Source: Methanoregula sp. PtaU1.Bin051 (GTDB taxonomy: Archaea; Halobacteriota; Methanomicrobia; Methanomicrobiales; Methanospirillaceae). From it: a DNA stretch of 64,000 bases. The first letter of the stretch is position 1. Every line of letters starts with the position of its first letter. Shown here piece by piece: positions 1 through 64,000 of the stretch. Both the position numbers and the translations under genes were made by a program. The stretch is taken from assembly GCA_002067895.1 (NCBI GenBank), contig MVRE01000006.1, positions 62,001 to 126,000 on the forward strand, read 5' to 3'. The notes beneath the pieces were generated by a model. It was not told where the DNA came from and searched no databases. It worked only from the letters and a program-made list of their open reading frames with translations.

Positions 1-105
1 CAAGAATCCGAGAAGGTCATCAGACCTTCGAAGGCGCCGCGCTGGGCGGGGATTCTCGTAACGGAAATCCAAACGGATTCAAATTATGCAATCACAAAAA
101 AAATT

Positions 106-1035
106 TCAGGTTAACCGGATCAGGTTCTCCCGGCCTTTCTTTACTTTTACGATGATACCCCGGGAGTGAAGGTCGTTGAGCGCTGAGCTCACTGTCGATT
201 TTGGGAGCATAAGGTTTTTAACGATATCCGACTGGAACATCTCGCCGCCTTGTGACTGGAGCAGCCCGATGATCCGTTCCTCGAGGCTTCTTATCTCGGC
301 TTCTGACAGCATGGGAACCTGCGGCTCTTCACGTGTAAAATTGTTTTTTTTCCTGCGATAGAAGAAGAACCCGATAAAGGCGGCGAGGATTATCACCACG
401 AGTCCGGCCGCGACCGGAATGAGCGGAAACGCCGCCTGTTCCAGCTGCACCCTCGGCTCTCCTGCTCCGAACGAGAGCTGGCCGTACCAGACCAGCCCGT
501 CGCGCTTGGCATCTGGAGCTGGTTCTGCTGCCTGAACAGTATAGCCGTCAGGATACTGGACGATCAGCGTGTTGCCCTTTGCAAGGTACAACCCGCCTGC
601 AAAAGCGTCACCGATGGTGAGCCGGGGGCCGGGCTCTGCAAAGCCGTCCCATCGCAGCGTGTAGATAACGACACCGTACCTTCCTGTGGGCGATGTCTGG
701 ACGGCAGAGGTTCCCGTAACATCAGAAACCGCCATGTGGCGGCCGGTTGCGGCTGCTGCCTGTGCGGCGGACTTTTCCATTAGTTCACGGAACTGCGGGA
801 GGTATACGGCCTGCAGGTCGCGGGTATAGGAATCGAAATCCGATAGATCGTCTTCGGTCGGGAGGAGGGTACGGTACTCCACACGCCAGAGGGCCGATCC
901 GTCAGATAAGACGGAGATCGTGTAGGTTATGGAATAGTCCGTCACCTGCGCGGTCTCCTGTCCGCTCACCGGGAGGCAGAATGCAAGCAGGATGATTACT
1001 GATCCGGCTGCGATGATCCAGTTGTTCGTTGACAC
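106..1035 (-). CDS. Membrane-anchored winged-helix regulator-like protein
   Basis: The 309-residue product has an N-terminal signal or anchor segment (about residues 8-26), an extracellular beta-rich region of about 180 residues, a second hydrophobic helix (about 210-228) followed by a basic Arg-Arg-Lys-Lys stop-transfer patch, and a cytoplasmic winged-helix domain (about 245-309, with the recognisable 'SDIVKNLMLPKSTVSSALNDL' type helix-turn-helix). This architecture matches archaeal membrane proteins with DUF7345/DUF7343-like domains. It suggests an extracytoplasmic sensor tied directly to a DNA-binding domain, but ligand and targets are unknown. The start is GTG, chosen because a GGAGGG ribosome-binding site lies 9 bases upstream. 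The gene stands alone, upstream of a second exported protein in the same direction. Confidence 0.8.
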   Translation of the reverse strand: MSTNNWIIAAGSVIILLAFCLPVSGQETAQVTDYSITYTISVLSDGSALWRVEYRTLLPTEDDLSDFDSYTRDLQAVYLPQFRELMEKSAAQAAAATGRHMAVSDVTGTSAVQTSPTGRYGVVIYTLRWDGFAEPGPRLTIGDAFAGGLYLAKGNTLIVQYPDGYTVQAAEPAPDAKRDGLVWYGQLSFGAGEPRVQLEQAAFPLIPVAAGLVVIILAAFIGFFFYRRKKNNFTREEPQVPMLSEAEIRSLEERIIGLLQSQGGEMFQSDIVKNLMLPKSTVSSALNDLHSRGIIVKVKKGRENLIRLT

Positions 1036-1129
1036 GGATCCAATCCCTCCGGATTACCGGGTTATTCTGAGATGCAAAAAATGTTTTTGAATTCCGTTCC
1101 TGTCAGAATAATGCGGGAACCTTCCCCGC

Positions 1130-2011
1130 TCACCTGTTCCTGCCATTGCCCTGCCCGTTGTTGCCGTTACCGGAATTACCCGTGTTGTGCGGTCCTGAGT
1201 CTCCTCCGTTGCCACGGGTCGCTGTTGGTGACGGCGCGGGACGTTCCGTACCTGCGGTCTGACCCTGCTTTATGCTCTGTCGTTCTGTTACGTTCTTCCC
1301 TTGGTCGGGCGTATCCGTTTTCTCTGTCCGTTCAGCCTGCTGGATCTGCTGCGTCTGCCGCACTTTCACGGTCTGCGTCTCGCCAGCGTTTTCTGTGCGC
1401 TCCTGTTCCGCAACCTCGAGCCTGACGGCCTTTAGTATCGTCCTGTTATTCTTCTCCGCGATCCGCTCGAACCTCACCTGTGTCCTCTCTTCGAATTTAT
1501 TCTCGAGCGCGAGGCTGTTGTCGTACGCACGCGCGAGGCCGGCGTTATCCGGGCGGGAAAGCATAAGCCTTTCAAGGGTAGCCTGGTGTTTCATGATCAT
1601 CTCCTGTGCATGCAGGAGGCCGGTCGCGTTGGAAGACGGCATAGCTGAAAGGTGCAGCTGCGTTGCATTAATTTTCTGTCTGTAAAGATCCAGTGCCCGG
1701 TCGGCAGAATCTGTGTTGTTAAACAGAAGTTCTCTCTTTACTTCGGAAAGCCTGAGACGTGCGTTGTTCATCTCCTTGTTGAGCCGCTCTGTCTCGTTGA
1801 ACGTGAAAGACTCGTCGAGGTCTTCGAATGCGATCTTCAGACCATACAGTGGATTTCCAGGCCCGACAGGGCCGTCATATGGGGCTATTTCGTCCGCTAT
1901 CAGGGTTCCGTCCGTAACAGCTGAGGTATCTTCCTCTGCCGCAGCCACTCCTGCCATGCAGAGCAGGGCGAGCGCGAAGGCAAGCGCAGTCAATAAAAAT
2001 CCAATCTTCAT
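1130..2011 (-). CDS. Secreted helical protein, DUF5667-like
   Basis: The 293-residue protein has a clear signal peptide (residues 1-25, hydrophobic core then an Ala-rich cleavage region). A 'GPVGPGNPLYGLKIAFEDLDESFTF' type segment follows, and then a long charged alpha-helical region (about 60-200) that resembles the DUF5667 family of archaeal and bacterial exported proteins. The last 90 residues are low complexity, rich in Gln, Thr, Asn and Gly. No catalytic motif is visible and the role is unknown; a surface or periplasmic-like helical protein is the most that can be inferred. The ATG start has a good GGTGA site 7 bases upstream. It lies upstream of the membrane winged-helix gene, in the same direction, about 95 bases away. 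Confidence 0.75.
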   Translation of the reverse strand: MKIGFLLTALAFALALLCMAGVAAAEEDTSAVTDGTLIADEIAPYDGPVGPGNPLYGLKIAFEDLDESFTFNETERLNKEMNNARLRLSEVKRELLFNNTDSADRALDLYRQKINATQLHLSAMPSSNATGLLHAQEMIMKHQATLERLMLSRPDNAGLARAYDNSLALENKFEERTQVRFERIAEKNNRTILKAVRLEVAEQERTENAGETQTVKVRQTQQIQQAERTEKTDTPDQGKNVTERQSIKQGQTAGTERPAPSPTATRGNGGDSGPHNTGNSGNGNNGQGNGRNR

Positions 2012-2261
2012 GATTTGTTCACCGTTTTTTCAAGTCGGGCATGTTCTGCCGCTGAAAAAGAGGTTGGGCCAGCGCAATAAAAGGGGCGCGAAAGTTTGTA
2101 AAAATCCCATCCGTCCGTGTCTTTTCCAGTAACGTTAAAACAGTTCAGAATAGTTCAGAAATCGTAACGGGCTAAAATTTCAGGGATTTTCCGGACCGGG
2201 AAATCCGGGTTCATGCAGCCGTTTTTTTGTCTGCGCTATGCATGCCGCGCACAAAAACCAG

Positions 2262-4739
2262 TCAGCCGAACCCATAGTCCGCAAGGGTTGTGCGGGACGG
2301 GTCGACATCGGTCCAGCTCCAGCCGAGCGCCTCGATGATCCTAGAGATTGGCTGCTTAATCGTCTTCTCCAGCATCAGCTCGCGGTCAACCACGAACTCC
2401 GGGGGCACCTGGTCGCCGTACTCGAAGCAGATGACATCGGTCTTGGGATACTTCGCGGTAACGGTCTTTATATAGATCCGCTTGGGCTTGCTCCCCCTCC
2501 CGAACTCGGTGTGCAGGTACTGGTTAGCGTACTTTGCTCCCCGCACCTGCGCATCATCGGTTTCGTAATCGTCAAGCCCCTTGCCGATCCCGCCCGGGAT
2601 CCCGATCTCATCCAGCGAGAACGATCCTGTCCGATACTTCTTGATGATGTCAGCGAGATACGCCTTAACATCGCCGTAACCTGCTCCGGAGAGGATCAGT
2701 TCCATCACCCGCTTCTGGACGACTTTCGTGATGTGGGGGGTATCACTCCGCCGGATTTCGAAGCCCACGATGTCCGTCTCGTTGACATCTTTCCCCTCTT
2801 TCCATACAAGCTGGCCGGCATACCGCTTCTTCTTGCCTGCCTGGAAGAACCGGGCATAGATCTTCTCGAACTTGATCGAGAAGTAGTGGACGTCCGCGTT
2901 CAGCTCCCGCTTAGCGAAATCCTGGTAGCTTGCGTTCAGCGCTTTCTCGATTACGCGGGCGGTCTCAATGGTTTTTTCCCGGTCATACTCCCGCGGCAGC
3001 TGCACCATGCAGGAGTCCGTATCGCCGTATATCACCGTGTATCCGAGCCCTTCGATTACCCTGCGGGTATGTTCGATGATAGCCCGGCCGACCGATGTGA
3101 CTGCAGACCCGATCTCCCGGTCGTAGAGCCGGAACCGGGTGTAACCCGAGACCCCGTAGTACGTGTTCATGATCACCTTCAAGACGTTCTGCTGCATGTC
3201 GTAGATGACGTACTCCGGCGACCCGAACGGGTACTTGTTGCGGAGCGCTTTCTTCTCGTCGCGTTCGCGGAGGAGATCGGCGATGATGCTCCGGGTCAGC
3301 CCGTCCGGCTTCTTCCGGAACCGGATCCCGTTGGGCGCACGGAGTTCCCCCTGCGGGTCTTTTGTTTCGGGCGATGCATTGATCGTCATCATTGCCATGG
3401 GATAGAGCGATTTTAAGTCGAGCACGACGACGTTCTCCCGCACTCCTTTGCTCGGCTCGAAAACGGTTGCTCCCTCGAACTCCTCTGCGTTTGCAAACCC
3501 CTTGGAAGGGAGCACATACTTTCCCGAAGCCTTCCGCAGCACGTAGATGTCGATGACGGAGGACGAGTTTAAGGTCTTGTCCAGCGGGCAGCCGACGTAC
3601 CGCGCGATCTCGCGGTAGAACCCGATGATGTTGTTCTTCTTATCGATCGCAACGCAGAGCTCCACGTCCTTGAAGTTATACTCCACGAGGAGACGCGGGT
3701 CCTCCTTCCAGAGGTTCGAGATGGTGCCGGTATAGCGTACCTTCCGCTCCCCGATCTCGGCCTCGGCTACCGCATCGAGCCGGTACGATTCGCGCAGCGT
3801 GCCGTGCATCTTCTTGTACGCGGTAAGGAGATCGAAAAGCGCCCTGCCCCGCAGCGCATTGCGCTCGGTCATGCCCTTAAGCCGTGCGAGCAGGTCCGTA
3901 CCCGAAAGGCCGAGCTTCTCCATCCTGTTTATAATATACGGCATGTCGAAGTCTACGAAATTCCAGCCCGAGAGGATATCGGGATCCCGTGTGGCGATGT
4001 AGGTGGCAAATGCACGGAGCATCGCTGTCTCATCATCATAGGTGCAGATCGTATGGACACCTTCCCGGAAGCAGCCGTTAGGAAGTCCCCCGGCCGCACG
4101 GTCTTTCGTGAAATCCACAGCTACGCCATGGGGTTTCAGGAGGAACGTCGTGTAATCGCTGGTAAACGCATCGAAGCACGTGATGCAGATGATGGCGTCC
4201 CGCTGGGGATCGGGAAATCCCCGCTCGTCCTCGCACTCGATGTCGAGGATACAGGTCCGTGCCGGTGCATCGACGACTGCAGGCCGGATCTCCCGGTAGT
4301 TAACGACCGTGTCCGGCGCCTCGATCCCCCCGGTCAGGCCGGTATCGATCATGAACCGGGTGGCGAACGGGATGTCGGCCTCGAAGTGCCGGTACCGTTC
4401 CCTCAGATCGCGGACGTCTGTCGGGCGCACGGTGATGAGCCGGCGGAGTTTCTCGCCGCGGATAGATACATACTGCGTCCCCTGCACAACCGTAATCCGT
4501 GGATCGTGCGTGATCGTCTCCGCCTGGTCGGCAGGGACATAGAAGTACGGCCGGAAACCGGTCACATCGATCCGGAAAGCCCTGCCATTCACATCCCGCC
4601 CAAAAACGTGGACGACCGGTCCTTCGGGCGTGTTGCTGTACTCAACCTGATTAATTGCCGCCCGGATTCCGTTGTGTTGCTCCAGGGCCAATGATGCCTG
4701 AGGGGAGGCAGGGGACATGGAATCCGGCCGTTCTGCCAT
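2262..4739 (-). CDS. polB: DNA polymerase, family B
   Basis: This is a replicative or repair family B DNA polymerase of 825 residues, the usual archaeal length. The 3'-5' exonuclease motifs are present: Exo I 'LDIECED' (about 163), Exo II 'NFVDFD' (about 260) and Exo III 'YNFKDVEL' (about 355). The polymerase motifs are 'DLKSLYP' (motif A, about 443), 'NTYYGVSG' (motif B, about 526) and 'YGDTDS' (motif C, about 571), so all catalytic aspartates are intact. An upstream in-frame extension of 58 residues would run into the mdh gene and has no family resemblance, so the ATG at 4739 is preferred. It sits one base after the mdh stop and follows a GGAAGGTGG ribosome-binding site. The two genes are thus translationally coupled. 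Confidence 0.97.
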   Translation of the reverse strand: MAERPDSMSPASPQASLALEQHNGIRAAINQVEYSNTPEGPVVHVFGRDVNGRAFRIDVTGFRPYFYVPADQAETITHDPRITVVQGTQYVSIRGEKLRRLITVRPTDVRDLRERYRHFEADIPFATRFMIDTGLTGGIEAPDTVVNYREIRPAVVDAPARTCILDIECEDERGFPDPQRDAIICITCFDAFTSDYTTFLLKPHGVAVDFTKDRAAGGLPNGCFREGVHTICTYDDETAMLRAFATYIATRDPDILSGWNFVDFDMPYIINRMEKLGLSGTDLLARLKGMTERNALRGRALFDLLTAYKKMHGTLRESYRLDAVAEAEIGERKVRYTGTISNLWKEDPRLLVEYNFKDVELCVAIDKKNNIIGFYREIARYVGCPLDKTLNSSSVIDIYVLRKASGKYVLPSKGFANAEEFEGATVFEPSKGVRENVVVLDLKSLYPMAMMTINASPETKDPQGELRAPNGIRFRKKPDGLTRSIIADLLRERDEKKALRNKYPFGSPEYVIYDMQQNVLKVIMNTYYGVSGYTRFRLYDREIGSAVTSVGRAIIEHTRRVIEGLGYTVIYGDTDSCMVQLPREYDREKTIETARVIEKALNASYQDFAKRELNADVHYFSIKFEKIYARFFQAGKKKRYAGQLVWKEGKDVNETDIVGFEIRRSDTPHITKVVQKRVMELILSGAGYGDVKAYLADIIKKYRTGSFSLDEIGIPGGIGKGLDDYETDDAQVRGAKYANQYLHTEFGRGSKPKRIYIKTVTAKYPKTDVICFEYGDQVPPEFVVDRELMLEKTIKQPISRIIEALGWSWTDVDPSRTTLADYGFG

Positions 4740-4740
4740 A

Positions 4741-5607
4741 TCAGGGAGCCACCTTCCTGCAGAGATCAGTAACGAACCGTGCCGCACTCTCCATCTGCTC
4801 CCGCTCCCAGTTGTCCAGTTTCCACTCTTCGATTCTGAGGATCCCCTCACTGCCGATCCGGGCCGGAACCCCGAGCGAGCAGCCGGAAAAACCGTACTCG
4901 CCGTCCAGTACACAGGAGCAGGATATGAGTTCGCGACGGTCTTTTACTAACATCCGGATCAGGTCAACGATATGCAGTGCCGGGCCGAATACCGTCCCCC
5001 CCTTGCCTCGAATCACTTCCATGCTGGCAGTCCGGAGCTCGGAGAGGATCTCTTCCCGGACCGTAGCAGGAACGGTCTGGGACAATGTCGAAAAGACCGG
5101 CACCTGGTGCTCGCCGTGTTCGCCCAGAACGAAGGGGAACCCGGTAATCCCGCGTTCCCGCAGGGCAAGTGCGAACCGGGCGCTGTCCAGCTGCCCGCCG
5201 AATCCGATGCACCGCTCCTTTGCAATCCCCGCAGTTTTTTGCAGGTAGCAATTGTTCACATCCATCGGGTTTGTGACGGTGATCAGGATCCCAGGATAGG
5301 ATTTCAGGATCCTGACGCAATCGCGAACGACCGGGAGGTTGGCAGAGAGCAGGTCGGCACGCGTTTTTATGGAAGGATCCCGGGCCAGACCGGCAGCAAA
5401 GACGCAGACATCCGATGAACGGATATCGTTCAGATCTGTGCTGATCTCCATATCAAGGCCGGCATGCTCAAGGTCAAGGATCTGGGCGCGGAGGAGGGAG
5501 GCGGCAGTGTCGTACAGGACAAGCTCGTGGACAATCCCCATCGAGGCGGCAAGGTACGCGACTTCACCACCGACCCTCCCGACCCCGATGACGGCGAGAC
5601 GCACCAT
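4741..5607 (-). CDS. mdh: Malate (lactate-type) dehydrogenase
   Basis: The product belongs to the LDH/MDH family and should oxidise malate to oxaloacetate with NAD(P). The Rossmann motif 'GVGRVGG' is at the N-terminus, the acidic residue after strand 2 is in 'LVLYD', the substrate-binding segment is 'NPMDVNN', and the catalytic His is in 'GEHGEHQVP'. It is about 288 residues, slightly short for the family. The ATG at 5607 has GTGA five bases before it; a GTG start at 5616 would add three residues. It reads divergently from pyrD across a short shared promoter and is followed after one base by polB. Assignment to malate rather than lactate is by archaeal precedent, not by a specificity residue. 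Confidence 0.88.
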   Translation of the reverse strand: MVRLAVIGVGRVGGEVAYLAASMGIVHELVLYDTAASLLRAQILDLEHAGLDMEISTDLNDIRSSDVCVFAAGLARDPSIKTRADLLSANLPVVRDCVRILKSYPGILITVTNPMDVNNCYLQKTAGIAKERCIGFGGQLDSARFALALRERGITGFPFVLGEHGEHQVPVFSTLSQTVPATVREEILSELRTASMEVIRGKGGTVFGPALHIVDLIRMLVKDRRELISCSCVLDGEYGFSGCSLGVPARIGSEGILRIEEWKLDNWEREQMESAARFVTDLCRKVAP

Positions 5608-5659
5608 TGTACTCACACTATGGGTATGCTAATAATAAATAACGACCATTTTCTTTTGA
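5608..5659. promoter_or_regulatory. Divergent mdh / pyrD promoter region
   Basis: Only 52 bases separate the two divergent starts. They include an AT-rich stretch (AATAATAAAT, about 5630-5640) about 20 bases before the pyrD ATG, which could serve as the TATA box for a nearly leaderless pyrD message. This is inferred from spacing only. Confidence 0.4.
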
Positions 5660-6547
5660 ATGGTTACACTCAGGCCCGGCCCGGTGACGATCGGCGGCGT
5701 CACCCTAAAAAACCACCTCATACTTGCTGCCGGTATTCTGGGTACGACCGGTGCATCGCTGGATCGCATGCTCCGGATGGGTGCCGGCGGTGTTGTGACC
5801 AAATCAATCGGCCCCGAACCGAAAGACGGGCATGCCGGACCGTGCCTTGTTGTTCTCAATGGAGGGATTCTGAATGCAATGGGGCTTCCCAACCCTTCGC
5901 GGGATTTTGTTTCCGAGATTGAGACCCTCGCAAAGAAACCGGTGATCGTCAGCATCTATGGCGGGACACCGGAAGAATTTGCCATGGTGGCCGAATGGTT
6001 CAAGGGAACTGCCGCGGGAATCGAGCTGAACCTATCGTGTCCCCATGCGGAGGGATATGGTTCGGCACTGGGGACCGATCCGGATCTGGTCACATCCTGC
6101 ACGAGAGCTGTGAGCCGGCTCGGTATGCCGACGTGGATAAAGCTGACACCCAATGTGACTGATATCACGGCAATCGGCAAAGCCGCAGAAGAGGGTGGTG
6201 CGAGTGCGATTGTCGCCATCAACACAGTCAAAGCTATGCGAATATCGACCGGCCTTAAACGCCCTGTTCTCGGTAACCGGTTCGGGGGACTATCCGGTAA
6301 ACCGATCTTCCCGATTGCAGTCCGGTGCGTATACGAGCTTTATGAGGCGTGCAAAGTCCCGATTATCGGATGCGGGGGGATCAGCACTGCAAAGGACGTA
6401 GTCGAGATGATGATGGCCGGGGCTTCCGCTGTGCAGATCGGGAGCGCAGTCCACGCTGATGTCAGGATCTTTGAGACAATAACAAAGTCACTCTATTCTG
6501 CAAATGGTGTCCCGGCCGACGGGATTATAGGGTGCGCCCATGACTGA
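5660..6547 (+). CDS. pyrD: Dihydroorotate dehydrogenase, catalytic subunit (class 1B)
   Basis: This FMN TIM-barrel enzyme oxidises dihydroorotate to orotate in de novo pyrimidine synthesis. The 295-residue sequence has the typical N-terminus ('VTIGGVTLKNHLILAAG'), the 'NLSCPHAEG' active-site segment, the 'WIKLTPNV' strand and the phosphate-binding 'GCGGISTAKDVVEMMMAGASAVQIGSA' region. Class 1B is indicated by the overlapping downstream pyrK, which supplies the FAD/2Fe-2S electron-transfer subunit. The stop codon overlaps the pyrK start by eight bases (ATGACTGA), a classic translational coupling. Confidence 0.96.
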   Translation: MVTLRPGPVTIGGVTLKNHLILAAGILGTTGASLDRMLRMGAGGVVTKSIGPEPKDGHAGPCLVVLNGGILNAMGLPNPSRDFVSEIETLAKKPVIVSIYGGTPEEFAMVAEWFKGTAAGIELNLSCPHAEGYGSALGTDPDLVTSCTRAVSRLGMPTWIKLTPNVTDITAIGKAAEEGGASAIVAINTVKAMRISTGLKRPVLGNRFGGLSGKPIFPIAVRCVYELYEACKVPIIGCGGISTAKDVVEMMMAGASAVQIGSAVHADVRIFETITKSLYSANGVPADGIIGCAHD

Positions 6548-7304
6548 CCAGCTACCAGCAGCGGTTGCGATCACGGAGATCAGGCAGGAGACACCAACGA
6601 TCCGGACGTTCGTGTTCGAACCTGCCCTTATGTTCGATCCCGGTCAGTTTGTTATGGTATGGGTACCGGGTGTTGACGAGGTCCCAATGGCCCTCTCCTC
6701 CTATCGTTCGATCACGGTGCAGAATGTCGGGGATGCGACCGGTGCCATGTTCTCTTTAAAAGCCGGTGAATGCCTTGGGATTCGTGGTCCGTTTGGCAAC
6801 GCTTTTTCAGCCGGTGAACGGATACTGGCAATCGCCGGAGGGATTGGTGCAGCCCCGCTCCTTCCGCTCGCCCGCGCCGATCGGGTCATGACATTTCTCC
6901 TTGGAGCAAGGACGGAATCTGAACTCCTCTTTGTCGATCAACTGGATGAGTGTACCGATCTCCAGATAGCAACCGATGATGGTACACTTGGGACCAAAGG
7001 GTTCGTGACCACTCTCATGGATGAACTCAACCTTGGAGCCTACGACAGGATAGCGGTCTGCGGGCCGGAGGTGATGATGCGTGCGGTGCTTACAAAGGTG
7101 GTTGAAAAAGGGATTGAGAAAAAGACAGAGTTTTCGCTCCACCGGTACATGAAATGTGGTGTCGGAGTCTGCGGTTCCTGTTGTATCGACCCTTCCGGCC
7201 TGCGTGTCTGCCGCGACGGGCCGGTCGTGAGCGGGGATCTCCTTTTAAACAGCGAGTTCGGGCATTATATGCGGGACGCAAGCGGGAGAAAGAGGCAGAT
7301 TTGA
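6540..7304 (+). CDS. pyrK: Dihydroorotate dehydrogenase electron-transfer subunit
   Basis: This is a ferredoxin-reductase-like protein of 254 residues that passes electrons from PyrD to NAD through FAD and a 2Fe-2S cluster. The FAD-binding segment ('FDPGQFVMVWVPG', 'MALSSYRS'), the NAD-binding glycine motif ('AIAGGIGAAPLLPLA') and the C-terminal cluster cysteines ('MKCGVGVCGSCCIDPSGLRVC') are all visible. It overlaps pyrD by eight bases and completes a class 1B dihydroorotate dehydrogenase. Confidence 0.95.
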   Translation: MTDQLPAAVAITEIRQETPTIRTFVFEPALMFDPGQFVMVWVPGVDEVPMALSSYRSITVQNVGDATGAMFSLKAGECLGIRGPFGNAFSAGERILAIAGGIGAAPLLPLARADRVMTFLLGARTESELLFVDQLDECTDLQIATDDGTLGTKGFVTTLMDELNLGAYDRIAVCGPEVMMRAVLTKVVEKGIEKKTEFSLHRYMKCGVGVCGSCCIDPSGLRVCRDGPVVSGDLLLNSEFGHYMRDASGRKRQI

Positions 7305-7411
7305 ATATCTGGTTTCGGTTTTTATTCCTGCATCTGTTAATCCGCCATCCGTATAATCGCCGCATCTGTTCTTAACCGGGTTAAAACATCTCCAAAATGC
7401 AGGACATCTTT

Positions 7412-8869
7412 TCACTTGTCTGCCGGGTGGCTCTTTTTAATCCTGAACTTTCCAGCCGGGACAAGAATCTCGAACCGCGCACCTTTCCCCTTCATGCCGG
7501 TCTCCCGGATGGTAATGCCGGTCAGGCTCAGGATCTCGGCGACCAGGAACAGGCCGTATCCTGTGTTCTGGTAATATTCTCTCCGGAAGATCTTCTCCTT
7601 GACATTCTGGGGGATGCCGGTTCCATCGTCCTCGCAGATGATGAGCAGATTATCCATCTCCTTCTGGCAGGAGAACCGTATCCGTTTTATGTCCCCTCCA
7701 TGGCGCAATGCGTTGTCGATGATATTGTAAAAAACCTTCTCAAGCAGCATATCGGCAAAGATCTCGACACCGGAAATCTCAATCCCGATCTCCACATTCT
7801 CAGGATGCAGGTAGGAGACTGCGTTTCCGATCACGGACCGGACATCCTGCCACTGGGGAGCGAGCACACCGATATTCTGGTATTCTCTGGTAAAGCGGAT
7901 CTGTTTATGAATGATCTTGATGTTTTGTTCGATCTTGCCAAGGATCTCTTTTACTTCAGGATCATCGGTGATTTCCTGGGCAAGGTTTAGGTACATCGTT
8001 AGGGCTGTAATCTGGTTAAGAAGGTCATGACGGGTGATACTCGCAAGAGTATTCAGCTTCCGGTTGATGAGCTGAATTACTTCCTCTGATTGTCTCCTCT
8101 CGTAAATCTCTGTCCTGAGCACTTCGTTCTGCTGGATTAGTTCCTCGGTTCTTTGCCGTATCCGCTCATCAAGTTCAGCCTTCGCTTTCTGTATTACCGT
8201 TTCGGCAAGCTTGCGTTCCGTGATGTCAATAGCGGAGCAGATGACGGTATTGTCAGGCAGAGGTGTTGCCGTTATCAGGAACTGGCGCATTGTGCCGTCT
8301 CTGGTGCGGAAGGGCAGCTCTACATCGCCGGTCATGATTCCGGACCGGATCTGTCCGATGAACCGTTTCCATTCAGCCGAGTCGGGCAGGATTTCTAAGA
8401 GTACTTTACCGAGCAGGTCATCCCGTTCATATCGCAGCATCCGGGCGAATTTATCATTTACCTCCCTGATCTGCTGTGTCTGGTGATCGAAGGTCAGGGT
8501 TCCGGCCTGGGAATTTGAAAAGATTTTCTGGAATTTGCGCTCTTCTGCATGAAGCCCCTTCGCAAATGAAGATGTGACAACACCGATCGTGACGAGGATG
8601 ACAAACCATGCCGTTGATACCGCTACCAGCTGCGGGTTGGACATGCCGAAGAAATATACAAGAAAGATATAGACGGATGCAAGCAGCAGGGAAAAGATGA
8701 CGCCCCTGTCAGGATGGACGGTAACAAACAGGATAATGGGTAAAAAATAGAGAAATGGGTAGATATCCGTGATCCCGTGGGTCAGCGAGAAGATCGTTGC
8801 TCCGATTGAAGCGATAACTGAGAGTCCGATTGCAGTATCAAATAACAGCAGCCGGCTCTCCATCGGCAT
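7412..8869 (-). CDS. Membrane PAS-domain histidine kinase
   Basis: The 485-residue protein has four hydrophobic helices in the first 105 residues, a PAS domain (about 115-230, 'FDHQTQQIREVNDKFARMLRYERDDLLGKVLLEIL'), a coiled coil (about 235-270), a phosphoacceptor helix with 'ITRHDLLNQ' (about 280) and a HATPase_c domain with an N box ('NIIDNALRHGG'), G1 box ('EDDGTGIP') and G2 box ('GYGLFL'). The 'TRHDLLN' H-box type is common in methanogen kinases. The start overlaps the stop of the upstream paralogue by one base (TAATG). No response regulator is adjacent. The signal sensed is unknown; the membrane helices may detect something in or at the membrane. Confidence 0.9.
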   Translation of the reverse strand: MPMESRLLLFDTAIGLSVIASIGATIFSLTHGITDIYPFLYFLPIILFVTVHPDRGVIFSLLLASVYIFLVYFFGMSNPQLVAVSTAWFVILVTIGVVTSSFAKGLHAEERKFQKIFSNSQAGTLTFDHQTQQIREVNDKFARMLRYERDDLLGKVLLEILPDSAEWKRFIGQIRSGIMTGDVELPFRTRDGTMRQFLITATPLPDNTVICSAIDITERKLAETVIQKAKAELDERIRQRTEELIQQNEVLRTEIYERRQSEEVIQLINRKLNTLASITRHDLLNQITALTMYLNLAQEITDDPEVKEILGKIEQNIKIIHKQIRFTREYQNIGVLAPQWQDVRSVIGNAVSYLHPENVEIGIEISGVEIFADMLLEKVFYNIIDNALRHGGDIKRIRFSCQKEMDNLLIICEDDGTGIPQNVKEKIFRREYYQNTGYGLFLVAEILSLTGITIRETGMKGKGARFEILVPAGKFRIKKSHPADK

Positions 8870-9720
8870 TAGTCCTGCCCTCTTTGAATACTCTCATCAT
8901 TCGAATTCTTCATCGGAGGGGTGGTTTCAGGCTGCCAGCGCTTCTGGATCTTTTCCCTGATCTCCTCATTGATCCTCTCAAGGTGAGCGGTCCGTTCACG
9001 GACCTGGCGTTCAAGATCTTCCAGGGTCCGGTGAATTTCTTCATCTGCGATCCTCTGTTTTTTGATATCGAATGCGGAACAGAGAACAAGATTCTGGGAT
9101 GTGAGGATAACCTGAAGCAGGCACCTGCAGGGCGTTTTGTCTCTTGCAACCAGCGACACCTCCAGCCGGCCGGCTGTGCTGCTTTCCTCAGTATCAGTGA
9201 GAAATGCAGGCAATTCGCTCCCGCTTGGCCAGATCACGGAAATGTCCCTGCCAATCAGATCCTCGCGTCTATAGTTAAGCATGCGGGTGCACGTCGTGTT
9301 TATCTCGACAAGTTTTCTCGTTTTCCGGTCGAAACAGAAAAGGCCGTCCTGCGAATTTTCAAACATCTTCTGGATCTTCATTGCTTCGTTTTTAAGCCGG
9401 TTTGCATATGACGATGCAACAACCCCGATTACAATGAAGATGGCGAACCAGACTGTAGCGACGGCTAAGCGCTCTGCATTGGGAGATGAATAGTAATAGA
9501 CAAGCCCGATGAAGATGAGGCCCATGCAAAGGGAATAAAGAACACCATAACGGGGATAAAAATAGATAACAAGGATAATGGGGAGGAGGTAGAAGAACGG
9601 GAAAACCTCGTAAATCCCATGGGAAAGGGAATAAATCGAGGGGAGGATCGCACCGACCGTCGCCGCAACTAGGACGAAGAGCCGGAGTGTCTCATGGTAT
9701 TCGAAGGTGCCTTGCTCCAT
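8869..9720 (-). CDS. Membrane PAS protein lacking a kinase domain
   Basis: This 283-residue protein is a paralogue of the N-terminal part of the following kinase. Both share the four-helix membrane domain ('HGIYEVFPFFYLLPIIL' compared with 'HGITDIYPFLYFLPIIL', then 'GVVASSYA' compared with 'GVVTSSFA'), one PAS domain (about 118-225) and the start of the coiled coil. It then ends in a short polar tail with no H-box or ATPase domain. It is co-transcribed with and translationally coupled to the intact kinase, so it may form mixed dimers with it or act as a dominant modulator. It could also be a degenerate duplicate; the reading frame is clean and the membrane and PAS residues are conserved, which favours function. 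Confidence 0.82.
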   Translation of the reverse strand: MEQGTFEYHETLRLFVLVAATVGAILPSIYSLSHGIYEVFPFFYLLPIILVIYFYPRYGVLYSLCMGLIFIGLVYYYSSPNAERLAVATVWFAIFIVIGVVASSYANRLKNEAMKIQKMFENSQDGLFCFDRKTRKLVEINTTCTRMLNYRREDLIGRDISVIWPSGSELPAFLTDTEESSTAGRLEVSLVARDKTPCRCLLQVILTSQNLVLCSAFDIKKQRIADEEIHRTLEDLERQVRERTAHLERINEEIREKIQKRWQPETTPPMKNSNDESIQRGQD

Positions 9721-9861
9721 TCCTTCACTTCACGGAATGACTTGATCTCATAATAGGAAGTCTGCTCCCCCGGTACTGATTGTATCAGCCGGTTCCTACG
9801 TGCAACTATTACAATTTCAAGATATATGTATTTAGAGTAATAATTTCCTGCTCCATTCCCG
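9721..9861. other. Intergenic promoter region upstream of PAS sensor pair
   Basis: This 141-base gap between mobA and the PAS protein holds an AT-rich block (about 9818-9845, TATATGTATTTAGAGTAATAATTT on the plus strand), which is a plausible TATA region for the leftward sensor pair. A small open frame on the minus strand crosses this gap into the start of the PAS gene, but its composition gives no sign that it is coding. Confidence 0.3.
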
Positions 9862-10482
9862 TCACCTGAGACAATCAGGCTGGTTCTTTTCATCCGTTCT
9901 GCTATTGAATTGTTTCAGTTCTTCCAGCCTGTTGATGTTCGTAAATGTGCCCAGATCGGGATCGTATTTCCGGATCTCCTCAACCGGTACATAGCGCGTG
10001 TTGATGCTCCGGATCATCGGCCTGAGAGAGAACGACTCGTGGCTTTTTAAGTAATCGAGCAGTACGTCCCGCCGGTATACTGCGTGGAGGGGTTCTAACA
10101 TCTCACTGTTCCAGCAGGGTATCGCTGCATCATAGCCGGTAATCGTTGCGAAAAGATATTCGACGACATCAGACCTGATGCAGGGCATATCGCAGGCAGA
10201 AACGAAGAGTACGTCGCCCTTTGCAGCGAGGGTTCCGGCATGCAGGCCTCCGATAGGGCCGATTCCCCTTCGGATATCGGTGATGCACCGGATATCTTCT
10301 ATGCTGGCAAATCTCCTGCACTGTTCCGGGTCACGGGCAACAAGAACAATTTCATCGACAACTCCCCGGAGGGTGTCGACCTGCCGTTCGATGAACGTCT
10401 TTCCCTGGTACGTGAAAAAATATTTTTCCTGCCCGTTTGCCCGTTTCGCCTCTCCCCCGACAAGGATGATTGCCGATCGCAT
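9862..10482 (-). CDS. mobA: Molybdenum cofactor guanylyltransferase
   Basis: This GTP:molybdopterin guanylyltransferase of 206 residues attaches GMP to the molybdenum or tungsten pterin cofactor used, for example, by formate dehydrogenase and formylmethanofuran dehydrogenase. The N-terminus carries the nucleotidyltransferase loop, here 'ILVGGEAKRANGQEKYFF', and the central 'ISGVSACDMP'-type metal motif appears as 'FVSACDMPCI'. The usual 'LAGG..RRMG' loop is slightly altered (Gly-Gly-Glu-Ala-Lys-Arg), but the Lys and Asp that matter are kept. No other cofactor gene is adjacent. Confidence 0.88.
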   Translation of the reverse strand: MRSAIILVGGEAKRANGQEKYFFTYQGKTFIERQVDTLRGVVDEIVLVARDPEQCRRFASIEDIRCITDIRRGIGPIGGLHAGTLAAKGDVLFVSACDMPCIRSDVVEYLFATITGYDAAIPCWNSEMLEPLHAVYRRDVLLDYLKSHESFSLRPMIRSINTRYVPVEEIRKYDPDLGTFTNINRLEELKQFNSRTDEKNQPDCLR

Positions 10483-10589
10483 CAGGTGTCCTGCCTTGTT
10501 ATCTGTATAAATCCTTTACAACCATGAACAGCCTCATGAGATCAGGCATTCTTACACTGCGGGACGATCCCGCGGTACCGGATGGTTAC

Positions 10590-11051
10590 TTAGCGTTGCC
10601 TTCTATGTGTATTTTTATTAACGGTCTTTTGTTCCAGCGCGAGCAGCGTTTCCTTGATCTCGACCGAAGGGGTAAATCCCCCGATGGTTCTGGAGCCGAT
10701 GACACGATGGCAGGGGATCACAATTGGCGTAGGGTTATGGGCCATTGCCTGACCGACAACCCGCGGGGCGGTCCCGACCCTCCGTGCGATCTCGCCATAG
10801 GTTGCGGTTCTCCCGTAGGGTATCCGCTGTACCGTGCGGTAGATTTGGCTGTAAATACCCCCATAATCAAGCGCGATACTATTGAGTACGGAAAGGTCGA
10901 CGTTCTGCCCGCCGCAATATTTCCGTATGAGTTCAGGCACCGGCCCATCAAGACCGGTCGTTGCGAACTGCACACGGTGAACTGTCATGCCGTCCCACCA
11001 TACCCTGACATGCCAGAGGCCGAGCCTGCAGGAACCCCCCCTTATTTCCAT
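10590..11051 (-). CDS. ogt: Methylated-DNA--protein-cysteine methyltransferase
   Basis: This DNA repair protein of 153 residues removes O6-alkyl groups from guanine by suicidal transfer to its own cysteine. The active-site motif 'IPCHRVIG', the preceding helix-turn-helix ('TYGEIARRVG') and the following Gly-rich loop are present. The start is placed at the ATG at 11051, ten bases inside the end of the helicase gene and behind a GAGGTTC site; a longer frame would extend 20 more residues into the helicase. The overlap shows co-expression with the helicase, a reasonable DNA-repair pairing. Confidence 0.93.
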   Translation of the reverse strand: MEIRGGSCRLGLWHVRVWWDGMTVHRVQFATTGLDGPVPELIRKYCGGQNVDLSVLNSIALDYGGIYSQIYRTVQRIPYGRTATYGEIARRVGTAPRVVGQAMAHNPTPIVIPCHRVIGSRTIGGFTPSVEIKETLLALEQKTVNKNTHRRQR

Positions 11052-13048
11052 AAAAGAACCTCTTTTTTGAATCTCTCCGCATTGCAGATAACCATCTCCT
11101 CCAGCATCCATGCGGGAAGCGCGCTTCGCACCTGTTTTTCGAGAAAACGCCGTTCCCCTAATACCAGGATCCCGCGGTCGTCGGGTGTTCGCAGGACACG
11201 CCCGAGTGCCTGAAGGGCGCGGTTGATGGCCGGGAGAGTGTAGGACAAAAATTCCCCGTCACCGGGAAATTTCCGGCTGAAATATTCGATGACCATTTTT
11301 CTCACCCGGGTAAAAGGTGCGAGCGGGAGTCCGACAACCATCGCTCCCGAGAGCATCTCGCCCCGGTAATCGAGCCCTTCGCTCCACTTGCCGCCACAGA
11401 CGGCGAAGAGGACGCCGGCTTTGTTCTGCTCCGGTAATGCGAGGAAGTCCATAAGAGCAGCTCCCGCATCCGCGGCAACCCGGGGTTCGATAAAGACCTG
11501 CTTGCCCTTGATCTTCTGCGAGCAGAGTGCTGCATATTGTTCAAGGATCTGGTAGCTGGGGAAGTAGATGGCACAGTTTCCCGAAACCGATGCGAACGAG
11601 AGGATGTAGTCTGTAATGCGGGCGGTATTCTGCCGGTCCTGCCGCATCGAGTACGCGGTCGTGATGTCATCCGCTGCGAGCAGGAGCCGGTTCTTTCTGG
11701 GAAATGTGCCGGTCAGTGTTAAGGTTGCGACATGTGCATCTCCGAAAAAGTAGCGGGAGAAACTTTCGACCGGTGAGAGCGTGCCCGAAATGAGGAGGGT
11801 TCCGGCATGCAAGCTGCAGATTTCCGTGAGTGCAGGGCCGGGGTCGATGCTCCTGACTTCGAGCATGACCCCCTCCTCCTGCCTGCGGTACACGGTCAGG
11901 AACGCGGGATCGGTCACGGAACCATTGAGCCGGAACAGGAATGTTGTCAAGCGTTCGGTTGCGGTCTCGTGGTACTCTCCGGCCTTGGTGTTCTTTTCCC
12001 GGATGACATCCGTGAGGCTGAAGAGGTCGTCAACAATCTCATCCATGCGGTTGTACAGCGATCCTCTGACGATCATCCGGTCGAAGATTGTGGGATCAAA
12101 CCAGTCCTCAGGTTCTGCCGAATTTTTCAGCCCGGTAATGAAATCCGTGATCCGGGGGAGGATCCCCGCGATTGCATCGGCGCTCCTGCTCCGCCGGCGC
12201 AGGGCGAGCAGTTCCCGGGACACCTGCTCGACATCCCGTTCACTGAACGAAACGCTCTCGATCGACTGGATCGTCTCGCCGCAGTTATGGGCCTCGTCGA
12301 TCAGGAGCAGGGCATCCTGCGGCTCGATCCCGAGCGAGAGGTAGAGCTGCTCCCGTATTGCGCGGTCGAAGATGTGGTGGTAGTTGAGGATGATGAGGTC
12401 TGCGTTGCGGGCCGCCACAAGCATCAGTTCGTACGGGCAAAGATCCTCGCTGAACCCGCCGAGGTCTTTCGGGGGCACGCTCCCGTCAACAATGCGATCG
12501 GATTTCGACCGTAGCGGGGGTGACGGCACCATCCGCAGCTGGCCGTTCTCAGCTGTAACAAACATCCTGCTGAGGATAAAGTGCGGGCAGATGAGGGGAT
12601 GTTCCTTGTCCATCCGCCGGATCTGCTGGCGGATGAACGGATCTTTTGCCGGGATGAGCGAGCCCTTCTCCGCCCGGTCCCGCATCAGGGATGAGGAATA
12701 CGTCCTGACCCCTTCGCACCTGCGGTACACGTCCCCTCCGCCGGGCAGGGGACACATTCCCCGTTTGCCCATGAGGTAGGAGACTTTTAAGCCCGGCTGC
12801 TTTTTCCGGATCAGGGCAGCCTCGCGCAGAAACGTCTCAAGCTGGCTCTTCGTCCTGACCGCAATCAGCACCTTCCGGCTCCCTCTCTCCGCGAGCAGGG
12901 ATGCGATCACGCTCGACTTGCCGCTGCCGGTCGGGGCGTCGATCATGCCGATGCCTCCATCCCGTGCTATCGTTGCCGCAAATGCAAGCATCTCCTGTTG
13001 CTGCGGCCGGTACTGCCCGTACGGGAAGTAGGCATCGAAAGAGTTCAT
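11042..13048 (-). CDS. XPD/DinG-family ATP-dependent DNA helicase
   Basis: This superfamily 2 helicase has 668 residues. Walker A is 'DAPTGSGKSS' (about 35-44) and the DEAH box is 'LLIDEAHNCG' (about 254). Four spaced cysteines between them ('RGMCPLPGG', 'RRCEGV', 'LICPHF', 'DLCPYEL') fit the 4Fe-4S cluster of the XPD/FancJ/DinG group. The C-terminal motif VI region is 'QALGRVLRTPDDRG'. It should unwind DNA 5'-3' in repair. An ATG at 13048 is preferred over a TTG at 13084, because the homologous N-terminus begins near 'FPYGQYRPQQQEM'. It is divergent from purB and overlaps the alkyltransferase gene. Confidence 0.9.
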   Translation of the reverse strand: MNSFDAYFPYGQYRPQQQEMLAFAATIARDGGIGMIDAPTGSGKSSVIASLLAERGSRKVLIAVRTKSQLETFLREAALIRKKQPGLKVSYLMGKRGMCPLPGGGDVYRRCEGVRTYSSSLMRDRAEKGSLIPAKDPFIRQQIRRMDKEHPLICPHFILSRMFVTAENGQLRMVPSPPLRSKSDRIVDGSVPPKDLGGFSEDLCPYELMLVAARNADLIILNYHHIFDRAIREQLYLSLGIEPQDALLLIDEAHNCGETIQSIESVSFSERDVEQVSRELLALRRRSRSADAIAGILPRITDFITGLKNSAEPEDWFDPTIFDRMIVRGSLYNRMDEIVDDLFSLTDVIREKNTKAGEYHETATERLTTFLFRLNGSVTDPAFLTVYRRQEEGVMLEVRSIDPGPALTEICSLHAGTLLISGTLSPVESFSRYFFGDAHVATLTLTGTFPRKNRLLLAADDITTAYSMRQDRQNTARITDYILSFASVSGNCAIYFPSYQILEQYAALCSQKIKGKQVFIEPRVAADAGAALMDFLALPEQNKAGVLFAVCGGKWSEGLDYRGEMLSGAMVVGLPLAPFTRVRKMVIEYFSRKFPGDGEFLSYTLPAINRALQALGRVLRTPDDRGILVLGERRFLEKQVRSALPAWMLEEMVICNAERFKKEVLLWK

Positions 13049-13178
13049 TGCACAACTGTTCGTCCTGAATGGTATTATTGGCAATGGAATGGGGTGCGAA
13101 AATGAAGCGACGGTGAACTGGCGGGGCGGCCGGTTGATCGATGCACTCTTGAATCAGGAAAGATACAGATATCTGTAC

Positions 13179-14519
13179 ATGCCAGTCCATCCCATCGAGG
13201 AACGTTACGGCACCGACCAGATGCGTGCCGTCTGGAGCGAGCAGAACCGGTTCTCCTGTATCGTCGCAGCAGAAGTCGCCCTTGCCCGCGCCGAGGCAGC
13301 GCACGGGATGATCCCGCAGGCCGATGCCGACATGATCGCAGCGCACGCAAAAAGGGCATCGCTTGAGCGGGCCAAGGCAATCGAGGCCGAGATCAACCAT
13401 GACATGATGGCAATCGTGCGCGCGGTAAGCGAAGTCTGCGGGGATGCAGGCCGCTGGGTGCATTACGGTGCAACAAGCAACGATATCCTCGATACCGCAA
13501 CCGGTCTCCAGATCCGGCAGGCCCTCGACCTTATCGACGAGAAGCTGCGCATGCTCCTTGCTGCACTGCTGGATCGGGCGGCCGATACAAAGACGATGGT
13601 TTGCGTGGGGAGAACTCATGGGCAGCACGGGGTGCCAACGACCTATGGGCTGCGGTTTGCCATCTGGGCATCCGAGGTCGGACGGCATATCGAACGCCTG
13701 TCCCAGCTACGCCCCCGTGTTCAGGTCGGGCAGATGACCGGCGCGGTCGGGACGCAGGCCGCGCTCGGGCCGAAGGGGATGGAGATCCAGGCATCGATGA
13801 TGGAGTTCCTTAATCTCGGATCGGTCGATGTCTCGAACCAGGTGATCTCCCGGGACCGGTATGCCGAATATTTCATGTTCCTCGCTGGCGTGGCAACCAC
13901 GCTCGACAAGATCGGGATCGAGCTGCGGACCCTTCAGCGTACCGAGATCGGGGAAGTCGAGGAAGCGTTTGGGGCAAAACAGGTGGGGTCATCTACGATG
14001 CCACACAAGCGGAACCCGATCAAAAGCGAGCAGGTCTGCGGTCTTGCCCGCATTGTCCGTTCTGCAGTCGAACCCGCGCTTGCCAACAACACACTATGGG
14101 ATGAAAGGGACCTGACAAACTCCTCCGCTGAGCGTATCCTGTTTCCCGAATCATCAATCCTTACCGATCATTGTCTAAGGTTGATGACACTCGTTATCCG
14201 GGGGCTTACCATCAACCGTGCCGCAGTCCGCCGTAACCTGAACGTCCTGCATGGGATCAACATGGCCGAATCGGTCATGATCGAGCTTACGAGGAAAGGG
14301 ATGAACCGACAGGATGCGCATGAGCATGTCAGGGTGGCAAGCATGCAGGCGCTCGCAGAAGAACGCCCGCTTGCCGAAGTACTCGCTTCTGATCCGGCCG
14401 TGATCCGTTTCTGCTCAAGGCAGGATCTTGAAAAGCTCCTTGCCCCGGACAGCTATATCGGTACTTCGGTCCGGCAGGTCGAGCGGGTCATCGAAAGACT
14501 TGCACCGATGCGTCGTTGA
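13179..14519 (+). CDS. purB: Adenylosuccinate lyase
   Basis: This enzyme of the fumarase/aspartase superfamily cleaves SAICAR and adenylosuccinate in purine synthesis. The signature 'GSSTMPHKRNPIKSE' is intact, as are the N-terminal 'HPIEERYGTDQMRAVWSEQNRF' and the 'HYGATSNDILDT' region that holds the catalytic His. The ATG at 13179 gives a 446-residue protein of usual length; an upstream frame from 13089 would add 30 residues without family resemblance. A T-rich stretch follows the stop codon. Confidence 0.95.
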   Translation: MPVHPIEERYGTDQMRAVWSEQNRFSCIVAAEVALARAEAAHGMIPQADADMIAAHAKRASLERAKAIEAEINHDMMAIVRAVSEVCGDAGRWVHYGATSNDILDTATGLQIRQALDLIDEKLRMLLAALLDRAADTKTMVCVGRTHGQHGVPTTYGLRFAIWASEVGRHIERLSQLRPRVQVGQMTGAVGTQAALGPKGMEIQASMMEFLNLGSVDVSNQVISRDRYAEYFMFLAGVATTLDKIGIELRTLQRTEIGEVEEAFGAKQVGSSTMPHKRNPIKSEQVCGLARIVRSAVEPALANNTLWDERDLTNSSAERILFPESSILTDHCLRLMTLVIRGLTINRAAVRRNLNVLHGINMAESVMIELTRKGMNRQDAHEHVRVASMQALAEERPLAEVLASDPAVIRFCSRQDLEKLLAPDSYIGTSVRQVERVIERLAPMRR

Positions 14520-14530
14520 CCCCCCCCTAT

Positions 14531-14542
14531 TTGTTCTTTTTT
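14531..14542 (+). terminator. Oligo-T terminator after purB
   Basis: A run of six T preceded by other T-rich bases lies 12-25 bases after the purB stop, with no hairpin, as is usual for archaeal intrinsic termination. The rest of the 14520-14753 gap shows no gene. Confidence 0.4.
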
Positions 14543-14753
14543 GCGGACCTGGATTTTTGCGCCCGTTAAATCCTATAGGTCTTTGTTTTTCAATCGATGG
14601 AAATAAGAGGTCAACTGGCATACCTTAGAGTTGCCTTTCTGATATATTCCTGTTGTAGCAATTTTTGCAACGGCCTCAAATCGGCAGAACGGAACCGTCG
14701 CAAGAATGTAAATGACGGACTATGACAACGGATTTGTTAAAAAATGATCAGAA

Positions 14754-17700
14754 TTACAGCCGTCCAATCCTCCGGTACCAGATGAGTGTTTCGGTACAGG
14801 CAACAGTCAGAACCAGAAGTGCTGCAACTGTTACAATATGTGACAGGATATAATCAGCAATCTGATCCATGGTTCCTGACAGGGATTGTCCTTCGGAAAG
14901 TGGAATGATTGCCTCTTCCTGGTCCGGTGGAGGTGCAAATGGCGGTGCAGGCCCCTGAACTTCTTCGGGGGGAGCTTTCATCTCCCCTCCCTGTTGCTGT
15001 TGCGATGCGCTTTCACTCTGGGAACTTTTACCTGTGAACGTGTTGGTGCTTACGCCACCGCTTGTGCCACCAACGCCACCATACTGAGCGCCCTGATATC
15101 CCCCAGTCGTACCCCCGGAAGGAGCAGCTGCGACTGAGATAACCCCGAAGATCGAACAGCCGTGTGGAGATATTACCTTGAAATAACACATACGGGGGTT
15201 TCCTTCGGTGAAGAGGTAAATCGTTTCCAGAGGCTCTACCATGGTACCGCCATCCGAGTAACGCATCACCCTGATTGCATCCAATCCCCCGTTAGCAAGA
15301 ACCCATTCTTCGCTGACGCTCATATTCAGAACAACAGGTTCATCAGATGCGGAGAGGTTGCCGTTGACAAGCGCAGACCCCTTGATTTCCATCGAATAGG
15401 CAACAGCGTTGACATTCATACCGGTTCCGGCAACCAGCTGGAATGCATTGTTTACAGTCGAATTCACCCCTTCCACAATCTTTACCTCAAGCGGTGCTTC
15501 CACGAATTTGTTCAGGGACAGTTCGATCGAGGTCGTGACATTCCCAACGCCACCCGCGGTCTGGCTGAGCTGCGTGATAACCGGCGCGGCTTTAAGGACA
15601 ACTTCGGTGATATTTTCGACAACAAGGTCACCTGCAGCATTGGTCGTTACATTCCCCTTGATTGTCATGTTTGCCCAGCCATTCTTGGGTTTGTCCAGGA
15701 TAATTTCTGTCGTAGTGTTGGTCAGCGTACCGTTGCCAGAGGTAAATGCCGTCGTATTGAATGCGATCTTCTGGTTGCCGTCAGTCTGGGTGACGGTTGT
15801 ACCGTTGAACATCACCGGGATTGCCTCTTTTTTGGCAATCACAGATATATCGTGCTTTGTCTGATTACTGATGCCATTGAAATCCGTTGCGGTAAGGACG
15901 ACGGTGTATACCTTTGAAGCAACATACGTATGCGTAGTGAGAGCGCTGGCTGATGCAGAGCTCGTATTGCCATCGCCAAAGTTCCACTGGAACGACTGGA
16001 TACTGGTATTGCTTTTCTGTACACTCGCGGATGCATCGAACGAGAATAAATCGCCGATCTGTCCCTCAAAGGGATCCCAGGTGAATACCACAACAGGGCC
16101 GGGGAATGTTCGCGTAGCGGTCTTCAGGGGATTGGTAAACCACGGAGAAAAGGCCACATTGTCACTGACGGGTCTGGCCGTTCCTGTAGGGTTCTTGGCC
16201 GAGTTGGGCCCGCTCGCAGTTCCCCACCAGTTGTTGCGGGCATCAATGGCGCCTTTTGTAGGCGTCTTGACAACCTTGACACTATAATTACCACTGGCAT
16301 TAATCTCATTATTTTTTAAGACGATATTGGCCAGAAATGCGTAATTTTTCAATACGGGATTATGATAGTTCTCGTCAAGATCGACCTGTACACTGTCCCA
16401 GATGTTGAATCCGCCGGTTCCAAGACCGTTATTCCTGATAGTGTTGTTTGTTATTGAGATGTTCCGGTTTATTGGCCCGATATAGATCCCGTTCTTCTCA
16501 TTACCCATGATCTCGTTGTTGTCGATATCAACGTACTCCGAGCCCCAGGAATATGGGTTTTCCTTATCAGACCCGACATGGATCAGGACAATCCCATTTC
16601 CGTATTTCAGGTTGGTTTTTTCCGATGGACTATACCACCCGTTGTTGTTGATGGTATTATTAGTAATGCGGAAGTGGTCGGCAGCTGCCGGCCCCCCCTG
16701 AACACCGCCGGCGAGTTCAATACCAGAACGATGATTACCGGTGATTTCATTGCTGTCTATTACGGAACCCTTGTATTTTCCGATAAGGCCTGTACCGGAG
16801 CTGTTAACCGAACCAAGAAGCAGGATACCGCAGCCGTCACCTTTTGCATCGAAGATCTTATTCCATGCTATAGTAAGGTTCTGGGCCAGATTGGATGACG
16901 GACCATACAGCGCAATCCCCATGCGGCCTTTCGAGCCATCCTGAGATCCAGGATTTTTTGCATTCGTATTCGGACCAATCACGTTGTTCTGGATCCGGAC
17001 ATTTGTGTAATTGTTCGACTGGTTGCTCAGGCCAATCAGGTTTGTTAATGGATACGGTACACCAGTATGCGTAATCTGGGCGGTATGGGCAATAATGAAC
17101 CCATCAAGGACCACGTTACTGGCGGTTATATTCACGACTTCCTGGTTCACATCACCTGACGATGGTTGTATGATACTCTCTCTCGTAGCATCGTAAGCAT
17201 ACTCGTCTGGTATTGAATATCCTTTCTTGCTGATGCCGGTAGTAGCTCCGAGCAGAGTTATCGGCTTGTTGATAATAACGCGCTCGTCATATATTCCGGG
17301 AAATACCCTGATAATATCCCCGGGCCATGCCGTGTTGATCGCTTTCTGGATTGTCGTGAAGTTCTCCTGGCTCACGGTATGCGTCGCACCGGATCCTGTT
17401 GCGAGACCCTGCGTCGTCGTCTTCGATGCACTCGTATACCAAGGTGCAAACTCGACATAGTCGCTGACAATGTTGCCCGACCCGGAAGGATTTGAAATGA
17501 TATTGAGAGGACCCGATGATGCACCCCACCAGTTGAGGCGGGCATCGATCGGGCCGTTCAACGGGGTCCTGTTGACCCGGATACCATATGCCCCATTTCC
17601 GCTGATCGTGTTTTCATTGATGACAATATTGTTGAGGTAATCATAGATCTTGAGACTGGACAGCGGGTAGTGCTGGTATGTCTCAGGAAGATCGATACTG

Positions 17701-18764
17701 ATACCGTCCCATTTACTGTACCCCCCGGTGCCAAGCCCGTTATTCTGGATTATGTTCCCCGTGATTTTTACGTCGCGTGTGATAGGGCCGATATAGATCC
17801 CGTTCTTCTCGTTGCCGGTAAATTCATTGTTCTCTATATCGATGTATCGGGATGCCCATGGCAACATGTCATTTACCTGATCGGTCATCCGGATAAGTAC
17901 GATCCCGTTGCCCCACTTGATATCGTCCTTGTCAACTGTGCTGTTCCAGCCATTGTTACTGATGATGTTGTTGGTGATCCTGATGTGATCTGCAGCATCA
18001 GGTCCCCCCTGGACTCCGCCGGAGAAATCGATGCCGGACCGGTGGTTGCCCGTGATCTCGTTATTGTCAATAACTGCACCTTTGAACTGGTTCTGGAGTG
18101 ATAGAGCGGAAGTGTTTTTCGCTCCGATCATAAGAATGCCGCAGCCGTCCCCTTTTGCATCGAAGATCTTGTTGTTCCGTATCTGCAGGTTGTAGACCTT
18201 ATTCTCACCGGTTCCCGGCGACCATTTCGATACGGTGATCCCCATTCGTCCGGCATTGCCATTCTGGTTGGTCAGGTTTGTGTTGGGGCCGATGACGTTG
18301 TTCTGGATTTTAACATTGTTCAGGTTTCCACCAGCAGTCATCCTGATAAGCTCGGTTGGGGCATACTGGGGATATGACCCTGCATCAGTCATGGCTACAA
18401 TAAAACCATCAAACGTCACATCGCTTTTTTCGATGGCAACAACTGGTGAATTTTGGGTTAAATTCGGGGCGATGATGCTCTGGGTCGTGTTGTCATAGAC
18501 ATAATTGCCCGGCACCGGAAAACCTTTCTTGCTTATACCGGCTGTGGCACCGTTGAGGGTGATTGCTTTATTGATGGTGATACGTTCGTTATACCAGCCG
18601 GGGGCAACATTTATTGTATCCCCCGCAACTGCCGCGTCGATTGCCGCCTGTATAGTGGTATAGGTCTGACCTTCACCGACATTCAGTGTTGTTGCTGCTG
18701 TAACGGGAGGGATCCCTGAAAGAAGGAAAGCTAAGACAACAACCCCGATCCATATTTTATTCAT
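14754..18764 (-). CDS. Giant cell-surface protein: duplicated beta-helix, PKD and C-terminal anchor
   Basis: The 1336-residue protein begins with a signal peptide (1-23). It contains two homologous parallel beta-helix units (about 28-445 and 462-885), each opening with 'TTIQAAIDAA..GDTI.V.PG.Y.ER..INK' and rich in 'NxITGNHRSGI' and 'GNEKNGIYIGP' turns, like NosD or pectate-lyase-type repeats. A PKD domain (about 888-978, 'WNFGDGNTSSASA') and a PGF-pre-PGF-like domain (about 980-1210) follow, then a Gly/Gln/Pro-rich linker and a final transmembrane helix (about 1305-1325) with a basic tail. It is probably an abundant glycosylated surface or adhesion protein. It has no obvious PGF-CTERM motif, so anchoring seems to be by the helix itself. 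Confidence 0.9.
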   Translation of the reverse strand: MNKIWIGVVVLAFLLSGIPPVTAATTLNVGEGQTYTTIQAAIDAAVAGDTINVAPGWYNERITINKAITLNGATAGISKKGFPVPGNYVYDNTTQSIIAPNLTQNSPVVAIEKSDVTFDGFIVAMTDAGSYPQYAPTELIRMTAGGNLNNVKIQNNVIGPNTNLTNQNGNAGRMGITVSKWSPGTGENKVYNLQIRNNKIFDAKGDGCGILMIGAKNTSALSLQNQFKGAVIDNNEITGNHRSGIDFSGGVQGGPDAADHIRITNNIISNNGWNSTVDKDDIKWGNGIVLIRMTDQVNDMLPWASRYIDIENNEFTGNEKNGIYIGPITRDVKITGNIIQNNGLGTGGYSKWDGISIDLPETYQHYPLSSLKIYDYLNNIVINENTISGNGAYGIRVNRTPLNGPIDARLNWWGASSGPLNIISNPSGSGNIVSDYVEFAPWYTSASKTTTQGLATGSGATHTVSQENFTTIQKAINTAWPGDIIRVFPGIYDERVIINKPITLLGATTGISKKGYSIPDEYAYDATRESIIQPSSGDVNQEVVNITASNVVLDGFIIAHTAQITHTGVPYPLTNLIGLSNQSNNYTNVRIQNNVIGPNTNAKNPGSQDGSKGRMGIALYGPSSNLAQNLTIAWNKIFDAKGDGCGILLLGSVNSSGTGLIGKYKGSVIDSNEITGNHRSGIELAGGVQGGPAAADHFRITNNTINNNGWYSPSEKTNLKYGNGIVLIHVGSDKENPYSWGSEYVDIDNNEIMGNEKNGIYIGPINRNISITNNTIRNNGLGTGGFNIWDSVQVDLDENYHNPVLKNYAFLANIVLKNNEINASGNYSVKVVKTPTKGAIDARNNWWGTASGPNSAKNPTGTARPVSDNVAFSPWFTNPLKTATRTFPGPVVVFTWDPFEGQIGDLFSFDASASVQKSNTSIQSFQWNFGDGNTSSASASALTTHTYVASKVYTVVLTATDFNGISNQTKHDISVIAKKEAIPVMFNGTTVTQTDGNQKIAFNTTAFTSGNGTLTNTTTEIILDKPKNGWANMTIKGNVTTNAAGDLVVENITEVVLKAAPVITQLSQTAGGVGNVTTSIELSLNKFVEAPLEVKIVEGVNSTVNNAFQLVAGTGMNVNAVAYSMEIKGSALVNGNLSASDEPVVLNMSVSEEWVLANGGLDAIRVMRYSDGGTMVEPLETIYLFTEGNPRMCYFKVISPHGCSIFGVISVAAAPSGGTTGGYQGAQYGGVGGTSGGVSTNTFTGKSSQSESASQQQQGGEMKAPPEEVQGPAPPFAPPPDQEEAIIPLSEGQSLSGTMDQIADYILSHIVTVAALLVLTVACTETLIWYRRIGRL

Positions 18765-19087
18765 AATCCCATACCCTCATTTTGGATGCTGGCAAACAGT
18801 CGATACCCTTAATGGTTAAATGGTGACGATATAAATTATAGTGATCCCTCTATCCTTTCCTAAATGTAATACTTTCGTATTACTATTCTGAAATTTAAGA
18901 GGTTTGTAATAGTATTTACATCCTTAAATATGGGATAAATAAAAACATTTCTTTTTTTTACGTTTCCTTTGAAAACAAACCAACTAATCGTTTTAATATC
19001 AGGATGATCCGGCCAATTCATTAAAAATTGAAAGGATAGTTTTAAGAAATCCGATCATTTTCAGGTATTAAGTCTCCAAAAAAAAAT
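18765..19087. other. AT-rich intergenic region upstream of surface-protein gene
   Basis: This 323-base stretch has no convincing gene. It is much more AT-rich than its neighbours and includes a TATA-like element (TATAATTTATAT on the minus strand, 18826-18840) about 65 bases before the surface-protein ATG, a perfect inverted repeat at 18866-18883 and a related imperfect one at 18906-18919. It also receives the 3' end of nothing: thrS ends at 19088 and reads leftwards into it, and AT-rich sequence near 18950-18970 could terminate thrS. Confidence 0.6.
18866..18883. promoter_or_regulatory. 18-bp perfect inverted repeat, candidate operator
   Basis: The sequence GTAATAC-TTTC-GTATTAC has perfect seven-base arms around four bases. 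It lies about 25-30 bases upstream of the putative TATA box of the giant surface-protein gene, the usual place for an archaeal activator site. The nearby GTAATAGTATTTAC (18906-18919) shares the outer half-sites. The binding protein is unknown. Confidence 0.5.
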
Positions 19088-20923
19088 TCAGATATACCGC
19101 GCTTTCTTTGAGAGTTTCCGGGGCGTATAAAGAGGCCGGAACGGCATTCCGCCGGTATCCTTTTTGACAGCAGCGATCAGGGAATCAGTCGTGACCTGCT
19201 CCTTGAATGGTTTATTCGGCTGGGACTTCTTTCTTACCGTGACAGTTAGTTTCCCGCTGCCGACCTCCTCATCGCCGACAACAACGACATAAGGTACCCA
19301 GTCCATACCGGCCTCACGGACTTTCTTGCCCATCGTCTCGTTCCGGTCATCGAGGTCACAACGTATCTGTGCGGCATTGAGGGTATTACAGAGTTCTTCT
19401 GCAAATGGTCCATGATGTTCTGTAACCGGCACGACCCTGACCTGCACAGGTGACAACCATGTCGGTAATGCCGGGACCGGCTGAGCAGAGACATTTTCGA
19501 GGATGGCACAGATCACACGTTCGATGCTGCCGGTCGGGGAGCAGTGGAGGATAGGCGGGTGAACGGGTGTTCCATCCTCAAGGTGATACTTGATGTTGAA
19601 TCGTGTCGAGCTCTCAACATCTATCTGAACAGTCGGGTTCTCGATCGGGCGCATCTGGCCATCGATTGCCGCAAGGTCGATCTTCGCAACCCAGTAGTGG
19701 ACCCGTTCCGAGAGGATCTCGATCAGTATCGGGCAGTCAGACTCTTTGACGATCTTCTTCACCCATGCCTCATGTTCCGCATAAAAGTCCTTCGTGCACC
19801 TGAATGCTGCAACAAGTTTTGTCTCGAAGTCTTTCCCGGTCTTCCAGCCCATCCTGAGCTGCTCCTCGAAGCAGGTAAGGGCCTCGGGCATGTCTGTGCA
19901 GAGCGAATGCATATCCGGCATCGTGAATGCCCGCAGTCTTTTCAAGCCTATGACCTCCCCCTTCTGCTCGTGCCGGAAAGAGTAGGTCGAGAGCTCGTAC
20001 ATCTTCATCGGAAGCGTGTTCTTCGAGATGTGCATGTCCCGCATGATCGAGAACATGCCGAAGCAGGCGGCAAACCGGAGCATCATATTCCGGTTATTGG
20101 ACTTGAACCGGTACTGGCGTTCACCGAATTTATCTGCATGCTCGAAGATCGCCCGGTCGCCAAGGTCGTACATGACCGGGGTTTCGACCGGCGTTCCCCC
20201 GTACTCGAGCACCATCCGGAGCACGTAGTCCGCGAGCAGGTCGCGGAGGAGTTTGCCCTTGGGCATCCAGCGCAGGCAACCCACGTCGCTGACCGGCTCG
20301 TAATCGACGAGTTCCTTGCTGCGCATCAGGCCGACATGGGCAGGCTCGCCTCCGACCGGGACAGCAACACCCAGCTCCTTCTTGACGAGGCAGCCGAACG
20401 GGGACTCATCAAGATACTCCTTATAGTCATGCTTCTTCCCGTCAGGGGTTAAAACAAACCAGTCATGGGTGACTTCCTTCTTTTCTTTCTTAACCCCCCC
20501 TTCCTCACTGGGCACGATGGTCTTACTCAGTTCCGAGAGCGGATGTCCCTTGCAGGAGAGCCTGAATGCCTTGTACCACCCGAACGGCGCACGCTTGACC
20601 GAGAATCCTTCCGCTTCGAGCTCGGTCTTTAATGCCTTCAGGACGGTGACGGCAAGATCGGGCGATGCAAGGTCGCTGCTCAGGTGTGCGTAGGGATAGA
20701 TCACGATATTGTCCACATTCACCTGATCCGCAACCTTGTCGATCTCTGACACGGCCTGCATGACAACGCCTTCGGGGTCGTCCTCATCTACCGATTCTAC
20801 GGCGCAGAAGACGGTTAAGGCCTCTTTCTCGGAATCGGAGAGCACCGCTTCCTCCTCGGCCATCTTTGTTTTTTTCCTGGCTTCGTATTCGATATAATCT
20901 GAATGGATAAGAAGAAGTCGCAT
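19088..20923 (-). CDS. thrS: Threonyl-tRNA synthetase, archaeal type
   Basis: The 611-residue enzyme charges tRNA-Thr. The N-terminal 140 residues ('[19 protein letters not shown]') are the archaeal D-aminoacyl-deacylase-like editing domain that removes mischarged serine, not the bacterial TGS/N2 type. The class II catalytic core spans about 200-510 with motif 2 'FRHEQKGEV' and motif 3 'GSIERVI', and the anticodon-binding domain follows to the C-terminus. It is the last gene of a leftward cluster with GGGP synthase, a tRNA methyltransferase and dcd. Confidence 0.96.
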
Positions 20924-20990
20924 TAATTCAACTCCGGTCGGAACGCATCTCCCTATAAAATGATATCTTTAGGTATTTACCACCATTGGA

Positions 20991-21554
20991 TTAGCGTTGT
21001 CGTATCTCCCTGTTCTCATAATACCGCGATAGCGTAGCCTGCTGCTGGCCGAGATATTTCGCATCCGCTTTCTTATAGTACGGGTTCTCGGCCCGCTCTG
21101 TCGTGTAAAAGACGAGCTGGCCGACCGGCATACCGGCATAAACCTTGACCGGCCGCACGTTCACGTTGCACATCTCCAGCGTTATCGTACCTCTGAATCC
21201 GGCATCGATCCAGCCGCCGGTCTGGTGGAGGGTTATGCCGAGCCGGGCGATACTTGACTTGCCCTCTATCGTTGCGACGATATTGTCTGGAAGTGCAATC
21301 GATTCGAGTGTCCGGGAAAGCACAAACGCCCCCGGCCGTATTACAAATGAGCCGGCAGTCTCTTCCTCCACTCCTGAGCCGACAGTCCCCCTGTCATAGG
21401 GGTCGATGACATCCTCCCCTTTATTGTACCAGATAAAATGGTTTCCAAGCCGGATATCGATCGAGTTCGGCTGGATGAGCGATGGATCGAATGGCTCTAT
21501 TTTAATACAATCTCTCTCGATCCGGTCGCGGATCTGCCAGTCAACCAGAATCAT
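20991..21554 (-). CDS. dcd: dCTP deaminase
   Basis: This trimeric enzyme of 187 residues deaminates dCTP to dUTP for thymidylate synthesis. Family motifs are visible: '[25 protein letters not shown]' contains the catalytic Glu/Arg region and the '[11 protein letters not shown]' strand, followed by the '[14 protein letters not shown]' C-terminus. A bifunctional deaminase/dUTPase is not excluded. It sits six bases after the methyltransferase gene. Confidence 0.94.
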
Positions 21555-21560
21555 GCGGGA

Positions 21561-22307
21561 TTACGTAAGCTCTTCTTCCTCATGAGAGTTCGTATCATTC
21601 TTTTCATCCACAGCATCGGGATCGATGTGCCAGGTCGACCTCCGCAAAAGCCCGTGGAGCGTGCTCGCCTCGCGGGTGGTAAGGTTGGCCCGGCCGAGGA
21701 TACGGCGGATCAGGATCATGGTATTTTCCCGCTTGAATCCAGGGTGATGGATGACATCGAGATACCGGTCGATGTGCCGGTACAAGTGCCCCATCTCGAA
21801 CGGGCTGGCGAGCCGGTATTCCGGAAGGGGCAGGTCCGCGAGCTCGTAGCAGACAATGGCGACTGCATGCGATAAGTTTAGGATAGGGTAATCAGGAGAT
21901 GTCGGGATTGTGCAGATCATGTCGCTCTTTTTCACTTCCTCATTATTGAGCCCCCAGTTCTCCCGCCCGAACAGGATTGAGATCCGGCCTTCGGTCTTTC
22001 CGATCCGATCCCGTAGTTCCTTTGGCGAATAGAACGGCATCCGCATAGATGTGCAGACCGATTTGCTAACGGTTCCTGTTGTTGCAATGACGATGTTGCT
22101 CCGGGAAAAGACATCTTCAATTGTGCAAGTCTCTGCACTTGCAAGGACGTCTTGGGCGTGGGAAGCCCGAGCCTTCGCCTCTTCACTGAGCTGGCAGGGA
22201 TTAATAAGCACGAGACGGCTAAAACCAAAATTCTTCATAACTCGGGCGATAAACCCGACATTACCCTCATAAAGGGGAGAGACAAGGACAATGTCGATTT
22301 CCGGCAT
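21561..22307 (-). CDS. tRNA/rRNA 2'-O-methyltransferase, TrmJ-like SPOUT family
   Basis: This 248-residue SpoU-type (trefoil-knot) methyltransferase resembles TrmJ, which methylates the ribose at tRNA position 32. The N-terminal 'IVLVSPLYEGNVGFIARVMKNFGF' and the knot motifs 'ILFGRENWGLNNEE' and 'PILNLSHAVAIVCYEL' (the SAM-binding loop) are all present. A helical C-terminal region follows. The tRNA target is inferred from the family. It is packed between GGGP synthase and dcd with gaps of six bases. Confidence 0.88.
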   Translation of the reverse strand: MPEIDIVLVSPLYEGNVGFIARVMKNFGFSRLVLINPCQLSEEAKARASHAQDVLASAETCTIEDVFSRSNIVIATTGTVSKSVCTSMRMPFYSPKELRDRIGKTEGRISILFGRENWGLNNEEVKKSDMICTIPTSPDYPILNLSHAVAIVCYELADLPLPEYRLASPFEMGHLYRHIDRYLDVIHHPGFKRENTMILIRRILGRANLTTREASTLHGLLRRSTWHIDPDAVDEKNDTNSHEEEELT

Positions 22308-22313
22308 AAAAAA

Positions 22314-23000
22314 TTACTGGACCGCGTCAACGGTCGCTTTCAGGACAGATACACCCTGGTCATAAACCGCATTTCCGACAACAATCGTATCGGCAATCTT
22401 TCCCATTTCGGCTGCTCTTACCGCCGAATTGATGCCGCCACCGTAGTAGAGGACTGAGCGATCGATTGCATCGGATGCCGCCTTGACGACCGACGGGTCG
22501 CCGTACATGCCGCTGTACTCGATATACACAATCGGGAAATGGAAATAATGGTCGGCAACGGTGGTATACGCTGCGACTTCTGCGGTTTTCAGGTCGCAGA
22601 CCGATTTCGTAACCCTGCCCACCGATGAGTCCGGGTTGAGGACAATGTACGCCTCGGGAACGACGCGATCCCATGCGATCTTCTGCATCTGCTGCTGTAC
22701 CCAGAGCCGGTGCTTGCCGACGATCCACTGGACATCCGTCGTGTTCATGACGCTTGGGACAAAGATAAAATCGATCCCGTTTGTCAGCACGGCCTCAGGG
22801 CCGGCCGGCTCCATTACAAGAGGCAGTCCGTATTCCTTCACCTGCGTTAAGAGAGCGGCAAGGTTCTCCTCTGTCACATTCAGGGTACCCGAAAGCATGA
22901 GTGCATCTGTACCGCTCGTTGCGATCGCCTCGATATCCCCGTGCTTTAACTGCTTGTCAGGATCAAGTTTGGTCACATGCACCCAGTCTTTCCATTTCAT
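22314..23000 (-). CDS. Geranylgeranylglyceryl phosphate synthase
   Basis: This TIM-barrel prenyltransferase (PcrB/GGGPS family, 228 residues) forms the first ether bond of archaeal lipids from sn-glycerol-1-phosphate and geranylgeranyl diphosphate. Supporting segments are the N-terminal 'WVHVTKLDPDK', the 'YIEYSGMYGDP' motif and the phosphate-binding 'LYYGGGINSAVRAAEMGKIADTIVVGNAVY'. The ATG at 23000 is chosen because homologues start near 'MKWKDWVHVTKLDPDK'; a 12-residue upstream extension is unlikely. It is the first gene of the thrS cluster. Confidence 0.93.
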   Translation of the reverse strand: MKWKDWVHVTKLDPDKQLKHGDIEAIATSGTDALMLSGTLNVTEENLAALLTQVKEYGLPLVMEPAGPEAVLTNGIDFIFVPSVMNTTDVQWIVGKHRLWVQQQMQKIAWDRVVPEAYIVLNPDSSVGRVTKSVCDLKTAEVAAYTTVADHYFHFPIVYIEYSGMYGDPSVVKAASDAIDRSVLYYGGGINSAVRAAEMGKIADTIVVGNAVYDQGVSVLKATVDAVQ

Positions 23001-23184
23001 ATACGATTCCCCATTATGGTTGGCGTTACCTGCCAATAAACCGGTATCCTTCTGCCATCAATTGGGGATCGGAACAGGCCCCTGTCTCAAATTGATACAT
23101 GCAAACATCCGGCTCCTCCCCCAATCCACGCAATCGCGTGGTTTAAATTCAAACAACAGGAACAGAGAATATAACGGCATTGGT

Positions 23185-25650
23185 ATGAATCTTCAGGAAC
23201 GGACAATCCTTACCTTTGTAATCCTCCTGATCGCCCTCATCTCGTTCGTGAGCATTTTCATCTCGATCACGCTTCTCTCCTCGTACACCTCGGTTGAGAA
23301 AGACTACGCCCTTCGGGATTTGCATCAGACCGTCAGCCGGCTCAATGAGGAGACTTTGCTACTTTCAGCGATTGCAGGGGACTGGGCGACGTGGGACGAT
23401 ACCTATGATTATGCCAGCGGCAAAAGGCCGGAGTTCATCCAGAGCAGCCTGATCCCTGACACCTACAACAATTTCCGGCTGAACGTATTCATCATAACCG
23501 ACAGGCAGGGCAGGATCCTCCACGCCGGCGCCTATGACCTGTCAAATCATACAATGACCCGAGTACCGCAGGTATTCATGGATCAGCTTACAAAGGATAA
23601 TCCGCTTCTTTCAATGGGCGATCCCCGCCATGCAACGGCGGGCATCATCATGCTGCCGCAATACCCGGTGATGGTAGCCTCAAAACCCATCGTCCGTTCG
23701 GATTATTCCGGAACACCGCAGGGTGTCGTGATTGTCGGGAGGTACATCGATTCCGTTCAGATGGGGTATTTGTCGGCAATCACACAACCGTCACTTGAGA
23801 TCATCCCAGTACGTGATCCGTCCGTTGACCCAGCATTGCTTACTGAACTAAAATCTGCTGACGGATCGAATCCGGAGATCGTCCGATCGGTTTCCGGAGA
23901 TGCAATTGCCGGATACGCTCTTGTCAGCGATATATACGGGAACGATGCTTTCGTCCTTCAGATCACGCAGCCCCGCGATATCTATAGACAGGGGCTTTTG
24001 ACAACATTTCAGTTCATTCTCATCATTCTCGGTGCCGGCCTCATTTTCGGGCTAGTTATACTCTACTTCATGGACCGGTATGTCCTATCCCGGATCGGTG
24101 CGCTTGGCTCTCAGGTTCGGGCTATCGGTCGAAATTCCGATTTTTCACGCCGGGTGATTGTAGCTGGTGACGATGAACTTGCAGGCCTTGAGACTGAAAT
24201 TAACCGTCTTCTCGATAATATCGAAAGAAGCCAGCACAACCTACAGGACAGCGAGGCGAGGTTCCGGGACATGAGCGATCTCCTGCCGCAGATCGTCTTT
24301 GAGATGGATACTTCCGGAAAACTTACCTACATCAACAAGTTCGGGATGGATACCTTCGGGTTGTCGGATTCCGATCTGGCAAAGGGCCTGCAGGCCACGC
24401 AGTTTATCATCTCTGAAGACGTGGAACGGATGCAGAAGAATCTCGCAACCGTTGCCAGCGGGGGGAAATCTCCCGGTGAGATCTATACATTCACTAAGAA
24501 CGACGGGAGCAAGATGCGGGCTATGGCACTGACAGCCCCCATCGTCACGAACGGCACCGTAACCGGTTTCCGGGGAAGTGTCATCGATATTTCAGACCGG
24601 CTCAACCTTGAGGAAGCCCTTGAACAGCGGGAGAAGATGTACCGGACCCTGACGGAAAACACACCGGATATCATCTTCTCAACCGATCTGGACGGCAGGG
24701 TAACGTACATCTCCCCCCAGATCAACCAGTACGGCTTCCTCTCCGATGAGATCACCGGTCGTCATTTGTCTGACTATATCCATGTCGAGGACCGGCAGCA
24801 GGTTAAAGAGACCTCAGAGCGGGATTTTTCTGACGGTGCGCGGTTTACGTTTACCTTCCGTATCCCCGATAAATGGGGAAATATCCACTGGTTTGAGGAG
24901 AAGAGCTACCTGCAGCTGGATCCTTTCGGCAAACCATTCGGCATCTTCGGGATGCTGCGGGATATAACGGAACGCCGGAGGGCAGAGGATGCGATCGCGC
25001 TCGCTAACAAGAAACTGAATTTGATGAACAACATCACACGACACGACATACTCAATACCATCACCGGGCTGTTCGGATGTGTTGATATGGCAAAAGCCAC
25101 AACTTCAGTGGATGAGCGGGCGCTACTGTTGCAGGACATACGGGATCTGGCCAAGGTCATCCAGCGGCAGATAACTTTTACAAAGGATTACCAGGAGATC
25201 GGGGTCAACCTGCCCCGGTGGCAGAACGTGAACGATGTTATAGGGCGGATTCTTGTCAACTTCCAGAAATCAGAAATCCGTTTTTTAGCTGATCTCGAAA
25301 CAATTGAAGTATACGCAGATCCCCTGCTCGAAAAGGTATTCTATAACTTAGTGGATAACGCGATCCGGTATGGAAAGAGAGTTACGAATATCCGGTTCTT
25401 TTTTCTTATTTCCGATAAGGGCCTTTCCCTGATATGCGAGGATGATGGTATCGGAATTGAGAATAACATGAAGAATTATATTTTCGAACGGGGAGTCGGA
25501 CAGAACACCGGCATGGGACTGTTCCTTTCCCGCGAGATTCTAGCAATCACGCAGATCGAGATTGTCGAGAACGGCACGTATGGCAAGGGTGCCCGTTTTG
25601 AAATGGTCATCCCCCGCGGGGCATTCAGGTTCGGCAGGAAACAAACCTAA
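23185..25650 (+). CDS. CHASE4-HAMP-PAS-PAS sensor histidine kinase
   Basis: The 821-residue membrane kinase has a first helix (about 8-33), an extracellular CHASE4 domain (about 40-265, with the typical 'WATWDDTYDYA' motif), a second helix (about 272-298), HAMP (about 300-350), two PAS domains (about 360-480 and 485-610, 'TENTPDIIFSTDLDGRVTYISPQ'), an H-box 'ITRHDILNT' (about 615) and a HATPase domain ('NLVDNAIRYGK', 'EDDGIGIE', 'GMGLFLSREIL'). The open frame extends far upstream through the GGGP synthase gene, but the signal-anchor start at 23185 is clearly right. The H-box matches the 7.4-kb kinase. A receiver gene follows 56 bases downstream, so the two form a natural pair. Confidence 0.93.
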   Translation: MNLQERTILTFVILLIALISFVSIFISITLLSSYTSVEKDYALRDLHQTVSRLNEETLLLSAIAGDWATWDDTYDYASGKRPEFIQSSLIPDTYNNFRLNVFIITDRQGRILHAGAYDLSNHTMTRVPQVFMDQLTKDNPLLSMGDPRHATAGIIMLPQYPVMVASKPIVRSDYSGTPQGVVIVGRYIDSVQMGYLSAITQPSLEIIPVRDPSVDPALLTELKSADGSNPEIVRSVSGDAIAGYALVSDIYGNDAFVLQITQPRDIYRQGLLTTFQFILIILGAGLIFGLVILYFMDRYVLSRIGALGSQVRAIGRNSDFSRRVIVAGDDELAGLETEINRLLDNIERSQHNLQDSEARFRDMSDLLPQIVFEMDTSGKLTYINKFGMDTFGLSDSDLAKGLQATQFIISEDVERMQKNLATVASGGKSPGEIYTFTKNDGSKMRAMALTAPIVTNGTVTGFRGSVIDISDRLNLEEALEQREKMYRTLTENTPDIIFSTDLDGRVTYISPQINQYGFLSDEITGRHLSDYIHVEDRQQVKETSERDFSDGARFTFTFRIPDKWGNIHWFEEKSYLQLDPFGKPFGIFGMLRDITERRRAEDAIALANKKLNLMNNITRHDILNTITGLFGCVDMAKATTSVDERALLLQDIRDLAKVIQRQITFTKDYQEIGVNLPRWQNVNDVIGRILVNFQKSEIRFLADLETIEVYADPLLEKVFYNLVDNAIRYGKRVTNIRFFFLISDKGLSLICEDDGIGIENNMKNYIFERGVGQNTGMGLFLSREILAITQIEIVENGTYGKGARFEMVIPRGAFRFGRKQT

Positions 25651-25706
25651 ATCCGGGTTAAGGATATTATGCAGTAATGATCAACGTTACGTAATCAGGG
25701 GATGAC

Positions 25707-26075
25707 ATGTCTGAAATACGGGTGCTCCTTGTTGAGGACGACAATATCATCGCAAAGGTTGCCGAGTGGCGCCTGAAGAATCTCGGATACATGACATGCG
25801 GGCGGGCTATGACAGGGGCAGAAGCCATGGAGCTAGTCGTGAAGGAAAAACCGGATGTCGTTCTCATGGATATCAATCTCCAAGGTGGGGTCGATGGGAT
25901 AGAGACTGCGAAAATGATCAAGAAGGGATTTAACATCCCGGTCATCTACGTTACCTCCCATTCCGATGGTCCGACGCTTGAGCGGGCAAAAGCGACTCAT
26001 CCAGATGGATTTATCAGAAAACCATTTGAGGACGAGGATCTGCGGGTGGCAATCGAGCTCGCATTGAAAAAATAA
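25707..26075 (+). CDS. Single-domain response regulator
   Basis: This is a stand-alone receiver of 122 residues with all key positions: the acidic pair in 'LVEDDN', the phosphoacceptor Asp in 'LMDINL' (about residue 53), the Thr/Ser switch in 'VTSHSD' and the Lys in 'RKPFED'. It has no output domain, so it probably relays phosphate or acts by protein contact. The gene lies directly downstream of the CHASE4 kinase, its likely partner, and converges on topA. Confidence 0.93.
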   Translation: MSEIRVLLVEDDNIIAKVAEWRLKNLGYMTCGRAMTGAEAMELVVKEKPDVVLMDINLQGGVDGIETAKMIKKGFNIPVIYVTSHSDGPTLERAKATHPDGFIRKPFEDEDLRVAIELALKK

Positions 26076-26084
26076 TTGCTATCC

Positions 26085-28916
26085 TTAGAGCTGGATGATG
26101 GCATTCTCCAGCTTTTTTCTGGCAAGAGTCTGAAGTTTTCTTATCGACTCTTCAGGTAATCCGGCCTGCATGGCTGAAGTCCGCGGATCTGCTGCAAGGA
26201 GACTTGCTGTATCGATGATTCCCGCCATTAGTAACAGGTTAATAATGCTCTCATTTACCCCCCTTATCGCCAGGAGCTCCTTTCTTCCCTTCTCGAGCTG
26301 GGCCTTTGTTACTTTCTTGGGAACCGGCAGGTTCAGGTATTTGCAGACTAGCCCCGCATGCCGGTAGACCGTATCAGGGCTTACACCGGCTTTATCCGCG
26401 AGCGTGAGCGGCAGGACAGTACAGAATTCCTCCGGTGAAAAAATCCCTGCACTGACATATTTCTTGATACTGGGTGCAGGAATACCGATCTTTTTGAACA
26501 ACTGGGTGGCAGACCGGGCGCGGGCCCCATTGATCAACTCCGCGGCCTCCTTCTCGCCGATCCCGGCATTATGGAGGGTGGCCGGATCAGCACTTGCGAG
26601 TCCCGCGATGTCGCGGATACCTGCGGCAGCAAGCGACTTAAGGATTGCCGCATAGCTTCTTCCTTTCCGCGGGACGATGTGTTCCCGCATGAACTTGCGG
26701 CATTCGGAGCGTTTGCGCAGCAGTTCCATTACCGCATTTGCATCCTTAACCAGCTGTTCGGCCCGCTCTTTTGTAATGTCGAGGGAAGTTATGAGCCATG
26801 GAATTTTACTCTTTGCCAGATCGGATGCGGTATAGATATGGAGGGATTCGAGCCGATCGAGGAGATCCGGCGTCAGAAAAGGTATCTCCGAGAGAGATTC
26901 GCGGTTCGTGCTGATGTGATGACAGAGCGGGCAGCCGATATCCCAAGGGCGCGATCCCTTCCTGACCAGCCTGACAAAATTGAGGCCGTGTTTCTGGCAG
27001 ACTTCGTCAGTTCTTACAGCATAGCCCCACTGGGCCAGAGGAAGGCCGATATTGAAGGTGCAGTCAGGGTATCGTGAACAGCCGATGAACTGGGCGGAAC
27101 CCCTCATATGCTTGATCGAAAGAGTGCCGTTTCTGCATACCGGGCACATACCGAGAGTCATCTCTTCGGCGGTCCTGCTCCGGATCTCGTCGCCAATCAC
27201 GCGCTCGTGGGCTTCGAGCTGGTCAAAGGCGGCATGCAGCATCTCCCGGGACTCGCGCACGACGTCTTCGCGTGTCCGCTGGCTCTGCTTGATCTGCTGC
27301 ATGTGGGCGTCAAGCGTCCGAGTCATATCCGGTTTTGTAATGGTATCGGCATGTTTTTCGAGTGATTCGATTACGACTCTTCCGACAAGCGTGGGGCGCA
27401 ACGGCGTCCCCTCCACATATTTGCGGGAGACGAGCTTTGCGATCACTTCATGGCGTGTGCTCTTGGTGCCTAGCCCCAGCTCCTCCATCCTCTGGATGAG
27501 CTTGCTCTGGGTGTAGCGGGCGGGAGGCTGTGTCTCCTTTTCCTCAAATGCGACTTTCTTTATCGGTAGCTTCTCCCCGACAGTAAATACCGGCAGGATA
27601 GTTTCTTTTGCTTCAGAGAACGGGTAGACCGTGTGCCAGCCGGGCGATACAAGTCTCCCTCCGGTTGCCGTATATTCCTCGCCGCCTGCATCGAACAGCA
27701 CTTTCAGCGTCTGCCACTGTGCGTCCGGTGCAAGGGTTGCAAGGAACCGGCGCAGTACGAGTTCATAGAGGGCAAATGTGCCCTCCCCCAAAATATCCTT
27801 CGTGGCGGGAGCGGTCGGATGGATAGGCGGGTGATCGGTCGAGGATTTCTTTCCCCGCGTGGGAACAGCGCGGCGGTTGGCAATTACCCATTCGACATCC
27901 TTCCTGAACGGGGAGTTCTTCAGGACCGAAAGGATCCCGTTCAGATCAAGGGTTGCAGGATAGATTGTATTGTCGGTCCTTGGATAAGAGATGAACCCGT
28001 TCATGTACAGATCCTCAGCGATCCGCATTGCGTTAGCTGCAGAAAAACCGAGCCTTGCTGCAGCAACGATGAAACTCGTCGTGTCGAATGGCGAGGGCGA
28101 CCTGTCAACTTTACTTCCTTGACTGACTTCGGTGACAACGAGCGGTTCCTTTGTTTGGTCTCTGGCGAATTCAGCAGCACTTTTTACCTTAAACCTGCCA
28201 TGGGTATGGCGGGCTTCCACAAAATTTTCACCTTTGATGGTTGTAAGCGAAAGCTGCCAGTATTTTTCAGGGACGAAAGATTCGATCTCCTTCTCCCGGT
28301 CCACGATCATGGTAAGGGTAGGGCTCTGCACCCTGCCGACTGAGAGGATATTCTGCCCTCCGCGCCGTGCAGCAAGCGAGATGAACCTTGTCAGTGACGC
28401 ACCCCACATGAGATCGATAAGCTGCCGCGCCTCCCCGGCCGACGCCAGTGAAAAGTCGAGATCCGTTGTATGCGAAAACGCAGCGATAATCTCCTGAGGG
28501 GTTATCGCTGAGAACCGGGCACGATCGATCGGCACCGACTTGTTGACCGCCCGGATCAGCTCGAATGCCTCCTTTCCGATCAGTTCACCCTCGGTATCGA
28601 AGTCAGTAGCGATTGTGACTCTCGCCGCCTGCCGCGCCATCTTCTGGAGGAGAGTGACAATCTTCTTTTCTGTCGGTACCTTGATTGTTTTTGCATCGAT
28701 CAGGTGCCGTGGTGTCGCGCTCGCGCTCCTCCAGTTCTGGTATCCGGGTTCGAAGTCGACCTCAACGACATGGCCGCGCAGGCCGATTGCGGCAGCTTCG
28801 CCGAAGTAATAGACCGAGACACCGGCATCCTTCTTCTCGGTCACTTTCTTCCCTTCGGCAAGGATCTGGGCAATGCGCCGGGCGGAGATGTTCTTTTCGG
28901 CAACGATTAGGTGCAT
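26085..28916 (-). CDS. topA: DNA topoisomerase I (type IA), archaeal
   Basis: The 943-residue enzyme relaxes negative supercoils through a Tyr-DNA bond. The TOPRIM domain begins at the N-terminus ('HLIVAEKNISARRIAQILA'), and the catalytic tyrosine lies in 'FISYPRTDNTIYP' (about 308). Two zinc-ribbon modules are in the C-terminal half ('CPVCRNGTL..FIGCSRYPDC', about 590-622, and another with 'CPLCHH'), followed by about 250 residues of helix-hairpin-helix-like repeats ('GIRDIAGLASADPATLHNAGI'). The last part is longer than in many homologues. It is the final gene of the asn-like/gatCAB operon, eight bases after gatB. Confidence 0.96.
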   Translation of the reverse strand: MHLIVAEKNISARRIAQILAEGKKVTEKKDAGVSVYYFGEAAAIGLRGHVVEVDFEPGYQNWRSASATPRHLIDAKTIKVPTEKKIVTLLQKMARQAARVTIATDFDTEGELIGKEAFELIRAVNKSVPIDRARFSAITPQEIIAAFSHTTDLDFSLASAGEARQLIDLMWGASLTRFISLAARRGGQNILSVGRVQSPTLTMIVDREKEIESFVPEKYWQLSLTTIKGENFVEARHTHGRFKVKSAAEFARDQTKEPLVVTEVSQGSKVDRSPSPFDTTSFIVAAARLGFSAANAMRIAEDLYMNGFISYPRTDNTIYPATLDLNGILSVLKNSPFRKDVEWVIANRRAVPTRGKKSSTDHPPIHPTAPATKDILGEGTFALYELVLRRFLATLAPDAQWQTLKVLFDAGGEEYTATGGRLVSPGWHTVYPFSEAKETILPVFTVGEKLPIKKVAFEEKETQPPARYTQSKLIQRMEELGLGTKSTRHEVIAKLVSRKYVEGTPLRPTLVGRVVIESLEKHADTITKPDMTRTLDAHMQQIKQSQRTREDVVRESREMLHAAFDQLEAHERVIGDEIRSRTAEEMTLGMCPVCRNGTLSIKHMRGSAQFIGCSRYPDCTFNIGLPLAQWGYAVRTDEVCQKHGLNFVRLVRKGSRPWDIGCPLCHHISTNRESLSEIPFLTPDLLDRLESLHIYTASDLAKSKIPWLITSLDITKERAEQLVKDANAVMELLRKRSECRKFMREHIVPRKGRSYAAILKSLAAAGIRDIAGLASADPATLHNAGIGEKEAAELINGARARSATQLFKKIGIPAPSIKKYVSAGIFSPEEFCTVLPLTLADKAGVSPDTVYRHAGLVCKYLNLPVPKKVTKAQLEKGRKELLAIRGVNESIINLLLMAGIIDTASLLAADPRTSAMQAGLPEESIRKLQTLARKKLENAIIQL

Positions 28917-28923
28917 AATGCGG

Positions 28924-30366
28924 TTACGCTCCTTTACTGAGTTCTTCCTGAAGAAGCCGGTTCAGCTCGGCGGGATCTGAGCGCCCCCTCGTTTTTTTCA
29001 TGACCTGTCCAACAATGAAATTGAGCGCCCCTGCTTTCCCGTTCCGGTAATCTTCTAAGGCTTTTTGGTTCTCAGCAATCGCTTCCCTGATCGCAGTCCT
29101 GAGTGCCGCGTCGTCACCCGTGGTCTTTGCCAGACGGAGGCGGGTAACAATCACTTCCGGAGTTTCCGTTGTCTCACTCTTCAAGCGCTGGTCGAGCATG
29201 ACCCGCAGGACTTCAACACCGCTCTTGTCCGTGATAATGCCATTTTTCAGGAGCCTGATAAGTTCGGTAAACGTTGCCGGTTCGAGAAGGTCAAGGCTCA
29301 TCGAGCGGTAGTTCAGTTCACCAATCAGGATATCCGCGATCCATGTCGCGGCAAGCGCCGGCAGGCCGGCCGGATCAGGTTCAACGACTTTTTCGAAGAA
29401 ATTAGCAAGACGGAGTTCCCCGGTCAGGGTACGGGCATGGTTTACGGAGCAGCCGTACTGGACCATGAACCGCTCACGGCGCGCATCTGGTAATTCGGGA
29501 AGCACGATGCTATCGACCCATGACCGTACCTGAAGGGGTCGCAAATCCGGTTCCGGGAAGTACCGGTAATCATGCTCCATCTCTTTGCTCCGGGCCGACT
29601 GCGTGACACCACGGGCTTCGAGATAATGCCGGGTTTCGCGCTCGACAACCTGTCCGCGCCGGAGCAGGTTCCTCTGCCGGGTTACCTCGAACGTAAGTGC
29701 CTTCTCCACTCCTTTATAGGATGTGATATTCTTGATCTCCACACGTTCGCTTCCCTTAATCGAGATGTTTGCATCGACACGGAGCGATCCCTCTTTTTCA
29801 GAATCGAAAACGCCGAGATACTCGAGCGTTGCCCGCAATTTGTTTAAGAATTTACGTGCTTCCTTGGGCGAACGCATGTCTGGTTCAGTTACAATCTCGA
29901 TGAGCGGAATTCCTGCCCGGTTGTAATCCACGAGCGAGTACCGCCCCCGCTCGGCATTGCCCATATGGACGAGCCGGCCCGGATCCTCCTCGACATGGAT
30001 CCGGGTGATCCGGACCTTCTTTTCGCCGTCATCACCATCGATTTCAAGGATCCCTTTCTCAGCAAGCGGCTTGTCGTACTGGGTGATCTGGTACGCCTTG
30101 TCGAGATCAGGGTAGAAGTAATTCTTGCGCGAGAACTCCGACTCGTAAAGGACCTCGCATGAGAGCGCTTTTGCCACCCGCATTGCAAATTCTATTGCCC
30201 TTTTATTCAGGACCGGCATCGAACCTGGAAGCCCGAGGCAGACCTCGCAGACATGGGTGTTCGGCCCGTCGTTCCGGTAATCCGTCGAACAGCCGCAGAA
30301 GAGCTTGCTCTTCGTGTCCAGCTGGCAGTGTACTTCGAGCCCTACAATTACATGAGCCTCGGTCAT
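28924..30366 (-). CDS. gatB: Asp-tRNA(Asn)/Glu-tRNA(Gln) amidotransferase subunit B
   Basis: GatB (480 residues) binds and phosphorylates the mischarged tRNA in the GatCAB complex, which converts Asp-tRNA(Asn) to Asn-tRNA(Asn) and may also act on Glu-tRNA(Gln). The family signature 'VIVGLEVHCQLDTKSKLFCGCS' opens the protein, 'VNHARTLTGELRLA' and the C-terminal YqeY-like tail ('NFIVGQVMKKTRGRSDP') are present. The gatA stop overlaps its start by four bases. Confidence 0.97.
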   Translation of the reverse strand: MTEAHVIVGLEVHCQLDTKSKLFCGCSTDYRNDGPNTHVCEVCLGLPGSMPVLNKRAIEFAMRVAKALSCEVLYESEFSRKNYFYPDLDKAYQITQYDKPLAEKGILEIDGDDGEKKVRITRIHVEEDPGRLVHMGNAERGRYSLVDYNRAGIPLIEIVTEPDMRSPKEARKFLNKLRATLEYLGVFDSEKEGSLRVDANISIKGSERVEIKNITSYKGVEKALTFEVTRQRNLLRRGQVVERETRHYLEARGVTQSARSKEMEHDYRYFPEPDLRPLQVRSWVDSIVLPELPDARRERFMVQYGCSVNHARTLTGELRLANFFEKVVEPDPAGLPALAATWIADILIGELNYRSMSLDLLEPATFTELIRLLKNGIITDKSGVEVLRVMLDQRLKSETTETPEVIVTRLRLAKTTGDDAALRTAIREAIAENQKALEDYRNGKAGALNFIVGQVMKKTRGRSDPAELNRLLQEELSKGA

Positions 30367-31664
30367 GCCCTCACCGCCTGTTCGTACGCATATGCTACGT
30401 CAATGACACGCTCATCATCGAAGTGCCGGCCCATAATCTGGAGGCCGACCGGCATTCCTGCGACCTTTCCGCAGGGGACCGAGATTGACGGGATGCCGGC
30501 AAGGTTTGCCGGGACCGTCAGGATGTCCGAAAGATACATGGAAAGCGGATCGCTTTTCTCCTTAAGCCGGAACGCTGTCGTCGGCATTGTCGGCCCGGCA
30601 ATCACATCAACTTTGGAGAAGATCCGGGAGAAATCCGCCCTGACGTTTTCACGTGCAACCTGTGCTTTGGCATAATACTTTCCATAGTAACCGGAAGACA
30701 GGGCGAATGTCCCGAGCATGATCCTTCGCCGGACCTCCTCGCCGAAACCTGCCCTCCGGACATCCCGGTACGCATCGTGCCATGACTTTTTCACATCGGC
30801 AGCAGGACCGTACCGCACCCCGTCAAACCTCGCAAGGTTGGAACTTGCCTCGCTTGTGCAGATGACATAGTATGCTGCAAGGGCGTACTCCATGGAAGGT
30901 ATCGTGCAGGGGATTGTTGTCGCCCCGAGTTGTTCGAGTGTGCCTATCGCTTTTTGCACAACGTTCCCTACTGCTGGATCGACACCTTTCCCGAAATATT
31001 CCTGCGGGATGCCGATCTTCAGTCCTTTGATCTCAACGGACGGTATATGGTTATAGGAGCGATCATAGGACGTGCTGTCCCGTGGGTCATGGCCAGCAAT
31101 CACTGAATAAAGCGTTGATACATCGGTGACGGTCTTGGCCATCGGCCCGATCTGTTCGAGCGAGTTTGCATATGCGATCAGCCCGTACCGCGAGACCCTG
31201 CCGTAACTCGGTTTCAGTCCCACTATTCCGCAGAAAGCGGCAGGGCAGCGGATCGATCCGCCGGTATCGGTACCAAGCGCCATTGGTACCATGCCGGCTG
31301 CGATCGCAGCAGCGCTGCCTCCCGATGAACCACCCGGAACCCGGCTGGTGTCCAGAGGGTTGAGGGTAGGGCCGAACGCCGAGTTCTCCGTTGTTGTTCC
31401 CATTCCGAACTCGTCCATGTTGGTCTTACCGACAATCGCTGCGCCCGCTTCTTTTAACAGCCGGACAACGTGGGCATCGTATGGAGGGATATACCCTTTC
31501 AGGATCTTCGAAGCGCATGTCGTCTCGATCCCTTGCGTTGATATATTATCCTTGACTGCTACCGGGATTCCGGCAAGCCTGCCGCTCCCATGGGACACTT
31601 TCCTGCAGGTTGTCAGGAATGCGTTGAACCGGTCGTCTGGTTCGAAAGAGAGCGTTCCTGTCAC
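30363..31664 (-). CDS. gatA: Asp/Glu-tRNA amidotransferase subunit A
   Basis: GatA (433 residues) is the amidase that releases ammonia from glutamine for GatB. The Ser-cisSer-Lys triad is visible as Lys in 'IPVAVKDNIS' and the serines in 'PGGSSGGSAAAIAAGMVPMALGTDTGGSIRCPAAFCG'. The start is GTG and shares one base with the gatC stop (TAGTG). It sits centrally in the operon gatC-gatA-gatB. Confidence 0.97.
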   Translation of the reverse strand: MTGTLSFEPDDRFNAFLTTCRKVSHGSGRLAGIPVAVKDNISTQGIETTCASKILKGYIPPYDAHVVRLLKEAGAAIVGKTNMDEFGMGTTTENSAFGPTLNPLDTSRVPGGSSGGSAAAIAAGMVPMALGTDTGGSIRCPAAFCGIVGLKPSYGRVSRYGLIAYANSLEQIGPMAKTVTDVSTLYSVIAGHDPRDSTSYDRSYNHIPSVEIKGLKIGIPQEYFGKGVDPAVGNVVQKAIGTLEQLGATTIPCTIPSMEYALAAYYVICTSEASSNLARFDGVRYGPAADVKKSWHDAYRDVRRAGFGEEVRRRIMLGTFALSSGYYGKYYAKAQVARENVRADFSRIFSKVDVIAGPTMPTTAFRLKEKSDPLSMYLSDILTVPANLAGIPSISVPCGKVAGMPVGLQIMGRHFDDERVIDVAYAYEQAVRA

Positions 31665-31933
31665 TACATCACCCGCGGTGCCTTGATAAACCCGTCCTCG
31701 GATGCCGGAGCATTGGAAAGGACGTCTTTCTGCGGGAGGGATGGTCTCGGGTCGTCCTCGCGCATCACATTATATAAGTCGCGTACACCGGACTCTTCCC
31801 CTTTAACACGGTCCAGGATATCAAAATAGTCAATGATTGCGTTGAATTGCTGCGTGAACGGTGCAAGCTCGCCTGAGTCCATACCGATATCGGCGAGGTC
31901 CGCAATATGCTCTACATCCTTCTCAGTGACCAT
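31664..31933 (-). CDS. gatC: Asp/Glu-tRNA amidotransferase subunit C
   Basis: This small 89-residue subunit wraps GatA and holds it to GatB. The pattern 'VEHIADLADIGMDSGELAPFTQQFNAIIDYFDIL' is the GatC hallmark. It overlaps the upstream asparagine-synthetase-like gene by 11 bases and the downstream gatA by one base. Confidence 0.93.
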   Translation of the reverse strand: MVTEKDVEHIADLADIGMDSGELAPFTQQFNAIIDYFDILDRVKGEESGVRDLYNVMREDDPRPSLPQKDVLSNAPASEDGFIKAPRVM

Positions 31934-32927
31934 GCTCCAACCTGCTGATGTGATCTATGTATCCTTGCAGGGACGTTTTAAAACCATTGTGCCGGGCAAG
32001 TCTGCGCACGACATCCCATATCCCGCTGCCATACTGCATTGCCTTCTTTTCCTTCCATGCAATTTCTTTCGGGATATGACGTTCTGCCACCTTACGCAGG
32101 GGCACTTTACGCTGCCCCCTTTGCACTTTTTCGCATGCGGGGATTTCACGTGCGGCGCGCATAACCCTCAGGTCAAGGTATGGCATTGAAAGGAGGGTCT
32201 TATGAAGGGCGGCAACCGCCTGGTCCCTTGCCGCCTGCTTAGGAAGGAGTGCTACGTCGTGTGCAAGGTCTTCTTCCAGCAAAGCGCTCTGCAGGTACCG
32301 GGTATACCCGCCAAAAAGCTCGTCAGCCCCCTGCCCGGTGATCACTCGGCGGTACCCGTGCTCCCCGGCAAACTGCGCGATGAAGTACTGGGTGAGGGCG
32401 ATACCGGTGTTTACCGGGTTCTTTTCGGGAATCGCACGCACGACAATCGGCAGAGCCTCCGCAATCTCCTCCGGAGTTATCTCGATGAAAGAGCATGGCA
32501 GTCCGATCTCTTTCGCTGCATAGCGTGCCTGACGGAGATCGTGGGAACCTGCAATACCGACCGCTATGCACTCCCGCCCGGCGAGCTTTGCTATTAGGGT
32601 CGAATCCACTCCTCCGGAGAGTGCAGTGATACCCTCATCGCTGCGCAGTGCGACTGCTGACACAATTGCCTCCTCGAGCGGAAGGTCAGGGACATCGGGC
32701 AGCACATTCCCTTTCACTGTTCCTTCGCACAATATCGTCCCCGCAGGACAAATGCCGGGGATGATCCCGATGTTATCACGGGCACAACATTTACCCCATG
32801 ACAGAAAAAATTCACCCCCGAATTTTTTAATCAGTTCCGGTTGATCTGAGATAATGCGCTCCAGCTCCTCCGGAGGAATGCGCCGACCCGCGATCTCGAC
32901 CCATCCCGATATTTCAACTGTGTTCAT
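31923..32927 (-). CDS. Asparagine synthetase-like protein with reduced glutaminase domain
   Basis: This 334-residue protein carries the PP-loop ATP pyrophosphatase domain of class B asparagine synthetases ('ALSGGVDSTLIAKLA', about 105, and 'VITGQGADELFGGY', about 195). The N-terminal 75 residues keep only the distal part of a glutaminase fold ('KFGGEFFLSWGKCCARDNIGIIPG'), and there is no Cys at position 2. It therefore cannot hydrolyse glutamine by the usual mechanism. It could use free ammonia, or ammonia from a partner, or have a different substrate. Its 11-base overlap with gatC ties it to tRNA amidation or asparagine supply. Function is inferred from family only. Confidence 0.78.
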   Translation of the reverse strand: MNTVEISGWVEIAGRRIPPEELERIISDQPELIKKFGGEFFLSWGKCCARDNIGIIPGICPAGTILCEGTVKGNVLPDVPDLPLEEAIVSAVALRSDEGITALSGGVDSTLIAKLAGRECIAVGIAGSHDLRQARYAAKEIGLPCSFIEITPEEIAEALPIVVRAIPEKNPVNTGIALTQYFIAQFAGEHGYRRVITGQGADELFGGYTRYLQSALLEEDLAHDVALLPKQAARDQAVAALHKTLLSMPYLDLRVMRAAREIPACEKVQRGQRKVPLRKVAERHIPKEIAWKEKKAMQYGSGIWDVVRRLARHNGFKTSLQGYIDHISRLEHGH

Positions 32928-33076
32928 GGAGATGGATCTATTATTGGGCGAATCTCCTCATTTAGGTTCCCTGCCGGTTCGGACATATCGTTGTATGGTT
33001 AAATCCATTATTTGTTGATCCGCATGTCAGATGAGCACGCGAGGAGGACAATACTCTTGTAGCCTTGCGTTCAAGA

Positions 33077-34195
33077 ATGAGTAAGGAGTTACCTGATGCT
33101 CCCATGATCGCGATCGTCCTTGGCACACGCCCCGAGATCATCAAGATGTCCCCGGTGATCCGTGCATGCGAAGCGCGCGGGGAAGATTTTTTCATTCTCC
33201 ATACAGGCCAGCATTACTCCTATGAGATGGACCGGGTCTTTTTCGAGGAACTGCAGATCCGGAAACCTGAGTATAACCTTGATGTCGGTTCCGGAACCCA
33301 TGCCATGCAGACCGGTGCGATCCTTGCTGGTGTGGAGAAGGTGCTGCATGAGACAAGACCGGAGATTGTCCTCGTCCAGGGCGATACGAACACGGTACTT
33401 GCAGGAGCACTCGCGGCTTCAAAGAGCTATGTGCGATCCGGCGGGAAGCAGATTCAGGTTGGGCATGTCGAGGCGGGCCTTCGCAGCTTCGACCGCAGGA
33501 TGCCCGAGGAGATCAACCGGGTGCTCGCCGATCATATCTCCGACTACCTGTTTGCTCCGACAAAAACAGCGCGCCGGCACCTCCTGAATGAGGGGATCAG
33601 TAAAGAGAAGATCTTTATCACCGGCAATACGATTGTCGATGCCGTGCGGCAGAACCTTGTGCTTGCGAAGAGTAAGGTCGATACCGTCCGGCACCTCGGG
33701 CTTGGGAAAGACGCTTATTTCCTTGTGACGCTTCACCGGCAGGAGAATGCTGACAACAAAGCCCGCCTCTCCGGCATTATCAGCGCCCTCACTACGATCA
33801 GAAAGAAGTACGATCTGCCGGTCATATTCCCTGTCCATCCCCGGACCGAGAAGATGATCCGCACCTTTGGTATTGATACGTCGGATATCCGCACGATCCC
33901 GCCGTTGGGATTTTTAGAATTTCTCCAGCTGGAATCGGAGGCTCGCCTTGCGCTCACCGATTCCGGCGGAGTGCAGGAGGAGAGTTGTATACTATCCGTA
34001 CCGTGTGTGACAATCCGTGACTCGACCGAGCGACCGGAAACTGTCAAGGTTGGTGCAAATATTGTGGCAGGCATTGAGCCGGACCGCATCATTGCTGCGG
34101 CTGCTTCGATGCTGGATGCAAAAAGGTCATGGAAGAACCCGTTCGGCGACGGCCATGCCGGGGAACGGATTTGTGAGATCCTGAATTCCTGTTGA
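33077..34195 (+). CDS. wecB: UDP-N-acetylglucosamine 2-epimerase (non-hydrolysing)
   Basis: This 372-residue GT-B-fold enzyme interconverts UDP-GlcNAc and UDP-ManNAc, a precursor of surface glycans. Motifs include 'VLGTRPEIIKMSPVIRAC' at the N-terminus, 'VQGDTNTVLAGALA', 'GHVEAGLRSFDRRMPEEINR', 'LVTLHRQENADN' and 'ALTDSGGVQEE'. The ATG at 33077 is used; the ATG at 33104, behind an AAGGAG site, would start exactly at the conserved region and is a fair alternative. Nothing else of glycan synthesis is next to it. Confidence 0.94.
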   Translation: MSKELPDAPMIAIVLGTRPEIIKMSPVIRACEARGEDFFILHTGQHYSYEMDRVFFEELQIRKPEYNLDVGSGTHAMQTGAILAGVEKVLHETRPEIVLVQGDTNTVLAGALAASKSYVRSGGKQIQVGHVEAGLRSFDRRMPEEINRVLADHISDYLFAPTKTARRHLLNEGISKEKIFITGNTIVDAVRQNLVLAKSKVDTVRHLGLGKDAYFLVTLHRQENADNKARLSGIISALTTIRKKYDLPVIFPVHPRTEKMIRTFGIDTSDIRTIPPLGFLEFLQLESEARLALTDSGGVQEESCILSVPCVTIRDSTERPETVKVGANIVAGIEPDRIIAAAASMLDAKRSWKNPFGDGHAGERICEILNSC

Positions 34196-34217
34196 CCGGT
34201 CAAATGCCCGCGATTCC

Positions 34218-34224
34218 TTTTTTT
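34218..34224 (+). terminator. T-run terminator after wecB
   Basis: Seven consecutive T about 23 bases after the wecB stop and 27 bases before the tRNA gene. The position suits either termination of wecB or an AT-rich promoter element for the tRNA; both readings are possible. Confidence 0.4.
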
Positions 34225-34250
34225 GCAACCTGTCGCAAATACCTATAGGC

Positions 34251-34335
34251 GCGGGGGTAGGCAAGCCTGGCCAACACCGCCGGACTTAAGATCCGGTCTC
34301 GCAGGAGTCCGTGGGTTCGAATCCCACCCCCCGCA
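34251..34335 (+). tRNA. tRNA-Leu (anticodon TAA)
   Basis: An 85-base class II tRNA. The acceptor arms GCGGGGG and CCCCCGC pair perfectly, the anticodon stem CCGGA/TCCGG encloses the loop CTTAAGA (anticodon TAA, reading UUA leucine codons), the long variable arm is present, and the T arm GTGGG-TTCGAAT-CCCAC is standard. The discriminator is A, as expected for tRNA-Leu. CCA is not encoded and no intron is seen. Confidence 0.97.
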
Positions 34336-34423
34336 TTGCTGGCATAGGACTACCGTATCTGGTTGTAGAAACTAAAGTCCATTATTCCCAATATTCGTTT
34401 GTCCCTCACTTCCAAGAGAATCG

Positions 34424-34846
34424 TCATTTTCTCTCCCCCATAACCGTACATGTAATAGTACGCTCCCTGCCTGCATTCACGTCCAGTTCGAGCAGGACGA
34501 TCTGCTGCCATGTGCCACAGGATATTTTCCCGTTCTCTACCGGTACCATAAGATCCGGGCCGACCAGTGCCGCCTTGACATGTGATCTCCCGTTGCCATC
34601 ACCCCATCGCGCGTTGTGGGCGTACTCGATTCCATCTGGCGCCAGTACTGACAGGGCCCGTTTTAAGTCTTTGAGAACCCCCGGCTCGTACTCGATTGTC
34701 GTCAGCGCGGCAGTCGAGTGGTGGACAAAGAGATGGACGAGGCCGTCCTTTACCGTGCTCTGGGTGACAATCTTTGTAACTTCCGGTGTGATGTCGATGA
34801 TGTCGCCCTCGCGCTTTGATGTGATTATAAAATTTTTCCGGAACAT
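34424..34846 (-). CDS. YjbQ/UPF0047 family protein (secondary thiamine-phosphate synthase-like)
   Basis: The 140-residue protein matches the UPF0047/YjbQ family: 'DITPEVTKIVTQSTVKDGLVHLFVHHSTAALTTIEYEPGV', the His-rich 'GIEYAHNARWGDGNGRSHVKAALVGP' and the C-terminal 'GTWQQIVLLELD' with conserved metal-binding histidines. Some members show weak thiamine-phosphate synthase activity in vitro, but the real role is not settled. It is a single gene, converging on the tRNA. Confidence 0.9.
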   Translation of the reverse strand: MFRKNFIITSKREGDIIDITPEVTKIVTQSTVKDGLVHLFVHHSTAALTTIEYEPGVLKDLKRALSVLAPDGIEYAHNARWGDGNGRSHVKAALVGPDLMVPVENGKISCGTWQQIVLLELDVNAGRERTITCTVMGERK

Positions 34847-35437
34847 ATTGGTGCACCTGCACCGGATGTTACTTGTGGATCAGAAAAATCCTTCCTTATA
34901 GTCCGGCAAAACTTCAGATTTTATAATCTTTTATCAATTCCCAAGATACTCTGCAAGATTAAGAGTCCTACAACAGTCTCTTCGAATCTGATCCAAACTC
35001 CCTCCCGGGCTTTTTTCAGCGATCCGCAGCCTGATCCGGCAAGCGATCCTACCTCCAATTAGCGCTATTTGATGATATTTTGGAGCATGATACTGCCACA
35101 GATAGCATGAAAAGGGGTGAAAATGAACAGATCTGAAAACAAAATTGTCGGTTTTTGATGAATTATTGTCAAAATGGCCATTTTTTGGAGGTTACGAGCT
35201 GGTGGTGGACAAGTGCATTCGTCGGAGAATTCAGGAATGGGAAGATCCCGATTCTCGGCTCAGAAATGGGGGGTGTCCGACATTATGCCCCGCACCCTGC
35301 TGTGGAGTAGTATCCCTGGCAGCGGGTATTGCTTCCTGTTGGTGATTCGCATCATCGAACTCTCTCCAGGGTTAATTATTGATCTGGCCTGGGAGTATTT
35401 CTGGCAGATACTATACAGTCAGGAAATGGAAGAAAAA
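34847..35437. other. Gene-poor gap with a possible gene remnant
   Basis: Nearly 600 bases separate the YjbQ gene from the gyrA stop. The first 270 bases (to about 35120) hold no plausible frame and are rich in short AT tracts; they include the upstream region of YjbQ. A frameshifted short frame follows (35123-35345, see separate entry), and the last 90 bases before gyrA show nothing. Confidence 0.6.
35123..35345 (+). pseudogene. Remnant of an unidentified small gene, frameshifted
   Basis: A start codon behind AAGGGGTGA opens a frame that stops after 11 codons at a run of five T (35152-35156). If one T is removed, the frame continues through 'FDELLSKWPFFGGYELVVDKCIRRRIQEWEDPD' and ends at 35345 in a Cys-rich stretch, giving about 74 residues. 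The composition of the middle part looks like real protein (alternating charged and hydrophobic residues), but I do not recognise the family. It may be the broken 5' end of a longer gene lost when sequence next to gyrA was deleted. Low certainty. Confidence 0.35.
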
Positions 35438-40219
<4,782 letters not shown>

Positions 40220-40528
40220 TCAATGATATGTCCCTGCATCCGGGTCCGCTATACCTAGCTCTTTATCGATTGCCACGACAAGCCGGTTCAACGTTGTGAC
40301 TACATCTCGTGCGTCTTCCTTATCCATTGTGCCAGGCTGGTGCCAGACGACCTTTTTTCTTAGGAGCGTTGTCAGATCCTCAACATCAGTCCCTTTAAAT
40401 TTTTCAGGAACCATCAGCCCATCGAGGTGGTCCGCGGCGCCGAACCATGCCTGCTCCGGGGGTAGTGCGAAGTGCTTTGCAATCAGCATGATAGGGGTTA
40501 CAAACCCGCGTCCGAATGTGCTCTCCAT
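40220..40528 (-). CDS. Conserved-looking small protein of unknown function after cbiQ
   Basis: The 102-residue product is soluble, acidic and mostly helical, with segments 'FALPPEQAWFGAADHLDGLMVPEKFKGTDVEDLTTLL' and 'DARDVVTTLNRLVVAIDKEL'. I do not recognise the family. The ATG at 40528 is 59 bases after the cbiQ stop and in the same direction, so it could be the last gene of ECF module 1; an upstream extension into cbiQ is unlikely. A link to metal uptake is only inferred from position. Confidence 0.6.
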   Translation of the reverse strand: MESTFGRGFVTPIMLIAKHFALPPEQAWFGAADHLDGLMVPEKFKGTDVEDLTTLLRKKVVWHQPGTMDKEDARDVVTTLNRLVVAIDKELGIADPDAGTYH

Positions 40529-40587
40529 GGCTGAGGATTGCCCTGAGATTACAAAAGGATATTGATGTTTGTAAATTTCAGGAATGA

Positions 40588-41415
40588 TCAGAAGAGAGAA
40601 AATTGTGTAATCCAGACGCACATTGGCGTAGCGATGATAAAGGCTAGGCTAGTAGCAAGAAATCCCCATTCTGTGCCGGTCAAGTCCTTTTTCTTAAGGA
40701 AAAGATGCATGTGCTTTCCGTAGCCCCTGCAGAGCATGCTTACAAAAACCCTCTCCCCTTGTTCGTACGAACGGATGAACATCGTTCCGATTGTATATCC
40801 GAGCTGCCTGAGCCTGTAGCGGTACGAGAGTCTGCGATCGAATGGATCGAAACACCGGGTTTCAAGTGTCTGTTTGATCTTACGGTACATGTATCCGAAA
40901 ACGAACAGGTACCGTATCATCATGCCAAGAGCAAGGGCAAATTCTGCTGGAAGCCCCATGCGACGCCCTCCATCCAGCAGGTCCTGCATCTTTGTCGTAG
41001 ACGAGAGCAGGATGATAAACGATATGCATACGATAAACTTGACAAACAGTATAAAAGCGAATTCGACAGATTCGGCATACACAGAAATCCCGAGCGGCAG
41101 AGAATAAATCACATGATACTCGGTATAATACTTATTTTTCAGGAAAATCTGGAATAGGATAATGATTCCCCACAGCGGGACGATAGCAATGATACGCTGC
41201 ACGAAATTCTTCACCGGAAGGTTCGTGCAGAGCCAGAGTGCTGCAACGAAGATAAAAAAGAGCACCCCGACCGTGTAGATCATCGTTGAATAGGGAACAG
41301 CGACAAGCGCGATGATAGCGGCAAAACAGAGCACAATCTTGACACGGGCATCAAGGCGATGGATGATGGAATCCTTATAGGCATCTTTTTCGATCTGAAA
41401 AAGCTCTTCGATCAT
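40588..41415 (-). CDS. cbiQ: ECF transporter T component, module 1
   Basis: The 275-residue transmembrane coupling protein of a cobalt/nickel energy-coupling-factor transporter has an N-terminal cytoplasmic helix ('EKDAYKDSIIHRLDARVKIVLCF'), about five or six membrane helices and the cytoplasmic coupling motifs 'RSYEQGERVFVSMLCRGYGKHM' (the Ala/Ser-Arg-Gly type) that contact the ATPase. It overlaps the cbiO stop by four bases. It completes module 1 together with cbiM, the PDGLE protein and cbiO. Confidence 0.92.
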   Translation of the reverse strand: MIEELFQIEKDAYKDSIIHRLDARVKIVLCFAAIIALVAVPYSTMIYTVGVLFFIFVAALWLCTNLPVKNFVQRIIAIVPLWGIIILFQIFLKNKYYTEYHVIYSLPLGISVYAESVEFAFILFVKFIVCISFIILLSSTTKMQDLLDGGRRMGLPAEFALALGMMIRYLFVFGYMYRKIKQTLETRCFDPFDRRLSYRYRLRQLGYTIGTMFIRSYEQGERVFVSMLCRGYGKHMHLFLKKKDLTGTEWGFLATSLAFIIATPMCVWITQFSLF

Positions 41416-42245
41416 AAGTCTTTGCCAAATGCCTTCAGGAGGGATTTCCTGACTTCATCAAAGGTGTATGCCATTGTGACATCGATACCATTATCTTTCA
41501 GGCTGCGGATCAGGCGTGGCAGGACCGGGACATCAAGACGGTACGACTTCAACATCTCCGGCTGCATAAAGACCTGTTCTATCGTGCCTTCAGCTACGAT
41601 CCTTCCTTTGTGCATGACATAGATATAATCTGCAATCTCGGGGACAAGCGCAACATCATGGGTCGAAAAGACAACGGTCATACCATAACGGGTAGAGAGC
41701 GAGTTGATGAATGCATTCAGGTCTGCTACGCCCTGCGGGTCAAGCCCTGCAGTCGGCTCATCCAGTACGAGCACCTGCGGTTCCATTGCGATTACGCCGG
41801 CTATAGCTACCCGTTTCTTCTCCCCTCCGCTCAGATGGTGCGGAACCCGGAGGGCGAGGTGCTCGATCCCGACGATCTTCAGGGCTTCATGGACCCGGTG
41901 ATGGACGGTCTCATCATCAAGCCCGAGATTGGTCGGGCCGAACGCCACGTCCTGCTCGACTGTAGGGGAGAAGATCTGGTCATCGGGATACTGGAAAACG
42001 AGCCCGACATACTTGCGCACCTCACGAATATTCTCCTTTGTGATCGGTTCCCCGCGGATGAGGACCGATCCCGATGTTGCCTTGAAAATTCCGTTGAAAT
42101 GCTTGAACAGCGTGCTCTTTCCGGCACCATTCGAGCCGATCACAGCAATCCTGGCATTGCGTGGGGCGATAAAATTAATACAGTCGAGTGCAGTTACGTT
42201 GCCTGCGTAGGTGTAACAGAGATCGCGGGTCTCGATCAGGTGCAT
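41412..42245 (-). CDS. cbiO: ECF transporter ATPase, module 1
   Basis: The 277-residue ABC ATPase has Walker A 'GSNGAGKST', Q loop 'VFQYPDDQIF', signature 'LSGGEKKRVAIAGV', Walker B 'VLVLDEPTAGLD' and the switch His 'FSTHDV'. The Q-loop aspartate and 'FGPTNLGL' segment are typical of ECF ATPases. The ATG at 42245 begins the conserved part; an upstream frame would add 27 residues that fall in the intergenic region. It is 35 bases after the PDGLE gene. Confidence 0.95.
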   Translation of the reverse strand: MHLIETRDLCYTYAGNVTALDCINFIAPRNARIAVIGSNGAGKSTLFKHFNGIFKATSGSVLIRGEPITKENIREVRKYVGLVFQYPDDQIFSPTVEQDVAFGPTNLGLDDETVHHRVHEALKIVGIEHLALRVPHHLSGGEKKRVAIAGVIAMEPQVLVLDEPTAGLDPQGVADLNAFINSLSTRYGMTVVFSTHDVALVPEIADYIYVMHKGRIVAEGTIEQVFMQPEMLKSYRLDVPVLPRLIRSLKDNGIDVTMAYTFDEVRKSLLKAFGKDL

Positions 42246-42280
42246 GGGAGTAATGAATTGGGTTGTAAAAAATTTAAGTT

Positions 42281-42634
42281 CTACTGGTTTGTCTTCCCTG
42301 TTTTTCGCAGGATTCTGATACCACATGCAGCCCCGAAGACAAGAATGAAGGCAATGGTTGTACCTGCAACGATCGCGATCACACCTCCAAGCGGCCCCAT
42401 CTGCTCGCCAAGCGAGTAATCAGGCATCGGGGACTCGTAGGCAAACCTGTCCACAGTTTCCTCATGGATTTCGGCATCCGCAGGAGTTCCTCCGGTCAGC
42501 TCTTTCTGGCCCTGCACAACAAGAGCGGTACTCTCGAGGCCATCCGGGTCCCCCGATGCCAGAAAGACAGCGATCCCACCGATCAGCAGGGCGAGTACGA
42601 GCCCCCCAATAAGAAACGTTTTGTTATCGATCAT
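42281..42634 (-). CDS. PDGLE-domain subunit of nickel/cobalt transporter, module 1
   Basis: This 117-residue protein has an N-terminal membrane helix, the 'SGDPDGLESTA' motif that names the PDGLE domain, an extracytoplasmic loop and a second helix ending in a basic tail. PDGLE proteins take the place of CbiN and are often found in nickel systems (NikN), so module 1 is more likely a nickel importer. The start overlaps the cbiM stop by four bases. Confidence 0.9.
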   Translation of the reverse strand: MIDNKTFLIGGLVLALLIGGIAVFLASGDPDGLESTALVVQGQKELTGGTPADAEIHEETVDRFAYESPMPDYSLGEQMGPLGGVIAIVAGTTIAFILVFGAACGIRILRKTGKTNQ

Positions 42635-43284
42635 GGTGCTGCAATCCCCTTAGGTGTCTTAATACCGGTATCAATCAGATCGGGCCTGACACTAATGATC
42701 AGGTAAATTGCTGCGACTGTCACAAATCCTTCTATGAATCCGATAATTGCGTGATATATCCCCATAGCAACCAGGCCTTCCATGAGCGGGAATGTACCGG
42801 CAAAATACATCTCAACAGCACAGGCAAGAGCCGGAATCAGGCAGGCAAGCCATGCCGCAGTAAATGCTGCAACGGGCATATTCCTGATGGCTACCATAAG
42901 TCCCCTGAATGAATAGAACCCGACAAAACCTCCAATCACACCCATATTGATGATGTTGGCCCCCATCACTGTAATGCCCCCATCCCCAAACAGAACTCCC
43001 TGCACTATCAGCACAAGGGTCATGATGAAGATCGCTGCTAACGGAGAGCCCAGCACTATTGCAGCAAGTGCACCACCGACAAGGTGCCCGCTTGTCCCCA
43101 TCGAGACGGGGAGGTTGAATGACTGGAGGGCAAAGATGCCGGCTGCAAGTACAGCGACCATGGGTAATTTCTCCTCGCTCATTTCGTTCTTCGCCCACTT
43201 CAGGGATATTGCGATAAACACAAGGGCAATAATCCAGTAAATTGCGCCTTGCCAGATTGGAATGAATGCATCGGGAATATGCAT
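42631..43284 (-). CDS. cbiM: ECF transporter substrate-binding component CbiM/NikM, module 1
   Basis: The 217-residue membrane protein captures Ni2+ or Co2+. It begins 'MHIPDAFIP', and in this family the N-terminal amine and His2 help bind the metal. The central 'MGTSGHLVGGALAAIVLGSP' contains the second conserved His, followed by 'LLFGDGGITVMGANIINMG'. Seven helices fit the profile. It is the first gene of module 1, with GCGGTGGC before the ATG. Confidence 0.95.
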   Translation of the reverse strand: MHIPDAFIPIWQGAIYWIIALVFIAISLKWAKNEMSEEKLPMVAVLAAGIFALQSFNLPVSMGTSGHLVGGALAAIVLGSPLAAIFIMTLVLIVQGVLFGDGGITVMGANIINMGVIGGFVGFYSFRGLMVAIRNMPVAAFTAAWLACLIPALACAVEMYFAGTFPLMEGLVAMGIYHAIIGFIEGFVTVAAIYLIISVRPDLIDTGIKTPKGIAAP

Positions 43285-43531
43285 GGTGCCACCGCTTGTG
43301 AATACGTTTCCTCATTTTTGTATTACTCAATGAAATAAAAAAAGATATTGATTTGTTATTCAATCCGAATAATAATTACAGTTCAGCGTTCTCAGATCAA
43401 ATCACTAATAATTTTAGAAGAGATTTCAACAGGATTCTGATAATAGAACAGCGATGCTCTGATGATCTGATTGAAGATATAAGGACACGACATAAACGAT
43501 AACCGGATCTTTCTGCGCGAGTGACAAAAAG
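43285..43531. promoter_or_regulatory. Divergent region between cbiM module 1 and the decayed ABC gene
   Basis: This AT-rich gap of 247 bases contains an inverted repeat TTATTC-AATCC-GAATAA at 43356-43372, about 72 bases upstream of the cbiM ATG. The repeat could be a metal-regulator site, but it does not match the palindrome found at module 3. TATA-like tracts lie between 43320 and 43345 on the cbiM side. Confidence 0.4.
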
Positions 43532-44457
43532 ATGGATGCAATCGATACTCATGACCTTACCCGGTATTATGGGGATCTCCGTGCTGTCGACCATCTGGAT
43601 CTGGCAATCGACAATGAGATCTTTGCACTGCTGGGCCTAATGGTTCGGGAAAAACAACTACGGTCCTCATGCTGACAACCCTGCTGCGGCCTACAGAGGG
43701 AACGGCAAGTATCTGTGGCTATGATATCCTGAAAAACGACAGGGAAGTCCGAAAGCATATTTCATACGTCCCGCAGGATATGGCGGTCGATATCAAGCTG
43801 ACCGGACGGGAGAATGTACTTTTCTATACCAACCTCTATGGAGTAAACAATCCCAAGGACCGGGCTGATGAGCCCCTCTCCGTAATGGAACTGTCGGATC
43901 GTGCCGATGACCTGACTAGGACCTATTCCGGGGGGATGCGCCGCCGCCTTGAGCTTGCCCAGGCCCTTATCCACCAGCCCGAGGTCCAGTTTCTTGATGA
44001 ACCGACACTAGGCCTGGATGTTGCTGCCCGGAGGAGGATTTGGGAACACATCAGTGCGTTGAAGAAAACCGGAATGACAATCTTTGTCACAACCCACTAC
44101 ATGGACGAGGCCGACCAGCATTGTGAAAGGGTTGGGATTATCAGTAAAGGGAAGATTGTTGCTCTCGGTTTCCCATCGGCACTTAAGGCACGGCTGATGA
44201 AAGATATTATAACGGTGACCATTGACGGAGAATGCAATGGAGTGACTGAATTAGGAATTAGGGGCATCGAGTATCTTGGCTGTAAAGGGTCGGATATTTC
44301 ATTTACTGCAGAAAAGGGGCGGGAAGCGCTCCCTATCATCGCCGATATAATGGTACGTGACGGCATACTTATCCGACAGATGGCACTTCGGGAACCTACC
44401 CTTGATGATGTTTTTCTGCTAGCCGTGGCATACTCCAGACAACAATCATTCTCATAA
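43532..44457 (+). pseudogene. ABC exporter ATPase, frameshifted in Walker A
   Basis: The first 35 codons read 'MDAIDTHDLTRYYGDLRAVD' and 'IDNEIFALLG', the standard start of a drug/antibiotic-type ABC ATPase. At the Walker A loop the frame breaks near 43636: one C is missing, so the expected Gly-Pro-Asn-Gly-Ser-Gly-Lys-Thr-Thr is split. Adding one base restores it and joins the long second frame with signature 'YSGGMRRRLELAQALI', Walker B 'VQFLDEPTLGLD', switch 'VTTHYMDEAD' and the C-terminal domain. Without correction the ATPase would lack its Walker A, so it is inactive as written. The neighbouring permease is also broken (next entry). Confidence 0.85.
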
Positions 44458-44837
44458 TTGCTCTCATTATCGGAGCATCGTTCTATACCCCGCTTCAGTA
44501 TGCCATGACCTATATCATCCTGTTCCTATTCGGGATTTTAATAATATCTTTTGCCACTACAATCGCACTGTATCTTGACGATCACGGTTCGCTTGCGGCA
44601 TTCAACACAATGATCACCATGCCGCTCTTCTTTACATCAAGTGCGTTAATGCCATATGATGTGATGCCTGATTGGCTCCGGACGGTTGCGTCGGTAAATC
44701 CACTCAGTTTTGCCATCGATGCAATCCGGAACGTCAATGCAGGGATTATACCTGTCTGGCAGGTATCTGCTCTTGGCCTGATGAGCACATTTGTTATTGC
44801 AATTTGCATCGTCGTATTCCGGAGAACGACCCTATAA
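44431..44837 (+). pseudogene. ABC-2 permease fragment, C-terminal half only
   Basis: About 130 residues of an ABC-2 type permease remain ('ITMPLFFTSSALMPYDVMPDWLRTVASVNPLSFAIDAIRN'), with four or so helices and the family's conserved loop. The 5' half is absent: the permease frame can be read back to about 44431, where it runs into the final codons of the ATPase gene, so the permease N-terminal 120 or so residues have been deleted and its remainder fused to the ATPase end in another frame. No start codon suits translation of a complete protein; an internal ATG at 44505 would give 110 residues. Clear remnant. Confidence 0.82.
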
Positions 44838-44852
44838 TGAAAAACATAGAGC

Positions 44853-46037
44853 TTAACTGGTATCAGTTTTTTTCAAAGCATTGAATGAGACAACGGTTAT
44901 GGCATTGCTGCTTTCCCTACAGTAGGCATCCACACGGGCCGAAACACGGTCTGTCATGCTGCTCGTCGTCAGGATGAGGGAGTCCTGCCCGCGTAATGCC
45001 CGTAGGATGCACTTGTCGATAACGCCGTAAGTGAATTCGAGCGCAATGCATTCCATTGCGGCGTACTGCTTGGCCCGCGTTCCCATGGCCCCGACCGCAA
45101 TGCCGGGTCTGGCCTTTACCCATGCTGCAATCTCGGGATGGTTTTTTTCGTCCACGTTGCAGACCGTAATCGTGCCAGGCGATGTTCGGACAGAGGTTCC
45201 ATGTGGCTGGCTCTCGATAATATGAACCATGTCTAATACACTTCTGGGCTTCCGATCCGGGATGGCAAACCCGCGTTTGGCAAGCTCGGCAGAGAGTTCG
45301 AGCAGGGTCGGGACCGAGAGGTGCGCCATGCGGACAAGCTTTGGATTCCCGAATGCAACGTCTGGTATGTCTTCCCTGATGATATGCCCATCCGCGAGAA
45401 GAATGGCTCTGTCAGCCCATGGATACGCGAGCTCGACATCATGGGTTGAGATAACGATAGTCTTACCCTCATTGTTCAGCTCATCCAGCAGCTCCATAAG
45501 ATCCTCGGAGCCTGATGGATCGAGACCGCTTGTCGGTTCATCAAAGACCAGCACATCAGGGTCCATCGCTAGTACACCGGCAATTGCGACCCTTTTCTTT
45601 TCCCCGCCTGAGAGCTGGTGGGGTGGCCGGCGCTCGAATCCGAAGAGGCCCACGTGCCGGAGGGCGTTTGTCACCGCCTGCCTGACCTCCGGTTCGGTAT
45701 AGGCGAGATTTGTCGGACCGAATGCCACATCCTGGTACACGGTCGGGGCTATGATCTGACGGTCCGGATTCTGGAGCACGAACCCGACCTTCCGCCGGAG
45801 TTCCCGAAGTGACTCTCTGTCGTACTGCATTGGCTTGTTGTCAAAGAGCATTGTACCGGAGTCGGGACGTATCATACCGTTGAACATCTGCAGAAGTGTG
45901 GACTTGCCAGCTCCGTTCGGGCCAACAAGTGCAATCTTCTCGCCCCTGCGGAAGTGGAAACTGATCCCCCGGATCGCTTCCTGCCCCCGCGGGTAGCGGA
46001 ACCGGATATCGCGTGCTTCAATGATAATGCCGCTCAT
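44853..46037 (-). CDS. cbiO: ECF transporter ATPase with C-terminal extension, module 2
   Basis: The 394-residue protein has a complete ECF ABC ATPase in its first 245 residues (Walker A 'GPNGAGKST', Q loop 'VLQNPDRQIIAPT', signature 'LSGGEKKRVAIAGV', Walker B 'VLVFDEPTSGLD', switch 'ISTHDV'). An additional domain of about 145 residues follows that ordinary CbiO proteins lack. The extension has alternating beta and alpha segments ('TVCNVDEKNHPEIAAWVKARPGIAVGAMGTRAKQYAAMECIALEF', 'KCILRALRGQDSLILTTSSM'), suggestive of a small nucleotide-like or ligand-binding fold, and no motif I can name. SD AGGAGA lies nine bases before the ATG. Confidence 0.93.
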   Translation of the reverse strand: MSGIIIEARDIRFRYPRGQEAIRGISFHFRRGEKIALVGPNGAGKSTLLQMFNGMIRPDSGTMLFDNKPMQYDRESLRELRRKVGFVLQNPDRQIIAPTVYQDVAFGPTNLAYTEPEVRQAVTNALRHVGLFGFERRPPHQLSGGEKKRVAIAGVLAMDPDVLVFDEPTSGLDPSGSEDLMELLDELNNEGKTIVISTHDVELAYPWADRAILLADGHIIREDIPDVAFGNPKLVRMAHLSVPTLLELSAELAKRGFAIPDRKPRSVLDMVHIIESQPHGTSVRTSPGTITVCNVDEKNHPEIAAWVKARPGIAVGAMGTRAKQYAAMECIALEFTYGVIDKCILRALRGQDSLILTTSSMTDRVSARVDAYCRESSNAITVVSFNALKKTDTS

Positions 46038-46049
46038 GTAATGTGTCTC

Positions 46050-46838
46050 CTAGAGCAGGGTCGTTCCCTGTGATGCGATCACGACTAGACTCCCTGCTAG
46101 CAGGAAGAGGGCGAGGGCGGCCAGGGGCCGGAGTTCTACGGGCCGGTTCTCGCCAAGAAGCGCGAATTTCCCGTTGTAGCACCGGGCATCCATAGCCCGG
46201 ACCAGGTCGTCGCCGGCATCCCACGCGGCGATGAAGGCTGCACCGCAGAGCATGGAAAATGTGCTGACAGACTCCATCCACCCCGAATAGCCAAGGCGCA
46301 TCACCTGCGCCCGGTGGATCTGTCGGACATGATCCATCAGGAAGAATATCGTCCGGTAGATGATCATCGCAAGGTCGATGACGAAATCAGGGACTCGGAC
46401 CTTTCGCATCACTATGAAGAGGTCAGTCATGGGTGTGGTCAGGGCGATAAAGAGGAGAGCCGCCATGCCTCCGATAACCCGGCAGAGGATGAAGAACCCG
46501 GTATTGATACTCTCTCGACTGATTGAGAACGAGAGGAACGGGAGCGGATCCCAGTTCCAGTAAACGTGCTCCCCTCTGGAGATGACCACGATAATAGCCG
46601 CGCTTAGCAGGGCGAACCAGAGCGGGACGAGGAAGAGGTCCACATAAGTCCGTAGATCCACGCGGGCAAGGAGGATAACTGCGGCCGAAAGGACGAGCGC
46701 GATAAAGAGGGGGGCTGCGTAGCCGGTTGAGACTAGGCAGAGAACAATGGCAGACAAGCCCGTCCCCAGCTTCAGCCAAGTATTGGTCTCGCGCAGACCA
46801 TTCTCCTGGGCTATGTCCTCCAGCAGTTCCTCAAACAT
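46050..46838 (-). CDS. cbiQ: ECF transporter T component, module 2
   Basis: This 262-residue membrane coupling protein has about five helices and the cytoplasmic coupling segment 'LVRAMDARCYNGKF' near the C-terminus, in place of the usual Ala-Arg-Gly motif. It follows cbiN by six bases and precedes the ATPase gene by 12. Order cbiM-cbiN-cbiQ-cbiO is the classic cobalt arrangement. Confidence 0.92.
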   Translation of the reverse strand: MFEELLEDIAQENGLRETNTWLKLGTGLSAIVLCLVSTGYAAPLFIALVLSAAVILLARVDLRTYVDLFLVPLWFALLSAAIIVVISRGEHVYWNWDPLPFLSFSISRESINTGFFILCRVIGGMAALLFIALTTPMTDLFIVMRKVRVPDFVIDLAMIIYRTIFFLMDHVRQIHRAQVMRLGYSGWMESVSTFSMLCGAAFIAAWDAGDDLVRAMDARCYNGKFALLGENRPVELRPLAALALFLLAGSLVVIASQGTTLL

Positions 46839-46844
46839 GGATCA

Positions 46845-47165
46845 TTACTGCGCTTTCGTGACAATCATACTTTTCTTCTGGCCGAGCCAGTACCCAAAGA
46901 CACCACCTACGAAGATTCCGCCGATGGCAGCTTGAAGTGCGAACAGACATGCTTCAATCTCGCCGCTTGGCGGCTCCCATTGGGGAACCAGAGGCGTAAA
47001 ACTCTCAACAGGTTTTCCGGACAGTTCTGCAATCAGGTTCGATCCTACGTTATCGGAACCGGCGAACTCTGCCCCTTCCAGGGTTGAACTTGTGTACAGG
47101 AATGCTGCACAGAATCCGAGAATCGCAATGAACGCGAGGATTTCAAGGAAGTAGTTCTTTGCCAT
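46845..47165 (-). CDS. cbiN: Cobalt transport protein CbiN, module 2
   Basis: The 106-residue protein has two helices flanking an extracytoplasmic loop with the CbiN hallmarks 'GAEFAGSDN' and 'PLVPQWEPPSGEIEACLFALQAAIGG'. CbiN assists CbiM in metal loading and points to cobalt as substrate. It overlaps the cbiM stop by one base. Confidence 0.94.
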   Translation of the reverse strand: MAKNYFLEILAFIAILGFCAAFLYTSSTLEGAEFAGSDNVGSNLIAELSGKPVESFTPLVPQWEPPSGEIEACLFALQAAIGGIFVGGVFGYWLGQKKSMIVTKAQ

Positions 47166-47857
47166 TATACATCGCCCCGGGCAGCGCTGATCTGCGTTTC
47201 AGAAAAAATCTTAAGGCGTATTAGGATATCGGGTTTTAAGGCAACAATGTACTTGAATACCAGTGCAAGTACGATTCCCTCTACTATTGCAAGAGGTACC
47301 TGTGTCACCGCAAATATTCCCGTAAACAGGATGAATGAACTGACAACACCTCCCACTTCTGCAGGGTATGCAAGAGCAAGTTCAAGGGAGGTCGTTATAT
47401 ATGTAAACATGTCCGCAAGGGCAGTTACAAGAAAGACAGTCAGGTAAATGTTCACTTTTGTATCCTTGAGCACACGATAAACTGCAAAACCGATAATTGG
47501 GCCGGCAATGCCCATTGAAACGATATTTGCACCGAGTACTGAAAGACCTCCATGAGCGAGGAAGAGACTCTGGAACAGGAGTACAATCGCGCAGATGACC
47601 GATGTAATCCACGGCCCGAAACAGATCGCTGAGAGACCGGTTCCGGTTGGGTGCGAACAGCTTCCCGTGACCGATGGAAGTTTCAGTGAAGACAGGATAA
47701 AGATGAATCCGCCGGTCACTCCCAGCAGGGGGAGAGCTTCACGATCCGCGTCCATGACTTTTTTCAGATAATACACACCGCAAGCTAGGCAGGGCAGGGC
47801 GATAAGCCACCATACCAGACACCACTGCCATGGCAGGAAACCTTCCATGATATGCAT
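47165..47857 (-). CDS. cbiM: ECF transporter substrate-binding component CbiM, module 2
   Basis: This 230-residue membrane protein begins 'MHIMEGFLP', the canonical metal-binding N-terminus, and contains the 'SVTGSCSHPTGTGLSAICFGP' loop with the further conserved His and the 'LAHGGLSVLGANIVSMGIAGPIIGF' segment. These are the standard CbiM features. It is the first gene of module 2. The upstream 245-base region is shared with the divergent DtxR-like regulator. Confidence 0.95.
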   Translation of the reverse strand: MHIMEGFLPWQWCLVWWLIALPCLACGVYYLKKVMDADREALPLLGVTGGFIFILSSLKLPSVTGSCSHPTGTGLSAICFGPWITSVICAIVLLFQSLFLAHGGLSVLGANIVSMGIAGPIIGFAVYRVLKDTKVNIYLTVFLVTALADMFTYITTSLELALAYPAEVGGVVSSFILFTGIFAVTQVPLAIVEGIVLALVFKYIVALKPDILIRLKIFSETQISAARGDV

Positions 47858-48054
47858 GTTAATCTAATCTCAAGTTTATTTGTTGTAACTAAATAAGACT
47901 TGCTTAGATAGTTCCCCGGGCTCCGGTATGATGAAGTAAGACATTACTGAAAAGCAGATAAACCTTGACTGATTCGTTACAATTTGCTTTCACCCTCTTT
48001 GATATGCTGGTTCCTTGTTTTCCATGGAATTCGATACATAAGCCTGCATAAATG

Positions 48055-48069
48055 TTGGTATAATACCAA
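48055..48069. promoter_or_regulatory. 15-bp palindromic operator upstream of DtxR-like gene
   Basis: TTGGTATAATACCAA is a perfect palindrome with seven-base arms around one central A. It lies 34 bases before the regulator's ATG and includes a TATA-like core, so a bound repressor would block transcription initiation. The same half-sites recur at 50306-50320. Autoregulation by the adjacent DtxR-like protein is the simplest reading. Confidence 0.6.
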
Positions 48070-48102
48070 AACTTCATACCCTGCGCTATCGTATCCCATG
48101 GT

Positions 48103-48585
48103 ATGGATGATAACAGCGGGACCGGGCTTTCTGCCCGCAAGGTCGATTACCTCAAATATATCCACGAGCATGACGGATCGGTCAGGACCGGGGATCTGGC
48201 CATACGGTTCGGGGTAGATCCCTCCACGATCTCAAAGACGATCCGTGAACTAGCAAACGATGGCCTCCTCTCCTGTGCTCCCTATCAAAGAATCCGGCTC
48301 TCCGCATCCGGGAGAAAACAGGCAGAATATTGCATCAAACGGCACCGGATCTTAAGCCTCCTTTTCACGCATTATGGATTCTCCCCTGACCAGGCATGTA
48401 CTGAGGTCTCCCGTTTCGAGAGTTATGTGAGCAGGGAGGCAGTGGATCGGATCTGCCGGACCATGGGCCATCCGCAGGCCGCCGGTTGTGGAGCAATTAC
48501 GCATGATGCCGGTTGTCTGGGCAATGAGAGCATGCTTCATGATCTCACATCATCAGGGTCAATATGGAAGGGGAGGGGACGATGA
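48103..48585 (+). CDS. DtxR/MntR-like metal-dependent transcriptional regulator
   Basis: The 160-residue protein has an N-terminal winged helix (about 10-70, 'LAIRFGVDPSTISKTIRELANDGLL') and a dimerisation region with metal-site residues in the DtxR pattern ('KRHRILSLLFTHYGFSPDQACTEVSRFESYVSREAVDRICRTMGHP', about 75-130). It lacks the SH3-like third domain. It should sense a divalent metal. The last codons overlap cbiQ of module 3 by four bases, so it is the first gene of that module and probably controls Co/Ni uptake. The closing 30 residues are Gly/Ser-rich and include two extra Cys. Confidence 0.87.
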   Translation: MDDNSGTGLSARKVDYLKYIHEHDGSVRTGDLAIRFGVDPSTISKTIRELANDGLLSCAPYQRIRLSASGRKQAEYCIKRHRILSLLFTHYGFSPDQACTEVSRFESYVSREAVDRICRTMGHPQAAGCGAITHDAGCLGNESMLHDLTSSGSIWKGRGR

Positions 48586-49409
48586 GTGCCGGAGAACCGT
48601 TCCGTCACATCCCTGACATTGCCTTGATTACATGGCATGCGGAAAGGAACCGGTCTGCATTTTCAATTGTCAGTCCCTGGACAAAGATCGCATTCCTCTT
48701 TCTACTCGTCATCATTGTTACTGTTGTCAGGTCGTTTCCCGTGATCCTTCTTCTCTTCCTTGGAACCTTTACCGCCTGCGCAATTGCAGGGCTCCCCCTC
48801 CGGAAGATCGTTCTCTGGTATACTCTCCCCATTATTTTTGTTCTCTCCCTTGTCGGGATCATGGCGTGGGGCGAGCCGGGAAATCCCGTTCTTTCCTTTA
48901 CCATTGCCGGCTACAATGCAACCCTGACTGATGCCGGGCTTCTTCTGATTTTTGTCCTGTTACTAAAAGCGCTGATTATTGTTACGTACTCTCTACTCGT
49001 CCTCATGACGACGCGGTACAACCATGTCGCCGGCCTTATCGACCGTATCTTTCCAGATCCCATCAACCAAATCTTCCTCCTCTCGTACCGGTTCCTGTTC
49101 TTAACCATCAGTCTTACCGGTTCCCTGCTCAAATCGATAAATTCCAGGGGAGGCGGGATGATCCGGAGCCTGCGGGTACAGGGCCGGATTTTTGCACAGG
49201 TCTTTGCTCTGACATTTATCCGTTCGCTCGATCGCGCTGAGCGTGTCCATTCCGCGATGGCATCGCGCGGGTACTGCGGTATATATGCAACGGCAAGTCC
49301 GGTCCCTGCCCCATCTGTCCGCGGGACGATCTGCATCATTGCTTTAAGTGTTATAACCCTAGCACTTGTTGCGGCATATATGACCCCCCCCGAAGTGGTG
49401 ATCCCATGA
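48582..49409 (+). CDS. cbiQ: ECF transporter T component, module 3
   Basis: The 275-residue membrane protein has about five to six helices and the coupling segment 'RSLDRAERVHSAMASRGYCGIY' with the Ala-Ser-Arg-Gly motif for ATPase contact. The ATG at 48582 overlaps the regulator stop (ATGA) and follows GGGGAGGGGAC, a strong ribosome-binding site, so it is preferred over the ATG at 48564. The N-terminal 'FRHIPDIALITWHAERNRSAFSIVSPWTKIAFLF' is typical of archaeal T components. Confidence 0.9.
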   Translation: MSAGEPFRHIPDIALITWHAERNRSAFSIVSPWTKIAFLFLLVIIVTVVRSFPVILLLFLGTFTACAIAGLPLRKIVLWYTLPIIFVLSLVGIMAWGEPGNPVLSFTIAGYNATLTDAGLLLIFVLLLKALIIVTYSLLVLMTTRYNHVAGLIDRIFPDPINQIFLLSYRFLFLTISLTGSLLKSINSRGGGMIRSLRVQGRIFAQVFALTFIRSLDRAERVHSAMASRGYCGIYATASPVPAPSVRGTICIIALSVITLALVAAYMTPPEVVIP

Positions 49410-50287
49410 CAGAACGGGTATCGCCGGTTTGCTACTGCCCACCCCCATCTGCAGGTGAGAGGCGCGAGCTGATCCACGTGGATTGTGCTAGCCACATCTA
49501 TCCTGATGGGAGCATTGGCATTCACCAGATGTGTTTTCGTGTCCTGGAAGGAGAGATCGTTGCTCTGTGCGGCCCGAACGGTTCAGGTAAATCCACGTTA
49601 ATCGAGCATATCAACGGGCTGCTCCGTCCGTCAGAAGGCAAAATCGTGGTAAATGGTTGTTCTGTCGGATCCTCCCAGGCCGCAGATTTATGGAAAGAGG
49701 TGGGGATTGTCTTCCAACGCTCGGATGATCAGCTCTTCGCTCCCACGGTTCTTGATGACGTGATGTTTGGCCCACTTAACCTCGGCATGGAGGAAGGGCA
49801 GGCAAGAACCGAGGCACTTGCCGCCCTAGAGACTGTTGGTGCAGAAGGACTCGACACACGGCTGCCCAATTACCTGAGCGGTGGGGAAAAGCGGCTCGTT
49901 GCGATTGCCGGTATCCTTGCGATGCACCCGAAGATCATAGCATTCGATGAACCGACTTCAGACCTTGATCCGGTCCATAGTGCGAAAATTGAGGAGATCG
50001 TCCGAAAACTGCGGGATGTTTACGGCATCAGCATCGTCCTTGCCACCCATGACCTCGATCTTGCAGCGCGGTTGGCTGATCGGGTCTGCCTTGTCAGGAA
50101 AGGATCTATCTGTGCAGAAGGGTCTCCTGCTGATATTTTTTATAATGAAACTCTTATCTCCAATACAGGCCTTTTGCCCCCAGCAGTCGTACGAATTTAT
50201 CGTTCATACTGTAAAAGCAAGGGATTGACGGCAGACAAGCGGCCATTGGATGCGGCAGGTCTCATTGAAGCGATCAGTAATTCATAG
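49406..50287 (+). CDS. cbiO: ECF transporter ATPase, module 3
   Basis: This 293-residue ABC ATPase has Walker A 'CGPNGSGKST' (about 53), Q loop 'VFQRSDDQLFAPT', signature 'LSGGEKRLVAIAG', Walker B 'IIAFDEPTSDLD' and switch 'LATHDL'. The start overlaps the cbiQ stop by four bases (ATGA). The N-terminal 20 residues, with two close Cys ('VCYCPPPSAGE'), precede the ATPase fold and are unusual. A separate promoter for the downstream permease lies after the stop. Confidence 0.94.
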   Translation: MTERVSPVCYCPPPSAGERRELIHVDCASHIYPDGSIGIHQMCFRVLEGEIVALCGPNGSGKSTLIEHINGLLRPSEGKIVVNGCSVGSSQAADLWKEVGIVFQRSDDQLFAPTVLDDVMFGPLNLGMEEGQARTEALAALETVGAEGLDTRLPNYLSGGEKRLVAIAGILAMHPKIIAFDEPTSDLDPVHSAKIEEIVRKLRDVYGISIVLATHDLDLAARLADRVCLVRKGSICAEGSPADIFYNETLISNTGLLPPAVVRIYRSYCKSKGLTADKRPLDAAGLIEAISNS

Positions 50288-50305
50288 GGTGCGGCATCAT
50301 AGGTT

Positions 50306-50320
50306 TTGGTAGCATTCCAA
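50306..50320. promoter_or_regulatory. Degenerate copy of the module 3 operator
   Basis: TTGGTAGCATTCCAA agrees with the palindrome at 48055-48069 in 12 of 15 positions and keeps both TTGG/CCAA outer half-sites. It lies just upstream of the TATA box of the last cbiM gene. This location suits repression or activation by the same DtxR-like regulator. Confidence 0.45.
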
Positions 50321-50330
50321 CTTTTTCTTA

Positions 50331-50340
50331 AACTATATAA
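50331..50340 (+). promoter_or_regulatory. TATA box for leaderless cbiM (module 3)
   Basis: AACTATATAA is centred about 24 bases before the ATG at 50360, so transcription would begin at the start codon itself, giving a leaderless message. This supports the ATG at 50360 as the true start. Confidence 0.6.
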
Positions 50341-50359
50341 CCTGCGCCCCCCGATCATC

Positions 50360-51029
50360 ATGGAAGAGGGATACTACGCCCCATATTCATCTTGAGGATG
50401 GCTCGTTTCCACTGCTCTGGGTTATTATCTGGTGGATTCTCACCCTTGTGATCATTGGCAGTTGTCTCTTTTTTATCCGCCTCAGGATGATTCCGAAGGG
50501 AAAGGTCGTCACAATCGCCGCATTCTGTACGGCAGCTGCGTTTGCCGCTTTCCAGATCACCATTCCGGTCTTTGGAGGCATCCATCTCACCCTGACCCCC
50601 CTTATCGCGATCTTCACCGGGCCTGCAATCGGAAGCCTTGTTGTTCTCATTATCAACATTCTTTCCGCAGCAATCGGCCACGGCGGGTTCGGCATGATTG
50701 GAGCAAACACGCTTGTCAATATCGGGGAAGTCGTGACCGCGTATATCATTTACAAAGGGACAAAACGGTTGACCATCGATAGGTTTGCCCGTGCCGCAAT
50801 CGCTACATTTGTGGGGCTCTTTGCCGGAAATCTCCTGATGATTGCTATGATCCTTGTATCGGGGATTCAGGGGATCGCCCAGAGCCAGGTGCAGATCCTG
50901 TATGGCCTGACTTTGCTCGCCATAATCAACATGGGTGTTGCACTCGTCGAGGCAATCATCACAGGTTTCATAATCGGTTTTCTCGGTCGGGCACGCCCGG
51001 ATCTTCTCGGGGAAGGGGAAAATACCTGA
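50360..51029 (+). CDS. cbiM: CbiM-like ECF component, module 3, with apparent +1 frameshift near its start
   Basis: From about 50382 the sequence reads 'HIHLEDGSFPLLWVIIWWILTLVIIG' and then a full CbiM-type permease ('GGIHLTLTPLIAIFTGPAIGS', 'GHGGFGMIGANTLVNIGEVV', C-terminal 'GRARPDLLGEGENT'). No start codon lies in that frame before GTG at 50448, inside the first membrane helix. The leaderless ATG at 50360 opens 'MEEGYYA' in another frame and would join perfectly if one C of the CCCC run at 50379-50382 were absent. The product would then be about 223 residues. It may be a real defect or an assembly error. The corrected N-terminus would lack the usual Met-His start used in metal binding, another oddity. 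Confidence 0.75.
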
Positions 51030-51102
51030 CGTTAAAAAAAAACACCGTGACTGACTCCATTTTGGGTCATTTTCCTCTCCTGTCCAAGGAGAGATCCCAC
51101 CA

Positions 51103-52278
51103 TCAGCGTACTGCGGGATTGCCCGATGATCTCTCCCTGAACAGCGAGAAAAATTTTGGACGCACAAGGGAACCAAGGACACCGATGACCGCCGGGTTCA
51201 GCATAAGTTGTTTCAGGAGCTTTGAGGGTCTGTCCATGTCCCCGTATTGTAAGATCAGATTAATAATCTCCGGATCATTAAGCGCACGGATAAGCCGATC
51301 GATATCCTCAGGGAACAACCGCCTGCGCAACCGGAAGAACCGGTAACCGGATTCGAGCAGTCCTCCGATATCGTCCTTCCAGAGAGTTTCATAGGATGAG
51401 AGAGCCGTATCATCGAACCGGTCCTGTTCGCAACAGGAAACTGCGACAGCGGCGGCATGCCGTGCCGATCTGATGCCGGTATACACACCCCCGCCGGATA
51501 TAGGTTTGGCAAACCCGCCTGCATCACCGGTAAAGAGCGTCCGGTGACCGTAGGTTCTCGGCATAACTCCAAGGGGAACGGTCCCTGTCACGAGATGGAT
51601 TTTTTTGTCTGCGAACTGTCGCGAAAATGCGGCAAACCGCTCTTTTGCATTCTGTCCGCTACATAATCCAATCCGTGCCCTGTTTTTACCGAGTGGGATC
51701 GCGTACCCAAAGAAGTCCGGGGCTGCGTCAGGGTAAATGCCGGCGAGGTTTTCATCCATAGTAAAAGGGACGTCGGCCTGAATACCGGCCAGATACAATT
51801 TCGCCCTCTGCATCCCAAGGAGGCGGGCGACTGTACTTCTCGGCCCATCGGCAGCAATCAGGATACGGAAGGAGTATTCTTTCCTGCCATGTATACCTCG
51901 TGTCCGGAGAGTTGTTTTAGAAATCCCGCAGACCGATGTCTTCGTATGGAATTCCGCACCGGTGTCTGCAGCAGCCTGTGCCATCTCGAAGTCGAGCATC
52001 CCGCGATCAACAACATATGCCTTGGGTTTTCCGGCATCGAAAACAAGGTTGCTTCCCATAGATGTAGTGACCTTGGCACCCGTTACTGTATTGAGAATAG
52101 ACCGCTTGGAAACACCGCATTCGCCGAAGGCAGTAAGCGAAAGGAGCCCGGCGCACTGGATCGGGTACCCGATAGTGCCATGCTCCTCAATAACTAATGT
52201 CGAAAGACCGGCTTTGGCGCATGCCTGTGCCGCTGCGCTGCCGGCAGGTCCTGCACCGGCAATAATTACATCATACAT
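51103..52278 (-). CDS. Geranylgeranyl reductase family FAD oxidoreductase
   Basis: The 391-residue flavoprotein opens with 'DVIIAGAGPAGSAAAQACAKAG', the FAD-binding glycine loop, then an acidic 'LVIEEH' and the 'YPIQCAGLLS' segment that holds the family's conserved Cys region, 'AADGPRSTVARLLG', and 'GDAGGFAKPISGGGVYTGIRSARHAA'. This family saturates the geranylgeranyl chains of archaeal lipids (digeranylgeranylglycerophospholipid reductase). Other members have other substrates, so the lipid role is likely but not proven. It converges with cbiM of module 3. Confidence 0.88.
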   Translation of the reverse strand: MYDVIIAGAGPAGSAAAQACAKAGLSTLVIEEHGTIGYPIQCAGLLSLTAFGECGVSKRSILNTVTGAKVTTSMGSNLVFDAGKPKAYVVDRGMLDFEMAQAAADTGAEFHTKTSVCGISKTTLRTRGIHGRKEYSFRILIAADGPRSTVARLLGMQRAKLYLAGIQADVPFTMDENLAGIYPDAAPDFFGYAIPLGKNRARIGLCSGQNAKERFAAFSRQFADKKIHLVTGTVPLGVMPRTYGHRTLFTGDAGGFAKPISGGGVYTGIRSARHAAAVAVSCCEQDRFDDTALSSYETLWKDDIGGLLESGYRFFRLRRRLFPEDIDRLIRALNDPEIINLILQYGDMDRPSKLLKQLMLNPAVIGVLGSLVRPKFFSLFRERSSGNPAVR

Positions 52279-52300
52279 GTACAGGTAACGAATGCATTTT

Positions 52301-52852
52301 CTATGTTCTCGTTTTAGGCGGAGCCGGTGACAGGCATACCGGAATCCTGCCGTGGACGATCATTTCCCCAAGAACAAAGGAAAATATACCGAAGACCAAT
52401 GCAAAGAATCCAAAGATAGTCGTGACATAAGTGCCCCGTAGTACCGGGAACAGGTGGAATGCACCTGCGATGAGTACGAGGCTTGTTATTACCAGTCCGG
52501 TTATAATGGCATAGAACCTCCTTTGACTGCAGATATATTTCTCAAGGTCCCAGACCCCTGTAACAAGCGCCCATCCGGCAATACTGATGGCAAAGACGGC
52601 TGCAAAGAGGTGGGGAATGAAGAAAGCAAAGATGCCAAGGAGGACGATGCCGCCGGATACGATAAACCAGAATATTGTATCCGTCTGCTGAGATGTCACC
52701 GCGAAAATAAAAGAGATCGCACCGGCGGCAATCAGGAGTAGGCCGAATATTGTGAGAAATGCCCCAAGAGTAAAATCCGGAACAGAGATGAGTAAAAGAC
52801 CGCAAACAATCCCTAAAATGCCTTTTAAGAGGAACATGCTGCCGCTGAACAT
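52301..52852 (-). CDS. DUF308/HdeD-like membrane protein
   Basis: The 183-residue protein has six predicted helices in three pairs with the HdeD/DUF308 character ('LLKGILGIVCGLLLISVPDFTLGAFLTIFGLLLIAAG' and 'ISIAGWALVTGVWDLEKYI'). HdeD is tied to acid resistance in bacteria, but the archaeal members have no known role. It lies 22 bases upstream of the reductase gene in the same direction, so a short operon is likely. Confidence 0.85.
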   Translation of the reverse strand: MFSGSMFLLKGILGIVCGLLLISVPDFTLGAFLTIFGLLLIAAGAISFIFAVTSQQTDTIFWFIVSGGIVLLGIFAFFIPHLFAAVFAISIAGWALVTGVWDLEKYICSQRRFYAIITGLVITSLVLIAGAFHLFPVLRGTYVTTIFGFFALVFGIFSFVLGEMIVHGRIPVCLSPAPPKTRT

Positions 52853-52992
52853 CGGGTATCACTGAAAGATTGGATCACAACTAAAATAAAAACTGGTGCT
52901 TCCGGGGGCCATCTGATAAGGAACCTGTCCGGATTCGTCACCTTTATTTCTCCAGACCTGATTAATTTCTCCAGACCTGAGATCTTCTCATC

Positions 52993-53699
52993 GTGTTTGG
53001 ACGGTACGAGAAAGATTTCACATTTACTGACGATAATGTTTCCATCGCGGTACAACAAACGGATTCAATGCGGCGATACATCCGGATATGCGGGAATGAG
53101 AATGTGGAGAAAATCCATCCTTCGGAAGGGGATACGATCATTATCAACCCCGTCGAACCGGTCAATCTGCCAGTCCCTTTGAGCTGGCACATCAAAATAA
53201 CTTTCCTTCAGTTGTGCTAAATCCGAAAAGTGAGCGGAACAAGTACCTGACGTTTCCTGTCGAGATAGGTGTGTTTCTCGAAAGTGGTGGCGACATCCAT
53301 GTTCTCGACCTGTTCTCCCTTGTACCCGTTAAATATTCACTCTATGGATCTCCGGCAGCAGGACTGATCACGCGCTGGCACAAAAGCGGGGTGTATGGGG
53401 ATCCGCCACATACCCAAAAGTATTGCATCGGAATCCTTAAACTGAAATTGAAAAATACAACTCCCGAGACGATCGAGGTATCGCGCTCAGTATTCGACAG
53501 CTGGAGCATGCACCTCTATTATGGTGAATACATGATAATGACCGCTGATATGGAAGTATATTCACCGATGATTGCTAGGACTTATGTATGGGATAAGCCA
53601 CCTGTCGATGGCATGCAGCGGTGTAGAGAACTCTACATGGCACGCAAGATTCCGACAGTCCATGGCAGTGGGTATCTTATGGAGTTCGGCGTGGCATGA
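52993..53699 (+). pseudogene. DUF432 family gene, single-base frameshift
   Basis: Two frames together make one DUF432 protein. The first (GTG start at 52993) covers 'FGRYEKDFTFTDDNVSIAVQQ' to 'INPVEPVNLPVPLSWHIKITF'; the second resumes with 'VVLNPKSERNKYLTFPVEIGVFLESGGDIHVLDLFSLVPVKYSLYG' and continues to 53699, and both parts match the family pattern. The break lies near 53201-53207 and is repaired by adding one T to the run CTTTCC, giving 'ITFPSVVLNPKSER'. The corrected product is about 235 residues. As written, the stop at about 53220 truncates it to 75 residues. The function of DUF432 is unknown. Confidence 0.82.
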
Positions 53700-53789
53700 T
53701 ACCGTTTAATGTCTCAATGCTTCAGAATCAGGATCCCGGCGACCTGCCCTCCACAATGCTCATCTCCTCTGCCACCTGAATAACACTCT

Positions 53790-54548
53790 ATGCAGGAAAA
53801 GATGCAGGCAAAAGGGATCCAGACGCTGCTATCCGAGATATCGGATATCATCAAAAGCGGACTCGATGAGAAGAAGACCTCAGCAATCCTTTACCTCATG
53901 GGATGCCCGGTTCCGTCAGAGCCGCTTCTTGCCGAATTGCGGTTGAACAGCGAATACTTCCCAATCGCAAATGAATACCCGTTTACGCAGGAACAGCGGT
54001 ACCTGCATTTCCTGTGGGACGCAGCCGATCGCTCCCCGCTCACACTTGCGGCCAATTTCTCGCTTCCCCTTCGCAGGATGATCGCAAAAAAATTATTCCG
54101 GCGCTGTGGGAAGAATTTCTGCTGCGAAAACGGGGTGCGGTTCAATTTCGGGCAGTTCCTTGAAGTTGGCGACAATGTTTTTATAAACGCCGGCACGTTC
54201 CTCGATAGTAAAGGGGGCATAACCATTGGAAATTACGTCGGTATCGGCGAATATGTCAGGATCCTGACCCATACGCACTCCGAATCTGACCATACTGAAC
54301 GGACATATGGGCGCGTTATCATCGGAGATTATGCAAAGCTCTATCTGGGGGCAACGATCTTCCATGGTCTGACAATCGGTGAACAGGCGATCGTCGCAGC
54401 AGGTTCGGTCGTGACCAAGGACGTCCCTGCAAACCACGTGGTTGCAGGAATTCCCGCCGAAGTGATCCGGGAAAGGCATACTCAGGGACGCCATCGGGAA
54501 CAGCTGAACCACCACTGGCTGTTCAGAGCAGCATTTCAGGACGATTGA
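53790..54548 (+). CDS. Hexapeptide-repeat acyltransferase, maltose/galactoside O-acetyltransferase-like
   Basis: The 252-residue protein has a helical N-terminal region of about 110 residues ('LWDAADRSPLTLAANFSLPLRR'), then a left-handed parallel beta-helix (about 115-235) with 'GNYVGIGEYVRILTHTHSE' (carrying the catalytic His), 'IIGDYAKLYLGATIFHGLTIGEQAIVAAGSVVTKDVPANHVVAGIPAEVI'. This is the ordinary LbH acetyltransferase layout of the xenobiotic/maltose acetyltransferase type. The acyl acceptor is not known. The helical N-terminus is larger than usual. Confidence 0.87.
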   Translation: MQEKMQAKGIQTLLSEISDIIKSGLDEKKTSAILYLMGCPVPSEPLLAELRLNSEYFPIANEYPFTQEQRYLHFLWDAADRSPLTLAANFSLPLRRMIAKKLFRRCGKNFCCENGVRFNFGQFLEVGDNVFINAGTFLDSKGGITIGNYVGIGEYVRILTHTHSESDHTERTYGRVIIGDYAKLYLGATIFHGLTIGEQAIVAAGSVVTKDVPANHVVAGIPAEVIRERHTQGRHREQLNHHWLFRAAFQDD

Positions 54549-54766
54549 TACCTTTTTAAAATCGGGTATACGGGTACTTTAATGATTCAGCTTGAGAGGA
54601 GGACACTGACTAGATATTTCCTGACAATATGGCTTATTTGACAGTACAGACTGGTTTTGCCGGGCATACGTCGACAAACAAAAATATAAAACATTACGCT
54701 ATAGTTTTTTCATAAGCAGGTTACCCTCATGACCCGTTTCGCTTCCCAAGCAGGAAAGGTGAACTG
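54549..54766. promoter_or_regulatory. Promoter region of the receiver/coiled-coil gene
   Basis: A TATA-like AAAATATAAAA (about 54681-54690) lies about 80 bases before the next start. A 12-codon frame (54729-54767, beginning 'MTRFASQAGKV') ends in TGATGA so that its stop overlaps the ATG at 54767, and its last codons contain the AAGGTGA ribosome-binding site. It may be a leader peptide or chance. Confidence 0.4.
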
Positions 54767-57439
54767 ATGATAGTCATTGCCAGTGACGATCCTGGTGTAA
54801 TGAGCGAGATCAGTACACTGCTCAAGCAGAGAGGGGATCTCTTTACGGTTGCCACCGATGAGATCCAGACACTCGATGCGATACGTGCCGACCGCGCAAG
54901 CCTCCTCATTATTGATACCGGCGCATCAGCATTTGATGGTATATCGCTCTGCCGTACGATCAAGAATGACACAGCACTGCAGGAACTCCCCGTGCTCTGT
55001 CTTGTGGACCTTGCCGACATCAGCGCGCTCCTCTCAGTTCTTGACTGCACAGCTGATTCATTCCTCACCCGCCCCTTTGACCTGGCATCGCTCTCGGCAG
55101 CGATCAGCGACCTGCAGGCAAGACAGGCCGAAGGTGTTGCACCCGTGACGGTACGAACACGGTATCGGATCAATCATGATGGAAAAGAGTACTCTGTTGT
55201 CGCAGACCGGCGCCAGCTCCTTGAACATCTTCTCACCGCGTTCGAATCTGCCGTGCGGGTCAATGCGGAGAAGGAAAGGATGCGATCGGATCTGCTAGGG
55301 GAGGTCAGGACTGTTAACGAGCGCCTAACGGCACTCACAGCCGAACGCGATGCGACAGTTACCAACCTGCATGAGGATCTTGAGGAGCGAAACCGCGCAA
55401 TTTCACGGCTTAACGGGGAAATCCAGATAAAAGAACAGGCCGAGGCTCTCTTAAAGACGCGCATGGAGAATGTCGCCCAGGAACTGAAGGATCTGGGCGC
55501 TTTGCTGGAGACAACCCGACGATCCGAGGAGGAAAAAAGCCGGATGATCTCCATGCTCCAGACAGATTTTGGCACACTGAAAACGGATAAGGCCCGGATA
55601 GAACAGGAACTTAAGGGGACAATATTGGATCTTGAAACACGGCTTAAAGATACAATATCTGAACTGGATGCCGCGCGTTCCACCGTTGCCGGCCTCCGTG
55701 TCAACAATGCCGAACTTGAACGGGTGCTTTCTTCTGTTCAGGCAGAGTGCGAACAGGGTAAGGCAACGAGGGAGTCCCTGGAAGAGAAGCTGAAGGCCGC
55801 GATTTCGTCCAGGGATGAATGGCAGGAGAAATACCGGAAGTTACAACTTGATCTGGAACAGGCTCAAACCGCCTCGGCAGCCCGTGAACAGGAGGTCAGA
55901 ACTTCTCTGGATAACGTGACCCGGGACCTGAATGGCATCCAGGACGCCCTGGAACAGAATCTCCGGCAGCTTGAACGGGAACTGGCCATGAAAAAACAGC
56001 TGGAACAGCAGGTTGAATCATTAGCAAAGGAACGCGACTCGTTATCCCGTACCAGAGATGAATGGCAGGAGAAGTGCCGGAAGTTACAACTTGATCTGGA
56101 ACAGGCTCAAACCACCTCGGCCTTTAAGGAGCGTGAGGTAAAAACTGCGCTGGACAATGTAACAAGCGACATGCATGCCATGCAGAACGCACTGGAACAG
56201 AACATCCGGCAGCTGGAACAGGAACTGGCAAAACGACAGGAATTGGAAGAGCAGACCACAATCCTTTCACGGGAACGCGACGAACTGTCCCGTACTGGTG
56301 AGGATCTTGCTAAGCGGCTTGCAGAGGTGCAGGCGCAGCTGGAATACGAAAGGGAGGTATGTGCCCGTTTGCAGACAGAATGTGATGCGATCAACTCGGA
56401 GCATGAGCGTACACAGGACGTGCTGGGGACAACATACAATGAACTCGAGCGCATAAAGGAGAAGAACCGATCATTACAGGAGATGCAGGACAGCAGCATG
56501 CAAAGTGCCAGAGAAGTGGCCGAACTAAGGAGACAGCTGGATGCAATCACGGCCAATCTTGCATCAGAACGATCGGCACTCAAGGAAGAGAAGCAACAGC
56601 GGGAGAAGGCCGAAGAAGAGCTTACAGCCATATCCGGCATGTTCGCGGATGCAAAAAAATCCCTTGATTCCGCGATGCAGGACGTCCGGGTGCTGAATAA
56701 AACAGTAGAAGAGGAACGGGAAAAGAGGGCAGCCCTTGAGGAACGTCTTACAATTACCGAAAAGGAGCTGCATGACAAGGATCGGGCGATCAAGGTCCTT
56801 AGGGACGAGCTGGATGCCGTCCGTTCAGCTGAACCTGCAGGAATACCGCTTCCCTCCAGCTGGGGAGCGCAGGAGGTTCCGATCCCACCCCCGGTGGAAA
56901 AACCGGTTGACCATAAGCACGCCGAACAAGCACCCCTGACAGAACCTCGCGATCCTACCATGCAGTCCGGCATGGGATCAGGGCAGGTGACCACAGATGT
57001 GAAGCCGGACAATGATCCGCTTCTTCCGCCACCTCCATCGTACCAGAAGACTTTACCTGCAACCGGACCTGCTGCCGCGCTGCCTGGTGCTGAAGCACCG
57101 CAGAAATTACCGGAATCAGGGCCGGGATCTCAGGCCGGCAGCGGAAAAGATACGGATCCTGCACCGGTTACTGAATCGTCTCAGGTTGCTGCCGGTGCTA
57201 CACCACTTCCCCGTCCCCCTTCGGGAGATATTGTTATAAGCCGTGACCGCTGGCTGGACATTACCAAATGGGCGCACCATACGGACAGCGTGACGGAAGA
57301 GCAGCGTAAAGACCTGATTGCAAACCTCATGCGGCTCTCTAAACTCGTCCAGAAAGGCAGGCACCTGACCAACCGGCAGGAGCAGGAGATCCGCGCACTC
57401 ATCGCCCGAGTACAGTCGCTGGGATACCGGTTTGTCTGA
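54767..57439 (+). CDS. Receiver-like protein with long coiled coil and proline-rich tail
   Basis: The 890-residue protein starts with a receiver domain (1-118, 'IVIASDDPG', phosphoacceptor-position Asp in 'LLIIDTGASAFDGISLC', and 'SFLTRPFDL' where the conserved Lys is Arg). About 500 residues of coiled coil follow (about 150-690), including a tandem 81-residue duplication (see repeat entry). A Pro-rich segment (about 700-810) and a C-terminal helical region of about 90 residues ('DIVISRDRWLDITKWAHHTD', 'RHLTNRQEQEIRALIARVQSLG') close the protein. It resembles scaffold or signalling proteins; no enzyme domain is seen. SD AAGGTGA precedes the ATG at 54767. Confidence 0.88.
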   Translation: MIVIASDDPGVMSEISTLLKQRGDLFTVATDEIQTLDAIRADRASLLIIDTGASAFDGISLCRTIKNDTALQELPVLCLVDLADISALLSVLDCTADSFLTRPFDLASLSAAISDLQARQAEGVAPVTVRTRYRINHDGKEYSVVADRRQLLEHLLTAFESAVRVNAEKERMRSDLLGEVRTVNERLTALTAERDATVTNLHEDLEERNRAISRLNGEIQIKEQAEALLKTRMENVAQELKDLGALLETTRRSEEEKSRMISMLQTDFGTLKTDKARIEQELKGTILDLETRLKDTISELDAARSTVAGLRVNNAELERVLSSVQAECEQGKATRESLEEKLKAAISSRDEWQEKYRKLQLDLEQAQTASAAREQEVRTSLDNVTRDLNGIQDALEQNLRQLERELAMKKQLEQQVESLAKERDSLSRTRDEWQEKCRKLQLDLEQAQTTSAFKEREVKTALDNVTSDMHAMQNALEQNIRQLEQELAKRQELEEQTTILSRERDELSRTGEDLAKRLAEVQAQLEYEREVCARLQTECDAINSEHERTQDVLGTTYNELERIKEKNRSLQEMQDSSMQSAREVAELRRQLDAITANLASERSALKEEKQQREKAEEELTAISGMFADAKKSLDSAMQDVRVLNKTVEEEREKRAALEERLTITEKELHDKDRAIKVLRDELDAVRSAEPAGIPLPSSWGAQEVPIPPPVEKPVDHKHAEQAPLTEPRDPTMQSGMGSGQVTTDVKPDNDPLLPPPPSYQKTLPATGPAAALPGAEAPQKLPESGPGSQAGSGKDTDPAPVTESSQVAAGATPLPRPPSGDIVISRDRWLDITKWAHHTDSVTEEQRKDLIANLMRLSKLVQKGRHLTNRQEQEIRALIARVQSLGYRFV
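55811..56296 (+). repeat. Two tandem 243-bp coding repeats in the coiled coil
   Basis: Copies at 55811-56053 and 56054-56296 each encode 81 residues that open with 'RDEWQEK.RKLQLDLEQAQT' and end with '..ERD.LSRT'. The first 70 bases are almost identical between the two, and later parts have diverged. The period of 81 residues keeps the reading frame and, in coiled-coil terms, is not a multiple of seven (81 = 11.6 heptads), which implies a stutter or break. Confidence 0.85.
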
Positions 57440-57514
57440 AAACAAGCTGTGCATGGCGGGGATACTTAAAAAGACAGGCTCCTTACATTGAAAAGGAACA
57501 GACACCCCGCTCTT

Positions 57515-58492
57515 TTAAAGGATACTTGCATGAAAAATGCCACGCTCCGCATCGCTACAGTATGACTGGTAATTCCGGCTCGCCATAACAGCGGATGAGT
57601 TTGCGTAACAGTACCGGCAGCCGTGCGGACAGGTGGTATACTGCCCGATATCCTTTGACACGATACACCCGCACGCTCCGCGCTGGCCGGGATCCTTGAA
57701 ATATCGTGACGGTTCCTTTCGGATTCCGGTATCACCGGGTGTCTTTTGGTGCGGTGTTGTGAAATACTGCATCAGTACCGAATCATGGGAAAACTCGGAA
57801 GCGATGAGGTCATACCCGATACACTGCCCGCGAGCAATCCCATAGTCCGTAAGGTCACGCCGTTCGCCGCATGCGGTGATCGGGATACCCCAGCGGGTAC
57901 TGAGGAGGGACAGTTCTTCTGCAAGAGCCGTGACTTCCTCGTCAGTGCACTCCCTGAGCCCATGGCATCCCGCAGCTGCAAGGTTTCGCTGAACCCTTCG
58001 GTATTTTGTTATGTCAACGAAACTGATGACAAGTCCGCGGGTGAATTCATGGATCCGGTCTCCTATAAAACGGATCCGTTCGACAAGGTCTTCGACAGTA
58101 AGTGTATCTGACAACAGGATTGGATCAAATCTCCAGACCATGCGGCCTGGCGGTGTCCGCCCGGCAAGTCGTATGAACGTTGTGATCCGCTCTTCAAGAG
58201 GGGGTATTCCAGGTTCCAGCCCCTCGTTTTCATAATCGTTGAGGGTAAACAGGAAAAAATAACCATATCCCTGTCGTTCCACTTCATCAAGAACGGGAAA
58301 GAACGGGGACGGGTTCTTGGACCAGAATGCAAAGACGCGTACCCGTGCGAACGATACGTAGACGGGGTCGCCGTTAAACGGGTTCTTCCAGACTGCATAC
58401 CCGGAAGCAAGCCGGGATGCAAACCAGTCGCCGTAGAATGCAGGAATATCGGTCGACCGGCTCGCGGATATAATCAGTGGGGCGATTGCCAT
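57515..58492 (-). CDS. DUF1848 family protein with C-terminal cysteine cluster
   Basis: The 325-residue protein opens with 'IISASRSTDIPAFYGDWFASRL', the DUF1848 hallmark, followed by 'YVSFARVRVFAFWSKNPSPFF', 'FTLNDYENEGLEPGIPPLEERI' and 'VWRFDPILLSD', which resemble a radical-SAM-like TIM barrel. At the C-terminus there is 'GQRGACGCIVSKDIGQYTTCPHGCRYCYANSS', a dense set of Cys that could bind Fe-S clusters. The CxxxCxxC order is unlike typical N-terminal radical SAM motifs. The start ATG at 58492 follows AAGGA ten bases away; ATGs at 58528 or 58567 would add up to 25 residues. Function unknown. Confidence 0.85.
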   Translation of the reverse strand: MAIAPLIISASRSTDIPAFYGDWFASRLASGYAVWKNPFNGDPVYVSFARVRVFAFWSKNPSPFFPVLDEVERQGYGYFFLFTLNDYENEGLEPGIPPLEERITTFIRLAGRTPPGRMVWRFDPILLSDTLTVEDLVERIRFIGDRIHEFTRGLVISFVDITKYRRVQRNLAAAGCHGLRECTDEEVTALAEELSLLSTRWGIPITACGERRDLTDYGIARGQCIGYDLIASEFSHDSVLMQYFTTPHQKTPGDTGIRKEPSRYFKDPGQRGACGCIVSKDIGQYTTCPHGCRYCYANSSAVMASRNYQSYCSDAERGIFHASIL

Positions 58493-58795
58493 GACTTTCT
58501 TTTCCTTTCGCGGATCTGATTGGTCCATTACAGTCAGAGGAACACGATCCCAGCCCTTCCAGCGCATCGGATATCCCAGCCTGTTCTGATCATGGAGCGT
58601 CCCACCCCATACCTTTTACGTCATCCGTGGTGACTTATCCGAACCTTACGGATGATATTGTGCTCTTTGAGCTTGCCGGCACGACACCACATGGCAGTTT
58701 AACATTTATGCATATGGTTTCTGTAACCGTGCCGTTAAGGAAATCTTTTAACAGTACAATCCGATAATGCACCGGTAACAGGAGGGTTTGTCAGC

Positions 58796-59191
58796 TTGCC
58801 TGAACCATGGTGTGCGGGAATAACCCCCGGGCAGGAAGGCCGGATAAAACGGGCTGTCGAGAGCACCTGCGAACTCTGCCGCGAATATATACCGCTATCA
58901 CTACTTCAGATCCATGGACTTCCTTCCAGAAGAAAACAGATGGATCCCCCTCCCAAGGAACGCGAACGGAATATTCTCATCGTCTGCGAACCATGTCACC
59001 GCCTGATCCATGCGGAGCCGGTGCCGGTCAGAAAGCTCCGTGCCCGTATTGCCAGCCGACCTTTCGGCATCCGCAGAGAGATACTATCAGCGCTCGGCTA
59101 TGTCCCGAAATCCATCACTCCTCCGGACGATCAGGATTTCGCCCGCGTTTATGATGATACACTCAAAGATTTTTCCGGCCATTACCGGTAA
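58796..59191 (+). CDS. HNH-like zinc-binding protein
   Basis: The 131-residue protein has 'CELCREYIPLSLLQIHG' and, 40 residues later, 'VCEPCHRLIH', the C-x2-C ... H ... C-x2-C-H layout of HNH endonucleases and related zinc folds. The C-terminal 60 residues are basic ('KLRARIASRPFGIRREI'). The start is TTG, chosen because AGGAGGG lies eight bases upstream. It could be a nuclease, but the DNA substrate and catalytic His are not certain; a non-catalytic zinc protein is possible. Confidence 0.72.
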   Translation: MPEPWCAGITPGQEGRIKRAVESTCELCREYIPLSLLQIHGLPSRRKQMDPPPKERERNILIVCEPCHRLIHAEPVPVRKLRARIASRPFGIRREILSALGYVPKSITPPDDQDFARVYDDTLKDFSGHYR

Positions 59192-59299
59192 CCCGCTGAT
59201 AGAAAAACGGGCATTCCGGCTTTGTACATTTCCTGTTTTTTTATCGCCTGCTGTCACTACCTATTTGATGCGGCAGCGCCAACGGATGATGGAATTTTC

Positions 59300-59662
59300 A
59301 TGGCAGATGAACCGGTCTTTACCTACAAGCAGTGCCTGGTCATCCGCACCGATATAGCCATGAGTTGCGGCAAGCGTTGTGCGCAGGCAGCCCACGCATC
59401 GATCGGAGCGTATGAGCATGCTGACAAGACTCTTAAAAAGGCCTGGTATGCCGAAGGCCAGAAGAAGGTTGTATTAAAAGCCTCGGATGAACGCACGCTG
59501 CATGAACTGAAAGTGTTTGCCGAGCGGGCTGGTATAGCAAGTTCGCTCATTACAGACGCCGGCATGACCGAGATTCCCCCGGGGACTATCACTGCGCTCG
59601 GCCTTGGACCTGCAAAAAGCACTGATCTCGATAGGATCACCGGTAACCTCCCGCTTCTATGA
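59300..59662 (+). CDS. pth2: Peptidyl-tRNA hydrolase 2
   Basis: The 120-residue Pth2 releases peptides from tRNA that dropped off the ribosome. Conserved segments are 'CLVIRTDIAMSCGKRCAQAAHASIGAY', 'WYAEGQKKVVLKASDERTLHEL', and 'ITDAGMTEIPPGTITALGLGPAKSTDLDRITGNLPLL'. The ATG at 59300 starts the fold; a longer frame from 59222 has no support. The stop overlaps truD by four bases. Confidence 0.95.
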   Translation: MADEPVFTYKQCLVIRTDIAMSCGKRCAQAAHASIGAYEHADKTLKKAWYAEGQKKVVLKASDERTLHELKVFAERAGIASSLITDAGMTEIPPGTITALGLGPAKSTDLDRITGNLPLL

Positions 59663-60930
59663 GACAGAGCCCCTATCCTCTCGAACATGACCTCGGCATG
59701 CGCTGCTATGCGAGCGATGCCGAGGGGATCGGGGGAAAACTGCGCACGGTTGCGGAGGATTTCGTTGTCGAGGAGATCCCGCTGCCCGCTCCAGCCGGAT
59801 CTGGGCCATACTTGATCTGCCGGCTCACCAAGAAAAACTGGGAGCACCAGCATGCAATCAAGGAAATTGCAAAAAAGATGGGGATCAGTCACCGGAGGAT
59901 TGGCTGGGCAGGGACCAAGGACCGCAGAGCTGTGACTACCCAGTATATCTCAATCTACAAAGTAAACCGCGAAGCTGTGGAGCATGTCCGTCTTAAGGAT
60001 ATCACCCTTGAGCCGGTCAGGGAACAGAACGCACCGCTCGCGCTTGGAGATCTTACAGGTAACCGGTTCAGCCTCATAATCCGGGACTGTACGGGATCAT
60101 CTCTGGCAACTACTGTGAAAAGGACAGTTACCGACACTGCGACAGGGATTCCGAATTATTACGGGCTTCAGCGGTTCGGAGGTATCCGCCCGGTCACTCA
60201 CCGGGTAGGTGAATATATTCTCCTCGGCGACTATAAGGGAGCAGTCCTGACCTACATCGGTCGCGCCTACCCGCAGGAGCCCGAAGAGATCCGCAAGATC
60301 CGGCAGATCTTTTATGAAAAGCGCGATCCGGCATTAGCGCTTGCAGCCCTTCCGATAGCCATGGGGTTCGAGCGGGCGATGCTTCAGCACCTCTACAACC
60401 GGCCTGATGATTATGCCGGTGCTCTTGGCGAACTCCCGCCAAAGCTTCTCTCGATGTTCGTTTCAGCATTCCAGTCGTACCTGTTCAATGAAGCTCTCTC
60501 TGCCAGGCTTGAGTCGGGGCTCTCACTTACCGAGGCAGCACCCGGTGACCGTCTCATCTTCGCAAATGGCAGAAAGGACATCGTGACGGCAGCCACTCTG
60601 GGGACGGCAGCCAGGCTCATTGAACGAGAAAGGTGCGGGATTGCGATTTTCATGCCAGGGAGGGAACCCTATACACCGTCATCGGAAAGCGAATGCCGGA
60701 TTGCTGAGATTCTTGAGGAACGCGGCGTCGGTCCGGAAAATTTCAGCAAGGCATCGGCGTTCGTGCGGACAGCATTTGACGGTGCGCTGCGCCCCGTGGC
60801 CCTTAAGACATATGTTACGGCTGATGTCGAAGTTACTAATGTGCGGCTCTCGTTTACCCTGCCGCCCGGTCATTACGCGACAACCGTTGCCCGGGAGTTC
60901 ATGAAAACAGATCCACTTTATATGATCTGA
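59659..60930 (+). CDS. truD: tRNA pseudouridine synthase D
   Basis: The 423-residue TruD makes pseudouridine at tRNA position 13. The catalytic Asp is in 'RIGWAGTKDRRAVTTQYISI' (about 87), with 'NYYGLQRFGGIRPVTHRVGEYILLGDYKGAV' and a TRUD insertion domain (about 190-330, 'LSMFVSAFQSYLFNEALSARL') as expected. The start is ATG, overlapping pth2. Convergent with sppA. Confidence 0.96.
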   Translation: MRQSPYPLEHDLGMRCYASDAEGIGGKLRTVAEDFVVEEIPLPAPAGSGPYLICRLTKKNWEHQHAIKEIAKKMGISHRRIGWAGTKDRRAVTTQYISIYKVNREAVEHVRLKDITLEPVREQNAPLALGDLTGNRFSLIIRDCTGSSLATTVKRTVTDTATGIPNYYGLQRFGGIRPVTHRVGEYILLGDYKGAVLTYIGRAYPQEPEEIRKIRQIFYEKRDPALALAALPIAMGFERAMLQHLYNRPDDYAGALGELPPKLLSMFVSAFQSYLFNEALSARLESGLSLTEAAPGDRLIFANGRKDIVTAATLGTAARLIERERCGIAIFMPGREPYTPSSESECRIAEILEERGVGPENFSKASAFVRTAFDGALRPVALKTYVTADVEVTNVRLSFTLPPGHYATTVAREFMKTDPLYMI

Positions 60931-60947
60931 AAGGGGACACGTTTGTC

Positions 60948-61742
60948 TTACGGGAACTGTCGGGTATTTGCAAGGTTCTTTGCCCCGGCAATAGCATCAT
61001 TGAGGTTACCAAGCTCGTCTACAATATTGATCTTTATGGCATCGGCACCACGGATCACACGTCCGTCCTCAATATCGGATCTGGCGATCTGACGCTGGGA
61101 AAGCACGTCAGAGATGAACTCTTCAAAACTCGCATCGACAATCTCCTGCGCATAGTCGCGCTCTTCAGTCGTAATCGGTCGCGCGCTCGATCCCATATCC
61201 TTCCTAATCCCTGATTTTATAACACTGATATTATAGCCCTCTCTCTCCATCCACCGCGAGATATCAGGAAACGACCAAGTAACTCCGATCCCTGCTGTGA
61301 ATGTGTCAGGATTTGCATAAATCCTGTCGGCATGAGAGCTGACATAGTAGGCAGCTGAGGTCGCCATGTCCCCCATAGAGACGACGACCGGCTTTTTCGT
61401 TTTCGCATACTCAAGATCGCCGATGATTTCCTGTGCTGCAGCCGGTGTTCCACCCGGGCTGTTTACCCTGAGCACAATCGCCTCAACCATCGGATCATCG
61501 GCCGCTTCCCGCAACTCCCTTCCCACCTGCTCGCTTGCAGCATACCCGACGCCTGATATATCACCGGTGACAAGCGTACCATCCATTCTGACAACAGATA
61601 TGCCAATATCCGGGGAACCCGCAAGGTAAGCGACCGCGATGAACGCACCGAGCAGGAGGATGATTACGAGGAGAATAAAAAAAAGCCACTTTAGTGTCGA
61701 TGTTCCTCCACGGGCCGTCATAGACTGAGCTCCATCCGGCAT
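60948..61742 (-). CDS. sppA: Signal peptide peptidase SppA
   Basis: The 264-residue membrane-anchored serine protease has one N-terminal helix (about 16-38) and the S49 fold with the catalytic Ser in 'GDMATSAAYYVSSHADRIYANPDTFTAGIGV' (about 120-150) and a Lys in 'IKSGIRKDMGSSARPIT'. It degrades leftover signal peptides and other membrane-associated peptides. Its stop lies near the truD end. The arfC gene is just upstream with a six-base gap. Confidence 0.9.
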   Translation of the reverse strand: MPDGAQSMTARGGTSTLKWLFFILLVIILLLGAFIAVAYLAGSPDIGISVVRMDGTLVTGDISGVGYAASEQVGRELREAADDPMVEAIVLRVNSPGGTPAAAQEIIGDLEYAKTKKPVVVSMGDMATSAAYYVSSHADRIYANPDTFTAGIGVTWSFPDISRWMEREGYNISVIKSGIRKDMGSSARPITTEERDYAQEIVDASFEEFISDVLSQRQIARSDIEDGRVIRGADAIKINIVDELGNLNDAIAGAKNLANTRQFP

Positions 61743-61748
61743 GGTCGC

Positions 61749-62435
61749 TCACTCCTGATGGTACAGTACGTCATACTCTGAGACAAGGTTCATACCGCAC
61801 AAGTAATGGTTCTTCAGCTGGAGGCGAATCATCTCGTCTTCAGAGTTGATATGCATTCCGCCTACGAGCGAGGGCGTATCAGAACCACCGACAATGAAGG
61901 GGAGGTGAATGAGCCGGATCTCGTCGACAAGCTGGTGGTGGAGCATATGCCAGTTCAGGGTCGGCCCGCCTTCAATCATGAGTTTGTTGACCTTGTATTT
62001 CTCTTTCAGGATTTTCATGAGCAGGGGAAGCTCGACATGTTCTTTACCGGCAACTGCCACACTCGCTCCCTTCGCCCGGATTGCAGCAACTTTCTCATCA
62101 GGGGCCTTTTCCGAGACAGCAATCAGGGTCGGGGCATCCGGCCCGAGAACATTCGAGGAGAGGGGGATATCAGCCAAGCTGCAGGGAATCACCCGCAGAG
62201 GGCTTTTACCTGGAACAAGCCGTACTGTCAGGAAAGAGTTATCAATTCGGATTGTGTTTGCCCCCACCATGATCGCATCATATGCTGCACGAGTCTTATG
62301 GAGCAGGATCTCTGTCTCATGCGCCATGTACTTCATCAGGATCTTGGACGATGCGCCTTTCCGGAGCGTAAGCTTGCCGTCAGCGGTGATCTCTGACATC
62401 ATGAGCACATGCGGCCTTTCTGTCCTGTCAGCCAT
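61749..62435 (-). CDS. arfC: 2,5-diamino-6-ribosylamino-pyrimidinone reductase
   Basis: The 228-residue RibD-C/RIB7-type reductase acts in archaeal riboflavin and F420 precursor synthesis, reducing the ribosylamino group with NADPH before deamination. Motifs include 'RPHVLMMSEITADGKLTLRKG', 'HKTRAAYDAIMVGANTIRIDNSFLTVRLV', 'KLMIEGGPTLNWHMLHHQLVDEIRLIHLPFIVGG' and the C-terminal 'YLCGMNLVSEYDVLYH'. Its symbol follows the archaeal name. It precedes sppA by six bases. Confidence 0.88.
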   Translation of the reverse strand: MADRTERPHVLMMSEITADGKLTLRKGASSKILMKYMAHETEILLHKTRAAYDAIMVGANTIRIDNSFLTVRLVPGKSPLRVIPCSLADIPLSSNVLGPDAPTLIAVSEKAPDEKVAAIRAKGASVAVAGKEHVELPLLMKILKEKYKVNKLMIEGGPTLNWHMLHHQLVDEIRLIHLPFIVGGSDTPSLVGGMHINSEDEMIRLQLKNHYLCGMNLVSEYDVLYHQE

Positions 62436-62581
62436 TTCTGCTCCTATTGCTGTGTATTATTTGGTCAGGTGATATAAAGAAGATGACGCTGGAGGAAAAG
62501 CAGGACGTCCAGCAACCGCATACGGTTCATCCATCCTGCCGGCAGCAATTATTAATGGGCGAAACTTCCATGAACTGAGCT

Positions 62582-63214
62582 ATGAATATTACTGCATACC
62601 GGTCAAGGTTTATTGCATACCTTGAACCGGTTGCAGACCTGTTTGTCCGTGTCGGGATCACTCCCAACCAGATCTCGATCCTCGCGCTTGCCGCCGGGGT
62701 CCTGTGCGCCGTTTTATTAGCCCAGCGCGAGTTCCTGCTCGGAAGCCTTGCGCTTTTTACGTCAGCGATTTTTGATCTTGTTGACGGGAGCGTCGCAAGG
62801 AAGACGGGCGCTCATACGAATTTCGGAGCGGTGTTTGACTGGATCGTGGACAAGTATGTTGATGCCCTCGCCCTACTCGGTGTCGGCCTCTCCGGGGTGG
62901 CGATCATTACACCTTGGGTTGCTTTGTCTCCTGTAGCTGATTTTACGGTCGTTGCCTTTGCCATCATCGGCTCCCTGATGAACACGTTCATCAAACCGGT
63001 CGTCTATGCCGAGATCGGGTACCTCAAGAAGGTTGAGGGTAAGATCGATGACCCGTTGGAAGGAGTTGGTTTCTTCGGCCGGCCCGAGACCGTGCTTTTC
63101 CTGATTCTCGGCGGTGTCACCGGGTTCATCGGGATTGCAGTTATAATCATCGCGATCTGCACAAACCTCTCTGCTGTCCAGCGGATTATTTACCTCTATA
63201 AAACATTGCCCTGA
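62582..63214 (+). CDS. CDP-alcohol phosphatidyltransferase
   Basis: The 210-residue membrane enzyme has the family signature D-G-x2-A-R-x8-G-x3-D-x3-D in 'FDLVDGSVARKTGAHTNFGAVFDWIVDKYVDALA' (about 60-95) and about six helices. It transfers an alcohol phosphate, perhaps inositol phosphate or glycerol phosphate, onto CDP-archaeol (an archaetidylinositol-phosphate synthase would fit). The last 29 bases overlap the end of the convergent archaeosortase gene. Confidence 0.88.
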   Translation: MNITAYRSRFIAYLEPVADLFVRVGITPNQISILALAAGVLCAVLLAQREFLLGSLALFTSAIFDLVDGSVARKTGAHTNFGAVFDWIVDKYVDALALLGVGLSGVAIITPWVALSPVADFTVVAFAIIGSLMNTFIKPVVYAEIGYLKKVEGKIDDPLEGVGFFGRPETVLFLILGGVTGFIGIAVIIIAICTNLSAVQRIIYLYKTLP

Positions 63215-63995
63215 CTTCGCAGGAATAAAGCTGGTATAGGTCGTCGGCAAAGTCACCCAGCTTCGGGATGATCTTAAAGAGACCGTATGCAATTGCGACT
63301 AACAGCACGAGTGCCAGCAGCTCGGCGATCACATTGTGCGCCCAGAAGAAGCTTTCGTACCCGAACTCCCCGTTACTCGCAATCTCGGGAAAGTACGGGA
63401 ACCACTGTTCCGTATATGCCATGATGACAAAAGCATTCCTGAGCAGGTTGAGGATATAGATGACGGGAGCTATAAGTACAAAAGCTGCCACTTTCTGCCG
63501 AGAGGTTGTCGGGACGGCAGCAGCAACGCCCAGCATGATCGCGATACTCTGGATGCCGGTGCAGGCAAGGATGATCTCCACTCGCAGGCTGTTGCGGGCA
63601 ATGATGTTCCATTCTGTCAGGGTTGCAGTATAACCGAGGGTATTAAGGATAAAGACAACCTGACCGACGACAACCCCGATCAGCCAGTCGCCAAAGACAG
63701 GGATGTACTCGAATGGTGCGTAAATGAGAAATGCAACTGCCGCAGCCCGCGAGAGGTTTATGACCCGGGGGTCATCCCGGAGCAGATATTTTACCGTAAT
63801 GTACAGAAATGGCACCGAGAGGAAGGCCATCAGAGGGTAGACGAAATTATTAAGGGAGAAATAGTACGGCAGCTCGGCGAACAGGAAAAGGACGATGAAC
63901 ACCCAACCGACGATTGCCGGGTATTTTCTGGAGCGACCGGGTATCAGGAATGCTAAAAAACCGATACAGGAAACGAGCACCAGATACTCGATCAT
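63186..63995 (-). CDS. artA: Archaeosortase A-like transpeptidase
   Basis: The 269-residue multi-helix membrane protein carries the exosortase/archaeosortase residues: Cys in 'ILACTGIQSIAIMLG' (about 147), Arg in 'ILNLLRNAFVIMAYT' (about 185) and His in 'ESFFWAHNVIAELLALV' (about 217). These enzymes cleave PGF-CTERM-type tails and attach the protein to a lipid. It starts five bases from the window end, so the ATG is complete but upstream context is not visible. It overlaps the phosphatidyltransferase 3' end. Confidence 0.88.
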   Translation of the reverse strand: MIEYLVLVSCIGFLAFLIPGRSRKYPAIVGWVFIVLFLFAELPYYFSLNNFVYPLMAFLSVPFLYITVKYLLRDDPRVINLSRAAAVAFLIYAPFEYIPVFGDWLIGVVVGQVVFILNTLGYTATLTEWNIIARNSLRVEIILACTGIQSIAIMLGVAAAVPTTSRQKVAAFVLIAPVIYILNLLRNAFVIMAYTEQWFPYFPEIASNGEFGYESFFWAHNVIAELLALVLLVAIAYGLFKIIPKLGDFADDLYQLYSCEVRAMFYRGK

Positions 63996-64000
63996 TAAAG

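Follow-up and report, generated by a model that had tools for sequence, protein, structure and literature searches.

Three complete ECF metal importers occupy positions 40588-51029 of the window (the whole 64-kb stretch of Methanoregula DNA that was analysed). All twelve of their components were found, each above its Pfam curated cut-off, and the matches are not due to chance because the best family E-values range from 3e-14 to 1e-57. The gene content is NikM-PDGLE-CbiO-CbiQ in module 1, CbiM-CbiN-CbiQ-CbiO in module 2, and DtxR-like regulator-CbiQ-CbiO-CbiM in module 3, where neither a cbiN nor a PDGLE gene is present. In all of this the Pfam matches confirm a sequence-only reading of the region, which had placed three importers and a DtxR-like regulator side by side at nearly these coordinates. 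Only its left boundary, 40220, does not hold: the importers begin at 40588, and 40220-40528 (minus strand) is a conserved ORF of about 102 amino acids (aa) without family, lying between cbiQ1 and gyrB. The genome has exactly three CbiM-family genes, all of them inside the window, and it contains mcrA. Nickel and cobalt are central in methanogenesis (F430, hydrogenases, and corrinoid methyltransferases), and their uptake routes in archaea are assigned mostly by homology. The three importers are of the ECF type (S-T-A) and of different descent; they are of a known kind and bring no new mechanism.

Module 1 is encoded on the minus strand. It consists of cbiQ1/nikQ for the T component (40588-41415; Pfam CbiQ, 1.3e-35; TIGR02454 above cut-off), cbiO1/nikO for the ATPase (41412-42245; NF010171 above its cut-off), the gene for the PDGLE protein, a NikN-type auxiliary component (42281-42634; Pfam PDGLE, 1.7e-23), and cbiM1/nikM for the S component (42631-43284; Pfam CbiM, 8.8e-54). 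The listed ORF of cbiO1 runs from 42326, and the likely start is MHLIETRDLC at 42245, an internal start that is the same in the orthologue of a close relative (G007). CbiM1 begins with MHIPDAF and, as a NikM S component, keeps Met1-His2 and the conserved transmembrane (TM) His (GTSGH). In a maximum-likelihood (ML) tree of CbiM proteins it groups with the nickel protein NikM2 (PDB 4M58; support 96/87). By gene content (nikM-PDGLE-O-Q) and tree position, which it shares with NikMNQO systems of the PDGLE type, module 1 is classed as a nickel importer. It differs from them in being followed by the 102-aa ORF, which has no assigned function. It also differs from two genus relatives (G001 and G003): PDGLE is a separate gene here, whereas their nikM is longer (333 aa) and probably fused to PDGLE. 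Upstream of nikM lies a NikR-like candidate operator, GTAATAC-N14-GTATTCAC (43298-43326, minus strand). Compared by eye, TAC-N14-GTA is found at the same place in five of five genomes, an architecture that resembles NikR operators. The genome has three NikR homologues, and module 1 is probably under NikR control, as the candidate operator suggests.

Module 2 is also on the minus strand and comprises cbiO2 (ATPase, 44853-46037; TIGR01166 above cut-off), cbiQ2 (T component, 46050-46838; Pfam CbiQ, 1.4e-36), cbiN (auxiliary component, 46845-47165), and cbiM2 (S component, 47165-47857; TIGR00123 above cut-off). CbiN passes the Pfam cut-off (1.9e-16) although it falls below that of the NCBIfam model. 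CbiM2 starts with MHIMEGF, matches the Rhodobacter capsulatus CbiM (PDB 5X3X; phmmer, 1.8e-57), and groups with this cobalt protein in the tree (support 96/93). Sharing both the gene content and the MHIMEG start of the R. capsulatus CbiMNQO system, module 2 is assigned as a CbiMNQO cobalt importer. Unlike in R. capsulatus, CbiO2 carries a conserved C-terminal extension of about 130 aa (44856-45248), which is order-wide and present in 50 of 61 genomes. A cobalamin riboswitch is common upstream of CbiMNQO in bacteria but does not define the system in archaea, where its absence is expected. An Rfam search of the window gave a single tRNA and no cobalamin or other riboswitch.

The sequence-only reading had regarded the three modules as divergent paralogues, had associated PDGLE with nickel and CbiN with cobalt, and had proposed a CbiM phylogeny. 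Pairwise identities between the paralogues are 22-33% for the S components, 24-26% for the T components, and 35-45% for the ATPases, and the tree contains three clades, one for each S component of the window. CbiM1 and CbiM2 fall with the two solved S components of the expected metals, and CbiM3 sits in a separate clade (support 100/100) in which all other rows start AH[IV]H. These expectations are thereby supported. By these sequence comparisons the importers are ancient paralogues, and recent duplication is rejected. It is quite improbable that all three import the same ion redundantly and differ in affinity alone. All belong to the Ni/Co ECF family and are located together, but the S-component clades differ, one containing a nickel protein and another a cobalt protein, and so do the auxiliary subunits and the upstream elements.

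Module 3 is encoded on the plus strand by a DtxR-family regulator gene (48103-48585; Pfam Fe_dep_repr_C, 3.2e-14, and Fe_dep_repress, 4.7e-9), cbiQ3 (T component, 48582-49409, with the longest ORF from 48564; Pfam CbiQ, 6.2e-23), cbiO3 (ATPase, 49406-50287; Pfam ABC_tran, 1.5e-28; best NCBIfam model ECF_ATPase_2, below cut-off), and cbiM3 (S component, 50376-51029; Pfam CbiM, 1.2e-34). CbiM3 belongs to the CbiM/NikM S-component family by profile and by fold: the AlphaFold model of the family (pLDDT 92.7) aligns with NikM2 4M58 and CbiM 5X3X at Foldseek TM-scores of 0.73-0.81. It nevertheless scores below every NCBIfam cut-off for the named CbiM/NikM equivalogs (best 53 bits vs. 180). Orthologues occur in 29 of 100 relatives, at 45-62% identity compared with 22-32% for other CbiMs; across the phylum, 33 of 393 genomes have one. 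An alignment-based scan of genome contigs named 70 CbiM3-clade loci; a scan with the single protein gave no match. The operon of module 3 is conserved in methanogens and Methanoperedens, and the CbiM3 clade extends to haloarchaea, Thermoplasmata, and Bathyarchaeota. In the haloarchaeal relatives a protein of about 107 aa is encoded between cbiM and cbiQ.

The Met1-His2 N-terminus of CbiM/NikM is not found in CbiM3. Its orthologues encode Met-Ala-His-x-His instead, with Ala as codon 2 (84 of 86 relatives), and 52 sequences show no variation at the two N-terminal histidines or at His68. Removal of Met before Ala would expose an Ala1-His2-Ile3-His4 N-terminus, and these residues together with His68 may form a putative ion site replacing Met1-His2 and His67 of NikM2. 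Most likely, then, CbiM3 captures its ion with a processed N-terminus in which Ala-His stands in for Met-His. If so, CbiM3 offers a testable rule, by which processing of the N-terminus belongs to metal binding. Module 3 appears to represent a deep, distinct, and hitherto uncharacterised archaeal class of Ni/Co-type ECF importer with its own regulator.

The copy of cbiM3 in this strain has an unusual start. Its first codon (50376-50378) is ACG, whereas ATG, GTG, or TTG stands at this place in 85 of 86 relatives; none of these three codons occurs in frame between the preceding stop and the ACG codon. The GTG at 50448 is rejected as a start; it would lose TM1 and the HIH motif, and homology reaches back to 50382. 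Because cbiM3 has no canonical start codon, the activity of module 3 in this strain is uncertain, and the module could be inactive here. Loss of the start, leaving the transporter unmade and only modules 1 and 2 working, would find a parallel in the drrAB ABC exporter between modules 1 and 2 (43535-44837, plus strand), which is no part of the importers and has clearly decayed (a frameshift at Walker A, and the 5' half of drrB missing). We consider such decay of module 3 rather unlikely. The frame of cbiM3 is open to its end, and of the 40 alignment columns that do not vary among 29 orthologues the gene keeps 37; two of the three that differ are the absent start residues. The operator and TATA-like box before cbiM3 are intact, as are cbiQ3, cbiO3, and the regulator gene, and a single wrong base in the draft assembly would look identical. 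Module 3 probably still works here despite the ACG codon.

Two exact TTGG-N7-CCAA sites exist in the window, and both are in module 3: TTGGTATAATACCAA (48055-48069) before the regulator gene and TTGGTAGCATTCCAA (50306-50320) before cbiM3, the latter followed by a TATATA stretch (50334-50339). Upstream of the regulator gene the motif is perfect in 33 of 41 module-3 loci, at a nearly fixed distance and in many loci adjoining a TATA-like stretch. Among 45 non-redundant loci carrying the regulator as well as cbiM3, 34 have a site before cbiM3. In random 130-bp windows drawn from these loci the frequency is 2.0%, real sites included. This conserved footprint supports the view that module 3 has its own switch, and TTGG-N7-CCAA is the predicted operator of the DtxR-like protein. 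The protein would bind before its own gene and before cbiM3, and would shut module 3 when its metal is plentiful. Note that module 2 could be affected too, because operator 1 lies in the gap of about 245 bp common to cbiM2. As for a wider regulon, sites outside module 3 in the genus occur at about control frequency with no recurrent other target, and at the sites C12 and C14 of this genome there is no metal gene. The regulator and its predicted operator form a simple pair for assays.

The regulator has both Pfam domains of the DtxR/MntR family and shares the winged-helix and dimerisation domains with MntR, DtxR, and the archaeal SSO2273 (2X4H). The NCBIfam models closest to it are those for MntR, and every one of them scores far below its cut-off. 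A PDB match to a TAL effector was rejected as a repeat-sum artefact. Of the canonical MntR ligands (H77, E99, E102, and H103), the equivalents of H77 and E102 are kept, whereas those of E99 and H103 are Ser in most members; a C-terminal motif, CGxITHDxGC, is conserved in the alignment instead. Because two canonical ligands are replaced by Ser, metal dependence of the regulator is not assured.

Nickel or cobalt is the most probable metal of module 3. The usual metals of DtxR-family regulators are Fe or Mn, and the MntR-type regulator, together with the position of CbiM3 below all CbiM equivalog cut-offs, would suit another metal (e.g., iron, manganese, or zinc). We regard this as improbable, since the fold of CbiM3 is that of NikM/CbiM, its HxH N-terminus and His68 are invariant, the regulator has lost two MntR ligands, and haloarchaeal relatives have NikR-like neighbours. 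Gene context cannot choose between nickel and cobalt because those neighbours are mixed: NikR-like regulators, GTP-binding proteins, and, once, a corrin methyltransferase. No neighbour of module 3 recurs beyond the genus. By look, the Thermoplasmata copies adjoin large housekeeping-like genes.

We therefore consider it likely that the region as a whole combines a nickel importer (module 1), a cobalt importer (module 2), and a distinct DtxR-controlled archaeal importer with a processed S component (module 3). More tentatively, at somewhat less than even chances, module 3 may represent a third functional Ni/Co ECF class spread widely among archaea, with an Ala-His exposed by Met removal, no CbiN or PDGLE in methanogens, and a DtxR-like sensor whose metal site (CGxITHDxGC) would be new. 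A MAHIH start, a DtxR-like neighbour, and TTGG-N7-CCAA form a signature that parts this class from the nickel and cobalt modules, all of which annotation pools under the name CbiM.

Related arrangements are known in other archaea. SirR of Halobacterium NRC-1, likewise a DtxR-family regulator tied to a CbiM-type importer, is the predicted regulator of cbiN/cbiM/cbiQ (PMC3600143); it has several predicted metal-transport targets, whereas here a dedicated regulator-operator pair serves one operon. The Methanoperedens plasmid HMp_v1 also carries adjacent Ni/Co ECF systems, namely a pair of adjoining CbiMNQO systems controlled by NikR and ArsR, and in addition an EcfT/EcfA set (PMC9674854). That account names no CbiM3/DtxR module; one could be encoded by ORFs 72-75, which are labelled there as a possible biotin transporter.

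This genome is not alone in having the triple cluster: it is shared by a close relative (G007), and variants occur in Methanoperedens and in another Methanoregula. In other genus members (G001-G004) modules 1 and 3 are direct neighbours, in the order gyrB-x133-T1-A1-(N1)-M1 followed by (DtxR)-T3-A3-M3-GGR. Module 2 stands between them here and in G007, where the order was read from two contigs and where drrA-drrB is intact and accompanied by a nikR-like gene.

All three CbiM-family genes of the source genome, a 2.3-Mb archaeal draft with mcrA, lie inside the window. The three nickel/cobalt ECF importers that the sequence-only reading had placed side by side are all located, and the picture is richer than it gave. 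Module 1 consists of nikM (42631-43284), PDGLE (42281-42634), cbiO (41412-42245), and cbiQ (40588-41415), and module 2 of cbiM (47165-47857), cbiN (46845-47165), cbiQ (46050-46838), and cbiO (44853-46037), all on the minus strand. Module 3, on the plus strand, consists of a DtxR-like regulator (48103-48585), cbiQ (from 48582), cbiO (49406-50287), and cbiM (cbiM3; 50376-51029). The region combines known importer types with a third one, an archaeal variant that is conserved, uncharacterised, and equipped with a predicted regulator-operator pair of its own.

Global identity between the S components (CbiM) is 33% for modules 1 and 2, 25% for 1 and 3, and 22% for 2 and 3; it is 24-26% among the three T components (CbiQ) and 35-45% among the three A components (CbiO). 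When 45 S components are placed in a maximum-likelihood tree, module 1 groups with 4M58, the nickel-binding NikM2 (support 96/87), module 2 with 5X3X, the Rhodobacter capsulatus CbiM whose structure is titled a cobalt transporter (96/93), and module 3 falls in a third clade (100/100). These low identities (22-45%) and three separate clades rule out the modules as recent duplicates and bear out their description as divergent paralogues. The proposal that PDGLE marks nickel and CbiN cobalt agrees with this placement, which points to nickel for module 1 and cobalt for module 2. Because the 4M58 branch is long, the nickel assignment leans on gene content too.

An ORF of ~102 aa (MESTFGRGF...GTYH; 40220-40528, minus strand) lies between cbiQ1 and gyrB. 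It is present in 55 of 61 genomes, adjoins cbiQ1 in all 12 loci checked, and has no match in Pfam and NCBIfam searches. CbiO2 has a C-terminal extension of ~130 aa (44856-45248, minus strand), found in 50 of 61 genomes, for which Pfam gives nothing above cut-off (DUF7839 at E 0.03).

CbiM-family genes occur in all 101 genomes searched, mostly two per genome. CbiM3 orthologues are found in 29 of 100 relatives at 46-62% identity, every other CbiM match being at 22-32%, and by sequence they are a clear class apart. Of 393 genomes sampled from the phylum, 33 have CbiM3. Among the named records with it are Methanoregula, Methanosarcina, Methanothrix, Methanocella, Methanoperedens, Thermoplasmata, and Bathyarchaeota, and haloarchaeal plasmids also carry it. 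Regulator-cbiQ-cbiO-cbiM is the usual order in methanogens and Methanoperedens. The Thermoplasmata and haloarchaeal loci start with cbiM, and a search of them detected no DtxR gene. In haloarchaeal clusters (L190:1130-1453, L237-L242), cbiM and cbiQ are separated by a gene for a ~107-aa protein that carries the annotation 'cobalamin transport operon protein', has no Pfam match, and is possibly a CbiN counterpart.

A TTGG-N7-CCAA palindrome lies ~48 bp before the regulator start, exact in 33 of 41 loci and with at most one mismatch in 39. It also precedes cbiM3 in 34 of 45 non-redundant loci having the regulator; several loci without it there have little or no cbiO3-cbiM3 gap. The background rate, real sites counted in, is 2.0% of random 130-bp windows from the same loci. 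The only exact copies in the 64-kb window (shuffling expects 1.17) are the candidate operators before the regulator (48055-48069) and before cbiM3 (50306-50320), the latter with a TATATA stretch downstream. Outside module 3 in the genus, the palindrome occurs only at about control frequency. Such a pattern is the conserved footprint of a predicted operator, and it supports the earlier suggestion that module 3 is under its own switch. The palindrome is absent upstream of haloarchaeal and Thermoplasmata cbiM3 copies. Thermoplasmata-type upstreams (L130, L134, L136, L137, L153-L157) have repeated TTATTAA/TTAATAA boxes instead, suggesting a different regulator.

Both DtxR domains are found in the module 3 regulator, and by analogy with that family it would act by repression. 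Compared with MntR (whose ligands include H77, E99, E102, and H103), most members have Ser at the E99 and H103 positions and retain E102 and H77. A C-terminal motif, CGxITHDxGC, is conserved among these regulators.

CbiM3 scores under every cut-off of the NCBIfam CbiM models. The fold predicted for the family from 52 sequences (pLDDT 92.7) is that of NikM/CbiM (TM 0.73-0.81). His2, His4 (Ala being residue 1), and His68 are invariant in the alignment. The genes encode Met-Ala-His-x-His. Of 86 relatives, 84 have Ala at codon 2; of the remaining two, one has Thr and the other Pro. The nickel ligands of NikM2 are the Met1 amine, His2, and His67, and methionine aminopeptidase usually cuts Met off before Ala or Pro, not before His. 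With Met removed before Ala, mature CbiM3 would show Ala-His in the register of Met-His in NikM2. This processed end is the most interesting chemical prediction of the analysis.

At the conserved start, the 86 relatives have ATG (72), GTG (9), TTG (4), or ACG (1; L158, with an in-frame ATG four codons upstream). In the window, cbiM3 opens with ACG CCC CAT, five bases after a purine-rich GAGGG, and no in-frame ATG, GTG, or TTG was found upstream. One relative, L192, likewise has Pro as its second codon. The protein retains 37 of 40 columns invariant in 29 orthologues, and the missing start residues are two of the three exceptions. The ACG may be an assembly error, genuine damage to the gene, or an unusual start codon.

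NikR-family regulators precede cbiM3 loci of relatives in other families, and the same holds for four of the six haloarchaeal plasmid loci that have annotation. GTP-binding proteins are downstream of several relatives' loci, and a cobalt-factor II methyltransferase of one. Of 12 phylum genomes examined (assumed to be mostly haloarchaeal), 8 have cbiM3 as their sole CbiM-family gene. This context fits nickel or cobalt alike; for module 3, nickel and cobalt are equally plausible, each held tentatively, and another metal is unlikely.

In four genus relatives (G001-G004), the order gyrB - small ORF - cbiQ1 - cbiO1 - (PDGLE) - nikM is followed by (regulator) - cbiQ3 - cbiO3 - cbiM3 - geranylgeranyl reductase, and module 2 is not in this neighbourhood (in G004 the distance is about 200 kb). 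In the close relative G007, pieced from two contigs, module 2 is between modules 1 and 3. One contig has the cbiO2 end, then nikR-like, drrB, drrA, and nikM; the other has cbiO2-cbiQ2-cbiN-cbiM2 adjoining regulator-cbiQ3-cbiO3. Since the window has the same arrangement, the triple cluster is common to at least two species. Other versions of the cluster, in which all three S components are near one another, occur in Methanoregula UBA154 (L159) and Methanoperedens Ig 1 (L110). The exporter pair drrAB between modules 1 and 2 (43535-44837, plus strand) is decayed: the frame shifts at the Walker A motif, and half of drrB is missing. It is intact beside the nikR-like gene in G007; that nikR copy is absent at the matching place in the window, and the source genome has three NikR homologues at other positions.

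Upstream of cbiM2, a block close to CTAAGCAAGTYTTATTTAGTTA (47870-47915), common to Methanoregula UBA154 and in part to G007, is a possible cobalt-regulator site. In two Methanosarcinales-type genomes, the gene upstream of cbiM2 (L108:5949-6455 and L110:8204-8710) encodes a protein of 168 aa in which an ArsR-type helix-turn-helix is fused to DUF4430, possibly a sensor of cobalt or corrinoids.
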